Below are positions 1 to 56,579 of a stretch of DNA of 56,579 nucleotides, piece by piece. This DNA is from Opitutaceae bacterium. Its GTDB lineage: Bacteria; Verrucomicrobiota; Verrucomicrobiia; Opitutales; Opitutaceae. The notes under the pieces are model-generated. The model saw nothing but the letters and a program-made list of their open reading frames with translations, was not told where the DNA came from and did not search any database. Within the stretch, counting starts at the first letter, position 1. Every line of letters begins with the position of its first letter. The DNA is taken from positions 1 to 56,579 of the forward strand of contig SYGN01000336.1 of assembly GCA_005799525.1 (NCBI GenBank), given 5' to 3'. Made by a program: the position numbers and the translations under genes.

Positions 1-1585
1 CATTGCGCGAGAAGGTGTCGGAAAAACTCTTCACGACCGCCTCGGGGTTCTTGTAGGGCTGGTCGGCCACCACGGCGTTACCTTGGACCCTAAAGATGTA
101 ACCGAAGGGGTTAAAGGCCGATGCGTCGGTGCGCGCCAGCGCCTGATGGAAGAGGCTCTCGCGGACGTTCGGGTAGCCATTGTCCTTGCCCTTGACCCGA
201 TTGTAGAAGGCGGCGGCTTCCCACTTCCAATTGTTGGCCCGCTTGCCCTTGAACCCGGCCGCGAGGCGAATGACGTCCGCCTCCGTCTCAACGTACTCCT
301 TGCCCAAGTCGGCCACCGTCAGCGCGGTCAGGCCCACCGTGCGGGGAGCGCCGACCAGGCGGGCCGTGCCGCCGGCGCCAGGGGCGCCCGCCACATCGTA
401 GAACCTGGACCCGTACGGATTGTACGGATTGTCGATCGACATGACCGCCACGGCATCCGTGTTCGGCGCATTCAGCGCCACCGGCTGGCGGGCAATCGTG
501 GACTTCGACTTGTAGTACGAGAGATCGCTGAACGCGGTGACGGTGGGCGTGAGCTTGTACTCCAGCGTGGCAAACGAGTTCGCCCGGTGCGTGCGCGGGG
601 CCGCCATGCCGAATTGATTTTGATCGAGGTAAAACTCGGGATTGGTCGCCCGGGCGGGCGTCGTCGTGGTGAAGCCGGGGACGCCATTGGCGAGGTGGAA
701 GAAATTGTTCGTCGTGCTGGTCCCGATCCGGAACGTGGGATAATAGCCACGATTGACGCGGCCATCGAACTGGCTGCCGAGCACATTGAACGGCGCCGGC
801 GCGCGCGCCGAATTGTTCGAATTGTTGGAGAAATTCCGCGCCGACAGCCAGATGGCCTCGCGGAAGAGATACTCCGCCGTCACGACGACGCGGCCCTTGC
901 CGCCCGCGAAGTGCCGACCGAAGGAAATCGAGGCCTGGGAGTTGCTGCCGCCGCTGCCCTCGGGATCGCCGTAGCGCAGGATCAGCTCGGTACCGACGAA
1001 ATTGCGGCGCATGACGTAGTTGACGACGCCGCCGACCGCATCGGAACCATAGATGGCCGAAGCGCCGTCGCGCAGGACCTCGACGTGATCGATGCCCTGG
1101 GTGGGGAGCTGGTTGATATTCACCGCCTGCGAGAGGCCGGCCGTCATGGGATTGATCGCCATCCGGCGGCCGTCCACGAGGATCAGTGTGCCGGTGGAAC
1201 CGAGGTTGCGCAGGTTGATGTTGGCGTTGTCGCCCCGCGCGCCGGACGAGCCCAGGCGTGTCTCGTTTTCCGGCAGGTTCGTGATCTGCGGGAGCGACGT
1301 CAGCAATTCTACCGGCGTAAAGGCCATGCGCGTGTTGATGACATCCAGGTTGAGGACTGTCACGGGGACGATCTTCTCCATGTCGAGGCGCAGGATGTTC
1401 GAACCGGTGACGACGAAGCTTTGCATGGAAATCACTTCGCCTCCGGCCGTAGCGTTGGGATTGCGGGGAGCGTCTCCAGCGCGAACGGCCGGCAGTGCGA
1501 GGGACAAGGCGCCGGCGACAACGCCAGCCGCAAGGGTGCGGGCGGAAAGCCCAAGGCACCGAGAGGGAGCAGGGATTTTGATCAT
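1..1585 (-). CDS. TonB-dependent receptor, N-terminal part (gene leaves the window)
   Basis: Read on the minus strand from ATG at 1585 (start MIKIPAPSRCLG). An alanine-rich signal peptide is followed by the typical Opitutaceae lead-in FVVTGSNILRLD and a plug domain containing NINLRNLGSTGTLILVDGRR and GIDHVEVLRDGASAIYGSDA, the two conserved plug signatures. After that come beta-barrel-like segments. About 528 codons are visible without a stop, so the C-terminal half lies beyond position 1. The product should be an outer-membrane transporter for an oligosaccharide or other large substrate, powered by a TonB complex; the substrate cannot be told from the sequence. Long open frames on the opposite strand here are arginine-rich shadows. 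The next 270 bases upstream hold no recognisable gene. Confidence 0.93.
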   Translation of the reverse strand, partial: MIKIPAPSRCLGLSARTLAAGVVAGALSLALPAVRAGDAPRNPNATAGGEVISMQSFVVTGSNILRLDMEKIVPVTVLNLDVINTRMAFTPVELLTSLPQITNLPENETRLGSSGARGDNANINLRNLGSTGTLILVDGRRMAINPMTAGLSQAVNINQLPTQGIDHVEVLRDGASAIYGSDAVGGVVNYVMRRNFVGTELILRYGDPEGSGGSNSQASISFGRHFAGGKGRVVVTAEYLFREAIWLSARNFSNNSNNSARAPAPFNVLGSQFDGRVNRGYYPTFRIGTSTTNNFFHLANGVPGFTTTTPARATNPEFYLDQNQFGMAAPRTHRANSFATLEYKLTPTVTAFSDLSYYKSKSTIARQPVALNAPNTDAVAVMSIDNPYNPYGSRFYDVAGAPGAGGTARLVGAPRTVGLTALTVADLGKEYVETEADVIRLAAGFKGKRANNWKWEAAAFYNRVKGKDNGYPNVRESLFHQALARTDASAFNPFGYIFRVQGNAVVADQPYKNPEAVVKSFSDTFSRN

Positions 1586-1808
1586 GATGGGGTAGTCTGA
1601 GTGCGGTTAATGAGGATGGCTGGCGCGGCACAACGCAAGCGGCTTTCCGAGGGGAATTCATGGCCGGCGCAAGTCCGGTGGAATTTATTGATCGGAAACT
1701 GGATTTTCAGGGGGATCGGATCCGGGAGGGGTTTCCCGAAAACCGTTATGACGCCAGTTCGGGGAAAACTACGATGGCAAAAAAATCGGTAACACCGACG
1801 GGAAGAGC

Positions 1809-2537
1809 TTGCGACGAGCGGCGGGTGCGACGTGTGCCGTTCGAATCGTGGCGATTACTTCCAACCGCAAACAGCAAGGCCTGACCCTTTCGGATCGGCT
1901 CTGGTGGGCTTCGGTGCTGCTCGGTTTCGACGATCCCAAGATCCGGACGGCCCAGCTCAAGTTCTCGCGCGCCGGGTTGAACCAGGTCGCCAAGACGGGA
2001 TTCAACGAGACGCTCACCGACGTCGAGCACGCCGCGGAACCGACGACCGACAACCTCGTGCCCCTGATGGTGCTCGAACCCGACGAACCCCGCTGGCAGT
2101 CTTGGGCTCTCCGTTTCGCTCCGCTCATGCGCGATGTCTGGACCGGCCGCAACGCCCGCGGCCAACTCCAGTTCAAGAGCTTCTACTACAGCGATCGCGA
2201 AGTGAGCCCGTCGCCCCAGCGCGCCCTCGACGTGATCGCCAATGTCGGCGCCATCAACCCCACCCTGCTCGCCTGGCAGCGCACCGGCGACGCCGGCTTC
2301 GGTGCACTCGTCACCGCCTGGCTCGATACCTGGGTCGATGCGACAGCGCGCGCAGAAAACGGGAAACCCGGCGGCGTGCTTCCGGCGGCCATTCGATGGC
2401 CGGATGGCCAGTCGGCCCTCGCGGGCCGCAACTGGTGGGAGCCCGTCGTGCGCGGCGGTTTCATGCATTCCTACTGCCTCTGGCCGAGCGTCATCACCGA
2501 GCTGACCGATGCGATGGTCGTCGCCTATGTCATTTGA
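1809..2537 (+). pseudogene. Fragment of an unrecognised large protein, probably carbohydrate-active
   Basis: This frame has natural codon use and amino-acid composition from about 1857 (LTLSDRLWWASVLLGFDD) to a stop at 2535-2537, but no convincing start or signal peptide. Tryptophan-rich helical segments (LLAWQRTGDAGFGALVTAWL, WVDATARAENGKPGG, NWWEPVVRGG) look like part of an alpha/alpha-toroid protein of the kind found in verrucomicrobial polysaccharide loci, though I cannot name the family. It ends abruptly at TELTDAMVVAYVI, next to the 5' remnant of a TonB receptor on the other strand. I read it as an internal fragment left by rearrangement. It could instead be a short hypothetical gene starting at 1809. 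Confidence 0.45.
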
Positions 2538-2621
2538 ACTTCCGGCGCGACAACTGTGCACGTTGTCGGTGGAACGGACCGAGGCCCCATGAGCCACACC
2601 GTGCCCGCAGTCGCACCGATG

Positions 2622-2783
2622 CAGGGGAGCCGAGATGTTGAAAGATTTCTTGGGCGCCTCGGCACCGAAACCAAGGGTGACCGCCAACAGGGCGATGAGG
2701 CCCACGCGGGCGAGCGGCCCCCAGGCGGCAATTGTCCGGCGAGCAAGGACGGAGGATGACGGGACAGGCGGAGGAGGATTCAT
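2622..2783 (-). pseudogene. 5' remnant of a TonB-dependent receptor with STN domain
   Basis: From ATG at 2783 the minus strand encodes a signal peptide (RVGLIALLAVTLGFGAEAP) followed by KKSFNISAPL, which matches the start of an STN domain (secretin/TonB short N-terminal domain). Homology-like sequence then stops and the frame continues as low-quality sequence, so only about 54 residues remain. The rest of the receptor is absent. The upstream region 2784-2890 should contain the old promoter and includes a near-direct repeat AAATTGTT. The assignment depends on a short match, so confidence is moderate. Confidence 0.5.
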
Positions 2784-2868
2784 CGGCGCAGGGTGCAGCG
2801 ACCGGTTGAGGGTGATGGTCGTTACAATCTGGTGGCGCCGGCGGCAGTTTCGTTTACACTGAGATCAC

Positions 2869-2887
2869 AAATTGTTTCGAAATTGTT
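2869..2887. promoter_or_regulatory. AAATTGTT direct repeat with TTTCGAAA palindrome
   Basis: Two copies of AAATTGTT (2869-2876 and 2880-2887) flank a TTTCGAAA palindrome about 90-105 bases upstream of the truncated TonB receptor start at 2783. The 12-mer TTCGAAATTGTT recurs upstream of the intact receptor gene at 36881. A regulator-binding role is only a guess. Confidence 0.2.
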
Positions 2888-3117
2888 CATTGCGGCGACC
2901 GCAACCCTCCTGCGGCGAGCAAGCCTAAACGGCCGAAAAGAACGGAGCTCTCAATCTCGTCGGTTTCGTCATTCCAGCAGAAGAAGCCGATGCGGTCGCC
3001 GCGCCAATCGCCCATCCGCAGCTCGAATTCCGCGCCCAGCCTTTCCCATTTCCGGTCGTCCAGGCTGAAGGAAAACGTCGCCCGGTTGCCTTGCATCTGA
3101 GCGATGACGCGCCCCAT
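2887..3117 (-). pseudogene. C-terminal remnant of a GH43-type glycoside hydrolase
   Basis: The minus-strand frame reads ATFSFSLDDRKWERLGAEFELRMGDWRGDRIGFFCWND. This resembles the C-terminal beta-sandwich (concanavalin-like) domain of GH43 beta-xylosidases and arabinofuranosidases, where 'SLDG..W..LG..F' and 'G.FC.N' segments are typical. There is no start, signal peptide or catalytic domain. The middle of a GH43 protein lies on the same strand at 3990-4451, so both pieces probably derive from one gene split by deletion and by arrival of the toxin-antitoxin pair between them. The 120 bases between this piece and the toxin gene hold no gene I recognise. Confidence 0.5.
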
Positions 3118-3238
3118 GTCGAACGGATGGATCAGGAAGGTCGTTCAGACGTTCCCGGCCAGAAGCTTGATGCGCTGCTCCTCCGCGGGCGGTGCGGCGG
3201 GCTTCGGCGCCGCGGGACTGCCCCCAAAGCGGAAAATT

Positions 3239-3742
3239 TCAAGCCTGCTCGCCGACTTGCTGAAGGACCTGCTCGTAGAGGGGACGGCTCAAGCGGAAAT
3301 TCTGGCTGTGCACCAACTGGTCCAAGACTGGTTTGAGCGCGAACAGACGACCGCAGAGCTTGGCACGCAAGAGGATTCCGAGCGTTCCTGTGATGGCCAG
3401 ACCGAGGTTTCTCGCTGCCGCACGGCCATCGCTCTCGTCGATGAGCAGGAGCGCTGCTCCAAGTTCGGAAGCGAGTGTGATGGCTTCGGCCTCGCCGATG
3501 TCCAAGCTCGCCGCGAGCGAGGAAACCAGCGCGCGATTCCGAGGTGTCTCGACCCGAAGCCATCCTTCCTGTCTGGCCTGCTTCGCCTCTGTCGTGCCGG
3601 GCAGTGGCAGCGGAGAACCTGTAATCTCCTGCCAGACGGCATTTGGAACCACGACGGTTTGGTAGAAGTCTTTGAGCAGGTCGATGTGGCCTGTGGCTCC
3701 CAGCGAGATCAAAACTGAAGCATCGCTAACAACTACGGGCAT
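3239..3742 (-). CDS. PIN-domain (DUF3368) putative toxin ribonuclease
   Basis: The 167-residue product begins MPVVVSDASVLISLGATGHI, the PIN-domain opening with an acidic metal ligand (SDAS). Further acidic positions of the nuclease site are visible in VWQEI, DIGEAEAITLA and LLLIDESDGR. The family is DUF3368, toxins usually paired with UPF0175 antitoxins and thought to cleave RNA. The partner lies immediately upstream and overlaps it by 17 bases, so the two are translationally coupled. Length and domain are complete. It sits inside a region of otherwise broken genes, which suits a mobile addiction module. The cleavage target is unknown. Confidence 0.85.
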   Translation of the reverse strand: MPVVVSDASVLISLGATGHIDLLKDFYQTVVVPNAVWQEITGSPLPLPGTTEAKQARQEGWLRVETPRNRALVSSLAASLDIGEAEAITLASELGAALLLIDESDGRAAARNLGLAITGTLGILLRAKLCGRLFALKPVLDQLVHSQNFRLSRPLYEQVLQQVGEQA

Positions 3743-3980
3743 AGGCGAGGTCTTCGGCCAGTTCCTGCGCGGAGTAATGCATGGGCACGCCGCGACGGGC
3801 GAGCACCGAGTTCATCTCGAATCGGGTCAGCCCGGCCAATTGCGCGGTTTTGCCGAGGCTTAAGACCTGTTGCGCGTAGAGGGCGGCCGCCAGTTCCAGC
3901 CGCAAGCGCGCCTCCAGTTCTGGAGGGGGCACCCGCATTGCTTGGGACACGTCATCAGGGATTTCCAGCGTCACGCTCAT
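3726..3980 (-). CDS. UPF0175 family antitoxin
   Basis: The start is ATG at 3980 (MSVTLEIPDD), giving 84 residues. An in-frame extension further upstream encodes GH43 remnant sequence and is not part of this protein. The body LRLELAAALYAQQVLSLGKTAQLAGLTRFEMNSVLARRGVPMHY is the UPF0175 pattern: a helix-turn-helix-like segment (GKTAQLAGLTRFEM) followed by the conserved 'L..RG...HY' tail. Its stop overlaps the PIN gene start, giving the usual antitoxin-first order. It should bind both the toxin and the shared promoter. The promoter must lie within the GH43 remnant upstream of 3980. Confidence 0.85.
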   Translation of the reverse strand: MSVTLEIPDDVSQAMRVPPPELEARLRLELAAALYAQQVLSLGKTAQLAGLTRFEMNSVLARRGVPMHYSAQELAEDLAYARSC

Positions 3981-3989
3981 GACCGCACT

Positions 3990-4451
3990 CTGGCGCGTGG
4001 CCGCACAGAAGCAAGGTCGTTGAGAGATGCGATGCTCAATCAGCCACCAACTGCCTTCGCGCACCTGCACCAGCGCGCCCTGACTGCAACTGCGGGTCGC
4101 GCCGTTCCCGCGCTCCAGCACCACCTTCCGCTCCAGCGGGCCGTCGAGCCGCGGGCCGCGCAGGACAACCTGCTTGCGGTCGCCGTCGCGGGCATCGTTG
4201 TCCACCAGGAATACGTAGAACTGACCGTCGATCCGGTAGATTTTCGCCGCCTCGCTCCCGCGGCCGCGATAGATGACCTGGCCTTCGTCCTCCAAACGCA
4301 GGCCGTCCCAACTCAACTTGAACAGTTTGACCAGGCGCATGGCCGGATCGGGCGATGAGGTGTCGTTACCGGCTTTGCAGATCAGCCAGCCCTGCTTTTG
4401 TTCGTGGTCCCAGAAAACTAACTGCTGAAAGGAAACTGGATTTTTTCGCAC
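3990..4451 (-). pseudogene. Middle fragment of a GH43 glycoside hydrolase
   Basis: The minus-strand frame contains LVFWDHEQKQGWLICKAG, LFKLSWDGLRLEDEGQVIYR, GSEAAKIYRIDGQFYVFLVD and VVLERGNGATRSCSQGALVQ, then EGSWWLIEH. These are consecutive beta-propeller elements of GH43 enzymes (beta-xylosidase/arabinofuranosidase type), including the GSEA..Y.I..YYY motif around the catalytic glutamate. The N-terminal catalytic aspartate region and everything after EGSWWLIEH are missing. The frame runs straight into the UPF0175 antitoxin, and its upstream edge near 4435 abuts an oppositely oriented aldehyde dehydrogenase fragment. It is therefore a rearranged remnant without enzymatic function. Confidence 0.75.
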
Positions 4452-4733
4452 CGATCGCGCCGGTGGGCGTGTTCGACGACGAGGACGAAGTCGTGCGCCG
4501 CGCCAACGCCTCGCGCTACGGCCTGAGCGCGTATGCGTTCACCACAAATTTGAGCCGCGCGTTTCGCCTGATGGAATCAGCTCGAGGCCGGCACGCTCGG
4601 CCTCAACGACGGCGTGCCCACGACGAGCAACTGCCCGTTCGGCGGCGTGAAGCAAAGCGGCTGGGGCCGCGAGCTCGGCAGCGAGGGCATCGAGGCCTTC
4701 GTCGAGACGAAGCACGTGTCGCTCGCGCTGTGA
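4438..4733 (+). pseudogene. 3' remnant of an aldehyde dehydrogenase (GabD-like), frameshifted
   Basis: Plus-strand sequence from 4438 encodes FFAPIAPVGVFDDEDEVVRRANASRYGLSAY, then shifts by one base near 4575. In the new frame it continues LEAGTLGLNDGVPTTSNCPFGGVKQSGWGRELG and EAFVETKHVSLAL, with TGA at 4731-4733. This is the C-terminal third of a succinate-semialdehyde dehydrogenase-like enzyme. The catalytic cysteine and NAD-binding regions are absent, so the fragment cannot be functional. Its 5' edge is fused directly to the GH43 remnant on the opposite strand, which marks a rearrangement junction. Confidence 0.85.
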
Positions 4734-4858
4734 TGAATCACCGGGGTCGCCGCTGCCGCGGCGCGGCTCTCGCCTTCGGCTAAAGGCTGGGGGCTTCAAG
4801 CGCGTCAAGGCGTTGGGTGGTCGATTTGAGGTCGGGGACACATCGCCCATGCAGCGAA

Positions 4859-5068
4859 GGAGGGTTCGCAGCCAAGCCCAGTTGTCTTGTGCGCCAGCTA
4901 TGCGACTTGCAGCAGGGAGCCCGCAAGGGTGCATCAGCATCGCTGATGCAGCCAGTTGTCGCCGATCTGGCGGGCGAAGACTTTGTGGCGACCGCGGCCT
5001 GGGTTACCCCGCTCGTGCCGCTGAAAGATTCGCCAACGGCAAAAACGCTTCCGGCGCCTGCGCGCTAG
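4859..5068 (+). pseudogene. C-terminal remnant of a class I cytochrome c
   Basis: The frame reads CLVRQLCDLQQGARKGA, LMQPVVADLAGEDFVATAAW, VTPLVP, ending at TAG 5066-5068. This matches the C-terminal half of small class I cytochromes c, including the methionine haem-ligand segment (LMQPVV..L...D...AAW). The CxxCH haem-attachment motif is missing because the 5' part is gone. The stop shares the palindrome CTAG with the stop of the converging cytochrome fragment on the minus strand. Confidence 0.55.
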
Positions 5069-5493
5069 CGAAACAACCGATGCCCGGAATCGCCTCCGCT
5101 CAAAATATACGCGAGCAAATCGAGGATCTCGGACTCAGTCAGGGAGGACAGCAGCATCGGCGGCATCGGCGACACCTTGAACGGCCCGATGCTCACGATC
5201 TGCTTTCGATCCACGCCGACCTTTTGCATCGGATCGGAAAGGTCCGTGTTGATCGTCACGTTGTCGTTGCCGAGGCCGACGATGGTGCCGGTCACCGTGT
5301 CGCCGTTTGTTTTCGTGATGACGGTCGGAACGAACTGCTCGTTGATCTCCTTGCTCGGATTCAGGATTTGGTCGAGGAGGTCGCGCGCGTTGTAGTGGGC
5401 ACCAGCGCTCGTGAGATCCGGGCCGATCATGCCGCGTTCGTTGCCGAAGCGGTGGCAGGCGAAGCACGCCGCCGCCGCCCGCATGGCCCTCAC
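5065..5493 (-). pseudogene. C-terminal remnant of a PVC-type haem-binding domain protein
   Basis: The minus-strand frame holds one haem c motif (CFACH) followed by RFGNERGMIGPDLTSAG, ARDLLDQILNPSKEINEQF, TNGDTVTGTIVGLGNDNVTI and LTESEILDLLAYILSGG. This is the putative haem-binding domain (TIGR02603 type) found at the C-terminus of very large planctomycete and verrucomicrobial secreted dehydrogenases. Those proteins exceed 800 residues; here only 142 remain, with no signal peptide or propeller. The 5' break lies near 5493. It is probably a non-functional leftover. Confidence 0.75.
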
Positions 5494-6076
5494 GGCTGCG
5501 AAGCCTCTTTTTCCTGGCGCAGTCCGGGAGAAAGTCCGCGACGATTTTCAAATCGCAGAATTCTTGACCGCGGCCATTCGACAAGCTCAGGCCCTGAGAG
5601 GAGCCGAACGGGATTGCGCTGATCACGCGGATAGAGGCTGGAGGATCTCCAACTATCCGCGCCATCTGCGTAATCCGCGGTTAAATGTCTTTGGATTCCT
5701 TCGGTTGAGGTATCCGCGTTGTGCTACTATTGATCCATTTCGATCCTGGTTGAGACGATTTTTTGCCACAGAGATCACGGAGGGAAAAGAGAGGCCACAG
5801 AGCGGACGAGCGGGCGTTCTTTTCCGGTGGTATTCTCTGTGACCTCCTGCCGGGCCTCAGTGACCTCTGTGACCAGCGGTTTAATTCCTTCGGTTGCGGT
5901 TGCCGCGTTGGGAAATCTTCGGGGTAGCCCCTTGGGTCGACCCAAGTCACGCCGCCGCGATGCCCGCTCGTCTCCGAATTGAAGGGGTTCAAGAACACGA
6001 CAATTGCGTCCGCACCCGCGGGATTCACTCTCCCTTCATCGGTCCATTGTTCTTTTAACCCGCACGCTGTTACACC
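5494..6076. repeat. Gene-free spacer with imperfect direct and inverted repeats
   Basis: No gene is visible in these 583 bases. Two 27-base copies beginning ATTCCTTCGGTTG (5695-5721 and 5884-5910) match at 24 of 27 positions. Between them lie sequences of opposite sense: CACAGAGATCACGGAGG (from about 5768) and the near-complementary CCTCAGTGACCTCTGTG (from about 5854), plus further CACAGAG/CTCTGTG words, which could form a hairpin. The pattern looks like a dispersed intergenic repeat family. Whether it occurs elsewhere in the genome cannot be judged from this window. Confidence 0.5.
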
Positions 6077-6330
6077 ATGACCACGCCATTCGCTCCATCG
6101 CTGATTCGTACGACTCACGCACGTTGGTCGGCCACCTGTCTTTTCCTCGTCAGCGCCGCGGAACTTTCGGCGCAGACCAGCACGCCCTCCACGCCCGCTG
6201 CTGAGGGACGAAACTCAGCACCGTGCTCAGTGTGAATGTCACCAATCTCTTCGAGGAAATGAAACTCACGGCCGCTGCGTTTACGCCACCCGGCCGGGAA
6301 ATCCGCTTCACCACCAGTCTGAAATATTAA
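6077..6330 (+). pseudogene. Internally deleted TonB-dependent receptor (signal peptide plus last strands)
   Basis: ATG at 6077 begins a signal peptide (WSATCLFLVSAAELSAQTST) followed by a short proline-rich mature start. After about 50 codons the frame is lost near 6205-6215. From there another frame encodes LSTVLSVNVTNLFEEMKLTA, PGREIRFTTSLKY and TAA at 6328-6330. The segment 'V.NLF...' ending in an aromatic residue at the terminus is the signature of the last beta strands of a TonB receptor. So the extreme ends of one receptor gene are joined with roughly 2 kb missing between them. Confidence 0.7.
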
Positions 6331-6345
6331 TCGGCCCGTTGCACC

Positions 6346-6726
6346 TTGCGTCGGCCAATCATGCACCCTCTGCCCACTTCTGCCCTCAAATCCACCCTCG
6401 GTTCGGGCAGCACCGGCTGGGCGCCCAACGCCGCCCGCATGATTGTGGCGGATCGGGTCACCGGCCCGTATCAGGACCTCGGCAATCCCGTGCGCGGCGT
6501 AAATCCGCACAACAATCTTGGCCCCGAACAAACCTTCGGCGGCCAAAGCACGTTTGTCTATCCTGTCGCCGGCCGCCGCGACGCGTGGATTGCCATGTTC
6601 GACATCAAGCTGCCGCAGAATCCGATCACGTCCGGTTTCATCTGGCTCCCGATCGAGTTCGAAGGCGACCGCCCGATCACTCGCTGGCGCAACCAATGGG
6701 ACCTCTCCGTTTTCTCGTGGAAATGA
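6346..6726 (+). pseudogene. C-terminal remnant of a second GH43-family glycoside hydrolase
   Basis: The frame carries GWAPNAARMIVADRVTGPYQDLGNPVRG, TFGGQSTFVYPVAGRRDAWI, NPITSGFIWLPIEFEGDRP and WRNQWDLSVF. This matches the C-terminal propeller blades of GH43 enzymes of the exo-galactanase/arabinan type ('GGQST.V.P..G', 'Y.WLPI.F...P...W...WDL'). The first two thirds, with the catalytic acids, are absent and no credible start exists. It directly follows the deleted receptor. The two were probably neighbours in a lost polysaccharide-utilisation locus. Confidence 0.75.
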
Positions 6727-6780
6727 CCACACTGCCCATCCCGGGACTTCAGGCCTGCCAGCCCTCCGCACGGCTCGCCG

Positions 6781-6794
6781 GTGAACGGCATCAC
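6781..6794. promoter_or_regulatory. Degenerate copy of the GTGAACnnGTTCAC palindrome
   Basis: GTGAACGGCATCAC lies 86-99 bases upstream of the MFS transporter start at 6880. It matches the palindrome found at 12316 and 20374 except for two bases in the right arm. It could be a weaker operator for the same LacI-type regulator, or chance similarity. Confidence 0.25.
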
Positions 6795-6879
6795 CAACCG
6801 CCGTATTGTCCCGCGCGATCGACCGATTGAGCCTCAGCCCTGCACCCCGTTTCTCGCTTTCCACCCGACCCCAAGCCCC

Positions 6880-8133
6880 ATGCCCCGCATCCCGCATCTC
6901 CGCTGGTGGATCGTCTCGTTGATCTTCTTCGCCTCGGTCCTCAACTACGTTGACCGCCAAGCGCTCTCGATCCTCGCGCCCACCATTCAGAAGGATCTCG
7001 CTCTCTCCAACGAAGACTACGCCTCCGTCCTCAACTGGTTTCTCATCGCCTACACGGTCGCGCTGATCGTCTCGGGTAAGATCGTCGACCGCTTCGGCGT
7101 TCGTTGGAGCCTGGCGCTCTTCGTCGGTTGGTGGTCGATCGCCAACATTCTCACCGGCTTCGCCCGCTCCGCCGCGTCCCTCGGCGTCTGCCGGTTTTTC
7201 CTCGGTCTCGGCGAAGCGGGCAACTGGACCGCCGCGCCCAAGGCCGTCTCCGAGTGGTTTCCCGCCAAGGAACGCGGCCTCGCCATCGGCATCTACACGC
7301 TCGGCGCCACCGTCGGCGCGACGCTTGCGCCCATCCTCATCATCGGCCTCGCCTCGTGGCACAGTTGGCAAGCGGCCTTCATCGTCACCGGTTCCGCCGG
7401 CCTCGTCTGGCTGATTCCGTGGCTGTGGCTCTATCGCAAGCCCGGCGAACATCCCCGGCTTTCCCCCGAGGAGCGCACGCTGATCGAATCCGGCCAAGCC
7501 ACCGATCTCGCCGCCAATCCCGCCGCCGCTCCCGATTGGGGTAAATGGCACCGTGTCCTCCTGCGACGCGAAGTCCTGCTGCTGATCTTCGCCCGTATGT
7601 TGACCGACCCCGTCTGGTATTTTTTCCAGTTCTGGTTCGCCAAGTATCTCTACGACTCGCGCGGCCTCGACCAAAAATCCCTGAGCGTCACCTGGGTGGT
7701 TTATCTCGCCGCCGACATCGGCGTGCTCTCCGGCGGATGGCTTTCCGGTTTGTTGATCAAGCGCGGCACTGCTCCCGCGCGCAGCCGACTATGGATCATG
7801 CTTGGCTGTGCCGCGCTCGTGCCGCTCGGCGCGATGATCCCGCACGTTGACGCGCTCTGGCTCGTCCTCGCGTTCGGCATGATCGCCGTCCTCGCGCACC
7901 TCGCGTGGCTCATCAATCTCAGCGCCCTCGTCGTCGACCTCGTGCCCCGCGGCTCGCTCGCCTTTGCGTTTGGCGTCATTGCCGCCGGCAGTTCCCTCGG
8001 CGGCCTGATGATGAACAAAGCCGTCGGTTCCCTCGTGACCAACACCTCCTACGATCCCGCCTTCGGCTTCATGCTCCTCCTGCACCCGCTCGCGTGGCTC
8101 CTCGCCTGGCAACTCCGCCCGCGCACCGCCTGA
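6880..8133 (+). CDS. MFS transporter, hexuronate/sugar-acid (ACS) type
   Basis: I chose ATG at 6880 (MPRIPHLRWWIV) because the preceding in-frame residues are proline-rich leader without membrane character; this gives 417 residues and 12 predicted helices. The first helix carries the family hallmark ASVLNYVDRQALSILAP, followed by loop motif DRFGVRW and GLGEAGNW, as in ExuT/GudP/DgoT-type anion:cation symporters. The likely role is proton-coupled uptake of a hexuronate or aldonate across the inner membrane. It resembles a second transporter at 16283 that begins with nearly the same PHLRW motif. A degenerate LacI-type operator lies upstream. The exact substrate is not determinable. Confidence 0.9.
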   Translation: MPRIPHLRWWIVSLIFFASVLNYVDRQALSILAPTIQKDLALSNEDYASVLNWFLIAYTVALIVSGKIVDRFGVRWSLALFVGWWSIANILTGFARSAASLGVCRFFLGLGEAGNWTAAPKAVSEWFPAKERGLAIGIYTLGATVGATLAPILIIGLASWHSWQAAFIVTGSAGLVWLIPWLWLYRKPGEHPRLSPEERTLIESGQATDLAANPAAAPDWGKWHRVLLRREVLLLIFARMLTDPVWYFFQFWFAKYLYDSRGLDQKSLSVTWVVYLAADIGVLSGGWLSGLLIKRGTAPARSRLWIMLGCAALVPLGAMIPHVDALWLVLAFGMIAVLAHLAWLINLSALVVDLVPRGSLAFAFGVIAAGSSLGGLMMNKAVGSLVTNTSYDPAFGFMLLLHPLAWLLAWQLRPRTA

Positions 8134-8147
8134 GCCCTATGTCCGCT

Positions 8148-8576
8148 TCAGAGCACAACCAAGTGATCGCTCGTCGCTCCGGGCACGGCCGCTACAGGAA
8201 TGCTGCGGTCAAACGTTACCAGTTGACCGCCTCGCTTCACAGCGAGCGCCAGCAGGTAGACGTCGGTCAATACCTTCGCGCTGGAAACTCGGGTAAGATC
8301 AAAACGTTTCGCGTCGCACAAGGAAGCATCATCGGGCCAGAACGTATGGTCCTTCGCCATGCGCGCCTGACGCAGACGTCTCGCCGCTTCGGGCAGCGGC
8401 AGGCCGCCCGGATAACTCGGCTGCGCGAGAATCCGGATGCAGCCGTTTTCTGTCAGCGGACAGGTTACCCATCCTTCGGATCGGTGCTCGATCAGCCACG
8501 CGTGTGCGCGGCGACGGTGCACGTGGGCTGCATCGAACAGCGCGATCAGAAAATTGATGTCGAGCAGCGCGCTCAT
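8148..8576 (-). CDS. PIN-domain toxin, VapC-like
   Basis: The start is ATG at 8576 (MSALLDINFLIALFDAAHVHR), giving 142 residues; the longer open frame upstream is the antitoxin read out of frame. LLDINFLIALFD is the PIN opening with its first metal-binding aspartate. WLIEHRSEGWVTCPLTENGCIRIL supplies the conserved glutamate (TENG), and LLALAVKRGGQLVTFDRSIP supplies the C-terminal aspartate. VapC-type toxins are RNases acting on tRNA or rRNA. The start overlaps the antitoxin stop by four bases. The 3' end lies 14 bases from the stop of the convergent MFS gene. Confidence 0.88.
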   Translation of the reverse strand: MSALLDINFLIALFDAAHVHRRRAHAWLIEHRSEGWVTCPLTENGCIRILAQPSYPGGLPLPEAARRLRQARMAKDHTFWPDDASLCDAKRFDLTRVSSAKVLTDVYLLALAVKRGGQLVTFDRSIPVAAVPGATSDHLVVL

Positions 8577-8824
8577 CGGGTCTCGGTCTCTTCCCGCAGC
8601 TTGCTCACGAGCCCGGCGGTGACCACCCGGCCACCCGCTGGCAACACCTCGAATCCCGCCGCGACGTTCGCGCGGATGCGTCGCGTGGCGACCGATGTTT
8701 CGCCCGCGTGCAGCCCGCGCCGGAACACCTCCGAAATCACCTTGCCCGCCGACCGCTTTGAGCGGGCCGCGAGTTCCTTCGCCGCCAGCATGACATCTTC
8801 GTCCAAATCCAGAGTGGTTCTCAT
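8573..8824 (-). CDS. VapB-like antitoxin (ribbon-helix-helix)
   Basis: The 83-residue product begins MRTTLDLDEDVMLAAKELAARSKRS, the ribbon-helix-helix opening of VapB/type II antitoxins with Arc/MetJ-like DNA binding. GKVISEVFRRGL forms the second helix. The C-terminal half (LPAGGRVVTAGLVSKLREE) would be the flexible toxin-binding tail. It is translationally coupled to the PIN toxin through an ATGA overlap. Its promoter must lie in the 84 bases shared with the divergent FAD oxidoreductase at 8909. Confidence 0.85.
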   Translation of the reverse strand: MRTTLDLDEDVMLAAKELAARSKRSAGKVISEVFRRGLHAGETSVATRRIRANVAAGFEVLPAGGRVVTAGLVSKLREETETR

Positions 8825-8908
8825 CCCAATGATGCTGGCGCATCTGATGCGATCCGCAAGCCACGACTGATCGCCCCTCTCTCCATCTCCTCATCCATCC
8901 CTCTTCCG

Positions 8909-11188
8909 ATGCTCCTCTCTCCTCCCGTCGCGCAACGCGCCCTCACCCAAAAAGATCTCTCCGCCGACCTCGTCGTCGTCGGCGGCGGTCTCGCCGGCAC
9001 CTGCTGCGCCATCACCGCCGCCCGCGCCGGTCTAAAGGTCATCCTCGTGCAGGACCGCCCCGTCCTCGGCGGCAACGCTTCCAGCGAGGTCCGTCTCTGG
9101 GTGCTCGGCGCCACTTCCCATCTCGGTAACAACAACCGCTGGGCCCGCGAGGGCGGCGTCATCGACGAATTCCTCCTCGAAAACCAATACCGCAACCCCG
9201 AGGGCAACCCGCTCATCTGGGACACCATTCTCCTCGAGAAAACCATCGCGGAGAAAAACCTCACGCTCCTCCTCAACACCGCCGTCCACGATCTCGAAAA
9301 ATCCGCCCCCGACACCATCCGCGCCGTCAGCGCCTTCAATTCCCAAAACTCCACCGCCTACGAACTCACCGCGCCGCTCTTCGTCGACGCCTCCGGCGAC
9401 GGTATCGTCGGCTTCCTCGCCGGCGCCGCGTTCCGCATCGGCGCCGAGGCTGCCGCCGAATTCGATGAAGCTTTCGCTCCCGCAGTCGCCAACTCAGAAC
9501 TGCTCGGCCACTCGATTTATTTTTACTCCAAAGACACCGGCCGCCCGGTGAAATTCACCGCACCCAGCTACGCGCTCCAAGACATCACACAGGTCCCGCG
9601 CTACCGCGATTTCAACGCCGCCGAGTTCGGCTGCCGCCTCTGGTGGATCGAATATGGCGGCCTGCGCGACACCGTGCACGATACCGAAGAGATCAAGTGG
9701 GAGCTCTGGAGGGTCGCCTACGGCGTATGGAACTACATCAAGAACTCCGGCAAATTCCCCGAGGCCGCCAATCTCACCTTGGAGTGGGTCGGCACCATTC
9801 CCGGTAAACGCGAGAGCCGCCGCTTCGAAGGCGACGCGATGGTTTCGCAGCGCGACCTCATCGAACAGCGTCCGCAACCCGACGCCGTTTCCTTTGGCGG
9901 TTGGTCCATCGACCTCCACCCGCCTGCCGGCGTCTACAGCGAAAAGCCCGGTTGCCAACAATGGCACGCCAAAGGCGTTTTCCCGATTCCGTATCGCAGC
10001 CTCTATTCGCGGAACATCTCCAATCTTTTCCTCGCCGGACGCATCACGAGCGCGACGCACATCGCCTTCGGCTCCACGCGCGTCATGGCAACCTGCGCCC
10101 ACAGCGGCCAGGCCGTCGGCCTCGCAGCCGCGCTCTGCCGCCGCGACGGTCTCGCCCCGCGCGATCTCGTCAACCCAGCGCGCATGGCGGAACTGCAACG
10201 CCGCCTCATCCGTGCCGGCCAATTTATCCCCGAGGTCGCACTCCGTGATAACGCCGACCTCGCCGCCCGCGCGACCGTCACCGCTTCATCTACCTACCAA
10301 CTCTCCGAACTGCCCGCCGGTCCCGACCGCCTCCCGCTCACCGACGCTTGGGCCATGCTGTTCCCCGTGCCCCCCGGCCCGATGCCTGCCGTCACGTTCA
10401 CGCTCGACGTCGCGACCGCCACCGAACTCATCGCCGAACTCCGCGTCAGCTCGAAGCTCAACAACCACACGCCCGACGTCACCCTAGCCACGCTCCGCGT
10501 CGCGCTCACCGCCGGCGCCGCGCAGGCCGTCACGTTCAAATTCCCTACGTCGATCGACGCCCCGCGGTACGCCTTCGTGTGCCTCGCCGCCAATCCGGCG
10601 ATCACCGCGCACCTCAGTGATCAACGCCTCACCGGCGTCCTCTCGGTCACCCAAAAATTCAACCGCGCCGTCGCCAAATCCCCGCGCCAAGAGCCACCGC
10701 CCGGCACCGGCATCGAGAGCTTCGAGTTCTGGATTCCCCAGCGCCGCCCCGGCGGGAAAAATTTCGCACTCCGCGTCGAGCCCCCGCTCGCGCTCTTCGC
10801 TCCGGAAAACCTCCGCAACGGTTTCAGCCGTCCCACCAACCAGCCCAACGTCTGGCTCGCCGCGCTCACCGACACAGCGCCCACCCTCACGCTCGAGTGG
10901 CCCGAGCCCGTCGAGCTCTCGCGCCTCGAATTCGACCTCGACGCGGACTTCGACCACCCGCTTGAAACCGTGCTGATGTTAAACCCCGAGACGGTTGCAC
11001 CGTTCTGCGTGCCCGCCCTCCGCGTCCTCGACGACACCGGCCGCCTGGTCGGCGAGCTCCGCGACCAACATCTCAGCCAGGCCGCGCTCACGCTCGCCGC
11101 GCCGCTGCGCACGCGTCGCCTGACCGTCCAACTCACCCGCCCCCCCAGCGGCGCCCCCGCCGCACTCTTCCGCATCTCCGCCTACTGA
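8909..11188 (+). CDS. Large FAD-dependent oxidoreductase (PF12831 type) with C-terminal beta domain
   Basis: The 759-residue product has an early dinucleotide-binding motif (VVVGGGLAGTCCAITAARAG, residues about 25-45) followed by VLGGNASSEVR, the FAD_oxidored signature. GDGIVGFLAGAAFRIGAEA and PYRSLYSRNISNLFLAGRIT belong to the second nucleotide-binding portion. From about residue 480 the chain becomes beta-rich and resembles a discoidin or sandwich module. There is no clear signal peptide. Such enzymes are common in verrucomicrobial polysaccharide loci, but their substrates are mostly unknown; oxidation of a sugar or sugar acid is a reasonable guess. A related protein is encoded at 42330. 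The ATG at 8909 follows a pyrimidine-rich leader. Confidence 0.88.
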   Translation: MLLSPPVAQRALTQKDLSADLVVVGGGLAGTCCAITAARAGLKVILVQDRPVLGGNASSEVRLWVLGATSHLGNNNRWAREGGVIDEFLLENQYRNPEGNPLIWDTILLEKTIAEKNLTLLLNTAVHDLEKSAPDTIRAVSAFNSQNSTAYELTAPLFVDASGDGIVGFLAGAAFRIGAEAAAEFDEAFAPAVANSELLGHSIYFYSKDTGRPVKFTAPSYALQDITQVPRYRDFNAAEFGCRLWWIEYGGLRDTVHDTEEIKWELWRVAYGVWNYIKNSGKFPEAANLTLEWVGTIPGKRESRRFEGDAMVSQRDLIEQRPQPDAVSFGGWSIDLHPPAGVYSEKPGCQQWHAKGVFPIPYRSLYSRNISNLFLAGRITSATHIAFGSTRVMATCAHSGQAVGLAAALCRRDGLAPRDLVNPARMAELQRRLIRAGQFIPEVALRDNADLAARATVTASSTYQLSELPAGPDRLPLTDAWAMLFPVPPGPMPAVTFTLDVATATELIAELRVSSKLNNHTPDVTLATLRVALTAGAAQAVTFKFPTSIDAPRYAFVCLAANPAITAHLSDQRLTGVLSVTQKFNRAVAKSPRQEPPPGTGIESFEFWIPQRRPGGKNFALRVEPPLALFAPENLRNGFSRPTNQPNVWLAALTDTAPTLTLEWPEPVELSRLEFDLDADFDHPLETVLMLNPETVAPFCVPALRVLDDTGRLVGELRDQHLSQAALTLAAPLRTRRLTVQLTRPPSGAPAALFRISAY

Positions 11189-11210
11189 TTTTGCGCGGTT
11201 GATCCGCTGG

Positions 11211-12314
11211 CTAGTGTGCGACCTTCGAGACCTTGCTGGTCCTTGGGGCAGACCCGCTGGGCTGTGCACGGCTGTGGGATGGCGCCTCGCTCTTCGCTGC
11301 CACCCATTGCCCGGGAAACAGCATCATGCCGGGCTGCCGCGGCGGCCCGCGCTCATTGTGGTCGAGCTGCGCGATCAAGAGTTCAACGGCCTGCGCGCCA
11401 AGCAAATCGTCACACTGATCGATACCACCAATCAGAGCCTGAACTTTCCCGGGCCAGCGGAGCGCGGCAATCGGCAGCCGCTCTTTCCGGCAAAGCGCCC
11501 GCACTCCCGGCGCCGACAATTGCGCGACCGCGCTCACAATCAGCGCGTCAGCACCGCTCCGGCGCAGCCAGGCGGCCAGACCGCGCGGCTTCATCGCGTC
11601 GTGCAAATGGAGCAGTTGCCGTGCACTCGCCGGCTCCGGGTGATTGGCGAAAAACGCTCCCGTCCACGCGTGCTTCCCCCGCTCGTCGATCACCGCGTCG
11701 ACGACCGCCGCCGGCCGCCGGCAGCCGAGCGTGGCCAGTTCATGCAGCACGTTGCGCATCGCGAAAAAGTGGTGGTGGCCGACGTGGTGCAACTCGGGCG
11801 TCCACGTCACGTTGCCGATCACCACGGCGGCGACGCGGCTCCAGTCCCAGTCGAGCGCCAGCGAGGTCTCCGGCGTGAGTACGGGTGAAAGCAGCACACC
11901 CGTGATGCCGCGCGCGACGATGATCTCCTGCAGCCGTGGCTCCGTCATGCCGGGGTCGTCGGTCCAGAATTCCTCCAACGCGAACCCGAGGCGCTCCGTG
12001 CGGGCCGCGGCGCCCTTGAATACCGAGCGCAAGTAGGGATTCTCCGCCGCGATGCGCCGGCTCGTGTGCACCCAAACGAATGCGATTCGCTCAGCCTGCG
12101 GCCGCACGCGCGCGCCGCGGATGTGGGCCATGAGACCCGCCACGCGCGGGTTGGGCCGGTAGCCCAATTCGCGCGCCGCGGCGGCGACGAGTTTCCGTGT
12201 GGCCGGCGGAATCTTCGGGTGCTCGCGCAACGCATACGACACGGTGGCCAGCGACAACCCCGCGTGGCGGGCAACTGCCTTGAGGGTGACGACTGGCTGG
12301 GGAGTGGTGGGCAC
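11211..12314 (-). CDS. LacI-family transcriptional regulator
   Basis: The N-terminal helix-turn-helix VTLKAVARHAGLSLATVSYALREHPKI is classic LacI, followed by the hinge (ELGYRPNPRVAGLMAHI) and a periplasmic-binding-protein-like sensor domain (FALEEFWTD, GITGVLLSPV, VVIGNVTWTPELHHVGHHHF). I prefer GTG at 12314 (367 residues), because starting at the upstream ATG (12377) adds 21 residues of non-family sequence that span a perfect palindrome. If so, the palindrome sits immediately before the start and suggests autoregulation. The gene diverges from the TonB receptor/sugar-acid cluster, which it probably controls. The C-terminal tail (SHSRAQPSGSAPRTSK) looks disordered. Confidence 0.88.
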   Translation of the reverse strand: MPTTPQPVVTLKAVARHAGLSLATVSYALREHPKIPPATRKLVAAAARELGYRPNPRVAGLMAHIRGARVRPQAERIAFVWVHTSRRIAAENPYLRSVFKGAAARTERLGFALEEFWTDDPGMTEPRLQEIIVARGITGVLLSPVLTPETSLALDWDWSRVAAVVIGNVTWTPELHHVGHHHFFAMRNVLHELATLGCRRPAAVVDAVIDERGKHAWTGAFFANHPEPASARQLLHLHDAMKPRGLAAWLRRSGADALIVSAVAQLSAPGVRALCRKERLPIAALRWPGKVQALIGGIDQCDDLLGAQAVELLIAQLDHNERGPPRQPGMMLFPGQWVAAKSEAPSHSRAQPSGSAPRTSKVSKVAH

Positions 12315-12315
12315 G

Positions 12316-12329
12316 GTGAACGAGTTCAC
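12316..12329. promoter_or_regulatory. Putative LacI-type operator GTGAAC-GA-GTTCAC
   Basis: A perfect 6-2-6 inverted repeat lies directly upstream of the preferred LacI-regulator start and 121 bases upstream of the divergent TonB receptor start. The same arms recur at 20374-20387. LacI-family operators are typically short palindromes of this size, so autoregulation plus control of the divergent cluster is a reasonable inference. Confidence 0.55.
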
Positions 12330-12449
12330 TTCCGTGGCGATTGCCGCGCAATCCCCGACTGCATGGGGTAGGTGCATCAGCGACTTATCTGGCGCATTTC
12401 AAATCGCCTGTCTTTTCACGTACCAACCCCACTGTTCACCACCGCAAAA

Positions 12450-15284
12450 ATGAAGACCCCCCTGTCTCTCCGGTTCGCCGCCGCACTCCTCGCGCCGGTT
12501 TCCCTCGTCGCCCAGTCGTTGCCCACCAAATCCGCCACCGCGCCCGCCGCGAAGACCGACGCTGTCGTGCTCTCGCCCTTCGAGGTCACCGGCAATCCCA
12601 ATGATTCCTACGAGGCCACCAACACCAGTTCCCTCACCGGCATCAGCACGCCGTTGAACAAGGCGCCGATCGATGCCCGCGTGCTCACGCGCACGATGAT
12701 GGACGAGCTCGGCGGCGGGGATGTGTTCCGCCTGCTCTCCGATTACGGTGGCCTCGGCGCCATGCTCTTCGGTGGCGGCAGTGAGGACCAGCGCGGCATG
12801 CAGGAGGGCGACGCCGCCCAGCCCGGCGCCTACAACGCCCGCGGCTTCTCGATCGGCGAGCCGCGGCGCGACGGTTTCCTTCGCTCTTCCACCGCGGGTT
12901 TCAACGGTTTCGATGTCGAGAGCGCGGAGGCTGTCAACGGCTCCAACAACCTCCTCTATGGCTCGGGCGATCCCGGCGGTATCGTCGTGATCAACGGCAA
13001 GCGCGCCCGCGTCAACCAGCGCTCCGCCACCCTGAGCACCAAGTTCGACTCGGAGGGTTCGCACACCTACACCGGCGACTTCAACGTCGGCACGCGCCAA
13101 CTCGCCTTCCGCCTCAACGTTCTCGAAAACGCGGACCGCTACTATCGCCCGATTCTTGGCCTCGACCAAAACAGCCTGCAGGCCGCGCTCACCTTCCGGC
13201 CTTACCGTTGGATCAGTATTTTTGCCGAATACCGCCGCTACGAGCGCGCCGCGATCATCGCCGCCGGCGCCACTCTCCGCACGCCGGTGGGCTTCGTCCT
13301 CAACAACGGCGTCACGATGGACAACCAGTCGCCCGCCTACATCACCGGCCTAGGCGGCTCCGCGCTGCTCAACAACCTGATCACGCTCCGCAACCAAGAC
13401 TCGCTCTCCGGCGTCGTGCCGCGCCAGCACTGGATCAACAAGGCCAAGGGCCTCACCGTGGATCTCACGCCGCACCGCGACCTCGCGTTCCAGTTCCGCT
13501 ACAGCCACGACGACCGCATCAACCGCGCGCTCTCGCCGCTCAGCACACAGTTCCTGCACCCCGATCTGCCGACGAATCTCGCGACCGATGCCAACGGCGC
13601 GCCGCTCCGCCAGTGGGCCGCCTTCACCTCGCTTGGCGGCTCGCCATTCTCCACCGGCGCACACGGCTACAAGTTCACCGTCGTCGGCCACCGCGACCTC
13701 GGCCGCTGGGGCGACCACCGTCTCAGCGTCTTTTACTCCCGCCTCGATTCGTGGACCGTCAGCCGCAGCGCGCGTTTTTATGAGATCAACGCCGACGGCT
13801 CGTGGGTCCGCAACGAAGCCAACATCCGCAACGCCGATTCCGGCCGCAACCTTATGCCCGCGATGTGGCGCCCGATGTTCTCCACCGCCATGCCCGGCAA
13901 TTTGAAGTGGCCGCAGGACATCATCACGCACCCCAACGGCAAACGCTATGCGTGGGACACTTTGGTGGCGCCCGGCACTGTGCCCGCGACGCCGATGAAC
14001 CCCGAGGGCCTCGGCGGCCCGCTCAACGCGCTCGGTCAGCCCACCAGCACGGCCTTCTCCAACGACGACACGACCGAGAAAGGCTGGGGCACCGGCTTCA
14101 CCAGTTCGTTCTGGAAGGGCCGCATCGACACGCTCGTCGGCCTCCGTTTCGAAAACGCCGGGACCGTGCGCACGACGACCACCATCGCCCGCGGCCCGAT
14201 CGACTACGCGAGCCGCACTTTCGGCGTCGTGTTCGACACCCCGCTCCGCGGACTCCGCGGCTACGCCAATCTTTCCCGCAATGCGAAAATCAATTTCGCC
14301 ACCGACCGCGACGTGTTCAACAACCTGCTGCCAATCGGCCAAGGCGAGACCAAGGAGGGTGGCCTCAAACTTTCGCTCTGGGATCACCGCCTGTCGGGTA
14401 ACCTCACCTACTACCAAACGACGGGGTCCAACTTTGCCGCCTCGCTCGGAGCCATCCGCAACGACGTTGATCCCGACGGCATCAACGGCCGCAACGGCGG
14501 CGCTGGCTTCGTCTTCAGCCGCACCTCCGACGGCCTGAGCGCGAGCCTCAGCGCCCGTCCCCTTAAGCCGTGGCAGATCACATTCAGCTGGGCGCAGGCC
14601 AACGGTTCCGAGCGCAGCGACGTCGTCCTGCCCATCTTCTACAACGACGAGTTCAACACGACGACCGTCGGCGGCCAGCAGGTCGTCGCGATCCGGAATG
14701 CGGGCAACAACTCGCTCACTCCTCTCCTGGTCCCCGTCGATCCGGCTCAACCGGCCGGAGCCACCATCGCGCTTTCACTCGCGATGATGAAAGACCGCGC
14801 GAGCCCGTATTTCGCCGACCTCGATCCCGATTCCGGCGCGATCCTCAACTCGCAGGCGCTCGGCCTCCGCACCACGGGCGTCGGCACCACAAAAACCGCG
14901 CTGCCGATCAGTGCGCACCAGCTCGGCTTCGTCCCGCCCGTGCCCGAGCTCATCGTGCGCAAGTCCGGCGAAGCCACGTCCGGCTACTCGGAAAATTCGT
15001 TTAGCATGATCAACCGGTTTCAGGTGAGCGAGGGCCGCTTCCGTGGCCTCGTCGGCGGTCTTGCCACGACCTACGCGCGCAGCTTCCGCGGCTACATGTA
15101 TACCGACGCCGCCGATGCCAGCAGGAGAAAACTTTTCTACTACCCCGACAAGGTGCAGAACAACGTCTTCCTCGTCTATCGTTTCAAGGGCTTCGCGAAA
15201 TCGCAGATGACCTTGCAGCTGAACATCGAAAATGCTTCGATCGCCAGCGCGTCCTCGCCCTACCGCGCAGCACCACCGGCGTGA
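12450..15284 (+). CDS. TonB-dependent receptor (Opitutaceae type) with a C-terminal frameshift
   Basis: ATG at 12450 begins a signal peptide (MKTPLSLRFAAALLAPVSLVAQ), then VLSPFEVTGNPNDSYEATNTSSLTG and a plug domain ending in the AEAVNGSNNLLYGSGDPGG signature. The barrel is paralogous to the receptor at 36881 (shared GINGRNGG, GSERSDVVLP, NTTTVGGQ). The open frame stops at 15284 after NIENASIASASS. A different frame from about 15236 encodes DRQRVLALPRSTTGVIRYFQ and KTALTTNVTF with TGA at 15347-15349, the expected receptor terminus. One base appears lost near 15235, removing the last strands. It is either an inactivated receptor or a sequence error. The likely role is uptake of the oligosaccharide used by the downstream genes. 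Confidence 0.88.
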   Translation: MKTPLSLRFAAALLAPVSLVAQSLPTKSATAPAAKTDAVVLSPFEVTGNPNDSYEATNTSSLTGISTPLNKAPIDARVLTRTMMDELGGGDVFRLLSDYGGLGAMLFGGGSEDQRGMQEGDAAQPGAYNARGFSIGEPRRDGFLRSSTAGFNGFDVESAEAVNGSNNLLYGSGDPGGIVVINGKRARVNQRSATLSTKFDSEGSHTYTGDFNVGTRQLAFRLNVLENADRYYRPILGLDQNSLQAALTFRPYRWISIFAEYRRYERAAIIAAGATLRTPVGFVLNNGVTMDNQSPAYITGLGGSALLNNLITLRNQDSLSGVVPRQHWINKAKGLTVDLTPHRDLAFQFRYSHDDRINRALSPLSTQFLHPDLPTNLATDANGAPLRQWAAFTSLGGSPFSTGAHGYKFTVVGHRDLGRWGDHRLSVFYSRLDSWTVSRSARFYEINADGSWVRNEANIRNADSGRNLMPAMWRPMFSTAMPGNLKWPQDIITHPNGKRYAWDTLVAPGTVPATPMNPEGLGGPLNALGQPTSTAFSNDDTTEKGWGTGFTSSFWKGRIDTLVGLRFENAGTVRTTTTIARGPIDYASRTFGVVFDTPLRGLRGYANLSRNAKINFATDRDVFNNLLPIGQGETKEGGLKLSLWDHRLSGNLTYYQTTGSNFAASLGAIRNDVDPDGINGRNGGAGFVFSRTSDGLSASLSARPLKPWQITFSWAQANGSERSDVVLPIFYNDEFNTTTVGGQQVVAIRNAGNNSLTPLLVPVDPAQPAGATIALSLAMMKDRASPYFADLDPDSGAILNSQALGLRTTGVGTTKTALPISAHQLGFVPPVPELIVRKSGEATSGYSENSFSMINRFQVSEGRFRGLVGGLATTYARSFRGYMYTDAADASRRKLFYYPDKVQNNVFLVYRFKGFAKSQMTLQLNIENASIASASSPYRAAPPA

Positions 15285-15386
15285 TCCGCTATTTTCAATA
15301 CCAATACTCCCCGCGCAAAACCGCCCTCACGACCAACGTGACGTTCTGAGCCCATCCCCCCCCGCGCCGCCCCATCCGTTTTCCCC

Positions 15387-16286
15387 GTGCTACAAGGAAT
15401 CTTCCCGGTCATCCCGACCCTTTTCACCGCTCGCAACGAACTCGATCTCGCGGGGCAGCGCCGCGTGATACGCTTCGCCTTCGAGGCGGGCGCGCACGGG
15501 CTCGTCTTCCCGGGCGTGGCGAGCGAATACAGCCACCTCTCGTTGCCGGAGCGCGAGCAACTCCTGGCGTTGGTGGCGGCGGAAACGGCCGGAAAAGTGC
15601 CGCTGGTCGGCGGGGCGAGCGCGCCCACCGCCGCCGAAGTGGTCGCCGCCGGCACCATCGCCCTGCGGCACGGCATCCGACACCTGATGATCATGGCGCC
15701 CGTGGGCCTGGGTGCGGATGTCGCGGCGCATCGCACTTTCTTCCACCAAGTCGCCCTCGGCCTGCCGGGCGCGGAGATCATCTTGCAGAACGCGCCCGCG
15801 CCCACCGGCGCGGGACTCGGCGCCCAGGCCATCATCGAAATTGCGGCAAGCATTCCGGCCATCACCTACATCAAGGAAGAGACGCTGCCCTCGGGTCCGG
15901 CCATCACCGCGCTGCGTGCGGCGGCCATCCCAAGTGTGCAGGGGGTGTTCGGCGGCGGCGGCGCGCGCTACATCATCGACGAGTTGGATCGCGGCGCGTG
16001 TGGCGCGATGCCGGCGGTCGAGCTGACGGATCTGCACGTGGCGCTGTGGAAAGCTTATGCAAGCGGCGATCGGACGGAGGCGCGAAGGCTCTATCGCCTG
16101 AGCCTGCCGCTGCTCACGGCCCAGGCGATTTATCGCATGCGGCTGACGAAGCTCGTGCTCGCGCAGCGCGCCATCGCCGACGCTCAGCACGTGCGCGCAC
16201 CTTTGCCGGAGATGGATGCGTTCACGGAGCGTGACGTGGCCACGATGCTCGCCGACTTGCTGGCGGATTTTCCGGCAAAGAAATGA
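15387..16286 (+). CDS. DapA/NanA-superfamily aldolase or dehydratase
   Basis: The 299-residue product starts at GTG 15387, as no better start fits the MLQGIFPVIPTLFT opening. It has the class I aldolase TIM-barrel features: GLVFPGVASEYSHLS near the N-terminus and the Schiff-base lysine in ITYIKEE. The superfamily includes dihydrodipicolinate synthase, N-acetylneuraminate lyase, and 2-keto-3-deoxy sugar-acid aldolases and dehydratases. Its place among transport and galactonate-pathway genes argues for a sugar-acid role rather than lysine synthesis. It overlaps the next gene by four bases (ATGA) and follows the receptor by about 38 bases. The exact reaction is unproven. Confidence 0.85.
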   Translation: MLQGIFPVIPTLFTARNELDLAGQRRVIRFAFEAGAHGLVFPGVASEYSHLSLPEREQLLALVAAETAGKVPLVGGASAPTAAEVVAAGTIALRHGIRHLMIMAPVGLGADVAAHRTFFHQVALGLPGAEIILQNAPAPTGAGLGAQAIIEIAASIPAITYIKEETLPSGPAITALRAAAIPSVQGVFGGGGARYIIDELDRGACGAMPAVELTDLHVALWKAYASGDRTEARRLYRLSLPLLTAQAIYRMRLTKLVLAQRAIADAQHVRAPLPEMDAFTERDVATMLADLLADFPAKK

Positions 16287-17530
16287 AGACGAAGATTCCG
16301 CATCTGCGCTGGGGGATCGCTGGCCTCCTATTCTTTTCGACGGTCATCAACTACGTCGACCGGCAGACATTGTCGGTGCTCGCGCCCGTGCTGACCAAGG
16401 AACTCGGCATCACAAACATCGAGTATTCGAACATCCTCACGGCCTTTCTGGCGGCCTACACGGTGATGTATGTCGGCTCCGGTTTTCTGGTGGACCGCTG
16501 GGGGGCGCGGCTCGCGCTGAGTGTTTTCATCGTCTGGTGGTCCCTCGCCAACATGTCTCACGCGCTCGCGGTGGGCGTGTGGTCGCTGGGCGTGCTGCGT
16601 TTCCTGCTCGGTCTGGGCGAGTCGGGAAACTTCATGGCGGCGTTTCGCGTGGTGAGCGAATGGTATCCCGCGAAGGAGCGCGCGCTCGTGCATGGCCTCA
16701 TCCAGGGCGGCGCGGCCATCGGCGCGATCATCACGCCGCCGCTCGTCACGTGGATCTACTCGCTCTACGGCTGGCGGCCCGCGTTTGCGATCACGGGGGC
16801 GCTCGGGTTCGTGTGGCTGCTCTTCTGGCTCCTGCTGTATCACTCGCCGGACAAACACCCGCGCATCACCGACGCCGAGCGGGCGCTCGTGCTGGCGGAG
16901 ACGGTGCCGACGGCCAAGGCGAGTGCCGTGTCGTGGCGCCAACTCGCCCGCTATCCGCAAATGTGGGGCCTGATGGCGGCGCGCTTCTTCTCGGATCCGG
17001 TGTGGTGGTTCTATCTTTTCTGGCTGCCCAAGTATCTCGTGGAGCAGCGCGGCTTCACGATGGTCGAGATGGGCATGCTCGCGTGGATTCCGTATCTGGC
17101 GGCGGATCTCGGCGCGCTCACCGGCGGCTGGCTGAGCGGCCGTTTCATCGCGCGGGGAAAATCCGTGCTGTCGGCCCGCCTGAGCGTGATGTTGCCGTGC
17201 GCCCTGCTCATGCCGGTGTCCCTGGCGATCCATCATGCGCCGTCACGCACCGCGACCATCGCGCTGATCTGCGTGGTGACGTTTGCGCACATGGCCTGGA
17301 AGACGAATCAGAACACCCTCACGAACGATCTCTTTCCCAAACACCTCATCGGCGCGACCTCGGGCCTGCTCGCCTTTGGCACGGGGCTCGGCGGCACGCT
17401 CTTCGTCTGGATGACCGGCCACGTGGTGCAGGGCTTCGGCTACGCCGCCATTTTCGTCATCATGGGCCTGCTGCATCCCGTGTCCTATCTCATCACCCGT
17501 CGCTTCGTCCGCCAGCCCATCGCCGTTTAG
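16283..17530 (+). CDS. MFS transporter, hexuronate/sugar-acid (ACS) type
   Basis: The 415-residue, 12-helix protein opens MKTKIPHLRWGIAGLLFF and STVINYVDRQTLSVLAP, with VDRWGARLALS and GLGESGNFMAAFRVVSEWYP. It is close in sequence to the transporter at 6880 and to ExuT/DgoT-like anion:cation symporters. ATGA overlap with the upstream aldolase and a four-base gap to the dehydratase indicate one operon. It would import the monomeric sugar acid after breakdown and outer-membrane uptake. It ends with TAG, showing that TAG is used as a normal stop here. Confidence 0.92.
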   Translation: MKTKIPHLRWGIAGLLFFSTVINYVDRQTLSVLAPVLTKELGITNIEYSNILTAFLAAYTVMYVGSGFLVDRWGARLALSVFIVWWSLANMSHALAVGVWSLGVLRFLLGLGESGNFMAAFRVVSEWYPAKERALVHGLIQGGAAIGAIITPPLVTWIYSLYGWRPAFAITGALGFVWLLFWLLLYHSPDKHPRITDAERALVLAETVPTAKASAVSWRQLARYPQMWGLMAARFFSDPVWWFYLFWLPKYLVEQRGFTMVEMGMLAWIPYLAADLGALTGGWLSGRFIARGKSVLSARLSVMLPCALLMPVSLAIHHAPSRTATIALICVVTFAHMAWKTNQNTLTNDLFPKHLIGATSGLLAFGTGLGGTLFVWMTGHVVQGFGYAAIFVIMGLLHPVSYLITRRFVRQPIAV

Positions 17531-17534
17531 CGCC

Positions 17535-18683
17535 ATGCGTATCAAGTCCGTCCAAGCCATTCCCGTCCGACTGCCCCGCGACATTGCGCGTTCGCGCGGT
17601 ACCGCGGGTTCGCCGACCGCGCTCTGCGGCGAAGGCGCCTACCGTTGGTCGACCGCCTACCCGGTCCTCTATTCGGAGAACTTCGAGACTGCGCTCGTGC
17701 GCGTGGAATTGGAGAACGGCCTCATCGGTTGGGGCGAAGCGCAGGCGCCGCTGGCGCCGGAGGTCGCGTGCAGCATCGTCACCCACCTGCTGCGTCCGGC
17801 GCTCGAGCGCGAGGAGTTCGACGGCACCACGGAGCGGATCGCGGCGCTGTGGGACCGCATGTATGCCACCATGCGCGTGCGCGGCCAGAACGGCGGCTTC
17901 ATGCTCGATGCGATGAGCGGCGTGGACCTCGCGCTCTGGGATCTCGCCGGCAAGATCGCCGGGAAACCCGTCTGCGCGCTGCTGAGCGCCGCGCCGAAGC
18001 TCCGCATCCCGGTCTACCTCAGCGGCACCTCCGGCCACGGTCCCGCGGAGCGCGCCGCCTTTGCCGCGCGCTATGCCGACGAGGGCATCTCGATCGTGAA
18101 GCTCTACTACGAGAGCGAGTGGCAGGACCTGCTCGCCGTCGCGGATCGGCTGCCGGCCGGGATGCGCTTCGCCGTCGACGGGCTCTGGCACCTGCCGCCC
18201 GATCGCGCCGTCGCCATGGGCCAGGATCTCGATGCGCGCCACGCGCGCTGGCTGGAGTGCCCGCTCTACCCCGAGGACGTCGAGGCCCACGCCGCCCTCG
18301 CCGCCGCGATCCGCACGCCGCTCGCGCTCGGCGAAAGTTACCGCAGCCTGCGCGAGCTGCAGCCGTTCTTGCCCAGCGTCGGCGTGCTCCAGCCGGATCT
18401 CGGTCGCTGCGGCATCACGGGTTCGCTGCGCATCGCCGCCGCCTTCCCCGGGGAAATCGTCCCGCACCTCAGCATCGCGATGGGCCCGCAGATCGCCGCC
18501 GCGCTGCATTTCGCGGCGGCCGCGGTGAACTGCTCGCTCTGCGAATTCAACCCCCACGTGTTCGACTCCGCGAACGCCTTCCTGCAAACCCCGCTCACCC
18601 GAAAAGGGGCCGAGTATCACGTTTCCCAGGCGCCCGGCCTCGGCATCGAGTGGAACGCGCGCTTCGACGAAAACTTCGCATGA
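17535..18683 (+). CDS. Enolase-superfamily sugar-acid dehydratase (mandelate racemase/galactonate dehydratase type)
   Basis: The 382-residue product has the N-terminal capping domain (MRIKSVQAIPVRLP, TALVRVELENGLIGWGEAQAP) and the barrel. Metal-ligand positions are visible as FAVDGLW (Asp), WLECPLYPED (Glu) and PLALGESYRS (Glu), with QPDLGRCGIT and a histidine in IVPHLS as candidate catalytic elements. VKLYYE stands where many members have K-x-K, so only the first lysine is plain. Neighbouring 2-keto-3-deoxygalactonate kinase and KDPGal aldolase make D-galactonate dehydration the leading hypothesis, but other aldonates are possible. The stop overlaps the kinase start by four bases. Confidence 0.85.
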   Translation: MRIKSVQAIPVRLPRDIARSRGTAGSPTALCGEGAYRWSTAYPVLYSENFETALVRVELENGLIGWGEAQAPLAPEVACSIVTHLLRPALEREEFDGTTERIAALWDRMYATMRVRGQNGGFMLDAMSGVDLALWDLAGKIAGKPVCALLSAAPKLRIPVYLSGTSGHGPAERAAFAARYADEGISIVKLYYESEWQDLLAVADRLPAGMRFAVDGLWHLPPDRAVAMGQDLDARHARWLECPLYPEDVEAHAALAAAIRTPLALGESYRSLRELQPFLPSVGVLQPDLGRCGITGSLRIAAAFPGEIVPHLSIAMGPQIAAALHFAAAAVNCSLCEFNPHVFDSANAFLQTPLTRKGAEYHVSQAPGLGIEWNARFDENFA

Positions 18684-19684
18684 AGACACCGGCCTCCGCA
18701 ACCCCTCGGCGATTCCTGAGCTGCGACTGGGGCACCTCGGCGTTTCGCCTGCGGCTCGTCGAGGGCGCATCCCGTCGGGTCCTCGCCGCGAGCCGCGGTG
18801 AGCAGGGCATCGCGGCCACCTTCGCCGCGTGGCAGGCCGCCGGCGGGAAAACCGAGAATCGTTGGAGCTATTTTTCGCGCATCCTTGCGCAGCATCTCGC
18901 CTCGATCGCCGATGCAAACGGTGCCGTGCTCGCGGGCCTCCCGCTGGTGATTTCCGGCATGGCCTCGTCATCGCTGGGCATACGCGAGCTTCCCTACGCC
19001 GTGCTGCCGCTGGCGGTCGACGGCTCGGGACTGTCCATGGAACACGTCGCTGCCCGCGAGGATTTTCCTCATCCGATCGTCATCATCTCTGGCGTGCGCA
19101 GCCACGACGACGTCATGCGCGGCGAAGAAACCCAACTCATCGGCGCGTGCGCTCTCGCCGCGGCCCAACTCGCCGCGCCAGAGGGCATCCGCGTGTTTGT
19201 TTTCCCCGGCACGCACTCGAAACACGTGTACGTGCGCGGCGCCCACGCGGTCGCCTTTCGGACCTACATGACGGGTGAATTTTTCGAGCTGCTGTCGGCG
19301 AAGAGCGTCCTCGCCAACTCCGTGACGCCCGGCGCCGATCTCAGCACGCCGGAAAATCTCGCCGGTTTCGCCACGGGCATCCGGGCCGGTGCGACAGGCA
19401 ACGTGCTCAACGCCGCCTTCCACGTGCGCACGCGCGCGCTCCTCGCAAACGCCGCGGCGACGGAGAACTTCCACTACCTGAGCGGCGTGCTGATCGGCGC
19501 GGAGTTGCGGGAACTCGCCGCGGCGGACGCGACCCTCACGCTCGTCGGCGCCGGCCCGCTGCTCTCCGCCTACCAGCACGCCTTCCGCGCGCTGGACGTG
19601 CGCGCATCGCTCGCGACGCTCGACGCCGACGACTGCTTGATCGCCGGGCAACTCACGGTTGCCACTCGGCTCGGACTGCTTTGA
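18680..19684 (+). CDS. dgoK: 2-dehydro-3-deoxygalactonokinase
   Basis: The start is ATG at 18680 (MKTPASATPRRFLSCDWGTS), overlapping the dehydratase stop; 334 residues. The family signatures are present: SCDWGTSAFRLRLVEG (phosphate-binding loop), ISGMASSSLGIRELPY, GVRSHDDVMRGEETQLIGA and FPGTHSKHVYV. The enzyme phosphorylates 2-keto-3-deoxygalactonate to the 6-phosphate with ATP, the second step of the De Ley-Doudoroff route. It lies between the dehydratase and the aldolase of the same route, four bases before the latter. Confidence 0.92.
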   Translation: MKTPASATPRRFLSCDWGTSAFRLRLVEGASRRVLAASRGEQGIAATFAAWQAAGGKTENRWSYFSRILAQHLASIADANGAVLAGLPLVISGMASSSLGIRELPYAVLPLAVDGSGLSMEHVAAREDFPHPIVIISGVRSHDDVMRGEETQLIGACALAAAQLAAPEGIRVFVFPGTHSKHVYVRGAHAVAFRTYMTGEFFELLSAKSVLANSVTPGADLSTPENLAGFATGIRAGATGNVLNAAFHVRTRALLANAAATENFHYLSGVLIGAELRELAAADATLTLVGAGPLLSAYQHAFRALDVRASLATLDADDCLIAGQLTVATRLGLL

Positions 19685-19688
19685 TACC

Positions 19689-20444
19689 ATGACCTTGAAA
19701 CCCATGTTTCCGGATCCGCTCGCGGAGCGCCTGGCCCGCTCGGGCGTCGCGGCCGTCGTGACCGTGGAAAATCCCGACGACGCGGCACCGATCGCCCGCG
19801 CGCTGCTCGACGGCGGTGTCGGTGCGATCGAGCTCACGTTCCGCACCGCCCGTGCCGCTGAGGTGATCCGGCGCATCCGCGCCGAGGTGCCGGAGATTCT
19901 CGCCGGCGCCGGGACCCTGTTGAATCGCGCGCACGTGGAGGCGGCGATGGCGGCCGGCGCCGGGTTCGGCGTGGCTCCGGGCTGCAATCCCACGACGATC
20001 GCGGCCGCGCGCGAGTGCGGACTGCCTTTCGCCCCGGGCGTCATGACGCCGACCGACATGGAGATCGCGCTCGAACACGGCTGCCGCGTCCTGAAATATT
20101 TCCCCGCGTCCCATCTCGCGGGGCCGTCCGCGCTCGAGACGATGGCCGCGCCCTTCGCGCACCTCGGCGTGCGCTTCCTTCCGCTCGGCGGCATCACCCT
20201 CGCGTCGCTGCCGCCGTGGCTCGCCTCGCCTTCGGTCCTTTGCGTGGGCGGATCCTGGCTGGCCCCGCGCGAGGTCGTCCAACGCCAAGACTGGGCCACC
20301 CTCCGGCGCAACGCCGAGCTCGCCGCTCAGCTCGTCCGCGCCCGGCCATTGGCCGACAGCGCGTCAGAGTTAGGTGAACGGGTTCACCCCGGGGGCTATT
20401 GCCCGCAAATCCGCGCCCGTTCCCTATCACCCGATCGCGCCTGA
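19689..20444 (+). CDS. 2-dehydro-3-deoxy-6-phosphogalactonate (KDPG/KDPGal) aldolase
   Basis: From ATG 19689 the product (251 residues) has the class I aldolase features of KDPG/KDPGal aldolases: VVTVENPDDAAPIARAL, GAIELTFRT with the catalytic glutamate, GAGTLLN, FAPGVMTPTDM and the Schiff-base lysine in VLKYFPAS, then PLGGIT. It would split the 6-phosphate into pyruvate and glyceraldehyde 3-phosphate. Family members are usually 205-215 residues; here about 35-40 extra residues (after RPLADSASELG) run through a palindromic operator and look non-homologous, as if the original stop was lost by a small indel. Catalysis need not be affected. Confidence 0.9.
   Translation: MTLKPMFPDPLAERLARSGVAAVVTVENPDDAAPIARALLDGGVGAIELTFRTARAAEVIRRIRAEVPEILAGAGTLLNRAHVEAAMAAGAGFGVAPGCNPTTIAAARECGLPFAPGVMTPTDMEIALEHGCRVLKYFPASHLAGPSALETMAAPFAHLGVRFLPLGGITLASLPPWLASPSVLCVGGSWLAPREVVQRQDWATLRRNAELAAQLVRARPLADSASELGERVHPGGYCPQIRARSLSPDRA
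20374..20387. promoter_or_regulatory. Putative LacI-type operator GTGAAC-GG-GTTCAC
   Basis: This is a perfect 6-2-6 palindrome, 8-2-8 if the flanking G and C are counted as 7-base arms. Its arms are identical to those at 12316-12329. It is located 90-100 bases upstream of the TonB receptor start at 20476, inside the extended 3' end of the aldolase gene. It could mark an internal promoter controlled by the LacI protein at 11211-12314. Confidence 0.55.
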
Positions 20445-20475
20445 TCAGCCCCTCAGTCCTTCACCCCCGCCTCCC

Positions 20476-22683
20476 ATGAACCCGCCCCTGCGTTTCATTT
20501 CCGCCGCCGCCTTGCTCGCGCCGCTCGCGCTCGCCGCCCAGTCCGCCCCCGCGGGCAAACCCGCGGCCGACGACACCATCCTCCTGCCTGCGTTCACCAT
20601 CCAGTCGGATACCGAATCCGGCTACGCGGCCACCAACTCCCTGAGTGCCACGAAAATTTCCACCGAGTTGAAGAATTTGCCCGTGTCGATCGACATCATC
20701 ACCGAACGGCTCTTCAAGGACTACGGTCTCACCGAGGTCTACGACATCATCGGGATGTCGTCGGGCGTGCAGAGCTCGCAGCGCGCCGCCACCGGAAATC
20801 TCGAGAGTTACACCATCCGCGGCTTCACCACGTTTTTCAGCGCGCGCAACGGCAGCACCAACTTTCACAGCTACGACTCCGCCAACGTCGCGCGCGTCGA
20901 GGTCGTCAACGGCCCCGCGTCCGTCCTCTACGGCCAGCTCGATCCCAGCGGCGTCGCCAACACCGTCACCAAGCAGCCGTCCGCCAAACGCGCCTCCAAT
21001 CTGCGCCTCGAACTCGGCTCGTGGGCTTACTACCGTGCCGAGATCGGCACGACCGGGCCGCTCAATCAGTCCGGCACGCTCACCTATCGCGTCGACGCCT
21101 CGTGGCTCGACCGCGACGGCTACCGCGATTTCGAACAGCAGCAAAAGCGGTTTGTGGCGCCCGTCGTCCGCTGGGCGCCGCGCAAGGGCACCGCGCTCAC
21201 GCTCGACGCCGAGTGGGTCGACATGGATCTCACCGGCACCTCGAACTGGCCGCGCTACAACAACCGCCTCGTCACGCCCTTCAACGTGAAGTTCGCCGAC
21301 ATGATTCCGCGCACGTTCAACGCCCAGGGCCCGGGCCTCGGCACGCACACCGGCAAACGGATCTATTCGGCGACGCTCGAGCACGCGTTCACCGATCGCA
21401 TCGTGCTGCGCAACGTCGCGGGCGTCGCCTCGGTCCGGCGCAACGGCTGGGAGGCCGGCGCCGCCGCGATCGCCCTCGCCGCCAGCACACCCGCCGGCCA
21501 GTTACCGTTCTCGCGCAGCTTGAGCGGCAACTACGCCAACGGCCAGACGTTTGCCAACACCCTCAACCTCGCGGCGCGCTTCGATTTCTCGCGCCGCCAC
21601 TACACCCGCGTCGTCGCCGGCTGGGAATACGTCTCCGCGCGCAGTGACAACGATAGTCGCGTCTCCGGCCTCCTCGCGGGCGCCGGCGTGGCGACGCCCG
21701 CGAACTGGGATCTCGGCAATCCCGCCACCTGGGATCGCACCGTCCCGCCGCTCGCCGCCGCGCGCGTCTCCGCCTACGCCGGAGGAAGATTCTGGGAGGA
21801 CAAGTTCTACCTCGTCGATGCGCTCGCGCTGTTCGACGAGCGGCTGATGTTCCTCGGCGGCCTCAACTACTCCAAGATCAAGAACGTCTCGCTCAACCAC
21901 CTCGCCAGAACCCGCGTCCGCATCGAGCGCGATCGCACCACCCCGCAGGCCGGCGCGGTCTTCCGCGTGACGAAGGCGCTCGGCGTCTACGTCAACTACT
22001 CCGAGTCGTTCCGCCAGATCACCACGCTCCGCACCAACGCCGACCGCTCGCTCACGCCGTTCGACCCGCTGATCGCCGAGGGCCTCGACTACGGCGTGAA
22101 ATTCGATTTCGGCGACGGCCGCTACAGCGGGCAGGCCACCGTCTTCGACACGAAGAACCTCAACGGCCGCCAGGCCTTCACCGCCACCGATGCCATCGGG
22201 GCCTACACCTACGAGACGCAGGTCGGCGAAAACCGCGCCAAGGGATTCGAGCTCCGTCTCGCTGCCAACGTCACGAAAAACCTCCAGCTCATCGGCGGCT
22301 ACACGCAGACGCACTCCTTCATTTCCAAGAACCCCGCCAACCCCGTGATCGTCGGCCGCGCGCAGATTCGCTCGCCCACGCACGTCTGGACGGTGACGAC
22401 GTCGTATCGGTTCTCCGAAGGCTGGCTCAAGGGTGTCTCCACCGGCGCCAACATCAGCTATCGCGGCCAGGCGAAAGCCTTCGAGACAAACGACGCCTTT
22501 CCCTACCTGCTCGACCCGCGCGTCGTCGTGAACGCCCGCGCCGGCTACACCGCCAAGACGTTCGGCCGTCCCGTGAACTACAACCTCACCGTCTCGAATC
22601 TCCTCGACGAAAAATACTACCCCAGCTCGGTCTCGATCGGTGATCCTACCTCGTATCGCCTGAGCGCGGAGTATCGGTTCTAG
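20476..22683 (+). CDS. TonB-dependent receptor (siderophore/oligosaccharide class)
   Basis: ATG at 20476 (MNPPLRFISAAALLAPLALAAQ) gives a signal peptide and 735 residues in all; the longer open frame upstream overlaps the aldolase. The plug follows with LPAFTIQSDTESGYAATNSLSATK, ELKNLPVSIDIITERLFKDYG, YTIRGF and VEVVNGPASVLYGQLDPSG. This is the FhuA/FecA-like plug pattern, different from the receptors at 12450 and 36881. The barrel ends with NLTVSNLLDEKYYPSS and a terminal phenylalanine (AEYRF), as required for BAM insertion. It stops with TAG. Thirteen bases separate it from the SGNH gene, so they probably share a transcript. Confidence 0.93.
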   Translation: MNPPLRFISAAALLAPLALAAQSAPAGKPAADDTILLPAFTIQSDTESGYAATNSLSATKISTELKNLPVSIDIITERLFKDYGLTEVYDIIGMSSGVQSSQRAATGNLESYTIRGFTTFFSARNGSTNFHSYDSANVARVEVVNGPASVLYGQLDPSGVANTVTKQPSAKRASNLRLELGSWAYYRAEIGTTGPLNQSGTLTYRVDASWLDRDGYRDFEQQQKRFVAPVVRWAPRKGTALTLDAEWVDMDLTGTSNWPRYNNRLVTPFNVKFADMIPRTFNAQGPGLGTHTGKRIYSATLEHAFTDRIVLRNVAGVASVRRNGWEAGAAAIALAASTPAGQLPFSRSLSGNYANGQTFANTLNLAARFDFSRRHYTRVVAGWEYVSARSDNDSRVSGLLAGAGVATPANWDLGNPATWDRTVPPLAAARVSAYAGGRFWEDKFYLVDALALFDERLMFLGGLNYSKIKNVSLNHLARTRVRIERDRTTPQAGAVFRVTKALGVYVNYSESFRQITTLRTNADRSLTPFDPLIAEGLDYGVKFDFGDGRYSGQATVFDTKNLNGRQAFTATDAIGAYTYETQVGENRAKGFELRLAANVTKNLQLIGGYTQTHSFISKNPANPVIVGRAQIRSPTHVWTVTTSYRFSEGWLKGVSTGANISYRGQAKAFETNDAFPYLLDPRVVVNARAGYTAKTFGRPVNYNLTVSNLLDEKYYPSSVSIGDPTSYRLSAEYRF

Positions 22684-22695
22684 CCCCGCCCGCTC

Positions 22696-24138
22696 ATGCG
22701 CCCGACGACCACCGCACTCCTTGCCGCCCTGCTGCTGGCGCCGCTTACCGCGCTGCGCCCGGCAGACACGCCCGCCAAGGCCACCGTGCCGGCTGAGTTC
22801 GCTCCGATCACCGACGACCCCGCGCTGCCCCGCGTCCTGCTGATCGGCGATTCCGTTTCCATCGGCTACACGCTGGCCGTGCGCCGCGAGCTCGGCGGCA
22901 CGGCCAACGTCCATCGGCCGCCCGCCAATTGCGGCTCCACGAAGATCGGCTTGCGCGATCTTGATCTTTGGCTGGGCGGGACGCGCTGGGACGCGATCCA
23001 TTTCAATTTCGGCCTGCACGACCTCGGCTATCGCTGGCCCGACGACACGAACCGGAACGCACAGGGAATCTACGCGACCGTGTCAAACGGCGGGCGCCAG
23101 AACGTCGCGCCCGCGGACTACGAACGAAACCTCCGCGCACTCGTCGCCCGCCTGCAACGCACCGGAGCGAAGCTGATCTTCGCGACCACCACGCCCGTCT
23201 CGGCCGACCTTAATTCCTACGTCAAGGGCGCCGAGCTGCCCTACAACACCGCCGCGCGCCGCGTGATGCAATCGGAGCGCGTCGCCATCGATGACCTCTG
23301 GGCTTTCGCCGCGCCGCAAATCGATCAACTGCAGATTCCCGGCAATCCCCACTTCACCACGAAAGGCTCCGCCACCCTCGCGCAGCAGGTGGCGCGGAGC
23401 ATCCGGGCCGCCCTCGCAACTCCGGCGCCGGCCCAGGCGGCGCCCGAGGATGCCGCGTGGCTGCGCGACCGAGGCACATTGATCTTCCACGACGCCTTCG
23501 AGCGCGAGGAGGACGGCAATCTCGCGAAGGCCATCGGCAACGGCTGGAACAGCGCCACCGCCGACCGCGTGCCGCAGATCAAGATGGCCGATCTCGATGG
23601 CGGCATCCTCAAGATCGCCAGCGCGTCCAAGGAAGCCGGCCACTCCGCGCACATCCACCATGAGGCCGGTTTCAGCGACGGCGGCGCCGTGGTACGATTC
23701 AAGTTCCCCGGCCTGAACAAGGGCGAATCCCTGCAACTCGGCTTCGTCGATCGCGAGACGAAGGGCATTCATGCCGGACATTTGTGCTACGCCGTCCTCG
23801 GTCCGGGCGGCCTCATGCTCTGGGACTGGAAAACGGGCGTGGGAGACCTCGAGATCCGCCAGCGTCGGCAACCTTACCTCGACCGCAAGGAGCCGCTGCC
23901 CGCCGATCTCGATGCGTTGCTCAAGACGAAGCAGGTCACCGTGCCCTGGAAAGCGGACACCGAGTGGCACGAACTTGTCCTCGTGACCGAAGGCGACGAG
24001 ATGCGCCTGAGCCTCGACGGCCAGCTCCTCGCCCGCCATCGCTCCGCGGGCTTCGCCCACCCGATGAAACGCTGGTTCAGCTTCCTCGTGCCGAGCACCG
24101 TGTGGATCGACGACGTGAAAATTTGGAAGGTGAATTGA
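22696..24138 (+). CDS. Secreted SGNH/GDSL esterase with C-terminal beta-sandwich domain
   Basis: The product is 480 residues. A signal peptide (LLAALLLAPLTALRPADT) precedes an SGNH domain with the nucleophile motif VLLIGDSVSIGYT, the block III asparagine in FNFGLHDLG, and the catalytic histidine in IPGNPHFTTKG. From about residue 250 a second module starts (LIFHDAFEREEDGNLAKAIGNGW...), which resembles a DUF1080/LamG-like sandwich (WHELVLVTEGDEMRLSLDGQ, FLVPSTVWIDDVKIWKV). Domains of this sort commonly bind or process sugars. Next to a GH28 pectinase, deacetylation of pectin or xylan is a reasonable guess. Only 11 bases separate it from the next gene. Confidence 0.88.
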   Translation: MRPTTTALLAALLLAPLTALRPADTPAKATVPAEFAPITDDPALPRVLLIGDSVSIGYTLAVRRELGGTANVHRPPANCGSTKIGLRDLDLWLGGTRWDAIHFNFGLHDLGYRWPDDTNRNAQGIYATVSNGGRQNVAPADYERNLRALVARLQRTGAKLIFATTTPVSADLNSYVKGAELPYNTAARRVMQSERVAIDDLWAFAAPQIDQLQIPGNPHFTTKGSATLAQQVARSIRAALATPAPAQAAPEDAAWLRDRGTLIFHDAFEREEDGNLAKAIGNGWNSATADRVPQIKMADLDGGILKIASASKEAGHSAHIHHEAGFSDGGAVVRFKFPGLNKGESLQLGFVDRETKGIHAGHLCYAVLGPGGLMLWDWKTGVGDLEIRQRRQPYLDRKEPLPADLDALLKTKQVTVPWKADTEWHELVLVTEGDEMRLSLDGQLLARHRSAGFAHPMKRWFSFLVPSTVWIDDVKIWKVN

Positions 24139-24149
24139 TAGCCGACGCC

Positions 24150-25805
24150 GTGAAACCCACCCTCGCCCTCCTCGCCGCCCTGTTGCTCGCATCGCTGGCT
24201 GCACTGCGAGCGGCTCAACCACGGGCCTTCGACATCACGGCCTTTGGCGCCGTGAGCGACGGCACGACGATCAACACCTCCGCGATCCAGCAAGCCATCG
24301 ACGCCTGCCATGCGGCAGGTGGGGGCACAGTCCTGGTGCCCAGCGGGGTGTTTGTGTCCGGTTCGCTGCAACTCAAGAGCCGAGTCACGTTGAAAGTAGG
24401 GAAGGATGCCATCCTGCGCGGAAGTCCGCGCATCGCCGATTACGCGGTAGAGACGGCGGAGCTGCATTGGAGCGCCTATTGGAAATTTGCCGCCAGCCAG
24501 TGGAGGCAGTGCCTGATCTACGCCGAGAATGCGGAGGAGATCGGCATCGAGGGACCCGGGACGATTGACGGCCAAGGCGGCACCGAGCGCAAAGTGTTCC
24601 CGAACGCGAATGACCCCCGCCGACCGATGCTCGTGCGGTTCGTCGGTTGCCGGAAGGTGACAGTTCGCGAGGTGAAGCTGCTCGATCCCGCGGCGTTCAC
24701 GACGTTCTTCGTGCGCAGTGAGGATATCCATATTGAGGGGGTCACGATCCGCAGTCGAAAGTCACCAAATGGCGACGGGCTTGATTTCGACGGCTGCAAA
24801 CGGGTCCGCATCAAGGACTGCGACATCGACGCCGGCGACGATGGCATTGCCCCAAAGGTTTTTCACCCCGACTGGCCGAACGAAGATTTCGAGATCAGCG
24901 GCTGCCGCATCACCTCACGCTGGCACGCCATCCGCGTCGGCACGGAGTCAATCGCGCCCATCCGTCGGCTGAGCGTGCGCGACTGCGTCTTCAGGCAGTG
25001 TCAGGGAGGCATCAAGATCGAGGCCAACGAGGGCGCTCAGTTTGAGGACCTGTCGTTCTCCGGGATCGAAATGAAGCAAGTCTGCCAGCCATTCATGGTG
25101 CTGGCTTCCCGATTTGCCTTCAGCGCCCATGGCCAATCAGTGCGCCCCCCGGTGGGACGCATCCGCAACGTGCGGTTCACCGACATTCGGGTGGTCGTGG
25201 ATGCGGGAGGCGACGTCGGCTACAAGGGCAAGAGTGGATCGGAGGATCCGTTCGAGCGGCTTTGCTCGGCGGTCGTTTCGCGCCCAGGGTCGCACATCGA
25301 GAACGTGTCGTTCACGAACATCGACCTCATATTCCCCGGTGGCGGGACGGCCGAGCACGCCGCTCGGCTCGACGTGGGCGAGCTGCTGGAGTCATCCAAC
25401 TACATCAAATGGGCCACGCCCTTCGACGGCGAATTGCCTGCCTCGGCACTCTATCTGCGGCATGTCAAAGGCGTGCGTCTCACAAATGTGCGGTTCACCT
25501 TGGCAAAGCCAGATGCCCGCGCCTTCATCGCCGGAGATGATGTCGACGGCCTAACGCTCCAAGGCGTCGTCGCCCGCGCTCCCGCGCCGGTGCCCGGCCT
25601 CGCCAAACTCGCCGACGCCAAAGACGTAGTTGAAAAGGATTGCCGCGTAGACTGCGGCGCGACCGTGCCTGTGTTGGTCGCACCGACGGCAGATGAACTG
25701 CGCCGCCTCGCCGAGTTGCGCACGCGGTCCGCTGCACTTGACCGCGAAATCCAACAGAAGGCCGACCAAGCTGATGCCGCCGCAAAGAAGGCGGCATCCA
25801 ATTAG
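24150..25805 (+). CDS. GH28-family glycoside hydrolase (polygalacturonase-like)
   Basis: I chose GTG at 24150, giving a signal peptide (VKPTLALLAALLLASLAALRA) and 551 residues. The mature protein opens FDITAFGAVSDGTTINTSAIQQAIDAC, the GH28 N-terminus. Right-handed beta-helix repeats contain the catalytic aspartates in SPNGDGLDFD and DIDAGDDGIAPK. The usual G-H-G motif appears as SRWHAIRVGTES and the R-I-K motif as GGIKIE, so the third and fourth motifs are atypical and substrate preference may differ from plain polygalacturonan. The last 50 residues are helical (ELRRLAELRTRSAALDREIQ). It should release galacturonate-type sugars outside the cytoplasm for the nearby catabolic genes. Confidence 0.87.
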   Translation: MKPTLALLAALLLASLAALRAAQPRAFDITAFGAVSDGTTINTSAIQQAIDACHAAGGGTVLVPSGVFVSGSLQLKSRVTLKVGKDAILRGSPRIADYAVETAELHWSAYWKFAASQWRQCLIYAENAEEIGIEGPGTIDGQGGTERKVFPNANDPRRPMLVRFVGCRKVTVREVKLLDPAAFTTFFVRSEDIHIEGVTIRSRKSPNGDGLDFDGCKRVRIKDCDIDAGDDGIAPKVFHPDWPNEDFEISGCRITSRWHAIRVGTESIAPIRRLSVRDCVFRQCQGGIKIEANEGAQFEDLSFSGIEMKQVCQPFMVLASRFAFSAHGQSVRPPVGRIRNVRFTDIRVVVDAGGDVGYKGKSGSEDPFERLCSAVVSRPGSHIENVSFTNIDLIFPGGGTAEHAARLDVGELLESSNYIKWATPFDGELPASALYLRHVKGVRLTNVRFTLAKPDARAFIAGDDVDGLTLQGVVARAPAPVPGLAKLADAKDVVEKDCRVDCGATVPVLVAPTADELRRLAELRTRSAALDREIQQKADQADAAAKKAASN

Positions 25806-25809
25806 TAAA

Positions 25810-28551
25810 ATGCACATTCTCGTGAAACGCATCCTTCCACCACTCACGTCACTGCTGCTCTTCGCCGCCGCCTTCTCGGGCGCGCGCGCGGCGGATACGC
25901 CCGCGGACGTGATGGCGGAACGCCACCGCGCCTTTCTCGAGAGCAACTGCCAGGGCTGCCACGGGCCCGAGAAGCAGAAGGGGAAGTTCCGGGTCGACGA
26001 CCTGCCGCTCACGATGGCTGATCTGCCCACGGCGGAACGCTGGCAGAAGATCCTGAATGCGCTGAACGCCGGAGAAATGCCGCCAGAGGATGAGAAGCAG
26101 CCCGCGCCCGAGGCGAAGGCGAACTTCCTCGACGACCTGTCCAACGCAATGGTCGCCGCCCGCCAGCGCCTTTCGGATCAGAAGGGCGTGATTGCCCTCC
26201 GCCGGCTCAATCGCCGCGAGTATGCCAACACGCTGCACGATCTCCTCGGGGTGCATGTCGACGTGAGCGCGCTGCCTTCCGACACCGGCGGCCCCAACTT
26301 CGATACCGTGGGCGCAAGCCTCTTTGTGAACGGCAACCAGTTCGAGATCTACGAGGCGCTGGCGCTCGAAGCGCTCGAGGAAGCCTTCACCGCAGCAGCC
26401 GTCGATTCGGCGGCGAAAAAATTCCGCCTCGAAACCGAGCAGACCCATCCGGCCTTTCTGAAGAAAAATCAGGAGTCGCTCGACGCCATCGACCGGATGA
26501 ATCGCTGGATCAAGGCGGTGGATGACGCCGCCGCGCGCCCGGAGAACGCCGCCCTCGCGGCAAAGCTCCGGAAAGACGCCCCGACCGACGACGAGCTGCG
26601 TTTCTACTGGCACCAAATCCCCGGTGCCCCGAGTCCGATGACCTTCGGCTTCAGCAAGGAAACCGAGGTCAATCCACGAATCATCTACCGTCACCGGGAT
26701 TACACGGAGTTCGTCCGTTACGACGAGTATTACCTGCGGCTGCCCGCCCTCGATCAGGGCACCTACCTGCCCGTGCGATCCAACAGCCAGCCCTTCGGCT
26801 TTGGCGGCACTGGCCTTGCCACCGAACCAAGGCTTTCGATCCCGCGCGAATTTCTGCCGGGTGACTACGTGGTCCGCATTCGCGCCGGGGCCACGCCCGA
26901 CGCCCCCGCGGAGCGCCGCTTTCTGGACTTCGGGCTGAAGGGAGCCTTCCCCGTCGGCCCCGGCACCCCCGCGCGCAGCACCCATCATGTCAGCGGCACG
27001 ATCGAGGCGCCAGCCGTGATCGAAATTCCGTTCACCCTCACGCGGGAAAATGTCGCGCAAAATCACCGCAGTCTCTTCGTGCGCGAACGGGGCTTCCTCA
27101 ACCTCGCCAGATCCCAGCAACAGTTTCGGGAAGCCATCCAACGCAACGGCCACGGCCCCGAATTCGCGATCTGGATCGACTGGATGGAAATTGAGCGCGT
27201 GCCGGTCTCGTCCGAGACCCTGGCGCCGGGACTCCGCGCGCTGGACCTTCCGCTCGACCCCAAGGTGGCCGACGTCCCGCCGGAGAAACTCCGGAGCGCG
27301 CTCGCGCAGTTCGTGCAGGAGGCCTACCGCGGAGTTCCGGCGCCCGACGGACTGGTGGATCGCCTGCTGCGGCTCTACGACACGCGCCGGGCGACCGGAG
27401 GCACGCATCGCGACGCGCTCAAGCAGGCGCTGGCCGCGGTGCTTTCCTCGCCCCGCTTTCTCTACCGCGCCGAACCCGACGCCGGCACCGCGCGCCGCCC
27501 GCTCGATGGGTTCGAGCTGGCCACCCGCCTCTCCTAGTTCCTCTGGGGCTCCCCGCCGGATCGCACCTTGCGCGACCTCGCCGCCACGGGGGAACTCCGG
27601 CGACCGGAGATCCTCGCGGACCAAGCGGACCGTTTGCTCGACCACCCGCGCTCCGCGCACTTCGTTCGCCCCTTTCTGGGCCCGTGGTTGACCATGGACC
27701 GTCTGGATCTGTTTCAATTCAACCAGACCCTCTATCCCAGGTTTGACGATGCCGTGAAGTCGGCCGCGCGGCAGGAAGTCTATGAGACCTTCGCCGCCCT
27801 GCTGCGGGACAACGGACGCCTCGGCGAATTGCTCGGCGCGGACCACGTGATGATCAATGCGCTGCTCGCCGACTACTACGGCATCCCCGGCGTGACGGGC
27901 GACGCGTTTCGCAAAGTGCCGCTCCCCGCCGGCTCCGCGCGCGGCGGTCTGCTCGGCATGGCGGCCATCATGGCGATGGGCAGCAACGGCCAGCACACCA
28001 ACCCGGTGGAGCGCGGCGCGTGGGTGCTGCGCAAGCTGCTCCACGAACCGCCGCCCCCGGCCCCCGCCAACGTCCCCGAGCTCGCGCGCCTCGGCGCCCA
28101 GTTGCTCACCGCGCGCGAGCGGCTCCGCCTGCACCAGGAGGAACCGCAATGCGCCAACTGCCACCGCAAGATCGACCCGATCGGTTTCGGCCTGGAGAAC
28201 TTCGACGCCGTCGGCCAATGGCGCACCACCGACAGCTACCAAGCCCGGGACGAGGCCGGCAAGCCGCTGCCCAACGCGAAGAAGACCTGGACCATCGACG
28301 CCGGCGGCGCGCTGCACAAGGGACCCGCGTTCCGCGACTATTTCGAGCTGCGCGCGATCATCGCGGCGAAACAGGAGAATTTCGCCCGCGGCTTCACCTC
28401 CGCGCTGATCGAATACGCCCTCGGCCGCTCATGCGGCTTCAGCGATGAGCCCCTGATCGCCAGCATCGTCGCTCAGGCCGGGGCGAAGTCGTTCGCGACC
28501 CGCGAATTTGTCCACGCCTTGATCCGCAGCAAAGAATTCCTATCCAAATAA
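25810..28551 (+). pseudogene. DUF1587/1592/1588/1585 secreted cytochrome c protein with in-frame TAG
   Basis: ATG at 25810 gives a signal peptide (PPLTSLLLFAAAFSGARAAD), a first haem motif CQGCH, DUF1587 (RRLNRREYANTLHDLLGV), a DUF1595-like segment, DUF1592 (GFELATRLS...), DUF1588 with a second haem motif CANCHRKIDPIGFGLENFD, and DUF1585 (ALIEYALGRSCGFSD, FVHALIRSKEF). The frame is interrupted by TAG at 27535-27537 between ATRLS and FLWGSPPD, where the family has tyrosine (LSYFLW). TAC-to-TAG is therefore the simplest explanation, and the downstream frame continues intact to 28551. Without readthrough the second haem domain is lost. The family is paired with DUF1552 proteins, as here; its function is unknown but probably periplasmic redox. 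Confidence 0.88.
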
Positions 28552-28560
28552 CTCCCCCTT

Positions 28561-29865
28561 ATGAACGCGCCCCAAAATCGTCGCAGCTTCCTGCGCACCG
28601 CTACCGCCCTGATCGCCCTGCCCCTGCTCGAGTCCATCGGCTTCCGTCGCTTCGCCTCCGCCGCACCCGCGCCGGCCGCCACCGCCCGCCCGAAGCGAAT
28701 GATCTTTCTGGGCTTCGGCTGGGGCGTGACCGAGCAGTCGTGGTTTCCCGACCTCGCGCAAAAAGGCCCCGGTTACACCCTGCCCACCGGGCTGGCGCCG
28801 CTCGCCCGGCACAAATCCGACTTCACGATCGTGCAGGGCCTCGTGAACAAGGACGTCACCGGCGGCCACAGCGGCAGCACCTTTTGGCTGACCGGCGCCA
28901 ACGAATTCGGCGCGCCGGGCCAGAGTTTCCACAACACGATCTCGGTCGATCAGGTCGCCGCCGATGCGCTCGGGAAGGAAACCCGTTTCGACTCCCTAAT
29001 CCTAGATTGCGGCGCGGCAGCCAACGCGTCGGGGCACGGCCCGGGCCTCTCGCTCTCCTGGGATGCGCGCGGCAAGCCGATGTCCGGACCCAAGACGCCG
29101 GTCGAGGCGTTCCACCGGCTCTTTGCGCAGGACAGCACGCCGATCGAAGTGCAAAAGACGATGCTCCGGCAGCGCCGCAGCGTCCTCGACCACGCCTTGG
29201 AGAGCGCCCGTGAGTTGCAGCGCCAGCTCGGCAAGACCGACAACGCGAAATTGGACGAGTATTTCCAGGGCATCCGGGACATCGAGACGCGGCTGGGCCG
29301 CGACGAGCGCTGGCTGGGCGCGCCCCGGCCTGCGCCGGGCCTCCCGGAGCCGAAGCCCGGCCTCGCCGGCTTTGAGGAAATCAAGCTGATGTATGACCTC
29401 ATGGTCGCCGCGCTGCGCACCGACAGCACGCGCGTGCTGAGTTACCGGCAGCCGGTGTCCACGCTGGTCACCAGCCTCGATATCCGCATCGATTCCCACA
29501 CGATGAGCCACTACCTCGGGAAGGGCCCGGAATATCTGGAGGCCTCCGAGAAACGCGACCGGGCGCAAAGCGAGCTGCTCGCCGGCCTGCTGGACAAACT
29601 GAAGTCGACCCAGGAGCCCGACGGCAGCACGCTGTTCGACCACACGACGGTCGTCTACGGCAGCAACATCCGTACCGGCCACACGCTGGACAGCTGCCCC
29701 ACGCTCCTCGCCGGCCGTGGCGCGGGTCTTCGGCTCGGGCAAAACGTCGTCGTCGCGAGGGACACGCCGCTCTGCAACGCCTGGCTCACCCTGCTCCGGG
29801 GCTCGGGCGTCGCGGTGGAGCGCCACGGCGACAGCACCGGTGTAATCCCGCACCTCCTGACCTGA
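28561..29865 (+). CDS. DUF1552 secreted protein (Tat signal)
   Basis: The 434-residue product begins NRRSFLRTATALIALPLLES, a twin-arginine-type signal sequence, which suggests export in folded form. The body contains RMIFLGFGWGVTEQSWFP, FTIVQGLVNKDVTGGHSGST, SVDQVAADALG and TVVYGSNIRTGHTLDSCPTLLAG, the DUF1552 pattern, a family related in fold to alkaline-phosphatase/sulfatase-like proteins. DUF1552 genes almost always follow DUF1592-type cytochrome genes in planctomycetes and verrucomicrobia, as here (nine bases apart). The stop overlaps the next start (TGATG). No biochemical function is established. Confidence 0.9.
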   Translation: MNAPQNRRSFLRTATALIALPLLESIGFRRFASAAPAPAATARPKRMIFLGFGWGVTEQSWFPDLAQKGPGYTLPTGLAPLARHKSDFTIVQGLVNKDVTGGHSGSTFWLTGANEFGAPGQSFHNTISVDQVAADALGKETRFDSLILDCGAAANASGHGPGLSLSWDARGKPMSGPKTPVEAFHRLFAQDSTPIEVQKTMLRQRRSVLDHALESARELQRQLGKTDNAKLDEYFQGIRDIETRLGRDERWLGAPRPAPGLPEPKPGLAGFEEIKLMYDLMVAALRTDSTRVLSYRQPVSTLVTSLDIRIDSHTMSHYLGKGPEYLEASEKRDRAQSELLAGLLDKLKSTQEPDGSTLFDHTTVVYGSNIRTGHTLDSCPTLLAGRGAGLRLGQNVVVARDTPLCNAWLTLLRGSGVAVERHGDSTGVIPHLLT

Positions 29866-31088
29866 TGCCTGCCGCCTCCTCCTCGAAACTCCGCCTCCTG
29901 TTTCTCGCCACCCTCTGGTTCACCGCACGCGCGACTGCCGCGCCCGCGACCTACAACCCCGCCGTTCTACCGCAGGGGCATGACTATTTCGAATTGCGCG
30001 ACGGCTTGGCGAATAGCCGCCGTACGTTCGAGCGCACGCACGCCGGGCGCGTGGTCTTCCTTGGCGGTTCGATCACCGCGGGCGGCGCGTGGCGGCAACT
30101 CACCGGTGATTATCTCACGAAGAAGTTCCCCGTGACAAAGTTCACGTTCATCAACGCCGGCATCGGATCGCTCGGCTCTGTGCCGCATGCGTTTCGGCTG
30201 GAGCGCGACGTGCTGGCGCACGGCCCGGTCGATTTACTGTTCCTTGAAGCAGCGGTCAACGACACCTCGAATACCGCCGATCCCGCGCACATGCTGCGCG
30301 GCATCGAGGGCGTCGTGCGCCACCTGCGCTCCGTGAATCCGCTGACCGACATCGTGCAACTTCACTTCGTCATGCCCGAGCACATGGCCGACTACAACGG
30401 TGGCAGGGTGCCCGCATCGATCGTCCAGCACGAAAAGGTCGCAGTCGCCTACGGCAATCCGTCGCTGAATCTCTCGCGCGAAGTCACCGACCGCATCAAC
30501 GCCGGTGAATTTTCATGGGATCAGGATTTCAAGAATCTCCATCCGTCGCCCTTTGGTCACACGCTCTACGCGAACAGTGTCGCCCGGCTGCTGAACGCGG
30601 CGTTCGCACCGCCGCCGGCCGCCTCCGCGCAACCACACGGGCTGCCGGCACCGGTTGATCCCGCGAGCTATTTTCGCGGCCGTTTCGGCGAAGTCCGCGG
30701 CGCGCGCATCGTCCGGGGCTTTGCCTTGGAGAAAGCGTGGAAGCCCACGGATAAAAAGGGCACGCGCGCGGGCTTCGTCGATGTGCCCGCGCTCGTCGGC
30801 ATCGCGCCCGGCGCGGAATTCGAATTTGATTTCGAGGGCACGGGCTGCGGCCTGTTCATCACCGCCGGGCCGGATGCCGGCCGCCTCGAGGTCAGCATCG
30901 ACGGTGCACCGTATCGGCCGATCGAAACCTACACCCGTTGGAGCAACTCGCTCCACTTGCCATGGGCGGTGATACTCGACGATAATTTGCCACCTGGCCC
31001 CCACGTCGCGAAAGTACGGATCGCTCGCGACCATGACGCCAAGTCCACTGGCACCGCGCTGCGCGTGTTCCATCTCCTCCTCAACTGA
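29865..31088 (+). CDS. Secreted SGNH/GDSL-type hydrolase
   Basis: The 407-residue product has a signal peptide (KLRLLFLATLWFTARATAAP). The SGNH nucleophile block is RVVFLGGSITAGGAWRQL (GGS instead of GDS, common in this branch), the asparagine block is LLFLEAAVNDTSN, and the catalytic His region is NLHPSPFGHTLYA. A C-terminal beta domain follows (GAEFEFDFEGTGCGLFITAG, LEVSIDGAPYRPIETY, LPPGPHVAKVRI). It would be an extracellular or periplasmic carbohydrate esterase. The start codon shares a base with the DUF1552 stop, and the next gene follows after three bases, so it belongs to the same operon. Confidence 0.87.
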   Translation: MPAASSSKLRLLFLATLWFTARATAAPATYNPAVLPQGHDYFELRDGLANSRRTFERTHAGRVVFLGGSITAGGAWRQLTGDYLTKKFPVTKFTFINAGIGSLGSVPHAFRLERDVLAHGPVDLLFLEAAVNDTSNTADPAHMLRGIEGVVRHLRSVNPLTDIVQLHFVMPEHMADYNGGRVPASIVQHEKVAVAYGNPSLNLSREVTDRINAGEFSWDQDFKNLHPSPFGHTLYANSVARLLNAAFAPPPAASAQPHGLPAPVDPASYFRGRFGEVRGARIVRGFALEKAWKPTDKKGTRAGFVDVPALVGIAPGAEFEFDFEGTGCGLFITAGPDAGRLEVSIDGAPYRPIETYTRWSNSLHLPWAVILDDNLPPGPHVAKVRIARDHDAKSTGTALRVFHLLLN

Positions 31089-31091
31089 TCG

Positions 31092-34000
31092 ATGAAATTC
31101 CTGTCCCTCCTCCTTTGCCTCGTCTTGTGGCCGGCCTCGGCTTTTCCCGCCGCGGGCGAATCCCTGCGCACGGGCGACGGAATTCTTTTCTACGGTGGCG
31201 GAATGGTCGAGCGCCTGCTCGAGTCCGGTGATCTCGAAGCCCGCCTGCAGCTCGCGCACCCTGGCAAAAAACTTCGCATCCGCAGCCTCGCGTGGACGGG
31301 TGACGAAGTCGGCTACCGGCTCCGCCCCGAGGGCTACGTCGAGCACTTCAAAACGTTGCTCGCCGCCTGGCCGGCCCAGGTCGTCGTGTTGGGCTACGGC
31401 ATAGGCGAGTCTTTTTCCGGCGCACCGGGTCTGCCGGCGTTTCGTTCCCAGTATCAGGTCTATCTGCGCGAGATTTCGCGTCTCCACCCAGGTGCAAAAA
31501 TTATCCTCCTCTCGCCGATTGCCGTCGAGGACCGCAGCACCTCGAACGCCGCCGAGCGCAACCGCGACGTCGCCCTCTACACCCAAGCGATCGCCGAGCT
31601 CGCCCGCGAACACAACGCCACCTTCCTCGATCTCTTCACCGCGAGCCGCGACGCGTATGCGCGCGCCACCGCACCGCTGACCACGCAGGGCATCCATCTC
31701 AACGCCGCCGGCACCCGCATCATCAGCAATACGATCGCCCGAGCATTCCTAGGCGATGCCGCGCCTGACGTGGAGGACTCGCCCCGGCTCACCGACGTCG
31801 CCCGCGCCGCTGCACTGAAACATAGCTACGTGGCCGAGCTCGTTCGCCCCAAGAACGCCGCGCTCTATTACGGCGTGCGCAAACGCCCTGAGGAAAACGC
31901 CGCAGAACTCCCACGCTACCACCAGCTCGTCGCGCAGGCCGACGCTATCGTGCACGACCTCGCGGCGAATCCGGCGAAGCGTTTTTCTGAATACCCCGCG
32001 CCGTCGCTGCCGCCGTTGCCCGAGGGCAAGACGACGACGTATCGGTTTCCCGGTGGCACTGTTCGCTCGCCCGCCGACTTGCAGCGGGAACTCGTCGTGG
32101 CGGACGGATATGCGGTGAATCTTTTCGCTTCTGAGGAGCAATTCCCCGAGCTGCGCAATCCCGTACAAGTGAGCTTCGACGCCCGCGGCCGCCTTTGGGT
32201 CGTCACGATGCCGTCGTTTCCGCACACAATCCCCGGCGAGCAACCGCGCGATAAGATTCTCGTCCTCGAGGACACCGACCGCGACGGTCAGGCGGACAAG
32301 TGCACGGTATTCGCCGACGGCTTTGATGCGCTCGACGGCGTGGCCTTCCACGAACGCGGCGTGATCGTCTCTGCGCAGCCCCAGCTGCTCATCCTGAACG
32401 ACACCGATGGCGATGGCCGCGCCGACACCCGCACCGAACTGTTGCGCGGCATCGACGTCACCGATTCGCACCACGGCGGCATGGTGACCAGCGATCCGCT
32501 CGGCCATCTACTTTTTTCCGACGGCGTGTTTCACCGCTCACAGTTTGAAACGCCCTTCGGCGTCGTGCGCGGCATCGACTCGTCAACGTATCGGCTCAAC
32601 CCCGCGACCGGCCGCATCACGACCGAGTGGCAGAGCCTGACGCCAAATCCATGGAAAATCTCGTTCGACCGCTACGGAAACATTTTCCAACGCTATGGCG
32701 GTGGACACGTGCTCGAAGGCGTGCCGCTCACGTGGATGCCGCTCGGCGTCTACCACCCCTACGCCCACGCCAACGTGCTCAACTACGCGAAGGGCTCGGC
32801 CCTCAGCGTGATCTCCAGTCCGAATTTCCCCGATTCGTTTCAACAAGGTATCGCCTCCGCCTCGCTCCTCGGCAGTTACATCGTGTCACTCTCGGCGGTT
32901 AAACCAGATGATGGCCCGATCGTGGCGACCAACCGTATCGACGTGCTCAGTTCGAAGAACAGCACGTTTCGCCCCGTGGATGTGGAGTTCGGTTTCGACG
33001 GCGCGCTCTACGTCTCTGACTTTTCGAGCCTGATCATCGGCCACGCGCAGCACGCCATGCGCGATCCCCAGTGGAACCATGTGCGCGGTCGTATCTGGCG
33101 CGTCGTCCACACGGGAAAACCGCTCGTCAAAGCGTGGCCGCAAATCGAAGGCGCCGCTCCGGCCGCGCTCCTTCCACTGCTAGTTCACTCGCAAAACATC
33201 GTCCGCCATCACGCGCGCATCGAACTCCGCAAACTCGGTGCGAGCCCCGTGCCCGCCATCGAAGCGTGGGTCGCGGCGCAGCCCCGCACGCAACCCGCGT
33301 TCGACCAGGCTCAGCTCGAAGCCTCGTGGGTCATCGCCGCCGTCGGCAAAGTGCAACCCGCCTGGATTTCCAACCTCGCCCGCTCCGAAAATCCACTCAC
33401 GCGCGCCGCCGCAGCTCAACTCGTGCGCCTGACCGCCGACCGAGTGCCGGACGCCGTCGCACGTCTCACCCAAGCCGCTGCCGATCCTCACCCGCGCGTG
33501 CGTATGGCCGCGATCAACGCCGTCGCTCATCTCCGCCCGGCGCGCCCCGAATTCGACTCCGTCATCGCCCACCTCCATCCGACCGAGCCCACCGTGCAGC
33601 AGATGCTGACCGATCTTCGCGCTGGAACCAAACCGCTCAAAGGGCGTTCGGTTCCCGTGCTGGAAGTTTCGCCCGCCACGCGCGTCAGCCACTGGTTGAC
33701 CATCAGCACCACCTCCGCAAACGAGTCGGCACCCGCCGCGAAACAAAAAGGTAAAGCCCCGGCGACCACGGGCGGCACATATCGGACTTTCATCGACGTG
33801 ACTTCACCCCAAACTGCTGTGCTCAGCGTGAAACATGGCTTCCTCGATATCTCCGCCAACGGCGTCCGACTCGCCTCCGCCGACAGCACCTACAGCACGG
33901 AGCAGCAAGTCACCTTCGATCTCACGCCCGGTTTGAACCCCATCGAAATCACCTATCGCCGCCTGCGCAACGCTCCGCCGCCGGTGTTCATTTACGATTC

Positions 34001-34469
34001 GCTTGGGCAACCACTCGCCGGCGCCCGCTTCGCCGCCGATGCGACCGCCCTCAATTCTATAGCCGCCGCTTGGGAAAAAGCCCACGCCCTCGATGCCGAC
34101 GCCCTGCGCGTCCAAGCCGTGCCGAACCAAATGCAATTCGCTCCGCGCGAACTCCGCGCTAAAGCCGGCCAGCCCGTGCGCATGGTTTTCGAAAATCCCG
34201 ATTCAATGCCGCACAACCTCGTGCTCGTCTCTCCCGGTGCCGACGAGGAAATCGGCCTGCTGGCTGACCAAATGGCGAGCGATCCTACGGGCCTAGCGAA
34301 ACACTTTGTGCCTGCCTCAGCAAAAGTCCTACACGCAACTCCCCTCGTGAATCCGAGCGCCCGCGCCGAGCTCGTGTTCACCGCTCCGACCCAACCCGGA
34401 CGCTATCCTTACCTCTGCACATTCCCCGGCCACTGGCGCATCATGAGCGGCGTTCTGGTGGTGGAGTGA
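31092..34469 (+). CDS. Secreted SGNH-like / PVC propeller dehydrogenase / cupredoxin fusion
   Basis: The product is 1125 residues. After a signal peptide (LLLCLVLWPASAFPAAG) comes an SGNH-like domain (residues about 25-220: LGYGIGESFSG, HLNAAGTRI) whose nucleophile motif is degenerate. Residues about 320-680 form the PVC-type membrane-bound dehydrogenase propeller (VRSPADLQRELVVADGYAVNLF, DARGRLWVVTMPSFPH, ILVLEDTDRDGQADKCTVFADG). Next are HEAT-like helices, a sandwich domain, and a C-terminal azurin-like type 1 copper domain (MPHNLVLVSPGADEEIG; YPYLCTFPGHWRIMSG) with His, Cys, His and Met ligands. No CxxCH is present, so copper may replace the usual haem for electron transfer. It ends the plus-strand cluster. 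Confidence 0.87.
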   Translation: MKFLSLLLCLVLWPASAFPAAGESLRTGDGILFYGGGMVERLLESGDLEARLQLAHPGKKLRIRSLAWTGDEVGYRLRPEGYVEHFKTLLAAWPAQVVVLGYGIGESFSGAPGLPAFRSQYQVYLREISRLHPGAKIILLSPIAVEDRSTSNAAERNRDVALYTQAIAELAREHNATFLDLFTASRDAYARATAPLTTQGIHLNAAGTRIISNTIARAFLGDAAPDVEDSPRLTDVARAAALKHSYVAELVRPKNAALYYGVRKRPEENAAELPRYHQLVAQADAIVHDLAANPAKRFSEYPAPSLPPLPEGKTTTYRFPGGTVRSPADLQRELVVADGYAVNLFASEEQFPELRNPVQVSFDARGRLWVVTMPSFPHTIPGEQPRDKILVLEDTDRDGQADKCTVFADGFDALDGVAFHERGVIVSAQPQLLILNDTDGDGRADTRTELLRGIDVTDSHHGGMVTSDPLGHLLFSDGVFHRSQFETPFGVVRGIDSSTYRLNPATGRITTEWQSLTPNPWKISFDRYGNIFQRYGGGHVLEGVPLTWMPLGVYHPYAHANVLNYAKGSALSVISSPNFPDSFQQGIASASLLGSYIVSLSAVKPDDGPIVATNRIDVLSSKNSTFRPVDVEFGFDGALYVSDFSSLIIGHAQHAMRDPQWNHVRGRIWRVVHTGKPLVKAWPQIEGAAPAALLPLLVHSQNIVRHHARIELRKLGASPVPAIEAWVAAQPRTQPAFDQAQLEASWVIAAVGKVQPAWISNLARSENPLTRAAAAQLVRLTADRVPDAVARLTQAAADPHPRVRMAAINAVAHLRPARPEFDSVIAHLHPTEPTVQQMLTDLRAGTKPLKGRSVPVLEVSPATRVSHWLTISTTSANESAPAAKQKGKAPATTGGTYRTFIDVTSPQTAVLSVKHGFLDISANGVRLASADSTYSTEQQVTFDLTPGLNPIEITYRRLRNAPPPVFIYDSLGQPLAGARFAADATALNSIAAAWEKAHALDADALRVQAVPNQMQFAPRELRAKAGQPVRMVFENPDSMPHNLVLVSPGADEEIGLLADQMASDPTGLAKHFVPASAKVLHATPLVNPSARAELVFTAPTQPGRYPYLCTFPGHWRIMSGVLVVE

Positions 34470-34512
34470 CGCGCGCGTCGGCTATGACCGCTCTCGTCGT
34501 TCACTCGCCTCC

Positions 34513-36123
34513 TCACCGCGCCATCGCCTGCGCCATCGTCTGCGGCGGCGGGATACGGTTAAACTTCATCAGCGAACGAATCTGCGTTTGGTCCAGCGCT
34601 GCGTTGCACACAAAAACCTCGTCGATGGCGCCGCGGAAAAATCGTCCCAGCGCCCCACTCTGCCGCCCAATCCCGCGATAGGCCAGATTGCGGCCGAGCC
34701 ACATATTGTGGGCCTCATCGCCCGAAATATCCGTGCGAATCTCGCCTAACGCCTTGCGCGCCGCCGGCTCCAGTTCGCCATCGAGATAAAGCAAGATGTG
34801 CGTGCCCGCGTCGGGTCGGTGGCCGCCATACATCACCACCGCGCAATGGTGCCAGCGGTCATCGCGCAGATCCGTCGTGCCGATCACGAAACGCTCGTTC
34901 ACCCCCAGCCGCAGCCGACCCAACGGACCCTCCTTCTCGGTTGGGTTAACGGAAATCTGCCAGGCATGGCCGGGCTTGTTCGTGCCCCAGTTGATGATAC
35001 CGTAGCCCTCATTGATCCCCGAATCCCGTGGCACCTTGACCCAAAACGCCACTGTGCGCGGCTCTCCGCCCGGGATGCCCGAGAACTCGGCTTCCACATA
35101 GTCATCCCTCCCATCGAACGACAGGCCCGGCCCAAATTGTCCGGAAATCCACTGCGGCCCGGACACGCCCTCCGGATAGGTGCGCAATATCGCGCGCGCC
35201 TTCGGCGAGCCGAGCTTTCGACCGCGATTCATCGAGCTCCCTCCCCGCCCTTCGTCGAAGGGCCAATGCAAAAAACCCACCTCGCCGAACGCTTGCGGCG
35301 GCAAATCCGTGACGAAGCCGCCGGCATCCGCCGCGAACTGCTCGACCCGCTGCGGCATAAATCGCGCGGCCTGGTGCACCGTGAGCGCCAAGGTCTCCCG
35401 CTGACTGCTCGGTGCCGCCTCGACTTTGCCCTCCAGCACGTGGACCTCCGTGTCGCCAGAAGGGCCCACACTGACCCCGAATTCGGTGCCCTGATCTACA
35501 AGGCGACCACGCGGGCTTTCGAGAACAAAGCCCTTCGTGCCTTGAGCAATCCGCGTTACAACCCGGCCTCGGTGGAGAAACGCGTGCTGAGGTCCCAACA
35601 CCTCAAAGTCGGCCGGCCCTTCGACAATCACCGTCGCCCCGCGAGCGAACTTAATTTCGACCAGCCCCGCCGCCAGTCGCAGGCGGCCCACTCCGATTTC
35701 ACCGCCCGCGTGCAGCGGAACTTGCTCCTCGCCCCACGCCGCCGATTCCATGCGGACGATGCGCGCATCCGGAATTCCGTGACGCAACGCCCACCACCCG
35801 ACAAAGCTCAGGACCAATGCCGCCGCCGCAGCCAGCGCCCAGGCCCATGCCGATTGACCAAGCCATCTTTCGCGCCGCTTCGGCCGCACGGAAAACTCTA
35901 CCGGGAAATCCGTGAGTCGCGCCCGCACTTCACGCACAAACGCATTGTCGTCGGTATAGAGGTGCCCGTGCGCCAACAACCGCTCCACGACAGTCAAACG
36001 ACTGAGTTCGGCCAACAGCTCCGGATCAGCCCGGCACGCGTCGAGCAAGCGAGCGGCTTCTTCTCTCGTCAGGTCGCCGACACCGGCGCGGACCAGAAGC
36101 TGTCGTTGTTCGTCCGGGGTCAT
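34513..36123 (-). CDS. FecR-domain transmembrane anti-sigma-like protein with LamG domain
   Basis: The 536-residue product starts MTPDEQRQLLVRAGVGDLTREEAARLLDACRADP, a cytoplasmic anti-sigma-type helical region. One transmembrane helix (WAWALAAAAALVLSFVGWWAL, about 90-112) leads to a periplasmic FecR domain (GATVIVEGPADFEVLGPQHAFLHRGRV, VVDQGTEFGV-like). A C-terminal LamG/concanavalin domain follows (LSFDGRDDYVEAEFSG, WHHCAVVMYGG, ILLYLDGELEP, FFRGAIDEVFVCNAAL). The gene overlaps the ECF sigma factor by four bases. The lectin-like end could sense a saccharide or protein partner outside and release the sigma factor inside. Convergent with the gene ending at 34469. Confidence 0.9.
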   Translation of the reverse strand: MTPDEQRQLLVRAGVGDLTREEAARLLDACRADPELLAELSRLTVVERLLAHGHLYTDDNAFVREVRARLTDFPVEFSVRPKRRERWLGQSAWAWALAAAAALVLSFVGWWALRHGIPDARIVRMESAAWGEEQVPLHAGGEIGVGRLRLAAGLVEIKFARGATVIVEGPADFEVLGPQHAFLHRGRVVTRIAQGTKGFVLESPRGRLVDQGTEFGVSVGPSGDTEVHVLEGKVEAAPSSQRETLALTVHQAARFMPQRVEQFAADAGGFVTDLPPQAFGEVGFLHWPFDEGRGGSSMNRGRKLGSPKARAILRTYPEGVSGPQWISGQFGPGLSFDGRDDYVEAEFSGIPGGEPRTVAFWVKVPRDSGINEGYGIINWGTNKPGHAWQISVNPTEKEGPLGRLRLGVNERFVIGTTDLRDDRWHHCAVVMYGGHRPDAGTHILLYLDGELEPAARKALGEIRTDISGDEAHNMWLGRNLAYRGIGRQSGALGRFFRGAIDEVFVCNAALDQTQIRSLMKFNRIPPPQTMAQAMAR

Positions 36124-36698
36124 AGCGGGAGATCGGCCTTCGGAACTTTCTGATCAATGCATTCCGCCAACACTTCACGCAGCCGATGCAGTTGCATGGT
36201 CAACACCGAGTAACCGCGTTGCATGCGATCCGCCAATTCCCGCACCCGGATTTCCTCGCCATACCGTTGGTGCAAGAGCTCACGCGCCGGTCCGTCGATC
36301 CGCTCCAGACACTCGCGGAGCGCCGCGTGGAGCAGCGGTTCGCGCGCGGGCCCTGCCGACCTGGCAATTTGCTCGTCCAGCAGTCCCTCCAATTCGGCGT
36401 TCCCGCCAATCGGTTGGGCCCGAAACTTCCGCCGATGGTTGCGCAGCAGATTGAGGGCGATGCTGCGCAGCCACGGAGCGAGCGGACGTTCGGGATCAAA
36501 TTCATCGAACTTCCGAAATGCGGTCACAAAGACGTCCTGGGCCAAATCCTCCGCTTCGTGTGCATCGTGCATCCGTGCGACGAGACAGGCGCGCACGCCG
36601 CGGTGATGACGCTCGACGAGCGCCGCAAACGCATCGGCATCACCCTTCCGGGCCGCGCGCACGCACTGTTGTTCATCGGCGTCCGTGTTCATGTTCAT
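36120..36698 (-). CDS. ECF RNA polymerase sigma factor
   Basis: The 192-residue product contains sigma region 2 (ADAFAALVERHHRGVRACLVARMHDAHEAEDLAQDVFVTAFRKFDEF) and region 4 (RIDGPARELLHQRYGEEIRVRELADRM... SVLTMQLHRLREVLAECI). This is the Rhodopirellula/verrucomicrobial type of ECF factor. It is coupled to the FecR-LamG gene by a four-base overlap and diverges from the TonB receptor at 36881, so that receptor operon is a likely target. The ATG at 36698 is preferred; a second in-frame ATG (MNMN) lies two codons downstream. Confidence 0.93.
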   Translation of the reverse strand: MNMNTDADEQQCVRAARKGDADAFAALVERHHRGVRACLVARMHDAHEAEDLAQDVFVTAFRKFDEFDPERPLAPWLRSIALNLLRNHRRKFRAQPIGGNAELEGLLDEQIARSAGPAREPLLHAALRECLERIDGPARELLHQRYGEEIRVRELADRMQRGYSVLTMQLHRLREVLAECIDQKVPKADLPL

Positions 36699-36739
36699 GT
36701 TCCTACCTAACGATTGTCTTTAAATTCACCCGGGAACAC

Positions 36740-36756
36740 TCGAATTCGAAATTGTT
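36740..36756. promoter_or_regulatory. Intergenic palindrome TCGAATTCGA with shared 12-mer
   Basis: A perfect ten-base palindrome (36740-36749) overlaps TTCGAAATTGTT (36745-36756). The 12-mer is also found upstream of the truncated receptor at 2783. It lies between the divergent ECF sigma gene and the TonB receptor (about 125 bases before the latter). GGGAACA at 36732-36738 could be an ECF-type -35 element, but no matching -10 is clear. Confidence 0.2.
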
Positions 36757-36880
36757 TTCAAATATCCGTGTTATCCCTCAGCCTCTGCGACAACCTTCTC
36801 GCGGAGATCCTGCTCCGGCTTTACTTGGCCTCTCTTTTTTCCACCCCGCCTGCCTCACCACCCTCCTACCGACCGTCCCC

Positions 36881-39874
36881 ATGCCCCGCCCCGCCCGCGT
36901 CCTACTCGCCCTCACTACACTCCCGTTTCTGATCACCCCGGCCCTGCGCGCCCAAGCCGTCACGCCGGCCCCGGCCTCGACTTCCAACGCGGCCAAAGCT
37001 CGCACGAGTTCTGAAACCGCCGTCCTCCTCTCGGTGTTCGAAGTGAAAGACGACGCCTCCGACACCTACGACGCGACCAACACCAACTCCGTCACCGGCA
37101 CCAACACCTTGCTCAGCAAGACCCCGCTCGACGCCAAGGTTTTTAATCGCCAGCTCATGGATGAACTCGGTGTCGTGGACATGACCGACATGCTCTCGAA
37201 ACTCGGCGGACTCGGCTCCGCCGTCATCGGTGCCGGTGAGGATGTGCGCGGCGATCTCGAAGGCGACCGACAGGATCCGAAAACTATGACGATGCGTGGC
37301 CTCGCCATCAACAACCCGCGGCGCGACGGCTTCCTCCGTTCCGACACCACGCTGCTTGACTCCTTCGACATCGAACGCGTTGAGGCCATCGGCGGTTCAA
37401 ACTCCTTGCTCTTCGGCTCCGGCGATGCCGGCGGCGCGATCACCAGCACCTCCAAACGCGCCTACCTCAACCGCCGCCCCACCGCGACAATCACGGGGAC
37501 AGCCGACTCCGAAGGATCCTGGCGCTCGACGTTGGACACCCAAGCCAGCAACCGGATGTTCGGGGTCCGGCTCAATGCCACGAAGGCTGATACGCGTTTC
37601 TTCCGCCCCGGTCATCGTCAGCAAAATGCCGGCATCCACGTCGCCGCCACGTTTCAGCCGTGGAAGAATCTGCAGGTCCGCGGCGAGTATCGCTACTTCA
37701 CCCGCGACTCAGTCTTCGCCCAGGCCGTGACCGTGCGCGCCCCGTTGAGCTGGCAATTGCCCGCCCGCGACGCATTTGGCGCGGCGGTCATCAACGTCCC
37801 CGGCAACACCACCGCCACCAACGTGGACAACAAGAGCTCGCGCTATCTCGTCTCGTTCCCCGACGTGGCCCAGTTCACCCGAAACGGCCCCTTCGATCTT
37901 ACCACCGTCGACTCTGCGGTCGGCCCGTTCCACCGCGACGCCTACACCAATATTATCCGTTCGGTCGTGGCCGAGACCACTCTCGCACCCGGTCTCGCGC
38001 TCCAACTCCGCTACGGGCACGACGCCCGGGTCAATGACCCGCTGCGTGCCACCAGCACCGTCGTTTTTGCCCCAGGCGCCATCGGCAACGATTACGTCGA
38101 CCCCGCGACCGGCCAGATCGGCACGCAATGGGCGTTCAACACCGCGATGAACGCCTCTCCTTTCTGGACCGGTGCACGCGGCTTTCGCGGCGCCCTCGCC
38201 TATCAGAAAGACCTCGGCAAGTGGTTTGGGCGCCACCAAGCCAGCGCATTCTATCAAGATATGGACTCGTGGGTGAATTCGCGGCCATGGCGTTTCTTCG
38301 AGACCGATGCCAACGGCGCTTTCGTCCAAAACCTCGCCAATATTACTAACGCCAACTCCGGTCGCATCGAGATGCCCGCCGTGTGGACCTCTGCGTTCCC
38401 CGCCCAAGTCATCGGCGGTCGCGAATGGCCCTTTACAAGTTTCGTTCATCCGAACGGTAAAACTTACCGCTTCACTCCGGCCACCTATGCCGGCGCTGTG
38501 CCACGCACGCCGGGCAACCCCATGGGCCTTTCCGGCCCGGTCAACGCCGCCGGGGTCACCACCGCGGGCGGCGCCCTCGACGACACCCGCGAAGCGAGCA
38601 AGGGTTTCAGCCTCTTCAGCGAGTGGTGGGGCGGTCGCATCGATACCATGGCCGGCTACCGCTCCGAAGAGGCGAGCACTTACCGCGTCACCACCGGGCT
38701 AAAGCGCGGACCGATCTCCTACGATAGTCTCACCGCCGGATTCGTCTTTGATACCCCAATCCGGGGTATGCGCGTCTCCGGCAACTACTCCACCAACGCT
38801 AAGATCAACTTCGATACCGGCCGCGACATCTACGACCAAATTCTCCCGGTGGGTAAAGGCGTGAGTCGCGATGTCGGGCTCAAGTTCGACCTTTGGGAAC
38901 GCCGCATTTCCGGCAACGCAAATTACTATGTTTCACAGGCGCAGAATTTTATCGGAGGCCTCGGCGGTCTCCAAAACGACATCGACCCTGCCGGTATCAA
39001 CGGCCGCAACGGCGGCGGCAACTACGTCTTCGACAAGACCTCCGACGGCTTCAACGTGACGCTGAGCTCGCGCCCCCTCAAGGGCTGGGAAGTGCGGATC
39101 AATGTCGCCACCGCCGATGGCAGCGAGCGCAGCGACGTCGTCCTCCCGCAGTTTTACAACGACAAGTTCAACACCACGACGGTGGGTGGCCAGACCGTCG
39201 TCGGCGTCCGCGCCGCCGCAGGCGCCGCGGTCGTGCCGCTGCTCGTCCCCGTGGATCCGCGCGATCCCACCTCGGCGCAAGTCCCGCTCTCCCTCGCTAT
39301 GCTCCGGGACCAGAGCGAAACCAATCCCTATCGAGCACAGCTCGACATCGAATCAGGTCAGATCCTCAACGCGGAGACGCTCGGCCTGCGGACCGCCGGC
39401 GTGGGCACCGACGAGACGGGCCTTCCCATCACCGAGCACCAACTCGGTTTTGTCTCACCTTCGGGCGGCGTCATCGTCGTGAAAAAGGCAGGGGAAAAGA
39501 CGGTCAACTACGCTGAGCGCAGCTACAGTCTCGTGAACCGTTACCAATTCAGCGGTGGACGGCTAAACGGCCTCGTGCTCGGGCTCAGTTCCAGCCTGCG
39601 CGAGAACCACCGCGGATATATGTATAATGACGCCGCCGACGCCGGAAAAAGGAAGCTGTTCTATTTTCCCAACCGCCTGCTCCATGACTTCTACGCGGTT
39701 TATCGCTTCAAACCCACGCGCTCCGTGCGCGCCTCTGTGCAGCTGAACGTCGCCAATCTCCTCGACGCAAATGAGGTCCTCTACCTCCGCAACGGCACCA
39801 ACGGCACGCTGCGGTATGCGCAATGGTTCAATGCCCCGCGGAAATTTTCTCTCACCACCAGCCTGAGCTACTGA
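36881..39874 (+). CDS. TonB-dependent receptor (Opitutaceae type), intact
   Basis: ATG at 36881 (MPRPARVLLALTTLPFLITPALRAQ) gives a signal peptide and 997 residues; the larger frame upstream is out of family. Plug elements include LLSVFEVKDDASDTYDATNTNS, TPLDAKVFNRQLMDELG, MTMRGLAINNPRRDGFLR and VEAIGGSNSLLFGSGDAGG. The barrel ends NLLDANEVLYLRNG and a terminal aromatic (SLTTSLSY). It is a clear paralog of the receptor at 12450 and supplies the template showing that receptor's end is frameshifted. Divergent from an ECF sigma/FecR-LamG pair, which probably controls it. Its stop overlaps the next start (TGATG). Confidence 0.95.
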   Translation: MPRPARVLLALTTLPFLITPALRAQAVTPAPASTSNAAKARTSSETAVLLSVFEVKDDASDTYDATNTNSVTGTNTLLSKTPLDAKVFNRQLMDELGVVDMTDMLSKLGGLGSAVIGAGEDVRGDLEGDRQDPKTMTMRGLAINNPRRDGFLRSDTTLLDSFDIERVEAIGGSNSLLFGSGDAGGAITSTSKRAYLNRRPTATITGTADSEGSWRSTLDTQASNRMFGVRLNATKADTRFFRPGHRQQNAGIHVAATFQPWKNLQVRGEYRYFTRDSVFAQAVTVRAPLSWQLPARDAFGAAVINVPGNTTATNVDNKSSRYLVSFPDVAQFTRNGPFDLTTVDSAVGPFHRDAYTNIIRSVVAETTLAPGLALQLRYGHDARVNDPLRATSTVVFAPGAIGNDYVDPATGQIGTQWAFNTAMNASPFWTGARGFRGALAYQKDLGKWFGRHQASAFYQDMDSWVNSRPWRFFETDANGAFVQNLANITNANSGRIEMPAVWTSAFPAQVIGGREWPFTSFVHPNGKTYRFTPATYAGAVPRTPGNPMGLSGPVNAAGVTTAGGALDDTREASKGFSLFSEWWGGRIDTMAGYRSEEASTYRVTTGLKRGPISYDSLTAGFVFDTPIRGMRVSGNYSTNAKINFDTGRDIYDQILPVGKGVSRDVGLKFDLWERRISGNANYYVSQAQNFIGGLGGLQNDIDPAGINGRNGGGNYVFDKTSDGFNVTLSSRPLKGWEVRINVATADGSERSDVVLPQFYNDKFNTTTVGGQTVVGVRAAAGAAVVPLLVPVDPRDPTSAQVPLSLAMLRDQSETNPYRAQLDIESGQILNAETLGLRTAGVGTDETGLPITEHQLGFVSPSGGVIVVKKAGEKTVNYAERSYSLVNRYQFSGGRLNGLVLGLSSSLRENHRGYMYNDAADAGKRKLFYFPNRLLHDFYAVYRFKPTRSVRASVQLNVANLLDANEVLYLRNGTNGTLRYAQWFNAPRKFSLTTSLSY

Positions 39875-42141
39875 TGCCACTTCGCTTGCCAGTAGTCGCA
39901 TTGCTGATCGGCGCCGCGTCTGCTGCGCTCGCCGCCGAGAAGCCGCCCTCCTTCAGCGGCATCTACCCGCACCTCGCGATGTTTAATGGCGGCAACGAGT
40001 GCGGCACCGGCGCCGTCGTCCCTTGGGCGAACAAGCTCTGGGTTGTCACCTACGCACCGCACTCCCCCAAAGGGTCCGACGATAAACTCTACTCGATCGA
40101 TACCGCGCTCACGCAGACCATCCACCCCGAGAGCATCGGCGGCACGCCTGCGAATCGCTTCATCCACACCGAATCGCAGCAGCTCTTCATCGGACCCTAC
40201 GCCGTCGACGCCCAAGGCAAGGTCCGCGCGATCCCCTACTCCACGATGTTCGGCCGCCCCACCGGCAGCGCCCGCCATCTCACCGATCCCGCCAACAAAA
40301 TTTACTATGCCTCAATGGAGGAAGGTCTCTACGAGGTCGATGTCCGCACGCTCGCCGTCACCGAACTCTGGCGCGACGAACAACTCAAAGACGGGCGCAA
40401 AGCCAACCTCCCCGGCTACCACGGGAAGGGCCTCTACTCTGGCCAAGACCTGCTCGTCTACGGCAATAACGGAGAGCATGGCAAAGACGCCCAGGCCAAG
40501 CCTGACATCCCCTCTGGCGTGCTCGCTTCATGGGACGGCCGGGCAGACGCGTGGTCCATCGTGCGTCGCAACCAGTTCACCGAGGTCACCGGCCCGGGTG
40601 GCCTCACCGGCAACACGAACCCCGCCACCGATCCACTCTGGTCCGTCGGCTGGGATTTCCGTTCACTGATTCTGCAAGTCCTCGATCGCGGCACGTGGCA
40701 CACGTATCGCCTGCCAAAATCGTCCCACTCCTATGACGGCGCCCACGGCTGGAACACTGAGTGGCCCCGCATCCGCGAAATTGGCGAAAACGACCTGCTC
40801 ATGACGATGCACGGGGCGTTCTGGCGTTTCCCCAAAAACTTCGACTCCACGCATTCCGCAGGCATCGCCCCCCGCTCGAACTATCTCAAGGTCATCGGTG
40901 ATTTCACCCGTTGGGGCGATCGCGTTGTGCTCGGCTGCGACGACACCGCGAAAAGTAAGTTCCTCAACAAACGCGCCGCCAAGGGCAAGCTAGCTGCCCC
41001 CGGTCAGTCGCAATCTAACCTCTGGTTCATCGATCCGGCCCAGCTCGACCGGCTCGGCCCTGTCATCGGTCGCGGCGCCGTCTGGCTCAACGAACCCGTG
41101 AAAAAGGACACACCCTCCGACGCCTTTCTCTTCGCCGGCTACGACGAACGCGTGCTCCATCTCACGCACGATGCGCCCGCCTCTTTGAACTTCACGCTCG
41201 AAGTCGATCGCAACGGCAACGGCACGTGGACCGAGCTCCGCCGCATCGAAGCCCCCGCTTCCGGCTACACGTGGACGGCCTTTGCCGCCACGGATCGTGC
41301 CGCGTGGATTCGCGTGCGCACTGCGCACGATGTCCCACACGCGACCGCAGTCTTTTCTTACCGCAACCGCGATTCGCGCACGACGGCACCGGACGCACGC
41401 TTCGCCGGACTCGGCACTGCCCGTGTCACCGGCGCTCTCTTACACGCCCGCGGCGCCGAAACGAAAACCCTCGGCGTCACGGTCGGCGATGCGTTCTACG
41501 AAATGGGCCCCGACATGCAGCTCCGTCCCACCAACGACACTGCCGCAGCTGCGTGGGCCCACGCCAACCTCACTCCTCCCGCCAACGCCATCGCACTCGA
41601 CGCCGCCTCGGTCATCTACACAGACGAACAGGGCAAACGCTGGCGACTGCCTCGGGGGCACGTAGCTTTCGACGGCAAATCTCCCCACGGCCTCGTGCGG
41701 GTCGACCGCGAAGTCTGCACCGAGCGTGACCTCCTGAATGCTGGCGGCACTTTCTTCGAGTTCCCCGCAGAGAATGCCGGCGGTATCGCCAAGGTCCGCC
41801 CGGTCGCAACCCACAATCGGCAGATCCACGACTACGCCAGCTGGCGGGGCCTCCTCGTCATGTCCGGCGTCTCTTCGGACGCGTCGATCACCAACGCCCA
41901 CCTTATCCGCTCCACCGATGGCCGGGCCGCGGTCTGGGTCGGTGCAGTCGACGATCTTTGGTCATTTGGCAAACCTGTCGGTGTCGGCGGGCCATGGAAA
42001 GACACCCCGGTCGACGCCGGCACGCCCTCCGACCCGTATCTCCTCACGGGCTACGACCGCAAGACTCTCACGGTCTCGCACACCTCCGCCACGCGTGTAC
42101 GCCTGCGCGTCGAGGTCGATTTGACCGGCACCGGCTCATAG
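39874..42141 (+). CDS. Secreted protein of unknown function, probable beta-propeller, premature TAG
   Basis: The start is ATG at 39874, overlapping the receptor stop, with a signal peptide (MPLRLPVVALLIGAASAALAA). The mature part opens FSGIYPHLAMFNGGNECGTGAVVPWANKLWVVTY and continues with repeated Trp/Gly-rich strands, as in a beta-propeller. The family is not one I can name. The frame ends at TAG 42139-42141 after DLTGTGS, but the same frame continues VTYPTLDVPAGKSHEHTFPAGYQAYW and TATAQLTYD to TGA at 42274-42276. GTGSWVTY would be natural, so TGG-to-TAG is likely; about 45 terminal residues are lost. Coupling to the TonB receptor suggests a surface or periplasmic role in handling its substrate. 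Confidence 0.8.
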   Translation: MPLRLPVVALLIGAASAALAAEKPPSFSGIYPHLAMFNGGNECGTGAVVPWANKLWVVTYAPHSPKGSDDKLYSIDTALTQTIHPESIGGTPANRFIHTESQQLFIGPYAVDAQGKVRAIPYSTMFGRPTGSARHLTDPANKIYYASMEEGLYEVDVRTLAVTELWRDEQLKDGRKANLPGYHGKGLYSGQDLLVYGNNGEHGKDAQAKPDIPSGVLASWDGRADAWSIVRRNQFTEVTGPGGLTGNTNPATDPLWSVGWDFRSLILQVLDRGTWHTYRLPKSSHSYDGAHGWNTEWPRIREIGENDLLMTMHGAFWRFPKNFDSTHSAGIAPRSNYLKVIGDFTRWGDRVVLGCDDTAKSKFLNKRAAKGKLAAPGQSQSNLWFIDPAQLDRLGPVIGRGAVWLNEPVKKDTPSDAFLFAGYDERVLHLTHDAPASLNFTLEVDRNGNGTWTELRRIEAPASGYTWTAFAATDRAAWIRVRTAHDVPHATAVFSYRNRDSRTTAPDARFAGLGTARVTGALLHARGAETKTLGVTVGDAFYEMGPDMQLRPTNDTAAAAWAHANLTPPANAIALDAASVIYTDEQGKRWRLPRGHVAFDGKSPHGLVRVDREVCTERDLLNAGGTFFEFPAENAGGIAKVRPVATHNRQIHDYASWRGLLVMSGVSSDASITNAHLIRSTDGRAAVWVGAVDDLWSFGKPVGVGGPWKDTPVDAGTPSDPYLLTGYDRKTLTVSHTSATRVRLRVEVDLTGTGS

Positions 42142-42329
42142 GTCACCTATCCGACTCTCGACGTTCCCGCGGGAAAATCCCACGAACACACCTTCCCCGC
42201 CGGCTACCAAGCCTACTGGCTCCGCCTCACCGCCGACTCATCCACCACCGCCACGGCCCAGCTCACCTACGACTGATTCTTTCTCCCGCTCTCTCCGTCC
42301 CTACTTCCCTGCTTCCCACATCGTTCCCT

Positions 42330-44624
42330 ATGAAACGCCATCTCATCACCCTCGCCCTTGCCCTCGCCGCCCTCGCGCCGATGACCCGCGCCGCTGACCA
42401 TCTCTTGGTCGAAGCCGAGTCCTTCGCCTCCCCCGGTGGCTGGTCCCTCGACACCCAGTTCATCGAGATCATGGGCTCGCCCTATTTGATCGCCCACGGT
42501 CTCGGCCAGCCCGTCAAGGACGCCACGACCACGGTCACCTTCCCATCGACCGGCACCTATCGCGTTTGGGTCCGCACCAAGGATTGGGTTGCCGAATGGA
42601 AAGCCCCCGGCACGCCCGGCAAATTCCAGGTTCTCCTCAACGGCCAACCCCTCGCCGAAACTTTCGGCACCAAGAGCGCCGCGTGGTTCTGGCACGACGG
42701 CGGCACGATCAATGTTACCAAGAAGGAAAACACCCTCGCCCTCCGCGATCTCATGGGCTTCGACGGCCGCTGCGACGCCCTCTACTTCACCACCGATCTC
42801 ACGAATCCGCCACCCAACGACAGCGCTCCCCTCTCCGCGTGGCGCAAGACCACCCTCGGGCACCCCGCGGCCCCACAAGACATGGGAGAGTTTGACCTTG
42901 TTGTTGTGGGCGGAGGCTACGGCGGCATGGGCAGTGCGCTGTCCGCTGCACGCATGGGACTCAAGGTCGCGCTCGTCCAAAACCGTCCCGTCCTCGGCGG
43001 CAACGGCTCCTCCGAGATTCGCGTCTGGGCCATGGGCCTGGTGCGCCGCGGCAACTACCCGCACATCGGTGAAATGATCGAAGAGTTCGCGGACCGCGCC
43101 AAAAATTCTCCCGGCACCTACGAGGAATTCGGCGACGCGCAGAAGGAAGCCAAAATCCGTTCGGAAAAAAATATTTCCCTCTTCCTCAACGAGCACGTCT
43201 ACGCGGCGACTACGATTGGCGGCAAGATCATGTCCGTCACGTCGCTCAACACATCGACCAGCCGCGAGAAAAAATTCTCTGGCAAGTTCTTCGCCGACTG
43301 CACGGGCCACGGCAACCTCGCCCACCTCGCCGGCGCGAAATACGAGATCGAGCTCAAAGATCTCCTCGGCACTTCCAACATGTGGGTCTGGTCCAACGAC
43401 ACCGTTCCGCGCACTTACCCTGAAACCCCGTGGGCGCTCGACCTCAAGATGGACGACTTTCCCTACCCGAAAATGGGCAAGGCCGACATGGCCGATAAAG
43501 GCAAAGGCGAATGGTTCTGGGAGAGCGGTTTCAACAAACACCCGATCAAAGATCTGGAACTCATCCGCGATTGGAATCTCCGCGCCGTCTTTGGTGCGTT
43601 CAACGCGATGAAAAATCGCGACGGCAAACCCGAGCACCCCAATGCTAAACTCGACTGGGTCGCCTACGTTGGCGGCACGCGTGAATCCCGCCGCATCGTC
43701 GGCGACGTCATGCTCACCCACGAAGACATCGTCACGAAAAAACAATTCCCGGACGGCTGCGTGCCCAGCACTTGGAGCATCGATCTCCACTTCCCGCGCA
43801 AAGAGTTCGCCGGCAAATTCCCTGATAATCCCTTCATCGCCATCGCCGAGCACGACCGCCGCATCGACCGCGACTTCGGCTATCCGATTCCCTACCGCTG
43901 CCTCTATTCTGTGAATATCGAGAACATGTTCATGGCCGGTCGAAACATCAGCGTCACCGATCAAGCCCTCGGCACCGTGCGTGTCATGAAGACCATCGGC
44001 ATGATGGGTGAAGTCGTCGGCAAAGCCGCCGCCGTCGCCATCCAACGCAACACCACGCCACGCGGGGTCTACGAGCAGCACTGGAAGGAAGTCGACAGCC
44101 TGCTGAAACTTCCCGGCCGCGCCCGCCGCGCCAGTCTCGAAGCGCCGTTCCAAATCACCGGTCCCGCGCCCGGCCCCGTAATCGATGTCGGCGGCGGCAG
44201 TTTCGGCGTCAGCATTTCGTCACTTCCCGGCATCGTGATCGACAACAAAGCCGCGAAGCTCACCGGCAAGTGGACCAGCGGCGCCAACCTCGACCACATC
44301 GGCCCCGACTACGTCTACGCCCGCGGCGCGGGCCACACCGCCGCCTTTCCCTTCACCGTCGCCGCCGATGGCCGCTACGAAGTCCGCTTCGCCACCGCGC
44401 CCCACGAAAACCGCGCGAGCAACACCACCCTCATCGTCCGCCACGCCGACGGCACCGCGCCGGTAACCGTAAACCAACGTAAGCCCGCGACCCTCGACAA
44501 ACATTGGGTCACGCTCGGTATTTATCGCTTCACCGTCGGCCAACCCGCCGCCGTCGAAGTCGACGCGACGAACGCCGATGGCAACGTCCACCTCGACGGT
44601 GTGCAACTGCTGCCCGCAAAATAA
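42330..44624 (+). CDS. Secreted FAD-dependent oxidoreductase flanked by carbohydrate-binding-like domains
   Basis: I chose ATG at 42330 (MKRHLITLALALAALAPMTRA), a signal peptide; 764 residues. Residues 23-190 form a beta-sandwich (LLVEAESFASPGGW, GTYRVWVRTKDWVAEWKAPG). The FAD domain begins FDLVVVGGGYGGMGSALSAARMG with VLGGNGSSEIRVWAMG and later PYRCLYSVNIENMFMAGRNIS. The last 130 residues (GIVIDNKAAKLTGKWTSGANLD, HLDGVQLLP) match the golvesin/xanthan-lyase CBM-like pattern. This is a secreted relative of the enzyme at 8909. Export and binding domains suggest oxidation of a poly- or oligosaccharide in the periplasm. It lies 54 bases after the preceding gene's true end, with a pyrimidine-rich leader. 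Confidence 0.88.
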   Translation: MKRHLITLALALAALAPMTRAADHLLVEAESFASPGGWSLDTQFIEIMGSPYLIAHGLGQPVKDATTTVTFPSTGTYRVWVRTKDWVAEWKAPGTPGKFQVLLNGQPLAETFGTKSAAWFWHDGGTINVTKKENTLALRDLMGFDGRCDALYFTTDLTNPPPNDSAPLSAWRKTTLGHPAAPQDMGEFDLVVVGGGYGGMGSALSAARMGLKVALVQNRPVLGGNGSSEIRVWAMGLVRRGNYPHIGEMIEEFADRAKNSPGTYEEFGDAQKEAKIRSEKNISLFLNEHVYAATTIGGKIMSVTSLNTSTSREKKFSGKFFADCTGHGNLAHLAGAKYEIELKDLLGTSNMWVWSNDTVPRTYPETPWALDLKMDDFPYPKMGKADMADKGKGEWFWESGFNKHPIKDLELIRDWNLRAVFGAFNAMKNRDGKPEHPNAKLDWVAYVGGTRESRRIVGDVMLTHEDIVTKKQFPDGCVPSTWSIDLHFPRKEFAGKFPDNPFIAIAEHDRRIDRDFGYPIPYRCLYSVNIENMFMAGRNISVTDQALGTVRVMKTIGMMGEVVGKAAAVAIQRNTTPRGVYEQHWKEVDSLLKLPGRARRASLEAPFQITGPAPGPVIDVGGGSFGVSISSLPGIVIDNKAAKLTGKWTSGANLDHIGPDYVYARGAGHTAAFPFTVAADGRYEVRFATAPHENRASNTTLIVRHADGTAPVTVNQRKPATLDKHWVTLGIYRFTVGQPAAVEVDATNADGNVHLDGVQLLPAK

Positions 44625-44629
44625 TCAAG

Positions 44630-45296
44630 CGCAGCTCGCGGGTATTTTCCCCGCTCGAGATTCCGCTTGCGCACCACCTCGGGCGGCAATCCGTAGGCCC
44701 GCGCGCGATCCACAATCTGTTCGATCACGAACATACCCTGGAGCCCGCCAAAACCGCGAAACGCCGTGTGCGACGTCGTAGTCGTCTTCGCCACACGCCC
44801 CGTAAAATGCACCGCCGGTAGATAGAAGGCGTTGCCCAAATGGAACCGCGCCCGGTGCAAGATCGGTTGCGACAAATCGAGCGACCGTCTGAATTTCCGA
44901 TGGATGCTGTATCGAGGAATTCACCGTCACCGTCCCGTCCTCGCTTGCCTCCGCCCACGCCGCCTGCGTCTCGAGGTAAAAATGCTCCTGCCCGCCGAAT
45001 GAAAATTCGCCGTCGATCCGCGCGGGTGCCGTCGCCAACCCCGCCGTCATCGCATCGCGGATCGGCCGATCTCCGTGCAGCGACCGAGATTTCCGGCGAG
45101 CTGGTCGTTGATACTCGCCGGCGATTTCACGCCGTCGCGGTAGTATCCCTCAAACATCGCCAGCACGAAACCCGGCTTACCGTAGCCGCATTGCGACCCG
45201 CAATGTTCCGCCATCGCCCCCTGCACCGGAGGAGCCCTTGGCCCTTGGTTGCCGCGCTGCCACGCGCGTGAGGGTTTGGCCGTCGGGAATACTCAT
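44630..45296 (-). pseudogene. Xanthine dehydrogenase remnant (2Fe-2S domain fused to molybdopterin domain)
   Basis: Minus-strand pieces in shifting frames belong to one enzyme type. About 45235-45060 reads PVQGAMAEHCGSQCGYGKPGFVLAM and NDQLAGNLGRCTE, the second 2Fe-2S motif of XdhA, but two cluster cysteines are replaced (CGYG for CGxC, GRC for CRC). From 45040 another frame gives ARIDGEFSFGGQEHFYLETQAAW and SSIQHPSEIQTVARFV, and from 44875 a third gives FHLGNAFYLPAVHFTGRVAK and TAFRGFGGLQGMFVIEQI, both from the molybdenum-binding subunit. The FAD domain and most of the Mo subunit are missing. The gene is dead but sits directly downstream of intact allantoinase, consistent with an old purine-catabolism operon. 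Confidence 0.8.
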
Positions 45297-45365
45297 GCTG
45301 ATAAAAATTTCCTAGGTTCAGGTAGCCGCGAGCGCCAGCGAGAGGTCCGGCCTTGGGCTTCCATT

Positions 45366-46784
45366 TCAGCATCGCGGCCGATGCGGCGCCAAAAACTGCC
45401 CCTTCTGCGGCAGATTCGTAAACCGTCCATCGGCGTAGATCGCCGTGCCGCGCACATAGGTGTGCGTCACGCGGGCCCGGCTCTTTTCTCCCACATACGC
45501 ACTGATCCGATGCCGCGTCCAGAGGTCCTCCGCCTGGATTGTTCGCACCTTGGTATACTCGATGAGCGAAAAATCTGCATCCCGCCCCAACGCAATCTGC
45601 CCCTTGCGATCGTCGATCTGGAAACGTCGCGCGACATTGCGCGCCATCACTGCCGCCAACACGGGCAGGTCTTGAGCCGCCGTCTTTTCGCATTCGGAAA
45701 TCAACAGCTCAAAACCGTGCTGGATGCCCCCGATGCCACCCCAGACGGCAAACATGTTCGCCGAATCTTTCATCTCCGGCCGCGCCGGCGAGTGATCCGA
45801 CCCGACCGTCTGGATGCGCCCGGCTCGCAGCTCCGCCCACAACGCCTTGCGCCGCTTTTCATCGCGCAACGGTGGCGCACACTTCGCGAGCGGCCCGAGC
45901 CGCGCGACGTCCTTATCGTTGAAGAGCAAATAATGCGGGCACGTTTCCACCGTTACATCCACGCGCTGCAACCGCGCCTCGGTGATGAGTGCGATGCCTT
46001 CCGGGCTGCTCACATTCACAATATGAAGCGCACATTGCGTCTCGCCCGCGATTTCCAACGCCGCGCAAATCGCCTCAAGTTCCACCGCGACCGGACGCGA
46101 GTCGAGCCACGCGCGCGCATCGGAGCGCCCTGCCGTTTTGATCTTATCGGTGAGCGCCGCAACCATCGCATCATCCTCGGCGTGCACCGCCACGGGCAAA
46201 CCGACTTTGGCCGCCCGCTTCATGCCTTCCCGCAGCGTCTTCGCTTCCACATGCGGGAAGCTCGCGATCCCGCTGTCGCACATAAACGCCTTCAGCCCCA
46301 CCGCACCCGCGTCCCGCAGGCCGGCGATCTTGTCGAGATTCCCCGGGGTCAATCCGCCCCACAACGCGAAGTCGGTGCAAGACTTCTCCTCCGCAATCCC
46401 CCGCTTTTCGCGCAACCCCGCCGCATCGAGCACCGGCGGCTCCGAGCTGGACGGCATATCAAAAAACATCGTCCCGCCGCCCGCCGCGAGCGCCGCCGAG
46501 CCCGTTGCGATCCCCTCCCAGTCGGCACGACCAGGCTGGTTGAAATGCACGTGCGCATCAAGGATGCCCGGAAACACGTAGCGCCCCTCCGCATTTAGCT
46601 CCGCGTCCGTGGCGTCCGTGACGCTGGGGGCCAGCCGGACGATCTTGCCGCGCACGATGCCGATCTCGACCGCCAGCACGCCCTCCGGCGTCACGACGCG
46701 CCCCCCGCGCACGATGAGATCGAGCCGTTCGGGCTCGTGAACAGTCTTGCCGTTTTCCCTGACAATCGGACCAGTGCGTTTCAT
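45366..46784 (-). CDS. allB: Allantoinase
   Basis: The 472-residue product is an intact amidohydrolase-superfamily enzyme. DLIVRGGRVVTPEGVLAVEIG opens the composite domain. DAHVHFNQPGRADWEG holds the HxH metal site, GAVGLKAFMCDSG the carbamylated lysine, LPVAVHAEDD and CALHIVNVSS the metal histidines, and TVGSDHSPA the catalytic aspartate. The spacing and the DFALWGGLTPGNL motif favour allantoinase over dihydropyrimidinase. It opens the hydantoin ring of allantoin to allantoate. The start overlaps (ATGA) the stop of an allantoate-amidohydrolase remnant, and a xanthine dehydrogenase remnant follows, so it may be the last survivor of its pathway at this site. Confidence 0.87.
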   Translation of the reverse strand: MKRTGPIVRENGKTVHEPERLDLIVRGGRVVTPEGVLAVEIGIVRGKIVRLAPSVTDATDAELNAEGRYVFPGILDAHVHFNQPGRADWEGIATGSAALAAGGGTMFFDMPSSSEPPVLDAAGLREKRGIAEEKSCTDFALWGGLTPGNLDKIAGLRDAGAVGLKAFMCDSGIASFPHVEAKTLREGMKRAAKVGLPVAVHAEDDAMVAALTDKIKTAGRSDARAWLDSRPVAVELEAICAALEIAGETQCALHIVNVSSPEGIALITEARLQRVDVTVETCPHYLLFNDKDVARLGPLAKCAPPLRDEKRRKALWAELRAGRIQTVGSDHSPARPEMKDSANMFAVWGGIGGIQHGFELLISECEKTAAQDLPVLAAVMARNVARRFQIDDRKGQIALGRDADFSLIEYTKVRTIQAEDLWTRHRISAYVGEKSRARVTHTYVRGTAIYADGRFTNLPQKGQFLAPHRPRC

Positions 46785-47169
46785 GAGGCGTGTTGCTGGG
46801 CCATTCTTTCAAGAAAGTCCACTATCACGCGCAAAGCGATTTTGAGGTTCGCCGGCGAGGCAGATGCGTCCGGGTGGTGACTCAGCTCATCCCGACACCG
46901 CGCAAACCACATCGCGACCGGGTCAACGCCGACATCACCACCCCGACATGCCCCGCGCCACTCACCAGCGAGAGTCTGCGCCCCTGCACCGCCTGGACGC
47001 CGCGCTCGAGCCGCGCCGTCAACTCCCGTGAACACTCCACCGCATTATTGTCCTGCGTGCGCTGCCACACCACCGTGAGCCCGCGCATAGCGCGGAGGAA
47101 TGGGCTGGTGATTTCGAGACCGCCGATGGTCAGTGCTTTCAGGCCGGGAGCGAACGCCGGCCCACTCAC
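46781..47169 (-). pseudogene. C-terminal remnant of allantoate amidohydrolase (M20 family), frameshifted
   Basis: The minus-strand frame gives GLTVVWQRTQDNNAVECSRELTARLE and LSLVSGAGHVGVVMSAL, then shifts near 46930. It continues VDPVAMWFARCRDELSHHPDAS and LKIALRVIVDFLERMAQQHAS, with a TGA overlapping the allB start. 'SGAGHD...MS...P.AM.F.RC....SHHPDE' is the C-terminal catalytic block of AllC-type carbamoyl/allantoate hydrolases; here the metal-site aspartate of GAGHD is already V. The N-terminal metal-binding domain is absent. The four-base overlap preserves the old operon order allC-allB. Confidence 0.72.
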
Positions 47170-47438
47170 CGAGACCAGCCAAGCAGAGAGAAATGCGGGC
47201 GCACCTCCTGGTCGGTCTCCGCAACGGTGGAGAATCTCGCCAAAAAAATACCCATCACGGTCTCACCTTCAACCTCCATCTGCATCCAATCGCCTACGGT
47301 GCCCGCGCCGGCAGTAACGACCGCACGCCGACCACGCACTCGTGCGATGTTCGCGAACTCGTCATCAAGCCGAAAATTGGCGACACTAAACAAATTGCTG
47401 TTCAGCTTGCGCAAATTTGCTTGCCCCTCAGCGGCCAT
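47166..47438 (-). pseudogene. Unrecognised coding-like fragment
   Basis: A 90-residue minus-strand frame (NSNLFSVANFRLDDEFANIARVRGRRAVVT, AGTVGDWMQMEVEGETVMGI, FLARFSTVAETDQEVRPHFS) has natural composition and overlaps the start of the allantoate-amidohydrolase remnant. I do not recognise the family. It may be part of a gene fused to the remnant by deletion. The stretch 47439-47620 upstream, before the tRNA genes, shows no gene. Confidence 0.3.
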
Positions 47439-47620
47439 CGTCCGTAGAACCGACTGCTTATGCGGTGGTGAAGCAGGCTCCGCACCGCTGTTCTTTCACA
47501 GACTGTGTTTTTCTTTCCCATGTTCGGCCCGAGTGATCGCTGGAGTGTCGCCCTACCGCAGAAACGTGGCGTAGAAATCCGCCACATTAACTTCCACAAC
47601 TTGATCATAAAAAATAGTAG

Positions 47621-47695
47621 GCCGGCGTAGCTCAATGGTAGAGCACCTGTTTTGTAAACAGGCGGTTGCGGGTTCGAATCCCATCGCCGGCTCCA
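47621..47695 (+). tRNA. tRNA-Thr (anticodon TGT)
   Basis: The acceptor stem GCCGGCG (47621-47627) pairs with CGCCGGC (47685-47691). The D arm contains AGCTCAATGGTAGAGC, the anticodon stem CCTGT/ACAGG encloses TTTGTAA (anticodon TGT), and the T arm has the GGTTCGAATCC loop. CCA is encoded at 47693-47695. Confidence 0.97.
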
Positions 47696-47747
47696 GTTTT
47701 CAACCGTTGCCCTGACTGTGTTATGCCACTTCCCTGCGATTTTTTTC

Positions 47748-47821
47748 TGCCCGATTGTGTAATGGTAGCACAAACGACTCTGACTCGTTTTGTCTAGGTT
47801 CGACTCCTAGTCGGGCAGCCA
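47748..47821 (+). tRNA. tRNA-Gln (anticodon CTG)
   Basis: The acceptor stem TGCCCGA (47748-47754) pairs with TCGGGCA (47811-47817). The anticodon stem AACGA/TCGTT encloses CTCTGAC (anticodon CTG), and the T loop is GGTTCGACTCC. CCA is encoded at 47819-47821. It lies 52 bases after tRNA-Thr, probably co-transcribed. Confidence 0.96.
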
Positions 47822-47919
47822 ATTTTCCTCTTATAAAAAAATAAAAAGTGCGTTGCGTTACGTGATTCCTCCTCTGATTTCACCCAAAAAATATTCGCCG
47901 CCGATCTCCACAAAGTAAG

Positions 47920-47950
47920 TTGACAGCCAAGTTTGGATGACACCTATTTT
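47920..47950 (+). promoter_or_regulatory. Candidate sigma-70-type promoter for the Ton operon
   Basis: TTGACA at 47920-47925 is a consensus -35; TATTTT at 47945-47950 is a plausible -10, although the 19-base spacing is slightly long. It would give a leader of about 250 bases before exbB at 48206. The region 47822-48205 (384 bases) is AT-richer than its surroundings and holds no recognised gene; an 80-codon frame in it has no family character. Confidence 0.4.
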
Positions 47951-48205
47951 GCCCCTTTCCAATTTTTTCACCCGAAATCACCTCAGCGACATGCTGAATT
48001 TCCAAATACCCCTCTCCTGCGCATCGTGGCCCGCCGGGCAAATCCGAACAGATAAACTCATTCCCGCAGCGCTGGGTGGAGTTGAGTCGGTCGCAAAAAT
48101 ATTAATGAGCAATTCACTCGCACGCGCTTACTCCCATCGTACTGACCCACAAATCTTTCTCTCAATCCTCACTGAATAATCCACTAAGAAAACTTCCCAC
48201 TTCAT

Positions 48206-48895
48206 ATGATAAACCTAGTCGAAATCCCCCTGGCGATCCTGCTCATGAATCCCGACGGTACTGAAATGTCCATGATGGACCTCTTTCACGCCGGCAAAGA
48301 AATCATGTGGCCAATCATATTATTGTCGTTCGTCGGCATCACCGTCGTGGTTGAGCGACTCCTCTTCATCATCCGTGAGAACGGCACCCGCGACGCGGAA
48401 GCGGTCGAGAAGATGCTGGGATTGGTCGAGAAGCGCGACATCGATGGAGCGCTCGCGATCGGCAAGAAGAGTAAAGATTTTATCGCCCGCATCTTGGTTT
48501 ACACGCTGAGCAACAAGGAATATTCCATGTCCAATGCCTTTGTCCGTGCTTCCGGACAAGAGCTCGGGCGCTTTAGTCAAGGCATGGCAACTCTGGACAC
48601 CGTCATCACAGCGGCACCTATGTTGGGTCTTCTCGGAACGGTTACGGGTATGATGAAGACGTTCGGCGCCCTCGGCGGCGGCAATCTCGCCGCCGCGTCC
48701 GGTGCAATCACCGGTGGCGTGGCCGAAGCGTTGATAGCCACGGCAGCCGGTCTCTTGATCGCCATTATGGCACTGCTCCCATTCAACTATCTCATCGCCC
48801 GCACCGAGCAGGCGAAACAAGAGGTCAGTGACGCCTCCCACGCTCTCGAAATCCTCGTCAAGAAGTCCGAGACCAATGCTCCGTTCGGTCGCTGA
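48206..48895 (+). CDS. exbB: ExbB/TolQ-family proton channel subunit
   Basis: The 229-residue inner-membrane protein has a first helix at about 32-55 (IMWPIILLSFVGITVVVERLLFII), a cytoplasmic loop, and two further helices in LDTVITAAPMLGLLGTVTGMMKTF and GGVAEALIATAAGLLIAIMALLPFNYL. The MotA/TolQ/ExbB signature APMLGLLGTVTGM and the conserved polar residues TA..G in the third helix are present. With ExbD it forms the proton channel that energises TonB and hence the receptors in this window. It is first in a seven-gene operon. ATG at 48206 lacks a Shine-Dalgarno sequence. Confidence 0.95.
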   Translation: MINLVEIPLAILLMNPDGTEMSMMDLFHAGKEIMWPIILLSFVGITVVVERLLFIIRENGTRDAEAVEKMLGLVEKRDIDGALAIGKKSKDFIARILVYTLSNKEYSMSNAFVRASGQELGRFSQGMATLDTVITAAPMLGLLGTVTGMMKTFGALGGGNLAAASGAITGGVAEALIATAAGLLIAIMALLPFNYLIARTEQAKQEVSDASHALEILVKKSETNAPFGR

Positions 48896-48944
48896 GTTCC
48901 GCACCCCGTTCTCGGTAAATTAGCCACTCCAGTCACCCTCCACC

Positions 48945-49373
48945 ATGTCCGGATCATCAGGCGGTAATAGCGGCGGCAAGAAAAAGGCGCGCATTGAGAT
49001 CATCCCTCTCATCGACGTCATTTTTTTTCTGCTCGCCACTTTCGTGTTGTTCACTCTTTCGCTGAACACACCCCAAGGTGTGCCCGTAGTTCTCCCGCAG
49101 GCGGAGAGTGGAGTCGAACGTGAAACCGCCGGCACGGCCACGGTCTCAGTCACCGAGCAAGGCAGCCTCGCTTGGGATAAAGAATTCGTCGACCTTAACG
49201 AATTTCTTAACCGTCTGAAGGCCTATTACGTTTCGAACCCAGAGGGACGCATCCTAATCAATGGCGATGATAACGCACCCTTCAATCAGGCCATTTACGT
49301 CTTCGACGAAGCCCGCAAGGCTGGGTTTAAAAAGATATTTATCGAGACGCAGGTTCGTGCGATTAACCGCTAA
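48945..49373 (+). CDS. exbD: ExbD/TolR-family protein, copy 1
   Basis: The 142-residue product has a short basic cytoplasmic start (MSGSSGGNSGGKKKARIEI), one helix with the essential aspartate in IPLIDVIFFLLATFVLFTLSLN, and a periplasmic domain (GRILINGDDNAPFNQAIYVFDEARKAGF) of ExbD/TolR type. It is 49 bases after exbB. The first 12 bases and a 47-base block spanning the aspartate helix are identical to the second exbD copy, showing a tandem duplication. Confidence 0.95.
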   Translation: MSGSSGGNSGGKKKARIEIIPLIDVIFFLLATFVLFTLSLNTPQGVPVVLPQAESGVERETAGTATVSVTEQGSLAWDKEFVDLNEFLNRLKAYYVSNPEGRILINGDDNAPFNQAIYVFDEARKAGFKKIFIETQVRAINR

Positions 49374-49409
49374 CCCTCCGGGTAGAATCAATCCCCCCAC
49401 TTTACTTCT

Positions 49410-49859
49410 ATGTCCGGATCAAGCTCACACGTAGATGATGGCAAGAAAAAGGCGCGCATTGAGATCATCCCTCTCATCGACGTCATCTTCTTTCTTTTGG
49501 CGACGTTCGTATTATTCACCCTCTCGCTGAATAAAATCGCTTCGATCCCGGTCGATCTCCCCGTCGCGAACCCAAACAGCCAGCCCAATCCCAATGATCC
49601 CACCGTCTACCTGCAGGTGTCCGACTCGGGAAATTGTTATTGGAAGCAGGGCGTGGGTTCGGCCCCAGAATTACTTACGGTGGCCGAAATTGCGCCGCGA
49701 CTAGCCGACTACAAGAACCGAGAAGCCAATCCACGCGTGCTCGTGCAGGGCGACAACAAAGCCCGCTTTGGGGCTGCCGTCCTTGCTCTTGATGAGATTC
49801 GCAAGGCTGGAATCGCCCAAGTATCCGTTCAAACCACCGTCCAGCCCACGGGTAAATAA
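49410..49859 (+). CDS. exbD: ExbD/TolR-family protein, copy 2
   Basis: The 149-residue paralog of the preceding gene has the same KKKARIEIIPLIDVIFFLLA helix and aspartate, but a diverged periplasmic domain (NPNDPTVYLQVSDSGNCYWK, NPRVLVQGDNKARFGAAVLALDEIRKAGI). Two different ExbD subunits in one operon occur in several TonB systems and may form a heterodimer. The periplasmic difference suggests distinct partners. It lies 36 bases after copy 1 and 17 before tonB. Confidence 0.94.
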   Translation: MSGSSSHVDDGKKKARIEIIPLIDVIFFLLATFVLFTLSLNKIASIPVDLPVANPNSQPNPNDPTVYLQVSDSGNCYWKQGVGSAPELLTVAEIAPRLADYKNREANPRVLVQGDNKARFGAAVLALDEIRKAGIAQVSVQTTVQPTGK

Positions 49860-49876
49860 CCTCCGGAACTTTTCCC

Positions 49877-50533
49877 ATGCGTAGCGACCTCATCCTAGGA
49901 TTTTCTCTGTCAGCGTTGATCCACGGGGGAATCTTTTTCGGCGAAATGCTGATCAAGTTCGAACCAAAGCCCAAGCCCGTCACCCAAGAGGCCCCCAAGG
50001 TCCTGCTGATTGAAATGCCCAAACTCGAACCCGATGAGCCGGAAAAAGTCGAGGTCACGGATGAACCGATCAAGCCGATCGACTTAGCGCCCCCCATGCT
50101 CACGGACGTGCCCCAAATCGTGACCGATACATCATTTGTCCAGAAGGTCCAACCCCCGCCACCCGAAGGAATGCGCCCGGCCGTTGGCGTCCTGACGATT
50201 CCCGGGGACCGCGATACGTCCCAATTCCGAGGTGCAGCCGTGTTTGATCCGTCCATGCTCGACAATCAACCGGTCCCCCGCTTGCAAGGTCGCCCGACCT
50301 ACCCCTTCGAGATGCGCCGCGCAGGTATCGCGGGAGAGGTCGTCGTCGACTTCATCGTCGATGCCAACGGCGATGTCCAAAATGCGTTTGCCGTCAAAAT
50401 GTCGCAGCGCGAATTTGAATCTGCAGCCGTGCAAGCCGTGTCCAAATGGAAATTCAAGCCCGGACGTAAAGGCGGCCGGAACGTCAACACGCACATGCAG
50501 GTGCCCATCGTATTCACCCTTAACGAGGATTAA
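49877..50533 (+). CDS. tonB: TonB energy transducer
   Basis: The 218-residue product has an N-terminal anchor helix with the S-x3-H signature (FSLSALIHGGIFFGEML), a proline/acid-rich spacer (EPKPKPVTQEAPK, KLEPDEPEKVEV), and a C-terminal TonB domain (PRLQGRPTYPFEMRRAGIAG, VVDFIVDANGDVQNA, SAAVQAVSKWKFKPGRKGG). The YP motif and terminal strands for the TonB-box interaction are intact. It delivers ExbB/ExbD energy to the outer-membrane receptors. It begins 17 bases after exbD copy 2. Confidence 0.95.
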   Translation: MRSDLILGFSLSALIHGGIFFGEMLIKFEPKPKPVTQEAPKVLLIEMPKLEPDEPEKVEVTDEPIKPIDLAPPMLTDVPQIVTDTSFVQKVQPPPPEGMRPAVGVLTIPGDRDTSQFRGAAVFDPSMLDNQPVPRLQGRPTYPFEMRRAGIAGEVVVDFIVDANGDVQNAFAVKMSQREFESAAVQAVSKWKFKPGRKGGRNVNTHMQVPIVFTLNED

Positions 50534-50541
50534 TCCATCCC

Positions 50542-51966
50542 GTGACTGCCTCATTCTTTCCCTCCCTCCCTCCTCAAGCTCGCCCGGCGAAGATTGCTCT
50601 GACGCTCGCACTCGCACTCGCGGTGTTCACGTCGGGAGCGTCGTCCGCCCAGACACCGCCGCCAGCGCAACCTCCGAGCCTGAGCGAAAAGGTCAGCGCT
50701 GAGATCCAAAAGCTCAAACCGCTCCAAGACGCAAAAAATTGGGACGGAATGATCGCTCTCCTTGATGCGGTGGTTCCTACGGTGGGCCCCGCTAGCTATG
50801 ATCTAGCCTTCATTCAGGATATGCGCGCCCGGCTCTTGGCCGGCAAAGATCAATGGGCTAAATCCGCGGAGACGATGGAGATCGCCCTCCAACTTTCGGA
50901 TACCAGTTCCCCGAAATTCTTCGATAAAAACAAGACGCTGGAGATGGTCTTGTTTCTAGCCCAGATCAACTATCAGGAAGCCACCACCGTCAAAGTGCCT
51001 GAGACGCAGCGTAAGTATCTCGCGAAAGCTTCCGAGTTCATCAAACGCTGGCTGACAACTGCCCCCAAGCCTACACCCGAAATCATGTCGTTTTATGCGA
51101 CGATTTTGCTTCAACAGGCTGTCGCTGACCCCAAAAACGTCAATCAAGAACTCCTCCAGCTTGCGCGGGCTGAGATCGATAAACTTTTCCAATCCTCGAT
51201 TCGTCCGAAGGAAAATCTTTACTTCCTCCTCTTGGCTGTCCTCCAACAAGGATCCGATGTTGCCCGCTCCGCTGAAGTATTGGAGCTGATCGTCAAACAG
51301 TTTCCGACGAAGAAAGACTATTGGCCCCAGCTCTGGGCAAGCTATCTGAACCTCGCCTCGGACAAGAATAATGACGAGTCGACATCGCGGTCCCATTTCA
51401 TTCGCGCAATCAACACCGTTGAACGAGCCCAAGCGCAGGGCTTCATGAATACGCCCAAAGATAACTTCAATTTGGTCAGCCTCTACATTCAAGTTAACCA
51501 ATTCGGTAAGGCGACTGACCTCCTGTATGCGGGCCTCAAGAGCGGCGGTATCGAAAATGATCCAAAAAACTGGATCTATCTCGGTTATTACTACCTACAA
51601 ATTAACCGAAATCTCCAAGCACTGGTGGTGCTGAAAGAAGCAACGAAGCTCTTCCCCACAAACGGCCAGTTCGACCTCCAGATCGGTGAAATCTACCGGC
51701 AAGATGAGAAGATGAAGGACGCGCGTCGGCATTACCGCGAAGCCCTGCGCAAAGGTGGCCTCGAACGGCCCTATGCCGTGCACACCCTCTTGGCCAACGT
51801 TTCCTACGAGGTTGAGGACTTCGACGAGGCACTCAAGTCGATCGTCCAGGCCGAGGCACTCAGTGATCCGAAAAAAGAAAAAGACGCCTACCTGGCTCGT
51901 CTAAAAGATGCAATTTTGGCAGCCATCGCTGATCGTGACAGTTCAAAATCGCCCAAAAGCCTCTGA
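50542..51966 (+). CDS. Periplasmic TPR-repeat protein of the Ton operon
   Basis: Start GTG at 50542, nine bases after tonB; 474 residues. A signal peptide (KIALTLALALAVFTSGASSAQTPP) is followed by helical repeats: LKPLQDAKNWDGMIALLDAV, QLWASYLNLASDKNNDESTSR, NWIYLGYYYLQINRNLQALVVLKEAT and TNGQFDLQIGEIYRQDEKMKDARRHYREAL are TPR-like. It is probably a periplasmic scaffold binding TonB or receptors, comparable in position to TPR proteins such as TtpC in Vibrio Ton systems, without implying homology. The exact partner is unknown. Confidence 0.88.
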   Translation: MTASFFPSLPPQARPAKIALTLALALAVFTSGASSAQTPPPAQPPSLSEKVSAEIQKLKPLQDAKNWDGMIALLDAVVPTVGPASYDLAFIQDMRARLLAGKDQWAKSAETMEIALQLSDTSSPKFFDKNKTLEMVLFLAQINYQEATTVKVPETQRKYLAKASEFIKRWLTTAPKPTPEIMSFYATILLQQAVADPKNVNQELLQLARAEIDKLFQSSIRPKENLYFLLLAVLQQGSDVARSAEVLELIVKQFPTKKDYWPQLWASYLNLASDKNNDESTSRSHFIRAINTVERAQAQGFMNTPKDNFNLVSLYIQVNQFGKATDLLYAGLKSGGIENDPKNWIYLGYYYLQINRNLQALVVLKEATKLFPTNGQFDLQIGEIYRQDEKMKDARRHYREALRKGGLERPYAVHTLLANVSYEVEDFDEALKSIVQAEALSDPKKEKDAYLARLKDAILAAIADRDSSKSPKSL

Positions 51967-51998
51967 GTACGTCCACCCCCTCTCTCTTAAATTCTAAA

Positions 51999-52556
51999 AT
52001 GAAGAAGAAATATCTATATGTTTTCCCACCATTGATCGGACTTGTGATCTTTGGTACGGTTTACTGGCAATACAGCTCCGGATATGAAGCTCGTTTGGCT
52101 GAAGGTGAACGCAAGGCGCGCGCCGTCATCGAAGCCAAGCTCGCCGAGGATGCCCGCGGCCGGGAAAAGGCCGTGCGAGACGCTCTCGCCTCCCAAGAGA
52201 AGCGCAAAATCGATAAGGCCGCTAACGAAAAAAAAGATCTCGCGGACAAAGAGATGCGCGAAAAAGCCATGCAGGCAAAATTTCGGGCTCAGCGCGAAAC
52301 CGACAAACTCGAGCAACAAGCCAAACGCCTCAAAAAGGAGATTGACGAAGAAAAGAAGGAAATTGAAAAAATCGAAGCCGATAAGAAACGCTCGGTTGAG
52401 GAGGTCGCCTTCCAACGTGAATACGTGAAAAAAGCCGAGGCTAATACCCGCAGTCTCGCCATCGTTCTGGATCGGATCGCCGCCGCCGATGTGGCCGCTG
52501 AAGCCGCCGCCAAAGCTGCTGCTGCTGCCGCTGCTGCCGCTGCCGTCAAAAAATAA
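51999..52556 (+). CDS. Membrane-anchored coiled-coil protein 1 of the Ton operon
   Basis: The 185-residue product has an N-terminal helix (YLYVFPPLIGLVIFGTVYWQY), then an almost uninterrupted Lys/Glu/Ala-rich coiled coil (residues about 30-150, for example EKKDLADKEMREKAMQAKF and LKKEIDEEKKEIEKIEADKK) and an alanine-rich tail (AAKAAAAAAAAAAVKK). No known family. The orientation would place the rod in the periplasm. It resembles the next gene in architecture, length and its MKK-[YW] start, so the two look like diverged duplicates. Function unknown; a spacer or bracing role around the Ton complex is a guess. Confidence 0.85.
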   Translation: MKKKYLYVFPPLIGLVIFGTVYWQYSSGYEARLAEGERKARAVIEAKLAEDARGREKAVRDALASQEKRKIDKAANEKKDLADKEMREKAMQAKFRAQRETDKLEQQAKRLKKEIDEEKKEIEKIEADKKRSVEEVAFQREYVKKAEANTRSLAIVLDRIAAADVAAEAAAKAAAAAAAAAAVKK

Positions 52557-52573
52557 CCCAATAAATTCTCCCC

Positions 52574-53116
52574 ATGAAAAAATGGATGTATATCATTTTC
52601 CCAGGCGCCCTGCTCGGGGCCTTTCTCATCTTTTTCTTCAGTCACCAAACGGAGACTGAAGCTAAAGAAAAATCTCGTTTGGCTACCGCCCAAAAAATCG
52701 AAGCCGACAAAGCTAAAATCAAGGCGGACAACGAACGGAAGGCGTCGCTCGACGCCAAGGAGCGCCAAGCCGCCCGCGAGAAAGAGGATGCGGACAAAGT
52801 CGCAGCGAAGCTGGCCAAACTCGCAGCGGCGGACAAGGAAGTGAAGGACGCAACCGACAAGTCGCTGGCTGAGGGTGATAAAGCTGCGAAAGAAGTCTCC
52901 AAGCTCGACATCGATCTCGACACTCTCCGGAAGGCGAAGGACAAGGCGAACCGCGAAGCCTTTGAACTCGCGAAGCAGGTTGAGCTCGCAAAAGTTGCCA
53001 AACGCAACGCGGAGTTCGAAATTCAACGTACCACCGAGATGATTTCCACCCGGGCGGCGAACAGTTCATTGACGCGCATGCCGCCTCCCCCACCCCTTCC
53101 TCCAATCGCCAAGTAA
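52574..53116 (+). CDS. Membrane-anchored coiled-coil protein 2 of the Ton operon
   Basis: The 180-residue product starts MKKWMYIIFPGALLGAFLIFFFSHQ (membrane anchor). It continues as charged coiled coil (AKIKADNERKASLDAKERQAA, KDKANREAFELAKQVELAKV) and ends in a proline cluster (LTRMPPPPPLPPIAK). It lies 17 bases after the previous gene and is followed by a strong terminator, so it closes the operon. The proline tail could bind a partner or cross a gap. No recognised domain. Confidence 0.85.
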   Translation: MKKWMYIIFPGALLGAFLIFFFSHQTETEAKEKSRLATAQKIEADKAKIKADNERKASLDAKERQAAREKEDADKVAAKLAKLAAADKEVKDATDKSLAEGDKAAKEVSKLDIDLDTLRKAKDKANREAFELAKQVELAKVAKRNAEFEIQRTTEMISTRAANSSLTRMPPPPPLPPIAK

Positions 53117-53143
53117 TTGGTCCACGAAAAAAATCTAGTGACG

Positions 53144-53176
53144 AAAGACCCCGAGCGCGAGCTAGGGGTCTTTTTT
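53144..53176 (+). terminator. Rho-independent terminator of the Ton operon
   Basis: AAAGACCCC (53144-53152) pairs with GGGGTCTTT (53165-53173) around a 12-base loop, followed by a T-run (TTTTTT, 53171-53176). It lies 28 bases after the last operon gene. The following 53177-53465 (289 bases) contains no recognised gene. Confidence 0.9.
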
Positions 53177-53465
53177 ATGCACATCCTGGCGGTGCAACGT
53201 AATCAACCGGGCGGGGGGATCCCCTGAACGCAACCGCTCGCCCGGGGTTACCCCCTTTCCGGCATGCGTGAGTGGGAGTAAAGTCACGGGGCAGGAAAAT
53301 TACGAAGCGCGGTGATCGATGCCGAAACGAAACGAGATCGACGCGGACGACGAATCCTGCTGTCGCATCCAATTGAGCCGCTGCTGATTTCAATGACTGA
53401 ACTCGGTGATGTGGGATCGCACAGCAAGGCCAGGCAGAGTTGCCGGTACATTTTGGCCGAGCTAC

Positions 53466-54410
53466 TTAGGCCAGGGACTTGAGTCCCGCTTCAATTTCTC
53501 GGCGCCGCGCCTCGAGGAACGGAGGCAGCGAAAGTTTTTCCCCAAGTTGATCGAGGGACTCGTCCGCCGTAAACCCGGGTTCATCAGTCGCCAGCTCAAA
53601 CAATATCCCGTTCGGCTCGCGAAAATAGAGACTCTGAAAATAGAACCGATTGACCGGACCACTCGAGCGCATCCCAAGTTCAACGAGCCGCTCCGCCCAC
53701 GCGGCGTAGTCTTTCACAGTCGTGTGAAACGCGACGTGGTGCACGCTGCCCGCACCTTGCCGTGCACGCGGCATCTCCGGCTCCACGCCGACGTGGAGCT
53801 CCGCCGCTGCGCCACCCTCACCCATTTCGTAAACGTGCACCGTGGCCCCCGCAGTGATCGAGTAATCCCGCACGCGCCGCATCTTCAGCACTTTCGTCAG
53901 TACCGCATCCGTCGGTGCCAACACAGGCACACTGAGCGTGATGGGCCCAAGCCCAAGGATTTGATGTTCAGCCGGCACCGGACTCTTCGCCCACGGGTGC
54001 GCCGGTTCGCGAGGCGCACGATCCACCACCAGCATGAACCGCTGCCCCTCGAAATCTTCAAAATCCAGCGTTCCGCGATCATCGTGCTGGACCACCTCGC
54101 CGTGACTCACCTTCAGCTCGCGAAATCGTGCCGCCCACCACGTGAGACTGGACTCGCTCGCGACGCGCAGCCCGGTGCGCGCGACACTGTTCGTGCCGCG
54201 GCGCTCCGGTGGCACCGGCCAGCCGAAAAATGTCAGATCCGTCCCCGGCGCAGCAATTCCGTCGGCGTAAAACAAATGATAGGCCGACACGTCGTCCTGA
54301 TTCACGCTTTTCTTGACCAAGCGCATGCCGAGCGTTCTCGTATAAAACTCATGGTTGGCCGAGGCGTTCGCTGTGACCGCTGTGAGATGGTGGATTCCTG
54401 CGAGTTGCAT
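53466..54410 (-). CDS. VOC-family ring-cleaving dioxygenase-like protein
   Basis: The 314-residue product begins [40 protein letters not shown], the opening of LinE/MhqO/MhqA-type proteins annotated as ring-cleaving dioxygenases. Two glyoxalase-fold halves are visible, with metal-ligand candidates in [16 protein letters not shown] and [12 protein letters not shown]. Members bind Fe(II) and cleave hydroquinone-type rings or confer quinone/electrophile resistance. It stands alone between the Ton operon and a divergent DUF1080 gene, so no pathway context helps. Confidence 0.87.
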
Positions 54411-54515
54411 TTAACCCAAACTGCACGCCAACTCCGTTTCGTCCAGTCGCGCCAATTCTAGCTTTGCGATTCAGCAGGGATTCCCCGCAATCTCCCGTCC
54501 TTTCCCACCCAAAAT

Positions 54516-55310
54516 ATGAATCATCTCCGCCACCTCTTCCGCCGGTTCCCCAAGGCTGTCTTAGTCGTCGTGCTCTGTTCATCGCTCCCCACCGCGTTCG
54601 CCCAGATCGGACTCGGTGCCAAGGCCCCGGCCGACGCCGAAGTCCTGATCGACGGCAGCCGCAAGCTGCTCGATGACAAATGGACTTACTGGACGGGCCC
54701 CCGCTTTGCCTCGGCGATGCCGATCAAATGGAAGATCGTCGATGATCCCGTTGACCGCGGCACGGTTCTCCAGACCGACGATCCCGCTGCGGCTGGCGGT
54801 AAATACGGCTCCGCCGACATCGTGACCAAGAAAGCCTACCGCGACTTCCGGCTGCACATTGAATTCCTCATCACCAAAACCGGCGGCAACAGTGGCGTTT
54901 ATCTCCAGAACCGTTACGAGATTCAAATCTGTGACAGCGACGCCACCAAGCACGGGATGGGCGCCGTCATTAACGAGACGCCGTCACCGTATTTCGCTTA
55001 CAAGGGTCTCGGCCAGTGGAACTCCTACGATATCCAATTCCGCGCCGCCCGCTTTAAGGACGGGAAGCGCACCGAGCCCGCCATGGTCACACTCTATTTC
55101 AACGGCATCAAAGTCCATAGCAGCCAGACCATCAACCAAGTCTGGGGCGGCGCCAACTCCGGCCTCGATGGCGGTAACGACGGCGGCAAGGGCATCACCG
55201 ACGTCCCCGGCGGGCTGAAGCTCCAATGCGAGGGCCACGACGTCCGCTATCGTAATGCGTGGATCAAGGAACTCGACCTCGTCCGCCCCAACACCGATTT
55301 CAAGAACTGA
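54516..55310 (+). CDS. Secreted DUF1080 (3-keto-disaccharide hydrolase-like) protein
   Basis: The 264-residue product has a signal peptide (AVLVVVLCSSLPTAFAQ) and a single DUF1080 sandwich: YRDFRLHIEFLITKTGGNSGVYLQNRYEIQI, GAVINETPSPYFAYKGLGQWNSYDIQFRA, MVTLYFNGIKVH, PGGLKLQCEGHDVRYRNAWIKEL. The family has been described as acting on 3-keto-glycosides and is abundant in planctomycetes and verrucomicrobia. Residue pattern GNSGVYLQ and Q-E..G..V.YRN are intact. No operon partner is visible; the DTW gene follows after 31 bases. Confidence 0.9.
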   Translation: MNHLRHLFRRFPKAVLVVVLCSSLPTAFAQIGLGAKAPADAEVLIDGSRKLLDDKWTYWTGPRFASAMPIKWKIVDDPVDRGTVLQTDDPAAAGGKYGSADIVTKKAYRDFRLHIEFLITKTGGNSGVYLQNRYEIQICDSDATKHGMGAVINETPSPYFAYKGLGQWNSYDIQFRAARFKDGKRTEPAMVTLYFNGIKVHSSQTINQVWGGANSGLDGGNDGGKGITDVPGGLKLQCEGHDVRYRNAWIKELDLVRPNTDFKN

Positions 55311-55341
55311 TGCTCTCCTCTGGTCGGCGTTCACGGTCTGC

Positions 55342-56166
55342 ATGAGCCGCGAGACCTGTTATCGGTGTTTTTGGCCGCAGGCTCACTGCTGGTGTCCTTC
55401 GATCCAACCAATGGAAACCCGCACCAAGATCGTATTCTTGATGCACCCGAAGGAATTCAAGACAGAGAAAGCCAACACCGGTCGGCTCACCCACCTTTGC
55501 CTTCCGCAGAGCGTAATTTACATGGGCATAGCCTTTGACGATCACGAAGAAGTCCAGGCCCTGATCACCGATCCGCGCAACGTCACCGTCCTCCTCTACC
55601 CCGGTGTCGGGGCTCGCAACCTCTCCACGGGAGAATTGACCCCCGCCGAACTCGGCGAACGCCGCCTCGTGGTCCTGCTGCTCGACTCCACGTGGGGCGG
55701 TGCACGAAAAATGCTCCGCCTCAGCCCCAGTCTGCAACGGCTGCCACGCATCATGTTCACGCCCACCGGACGCAGCCGCTACGTGATCAAGCAACAGCCG
55801 CACGCCGGTTGTCTCTCCACCCTCGAAGCGACCCACGAACTGCTCCTCGCCCTCGAACGTTCGGGCCTCGATCACTATGCGCTTCCCACGCAGCTCCTCG
55901 GCATTTTTGAGCGGATGCAGCTATTACAAATTCGTTGCGCGGCCGATTTTGCTCGCGGCGGATATCGTCGCCAGCCCTACACCGATCCGGGGGAACGCAC
56001 CGCCTCACAAGGCCGCAGCGGCCAACGTCGCAGTGCGTTTCTCCGTCGCACCGGCATCGACGGCAGCGCGACACCGCAACCAACCCACGAGCCTGATCAG
56101 GATTCGATCCCCAACAGCCCGACCTCAAACACCAGCGTCGCATTGGGCGGGATCGCTCCGGGATAA
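55342..56166 (+). CDS. DTW-domain protein (tRNA-uridine aminocarboxypropyltransferase-like)
   Basis: I chose ATG at 55342 ([18 protein letters not shown]), which starts with the zinc-binding cysteine cluster C..C......C.C. The DTW motif appears as [13 protein letters not shown], preceded by [12 protein letters not shown] and followed by [23 protein letters not shown]. TapT-type members transfer the aminocarboxypropyl group of S-adenosylmethionine to U47 of tRNA. The last ~65 residues ([19 protein letters not shown] onwards) are low-complexity and run through an FKBP remnant on the other strand, so the native stop may have been nearer 55990; 274 residues as written. Confidence 0.87.
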
Positions 56167-56246
56167 CCTTCGCGTCCGTAACCGAGCTCCGGCGGGATCG
56201 TCATCTTCACCTTGTCGCCCACTTTCAGGAAGCGCCCCGGGCGTCG
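56097..56246 (-). pseudogene. C-terminal remnant of an FKBP-type peptidyl-prolyl isomerase
   Basis: The minus strand reads [30 protein letters not shown] and [15 protein letters not shown] with TGA at 56097-56099. This is the C-terminal FKBP pattern (KVG.K....IP.ELGYG.......IP.N..L.F.V.LL). The N-terminal half is missing: upstream of about 56246 the sequence changes to the end of an insertion element. It overlaps the 3' end of the DTW gene on the other strand. Probably truncated by the insertion. Confidence 0.8.
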
Positions 56247-56262
56247 TTAAAAGATAGCTGGG

Positions 56263-56327
56263 TGGATGGTGGTTCCGCTGCCAGTAAAGGCAGTGGGAAT
56301 TCGAAAACCCAGAGAAACCACCATCCA
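56263..56327 (+). promoter_or_regulatory. Long hairpin ending on the transposase start codon
   Basis: TGGATGGTGGTT (56263-56274) pairs perfectly over 12 bases with AACCACCATCCA (56316-56327). The inner region has a second hairpin, CTGCC/GGCAG around AGTAAA, and GGG/CCC complementarity. The last paired base is the A of the transposase ATG. Read-through transcripts entering the element would fold this and hide the start, as in some other insertion sequences that restrain transposase translation. Confidence 0.55.
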
Positions 56328-56579
56328 TGAAAATCAATAACCAAACACCAGCGTCGGCGCAAGCCGTGTCGGCGGAGAATCGAGAGTCGTTTATGATCCT
56401 GCTGCGCGACAGCCTACGGGCGACCGCGGAGCGAATTTTGGAAGACGAAGTTAACGCGCTGTGTGGCGAGAGCCATCGGCCCGAAGTCGGAGCCCAGTAC
56501 CGTCGGGCCGGCAGCGAGAGCGGGACCTGCTACGCTGAGGGGCGCCGCGAAACGATTCTGCGTCCGCGGGTGCGCAAAC
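56327..56579 (+). CDS. IS256/mutator-type transposase, N-terminal part
   Basis: From ATG 56327 an open frame runs to the window end (84 codons). It reads ESFMILLRDSLRATAERILEDEVNALCG, RRAGSESGTCYAEGRRETILRPRVRK. A helical start, then R-x-G-S...G...R...ILRPRVR, corresponds to the segment preceding the DDE domain in IS256-family transposases. The catalytic domain is outside the window. The family call rests on this short N-terminal part only. Confidence 0.65.
   Translation, partial: MKINNQTPASAQAVSAENRESFMILLRDSLRATAERILEDEVNALCGESHRPEVGAQYRRAGSESGTCYAEGRRETILRPRVRK

Follow-up and report, generated by a model that had tools for sequence, protein, structure and literature searches.

A seven-gene Ton operon of the Opitutaceae ending in a matched pair of predicted membrane-anchored helical rods

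How Ton systems transfer force across the periplasm is unsettled, and in Vibrio the Ttp accessory proteins are required without an established mechanism. The window analysed here, a stretch of 56,579 nucleotides from an Opitutaceae bacterium (contig SYGN01000336.1, assembly GCA_005799525.1), raises the question of what two long, charged, putatively helical proteins are doing at the end of a Ton operon. The initial annotation of this DNA took them, together with a TPR protein encoded beside them, for a structural or regulatory extension of the Ton machinery. The open reading frames of the window place the seven genes on one strand in the order and at the positions that it had described, exbB-exbD-exbD-tonB-TPR-rod1-rod2:

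48206..48895, + strand: exbB, 229 aa, short form without the TtpC N-terminal extension (PF01618, MotA_ExbB, E 5.4e-25)
48945..49373, + strand: exbD1 (PF02472, ExbD, E 1.4e-26)
49410..49859, + strand: exbD2 (PF02472, ExbD, E 2.9e-20)
49877..50533, + strand: tonB, 218 aa, S-x3-H in the membrane helix, proline-rich linker, TonB_C (PF03544, E 6.8e-20; motif read in the translation)
50542..51966, + strand: TPR protein, probably TtpD-like, 474 aa, GTG start, signal-peptide-like N-terminus (TPR Pfam families, TPR_2 E 8.8e-11)
51999..52556, + strand: rod1, predicted N-terminal membrane helix, charged helix of about 135 residues, Ala/Lys-rich tail (predicted single helix; conserved loci)
52574..53116, + strand: rod2, paralogue of rod1, Pro-rich tail, conserved C-terminal motif VELxxxxKRNAExEIQR (hhalign against rod1; conservation)
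about 53143..53177, + strand: putative intrinsic terminator of the operon (-22.7 kcal/mol, z -4.49)

The last three gaps, of 8, 32 and 17 bases, match the figures given earlier, and the terminator proposed after rod2 is recovered as a hairpin with a T-run, with none of 200 shuffles as good. A simple terminator scan did not pick this hairpin up, and a simple promoter scan returned no promoter-like sites on the + strand between 46500 and 56579. The ExbB, two ExbD and TonB_C proteins are encoded together with Pfam matches that all exceed the cut-off, and the S-x3-H (SxxxH) of the tonB membrane helix is what we take to be the TonB motif. Pfam detects no vWA domain among the seven proteins of the operon.

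Both rods are real genes. Their dN/dS is 0.06-0.11 in five of six comparisons (those that were computable, some being near saturation), and this, with their conservation across the family, rules them out as chance reading frames, the case that would have counted against the original proposal. Single-sequence searches of 57 relatives found rod1 in 31 genomes, of which G043 was put down to a chance match, and rod2 in 32. Of 250 Opitutaceae genomes, 188 are matched by a rod2 profile (E 1e-12), in 40 of 49 genera; at 90% completeness or more and 5% contamination or less, rod2 is found in 133 of 165 genomes, so 32 good genomes are without it. A phylum-wide draw of 288 genomes gave 39 with a rod2 match at E 0.001, of which 25 are strong (24 in Opitutaceae, and G055 from another family of the same order); the 14 weak matches outside the family, G055 apart, were judged to be chance. 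A plasmid search with rod2 gave no match. The impression that the rods belong to no known family is upheld by the absence of any Pfam or NCBIfam match at E <= 0.001, and profile searches of Pfam, NCBIfam and the PDB yielded at most weak coiled-coil matches. Titles and the openings of abstracts, from a literature search that subscription papers mostly fall outside, contain no description of these rods, nor are such rods mentioned in the accessible parts of PMC12905483 and PMC12505986. The rods are thus two protein families without a Pfam or NCBIfam model, for which names and boundaries are supplied here.

To survey their neighbourhood, one conserved rod2 peptide pattern was scanned over 84,980 species, giving 248 stretches of which 119 encode relatives; the best 80 of these 119 formed the set, which is weighted towards close relatives and shares genomes with the 57 relatives above. 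All seven genes occur in order on one strand in 64 of these 80 loci, with one gene broken into two ORFs in three of the 64 (L161, L170 and L210), while the other 16 open partway through the operon, no more than about 130 bases from the end of their contig, and none of the 80 contradicts the order. Two of the loci, L178 and L203, belong to Cephaloticoccus strains that are named isolates; L178 is truncated at its 5' end by the contig. Median gaps are 6 bases between tonB and the TPR gene, 21 between the TPR gene and rod1, and 21 between the rods. Thirty-eight regions from relatives include 30 complete operons (exbB being partly cut by the contig end in two); the remaining eight are four contig-end cuts, one rod2 piece at a contig end, one chance match (L096) and two divergent rod-pair regions. 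The L096 match, to rod1 in G043, was kept out of alignments and trees. Shortness or divergence excluded L099, L100 and L102 (rod1) and L101 and a short L084 piece (rod2) from profiles or trees, and L103 comprises just 41 residues of rod2 next to a contig end.

One complete operon, in G010, has three rods, and where the whole operon is duplicated both rods are retained (G013 has four copies and G012 two). Contigs C944 and C905 of G004, a metagenome-assembled genome with 6% contamination, hold another rod pair, which is divergent; on C944 the rod1-like gene has no upstream Ton gene, the sole orphan pair seen, and is preceded by about 2.2 kb without a recognised Pfam family or operon profile and then by a dihydroxy-acid dehydratase gene. 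With G004 as the one exception, the rods occur almost exclusively beside Ton genes, the pattern that the initial annotation had named as support for its idea. Most Opitutaceae, then, carry a seven-gene Ton operon that ends in a matched pair of predicted membrane-anchored helical rods, and we consider it very probable that the rods serve the Ton machine as dedicated structural components.

AlphaFold2 predicts rod1 to be one helix, residues 5-184 (pLDDT 90.5), and the helix ends, predicted for rod1 and assumed for rod2, give a length of about 20-24 nm, which is roughly the width of the periplasm. From their sequences the rods would be anchored in the inner membrane with the coil in the periplasm. 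Their tails differ as claimed, that of rod1 being alanine-rich (median alanine fraction 0.56 in the last 25 residues of 75 sequences) and that of rod2 proline-rich (at least three prolines in the last 15 residues in 69 of 79 sequences). A helix of this length, whose Pro-rich and Ala/Lys-rich ends might serve for partner binding, might instead tether the Ton complex to peptidoglycan or the outer membrane, or space the inner and outer membranes, sharing only its regulation with Ton. However, Pfam finds no peptidoglycan-binding domain, and linkage to one operon together with co-duplication would be odd for a general spacer; we regard such a tether or spacer as unlikely.

On the description of the rods as coiled coils the evidence is mixed: a heptad signal stands out in rod1 and is weak in rod2, and in both it depends on the scale used. 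With the frequency of hydrophobic residues, the heptad period is reached by 3 of 5000 shuffles for rod1 and 59 of 5000 for rod2; the global periodicity peak of rod2 is equalled by 202 of 500 shuffles, and the peaks on a hydrophobicity scale, at 3.50 and 3.52, both lie within the shuffle range. Most of the signal comes from the C-terminal half, residues 95-160, the N-terminal half contributing weakly. Charged residues make up about half of the coil (68 of 134 in rod1, 63 of 134 in rod2). These properties are consistent with single alpha-helices, or with TolA-like transducers that would serve as a second force arm beside TonB, and the linker of E. coli TolA is given as a poly-alanine coiled coil in the accessible part of PMC12905483. 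Against this, Pfam and NCBIfam detect no C-terminal TonB or TolA domain in the rods, and their membrane helices have no conserved His, with H, D, E, K or R at residues 9-23 in 2 of 75 rod1 rows and 10 of 79 rod2 rows; a His-containing membrane motif of transducers is named in the part of PMC12204202 that is accessible. We regard this reading of the rods as highly improbable.

The two rods align with each other from end to end in profile-profile comparison (hhalign 99.4%, E 1.1e-21, columns 1-160 against 1-161). In a tree of 69 rows, 35 rod2 sequences are separated from 32 rod1 sequences and the two extra G010 rods by a branch with 100/100 support, the bootstrap being not fully settled. The rods are paralogues over their whole length and, on the simplest reading, arose in one old duplication before the family spread, with both copies kept since. 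The length of the coil is nearly constant: counted over named operons, without the 25 aligned residues at each end, and with an aligner that could miss compensating gaps in charged sequences, there are 0.01 indels per 100 columns in rod1 (one event in 74 sequences) and 0.00 in rod2 (none in 78). The corresponding values are 1.45 for the TPR protein and 1.16 for TonB (66 sequences each), 0.81 for ExbD1 and 2.00 for ExbD2; ExbB is also low, at 0.24, with 69% identity. Mean identities are 47% for rod1, 48% for rod2, 44% for the TPR protein and 59% for TonB. In a divergent set, the rod1 of L095 has a seven-residue insertion offset by seven gap residues elsewhere, and L082 has one extra residue.

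A Tyr and a Phe in the membrane helix of both rods, a Pro in that of rod1, and a motif near residues 134-152 of rod2 are at least 90% conserved; Pro10 of rod2 reaches 90% in one alignment and falls below it in another. The mean entropy of the membrane helix is 1.55 and 1.60 bits in the two rods, against 2.10 and 2.07 bits for coil residues 27-60, and the most conserved stretch of rod2 is residues 131-160, at 1.10 bits. The low entropy in the membrane helix and in this stretch of rod2 suggests specific contacts at both rod ends. Such contacts would fit rods that sit in the Ton complex as regulators or assembly factors, joining for example ExbB pentamers or the two ExbD paralogues, and do not span the periplasm as struts, with constant length reflecting the pairing register alone; all 64 complete operons contain two exbD genes. 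Near-zero indels over the whole coil, however, exceed what a local contact needs, and we hold this alternative to be possible but doubtful.

The predicted structure of the TPR protein is an alpha solenoid (pLDDT 89.9), and the protein reads from its sequence as secreted. A fold search of the PDB was uninformative, its first 50 rows being taken up by TPR proteins, or similar proteins with helical repeats, from other systems. Profile-profile comparison aligns the family with TtpD of TonB2-type systems over columns 41-441 (hhalign 99.9%, E 6.4e-36). The profile of the TPR family scores 142.8 bits on the protein in the TtpD position of Pseudoalteromonas, 126 bits on that of Alteromonas and 198.8 bits on that of G021, whose locus includes a strong DUF3450 gene (E 1.6e-84); for the order's ten remaining TtpD-like proteins the scores are 30.6-91 bits. 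These scores are inflated by repeats: in the PDB, natural TPR chains reach at most 58.5 bits and engineered consensus chains 60-175 bits. Across the 57 genomes, at E 1e-10, the profile matches the rod operons, the loci of G021 and G027, and a single further place (G016, 42.4 bits). The protein is probably akin to TtpD over most of its length; since engineered consensus chains also score in this range, the kinship is likely and not proven. This probable known counterpart had not been foreseen on first reading.

Siderophore use through TonB2 in V. vulnificus requires TtpB2, a DUF3450 protein with a leucine zipper, and the TPR protein TtpD2 (PMC6957404, accessible part); the function of DUF3450 appendages is given as unknown in the accessible part of PMC12505986. 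In relatives that lack rods, and in the order's other families, the corresponding loci are built differently: a gene for a DUF3450 protein is followed by one for an ExbB-like protein (about 460 aa), in many cases by a short ExbB, then by one or two ExbD, usually a TonB, and last the TPR protein; no TonB is recognised in the loci of G016, G020 and G268. Reference operons on plasmids of Alteromonas macleodii and Pseudoalteromonas have the TonB2 gene order with one exbD each; a TtpB query from Opitutales found no such loci, and the TtpB of G021 found the gammaproteobacterial ones. Neither TtpB nor TtpC was seen in the rod operons, as far as the sequenced loci extend. The TtpB (DUF3450) profile has no match at E 0.001 in the ORFs of the 80 rod loci, a few of which start at or just before exbB. 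Nor is there a TtpC, which at about 460 aa carries an extension into the periplasm: ExbB is 218-269 aa in the 61 cases measured, and the TtpC profile matches short ExbB ORFs only. Likewise, 14 TtpB-type loci yielded no rod genes, L259 among them being truncated ahead of the TPR gene. The rods themselves show no convincing kinship to TtpB or TtpC (hhalign 8-16%); the best hmmsearch score, of rod2 on Alteromonas TtpB, is 24.5 bits (E 4.2e-8, from a search of 40 sequences), within the chance range for coiled coils.

DUF3450 is rarer in genomes with rods: 34 of the 188 with rods have it, as do 25 of the 62 without (Fisher p 0.0009, shared ancestry ignored); in a smaller sample of 37 family members the figures are 4 of 31 and 4 of 6 (p 0.013). 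Strict exclusion within a genome is ruled out by the 34 of 250 genomes that carry both, three of them with weak rod2 matches alone; in the five examined (G018, G024, G028, G036 and G055) the two lie at separate loci. Many genomes thus carry both, and 37 rod-less genomes of the larger sample carry neither. The exchange of TtpB for rods is one of operon build and not of genome content.

The suggestion that the module is needed for very large receptors is not borne out. Rods are present in genomes with few Plug-domain matches (two in G032, two in G055 and five in G009, with listed frames of 712 aa in G032 and 652 aa in G009), and they are absent from G020 and G021, which have at least 67 Plug matches each (listed frames of 1012-1044 aa in G021). 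On the other hand, each of the nine genomes in the window's genus combines at least 67 Plug matches with both rods, except that G005 has only a rod2 piece at a contig end. These comparisons, with receptor sizes read off the listed frames, likewise lend no support to a simple tie with receptor number. Thus a conserved extension of the Ton operon stands from the initial proposal, while its link to large receptors does not. The genome of the window (84% complete) has three TonB_C matches and at least 67 Plug matches, the latter being consistent with the operon driving TonB-dependent receptors. It has four other ExbB-type loci: at one of them a TonB_2/TonB_C protein comes next, no TonB is found in the adjacent ORFs scanned at the other three, and the third TonB_C match was not located; because of this the rod operon is probably, and not certainly, the main Ton energiser of the genome.

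Taken together, we favour a Ton energiser with an accessory module, comprising a TtpD-like periplasmic TPR adaptor and two rods anchored in the inner membrane, and give this reading a probability of roughly 55%. The first helix of each rod, with its conserved Tyr and Phe and, in rod1, Pro, would anchor in the inner membrane and touch the ExbB-ExbD motor there. The two rods would pair along helices of matching length and fix the distance at which the TPR adaptor and TonB are held, allowing force to arrive at the outer-membrane receptors. Because the rods would brace the motor and the TPR adaptor, they would, as a different pair of proteins, do the work of TtpB and the TtpC extension in TonB2-type systems; that they fill this place is, in our estimate, slightly favoured. 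A more specific proposal is tentative: that this lineage swapped the TonB2-type coiled-coil module (TtpB and the TtpC extension) for unrelated, duplicated rods of fixed length, which form a hetero-oligomeric, periplasm-spanning strut and set the working distance from ExbBD through the TPR adaptor to the outer membrane, as a molecular ruler of the Ton system. If true, a second and unrelated solution built on a related TPR protein would make the combination of TPR adaptor and long coil a general need of such motors.

Comparison with known systems places the operon beside several others. The ExbB-ExbD-TonB system of the E. coli type has the same three domains; the rod operon encodes in addition one more ExbD, the TPR protein and the pair of rods. 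The linker of proteobacterial TolA shares with the rods a membrane helix that leads into a long helix rich in alanine and charged residues; the rods differ in being two separate proteins without a C-terminal TolA or TonB domain, encoded beside tonB and not in tol-pal. Loci of the PVC group that encode a TPR protein, a TolQ-like protein, a TolR-like pair and a vWA transducer likewise have a TPR gene next to one gene of the ExbB type and two distinct genes of the ExbD type, but the rod operon has a TonB_C transducer and rods, with no vWA found (comparison with the accessible part of PMC12204202). The DUF3450-type operons of the order resemble the V. vulnificus TonB2 operon as presented in the accessible part of PMC6957404. 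Unlike TonB2/TonB3-type systems of Vibrionaceae and Alteromonadales, the rod operons have two exbD genes, against one in the two reference operons, and two predicted membrane-anchored rods downstream of the TPR gene; they share with these systems a Ton core followed directly by a TPR gene, and a putative coil-forming element within the operon.

The seven-gene operon, which ends in the genes for the two paralogous rods (rod1 and rod2), occurs as four whole copies in the relative G013 (loci L083-L086) and as two complete copies in G012 (L087-L088). One of the G013 copies has an additional rod2 piece downstream (L084:9686-10009), and G010 carries a tandem of three rods, two of them divergent rod1-type and one rod2 (L246:3568-5232). 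An orphan pair of divergent rods, with the upstream Ton genes absent, is present in G004 (L245:254-796 and G004:C905:3931-4293), a MAG with 6% contamination.

The rod operon is also found in G055 (L092 and L247), a member of another family of the order. The search of the phylum genomes with rod2 gave no match in its congeners G208 and G273, and horizontal transfer is therefore possible. The operon further appears on short contigs of MAGs labelled Acidobacteria or Acidobacteriaceae (L162 and L210), which are probably misbinned.

Within the window, exbD1 and exbD2 share around 47 identical bases, compared by eye, where the membrane helix begins:

48975-49021, identical stretch in exbD1
49440-49486, identical stretch in exbD2

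As this stretch is identical while the periplasmic parts of the two proteins differ, it looks like the product of gene conversion.

The rods are retained, though strongly diverged, in G032 (L093), which has only two Plug-domain matches. The multiple DUF3450 matches in the family genomes G439 (seven), G426 and G027 (eight each) are expansions of TtpB-type loci, whose build resembles that of the TonB2 operon, in family members without rods.
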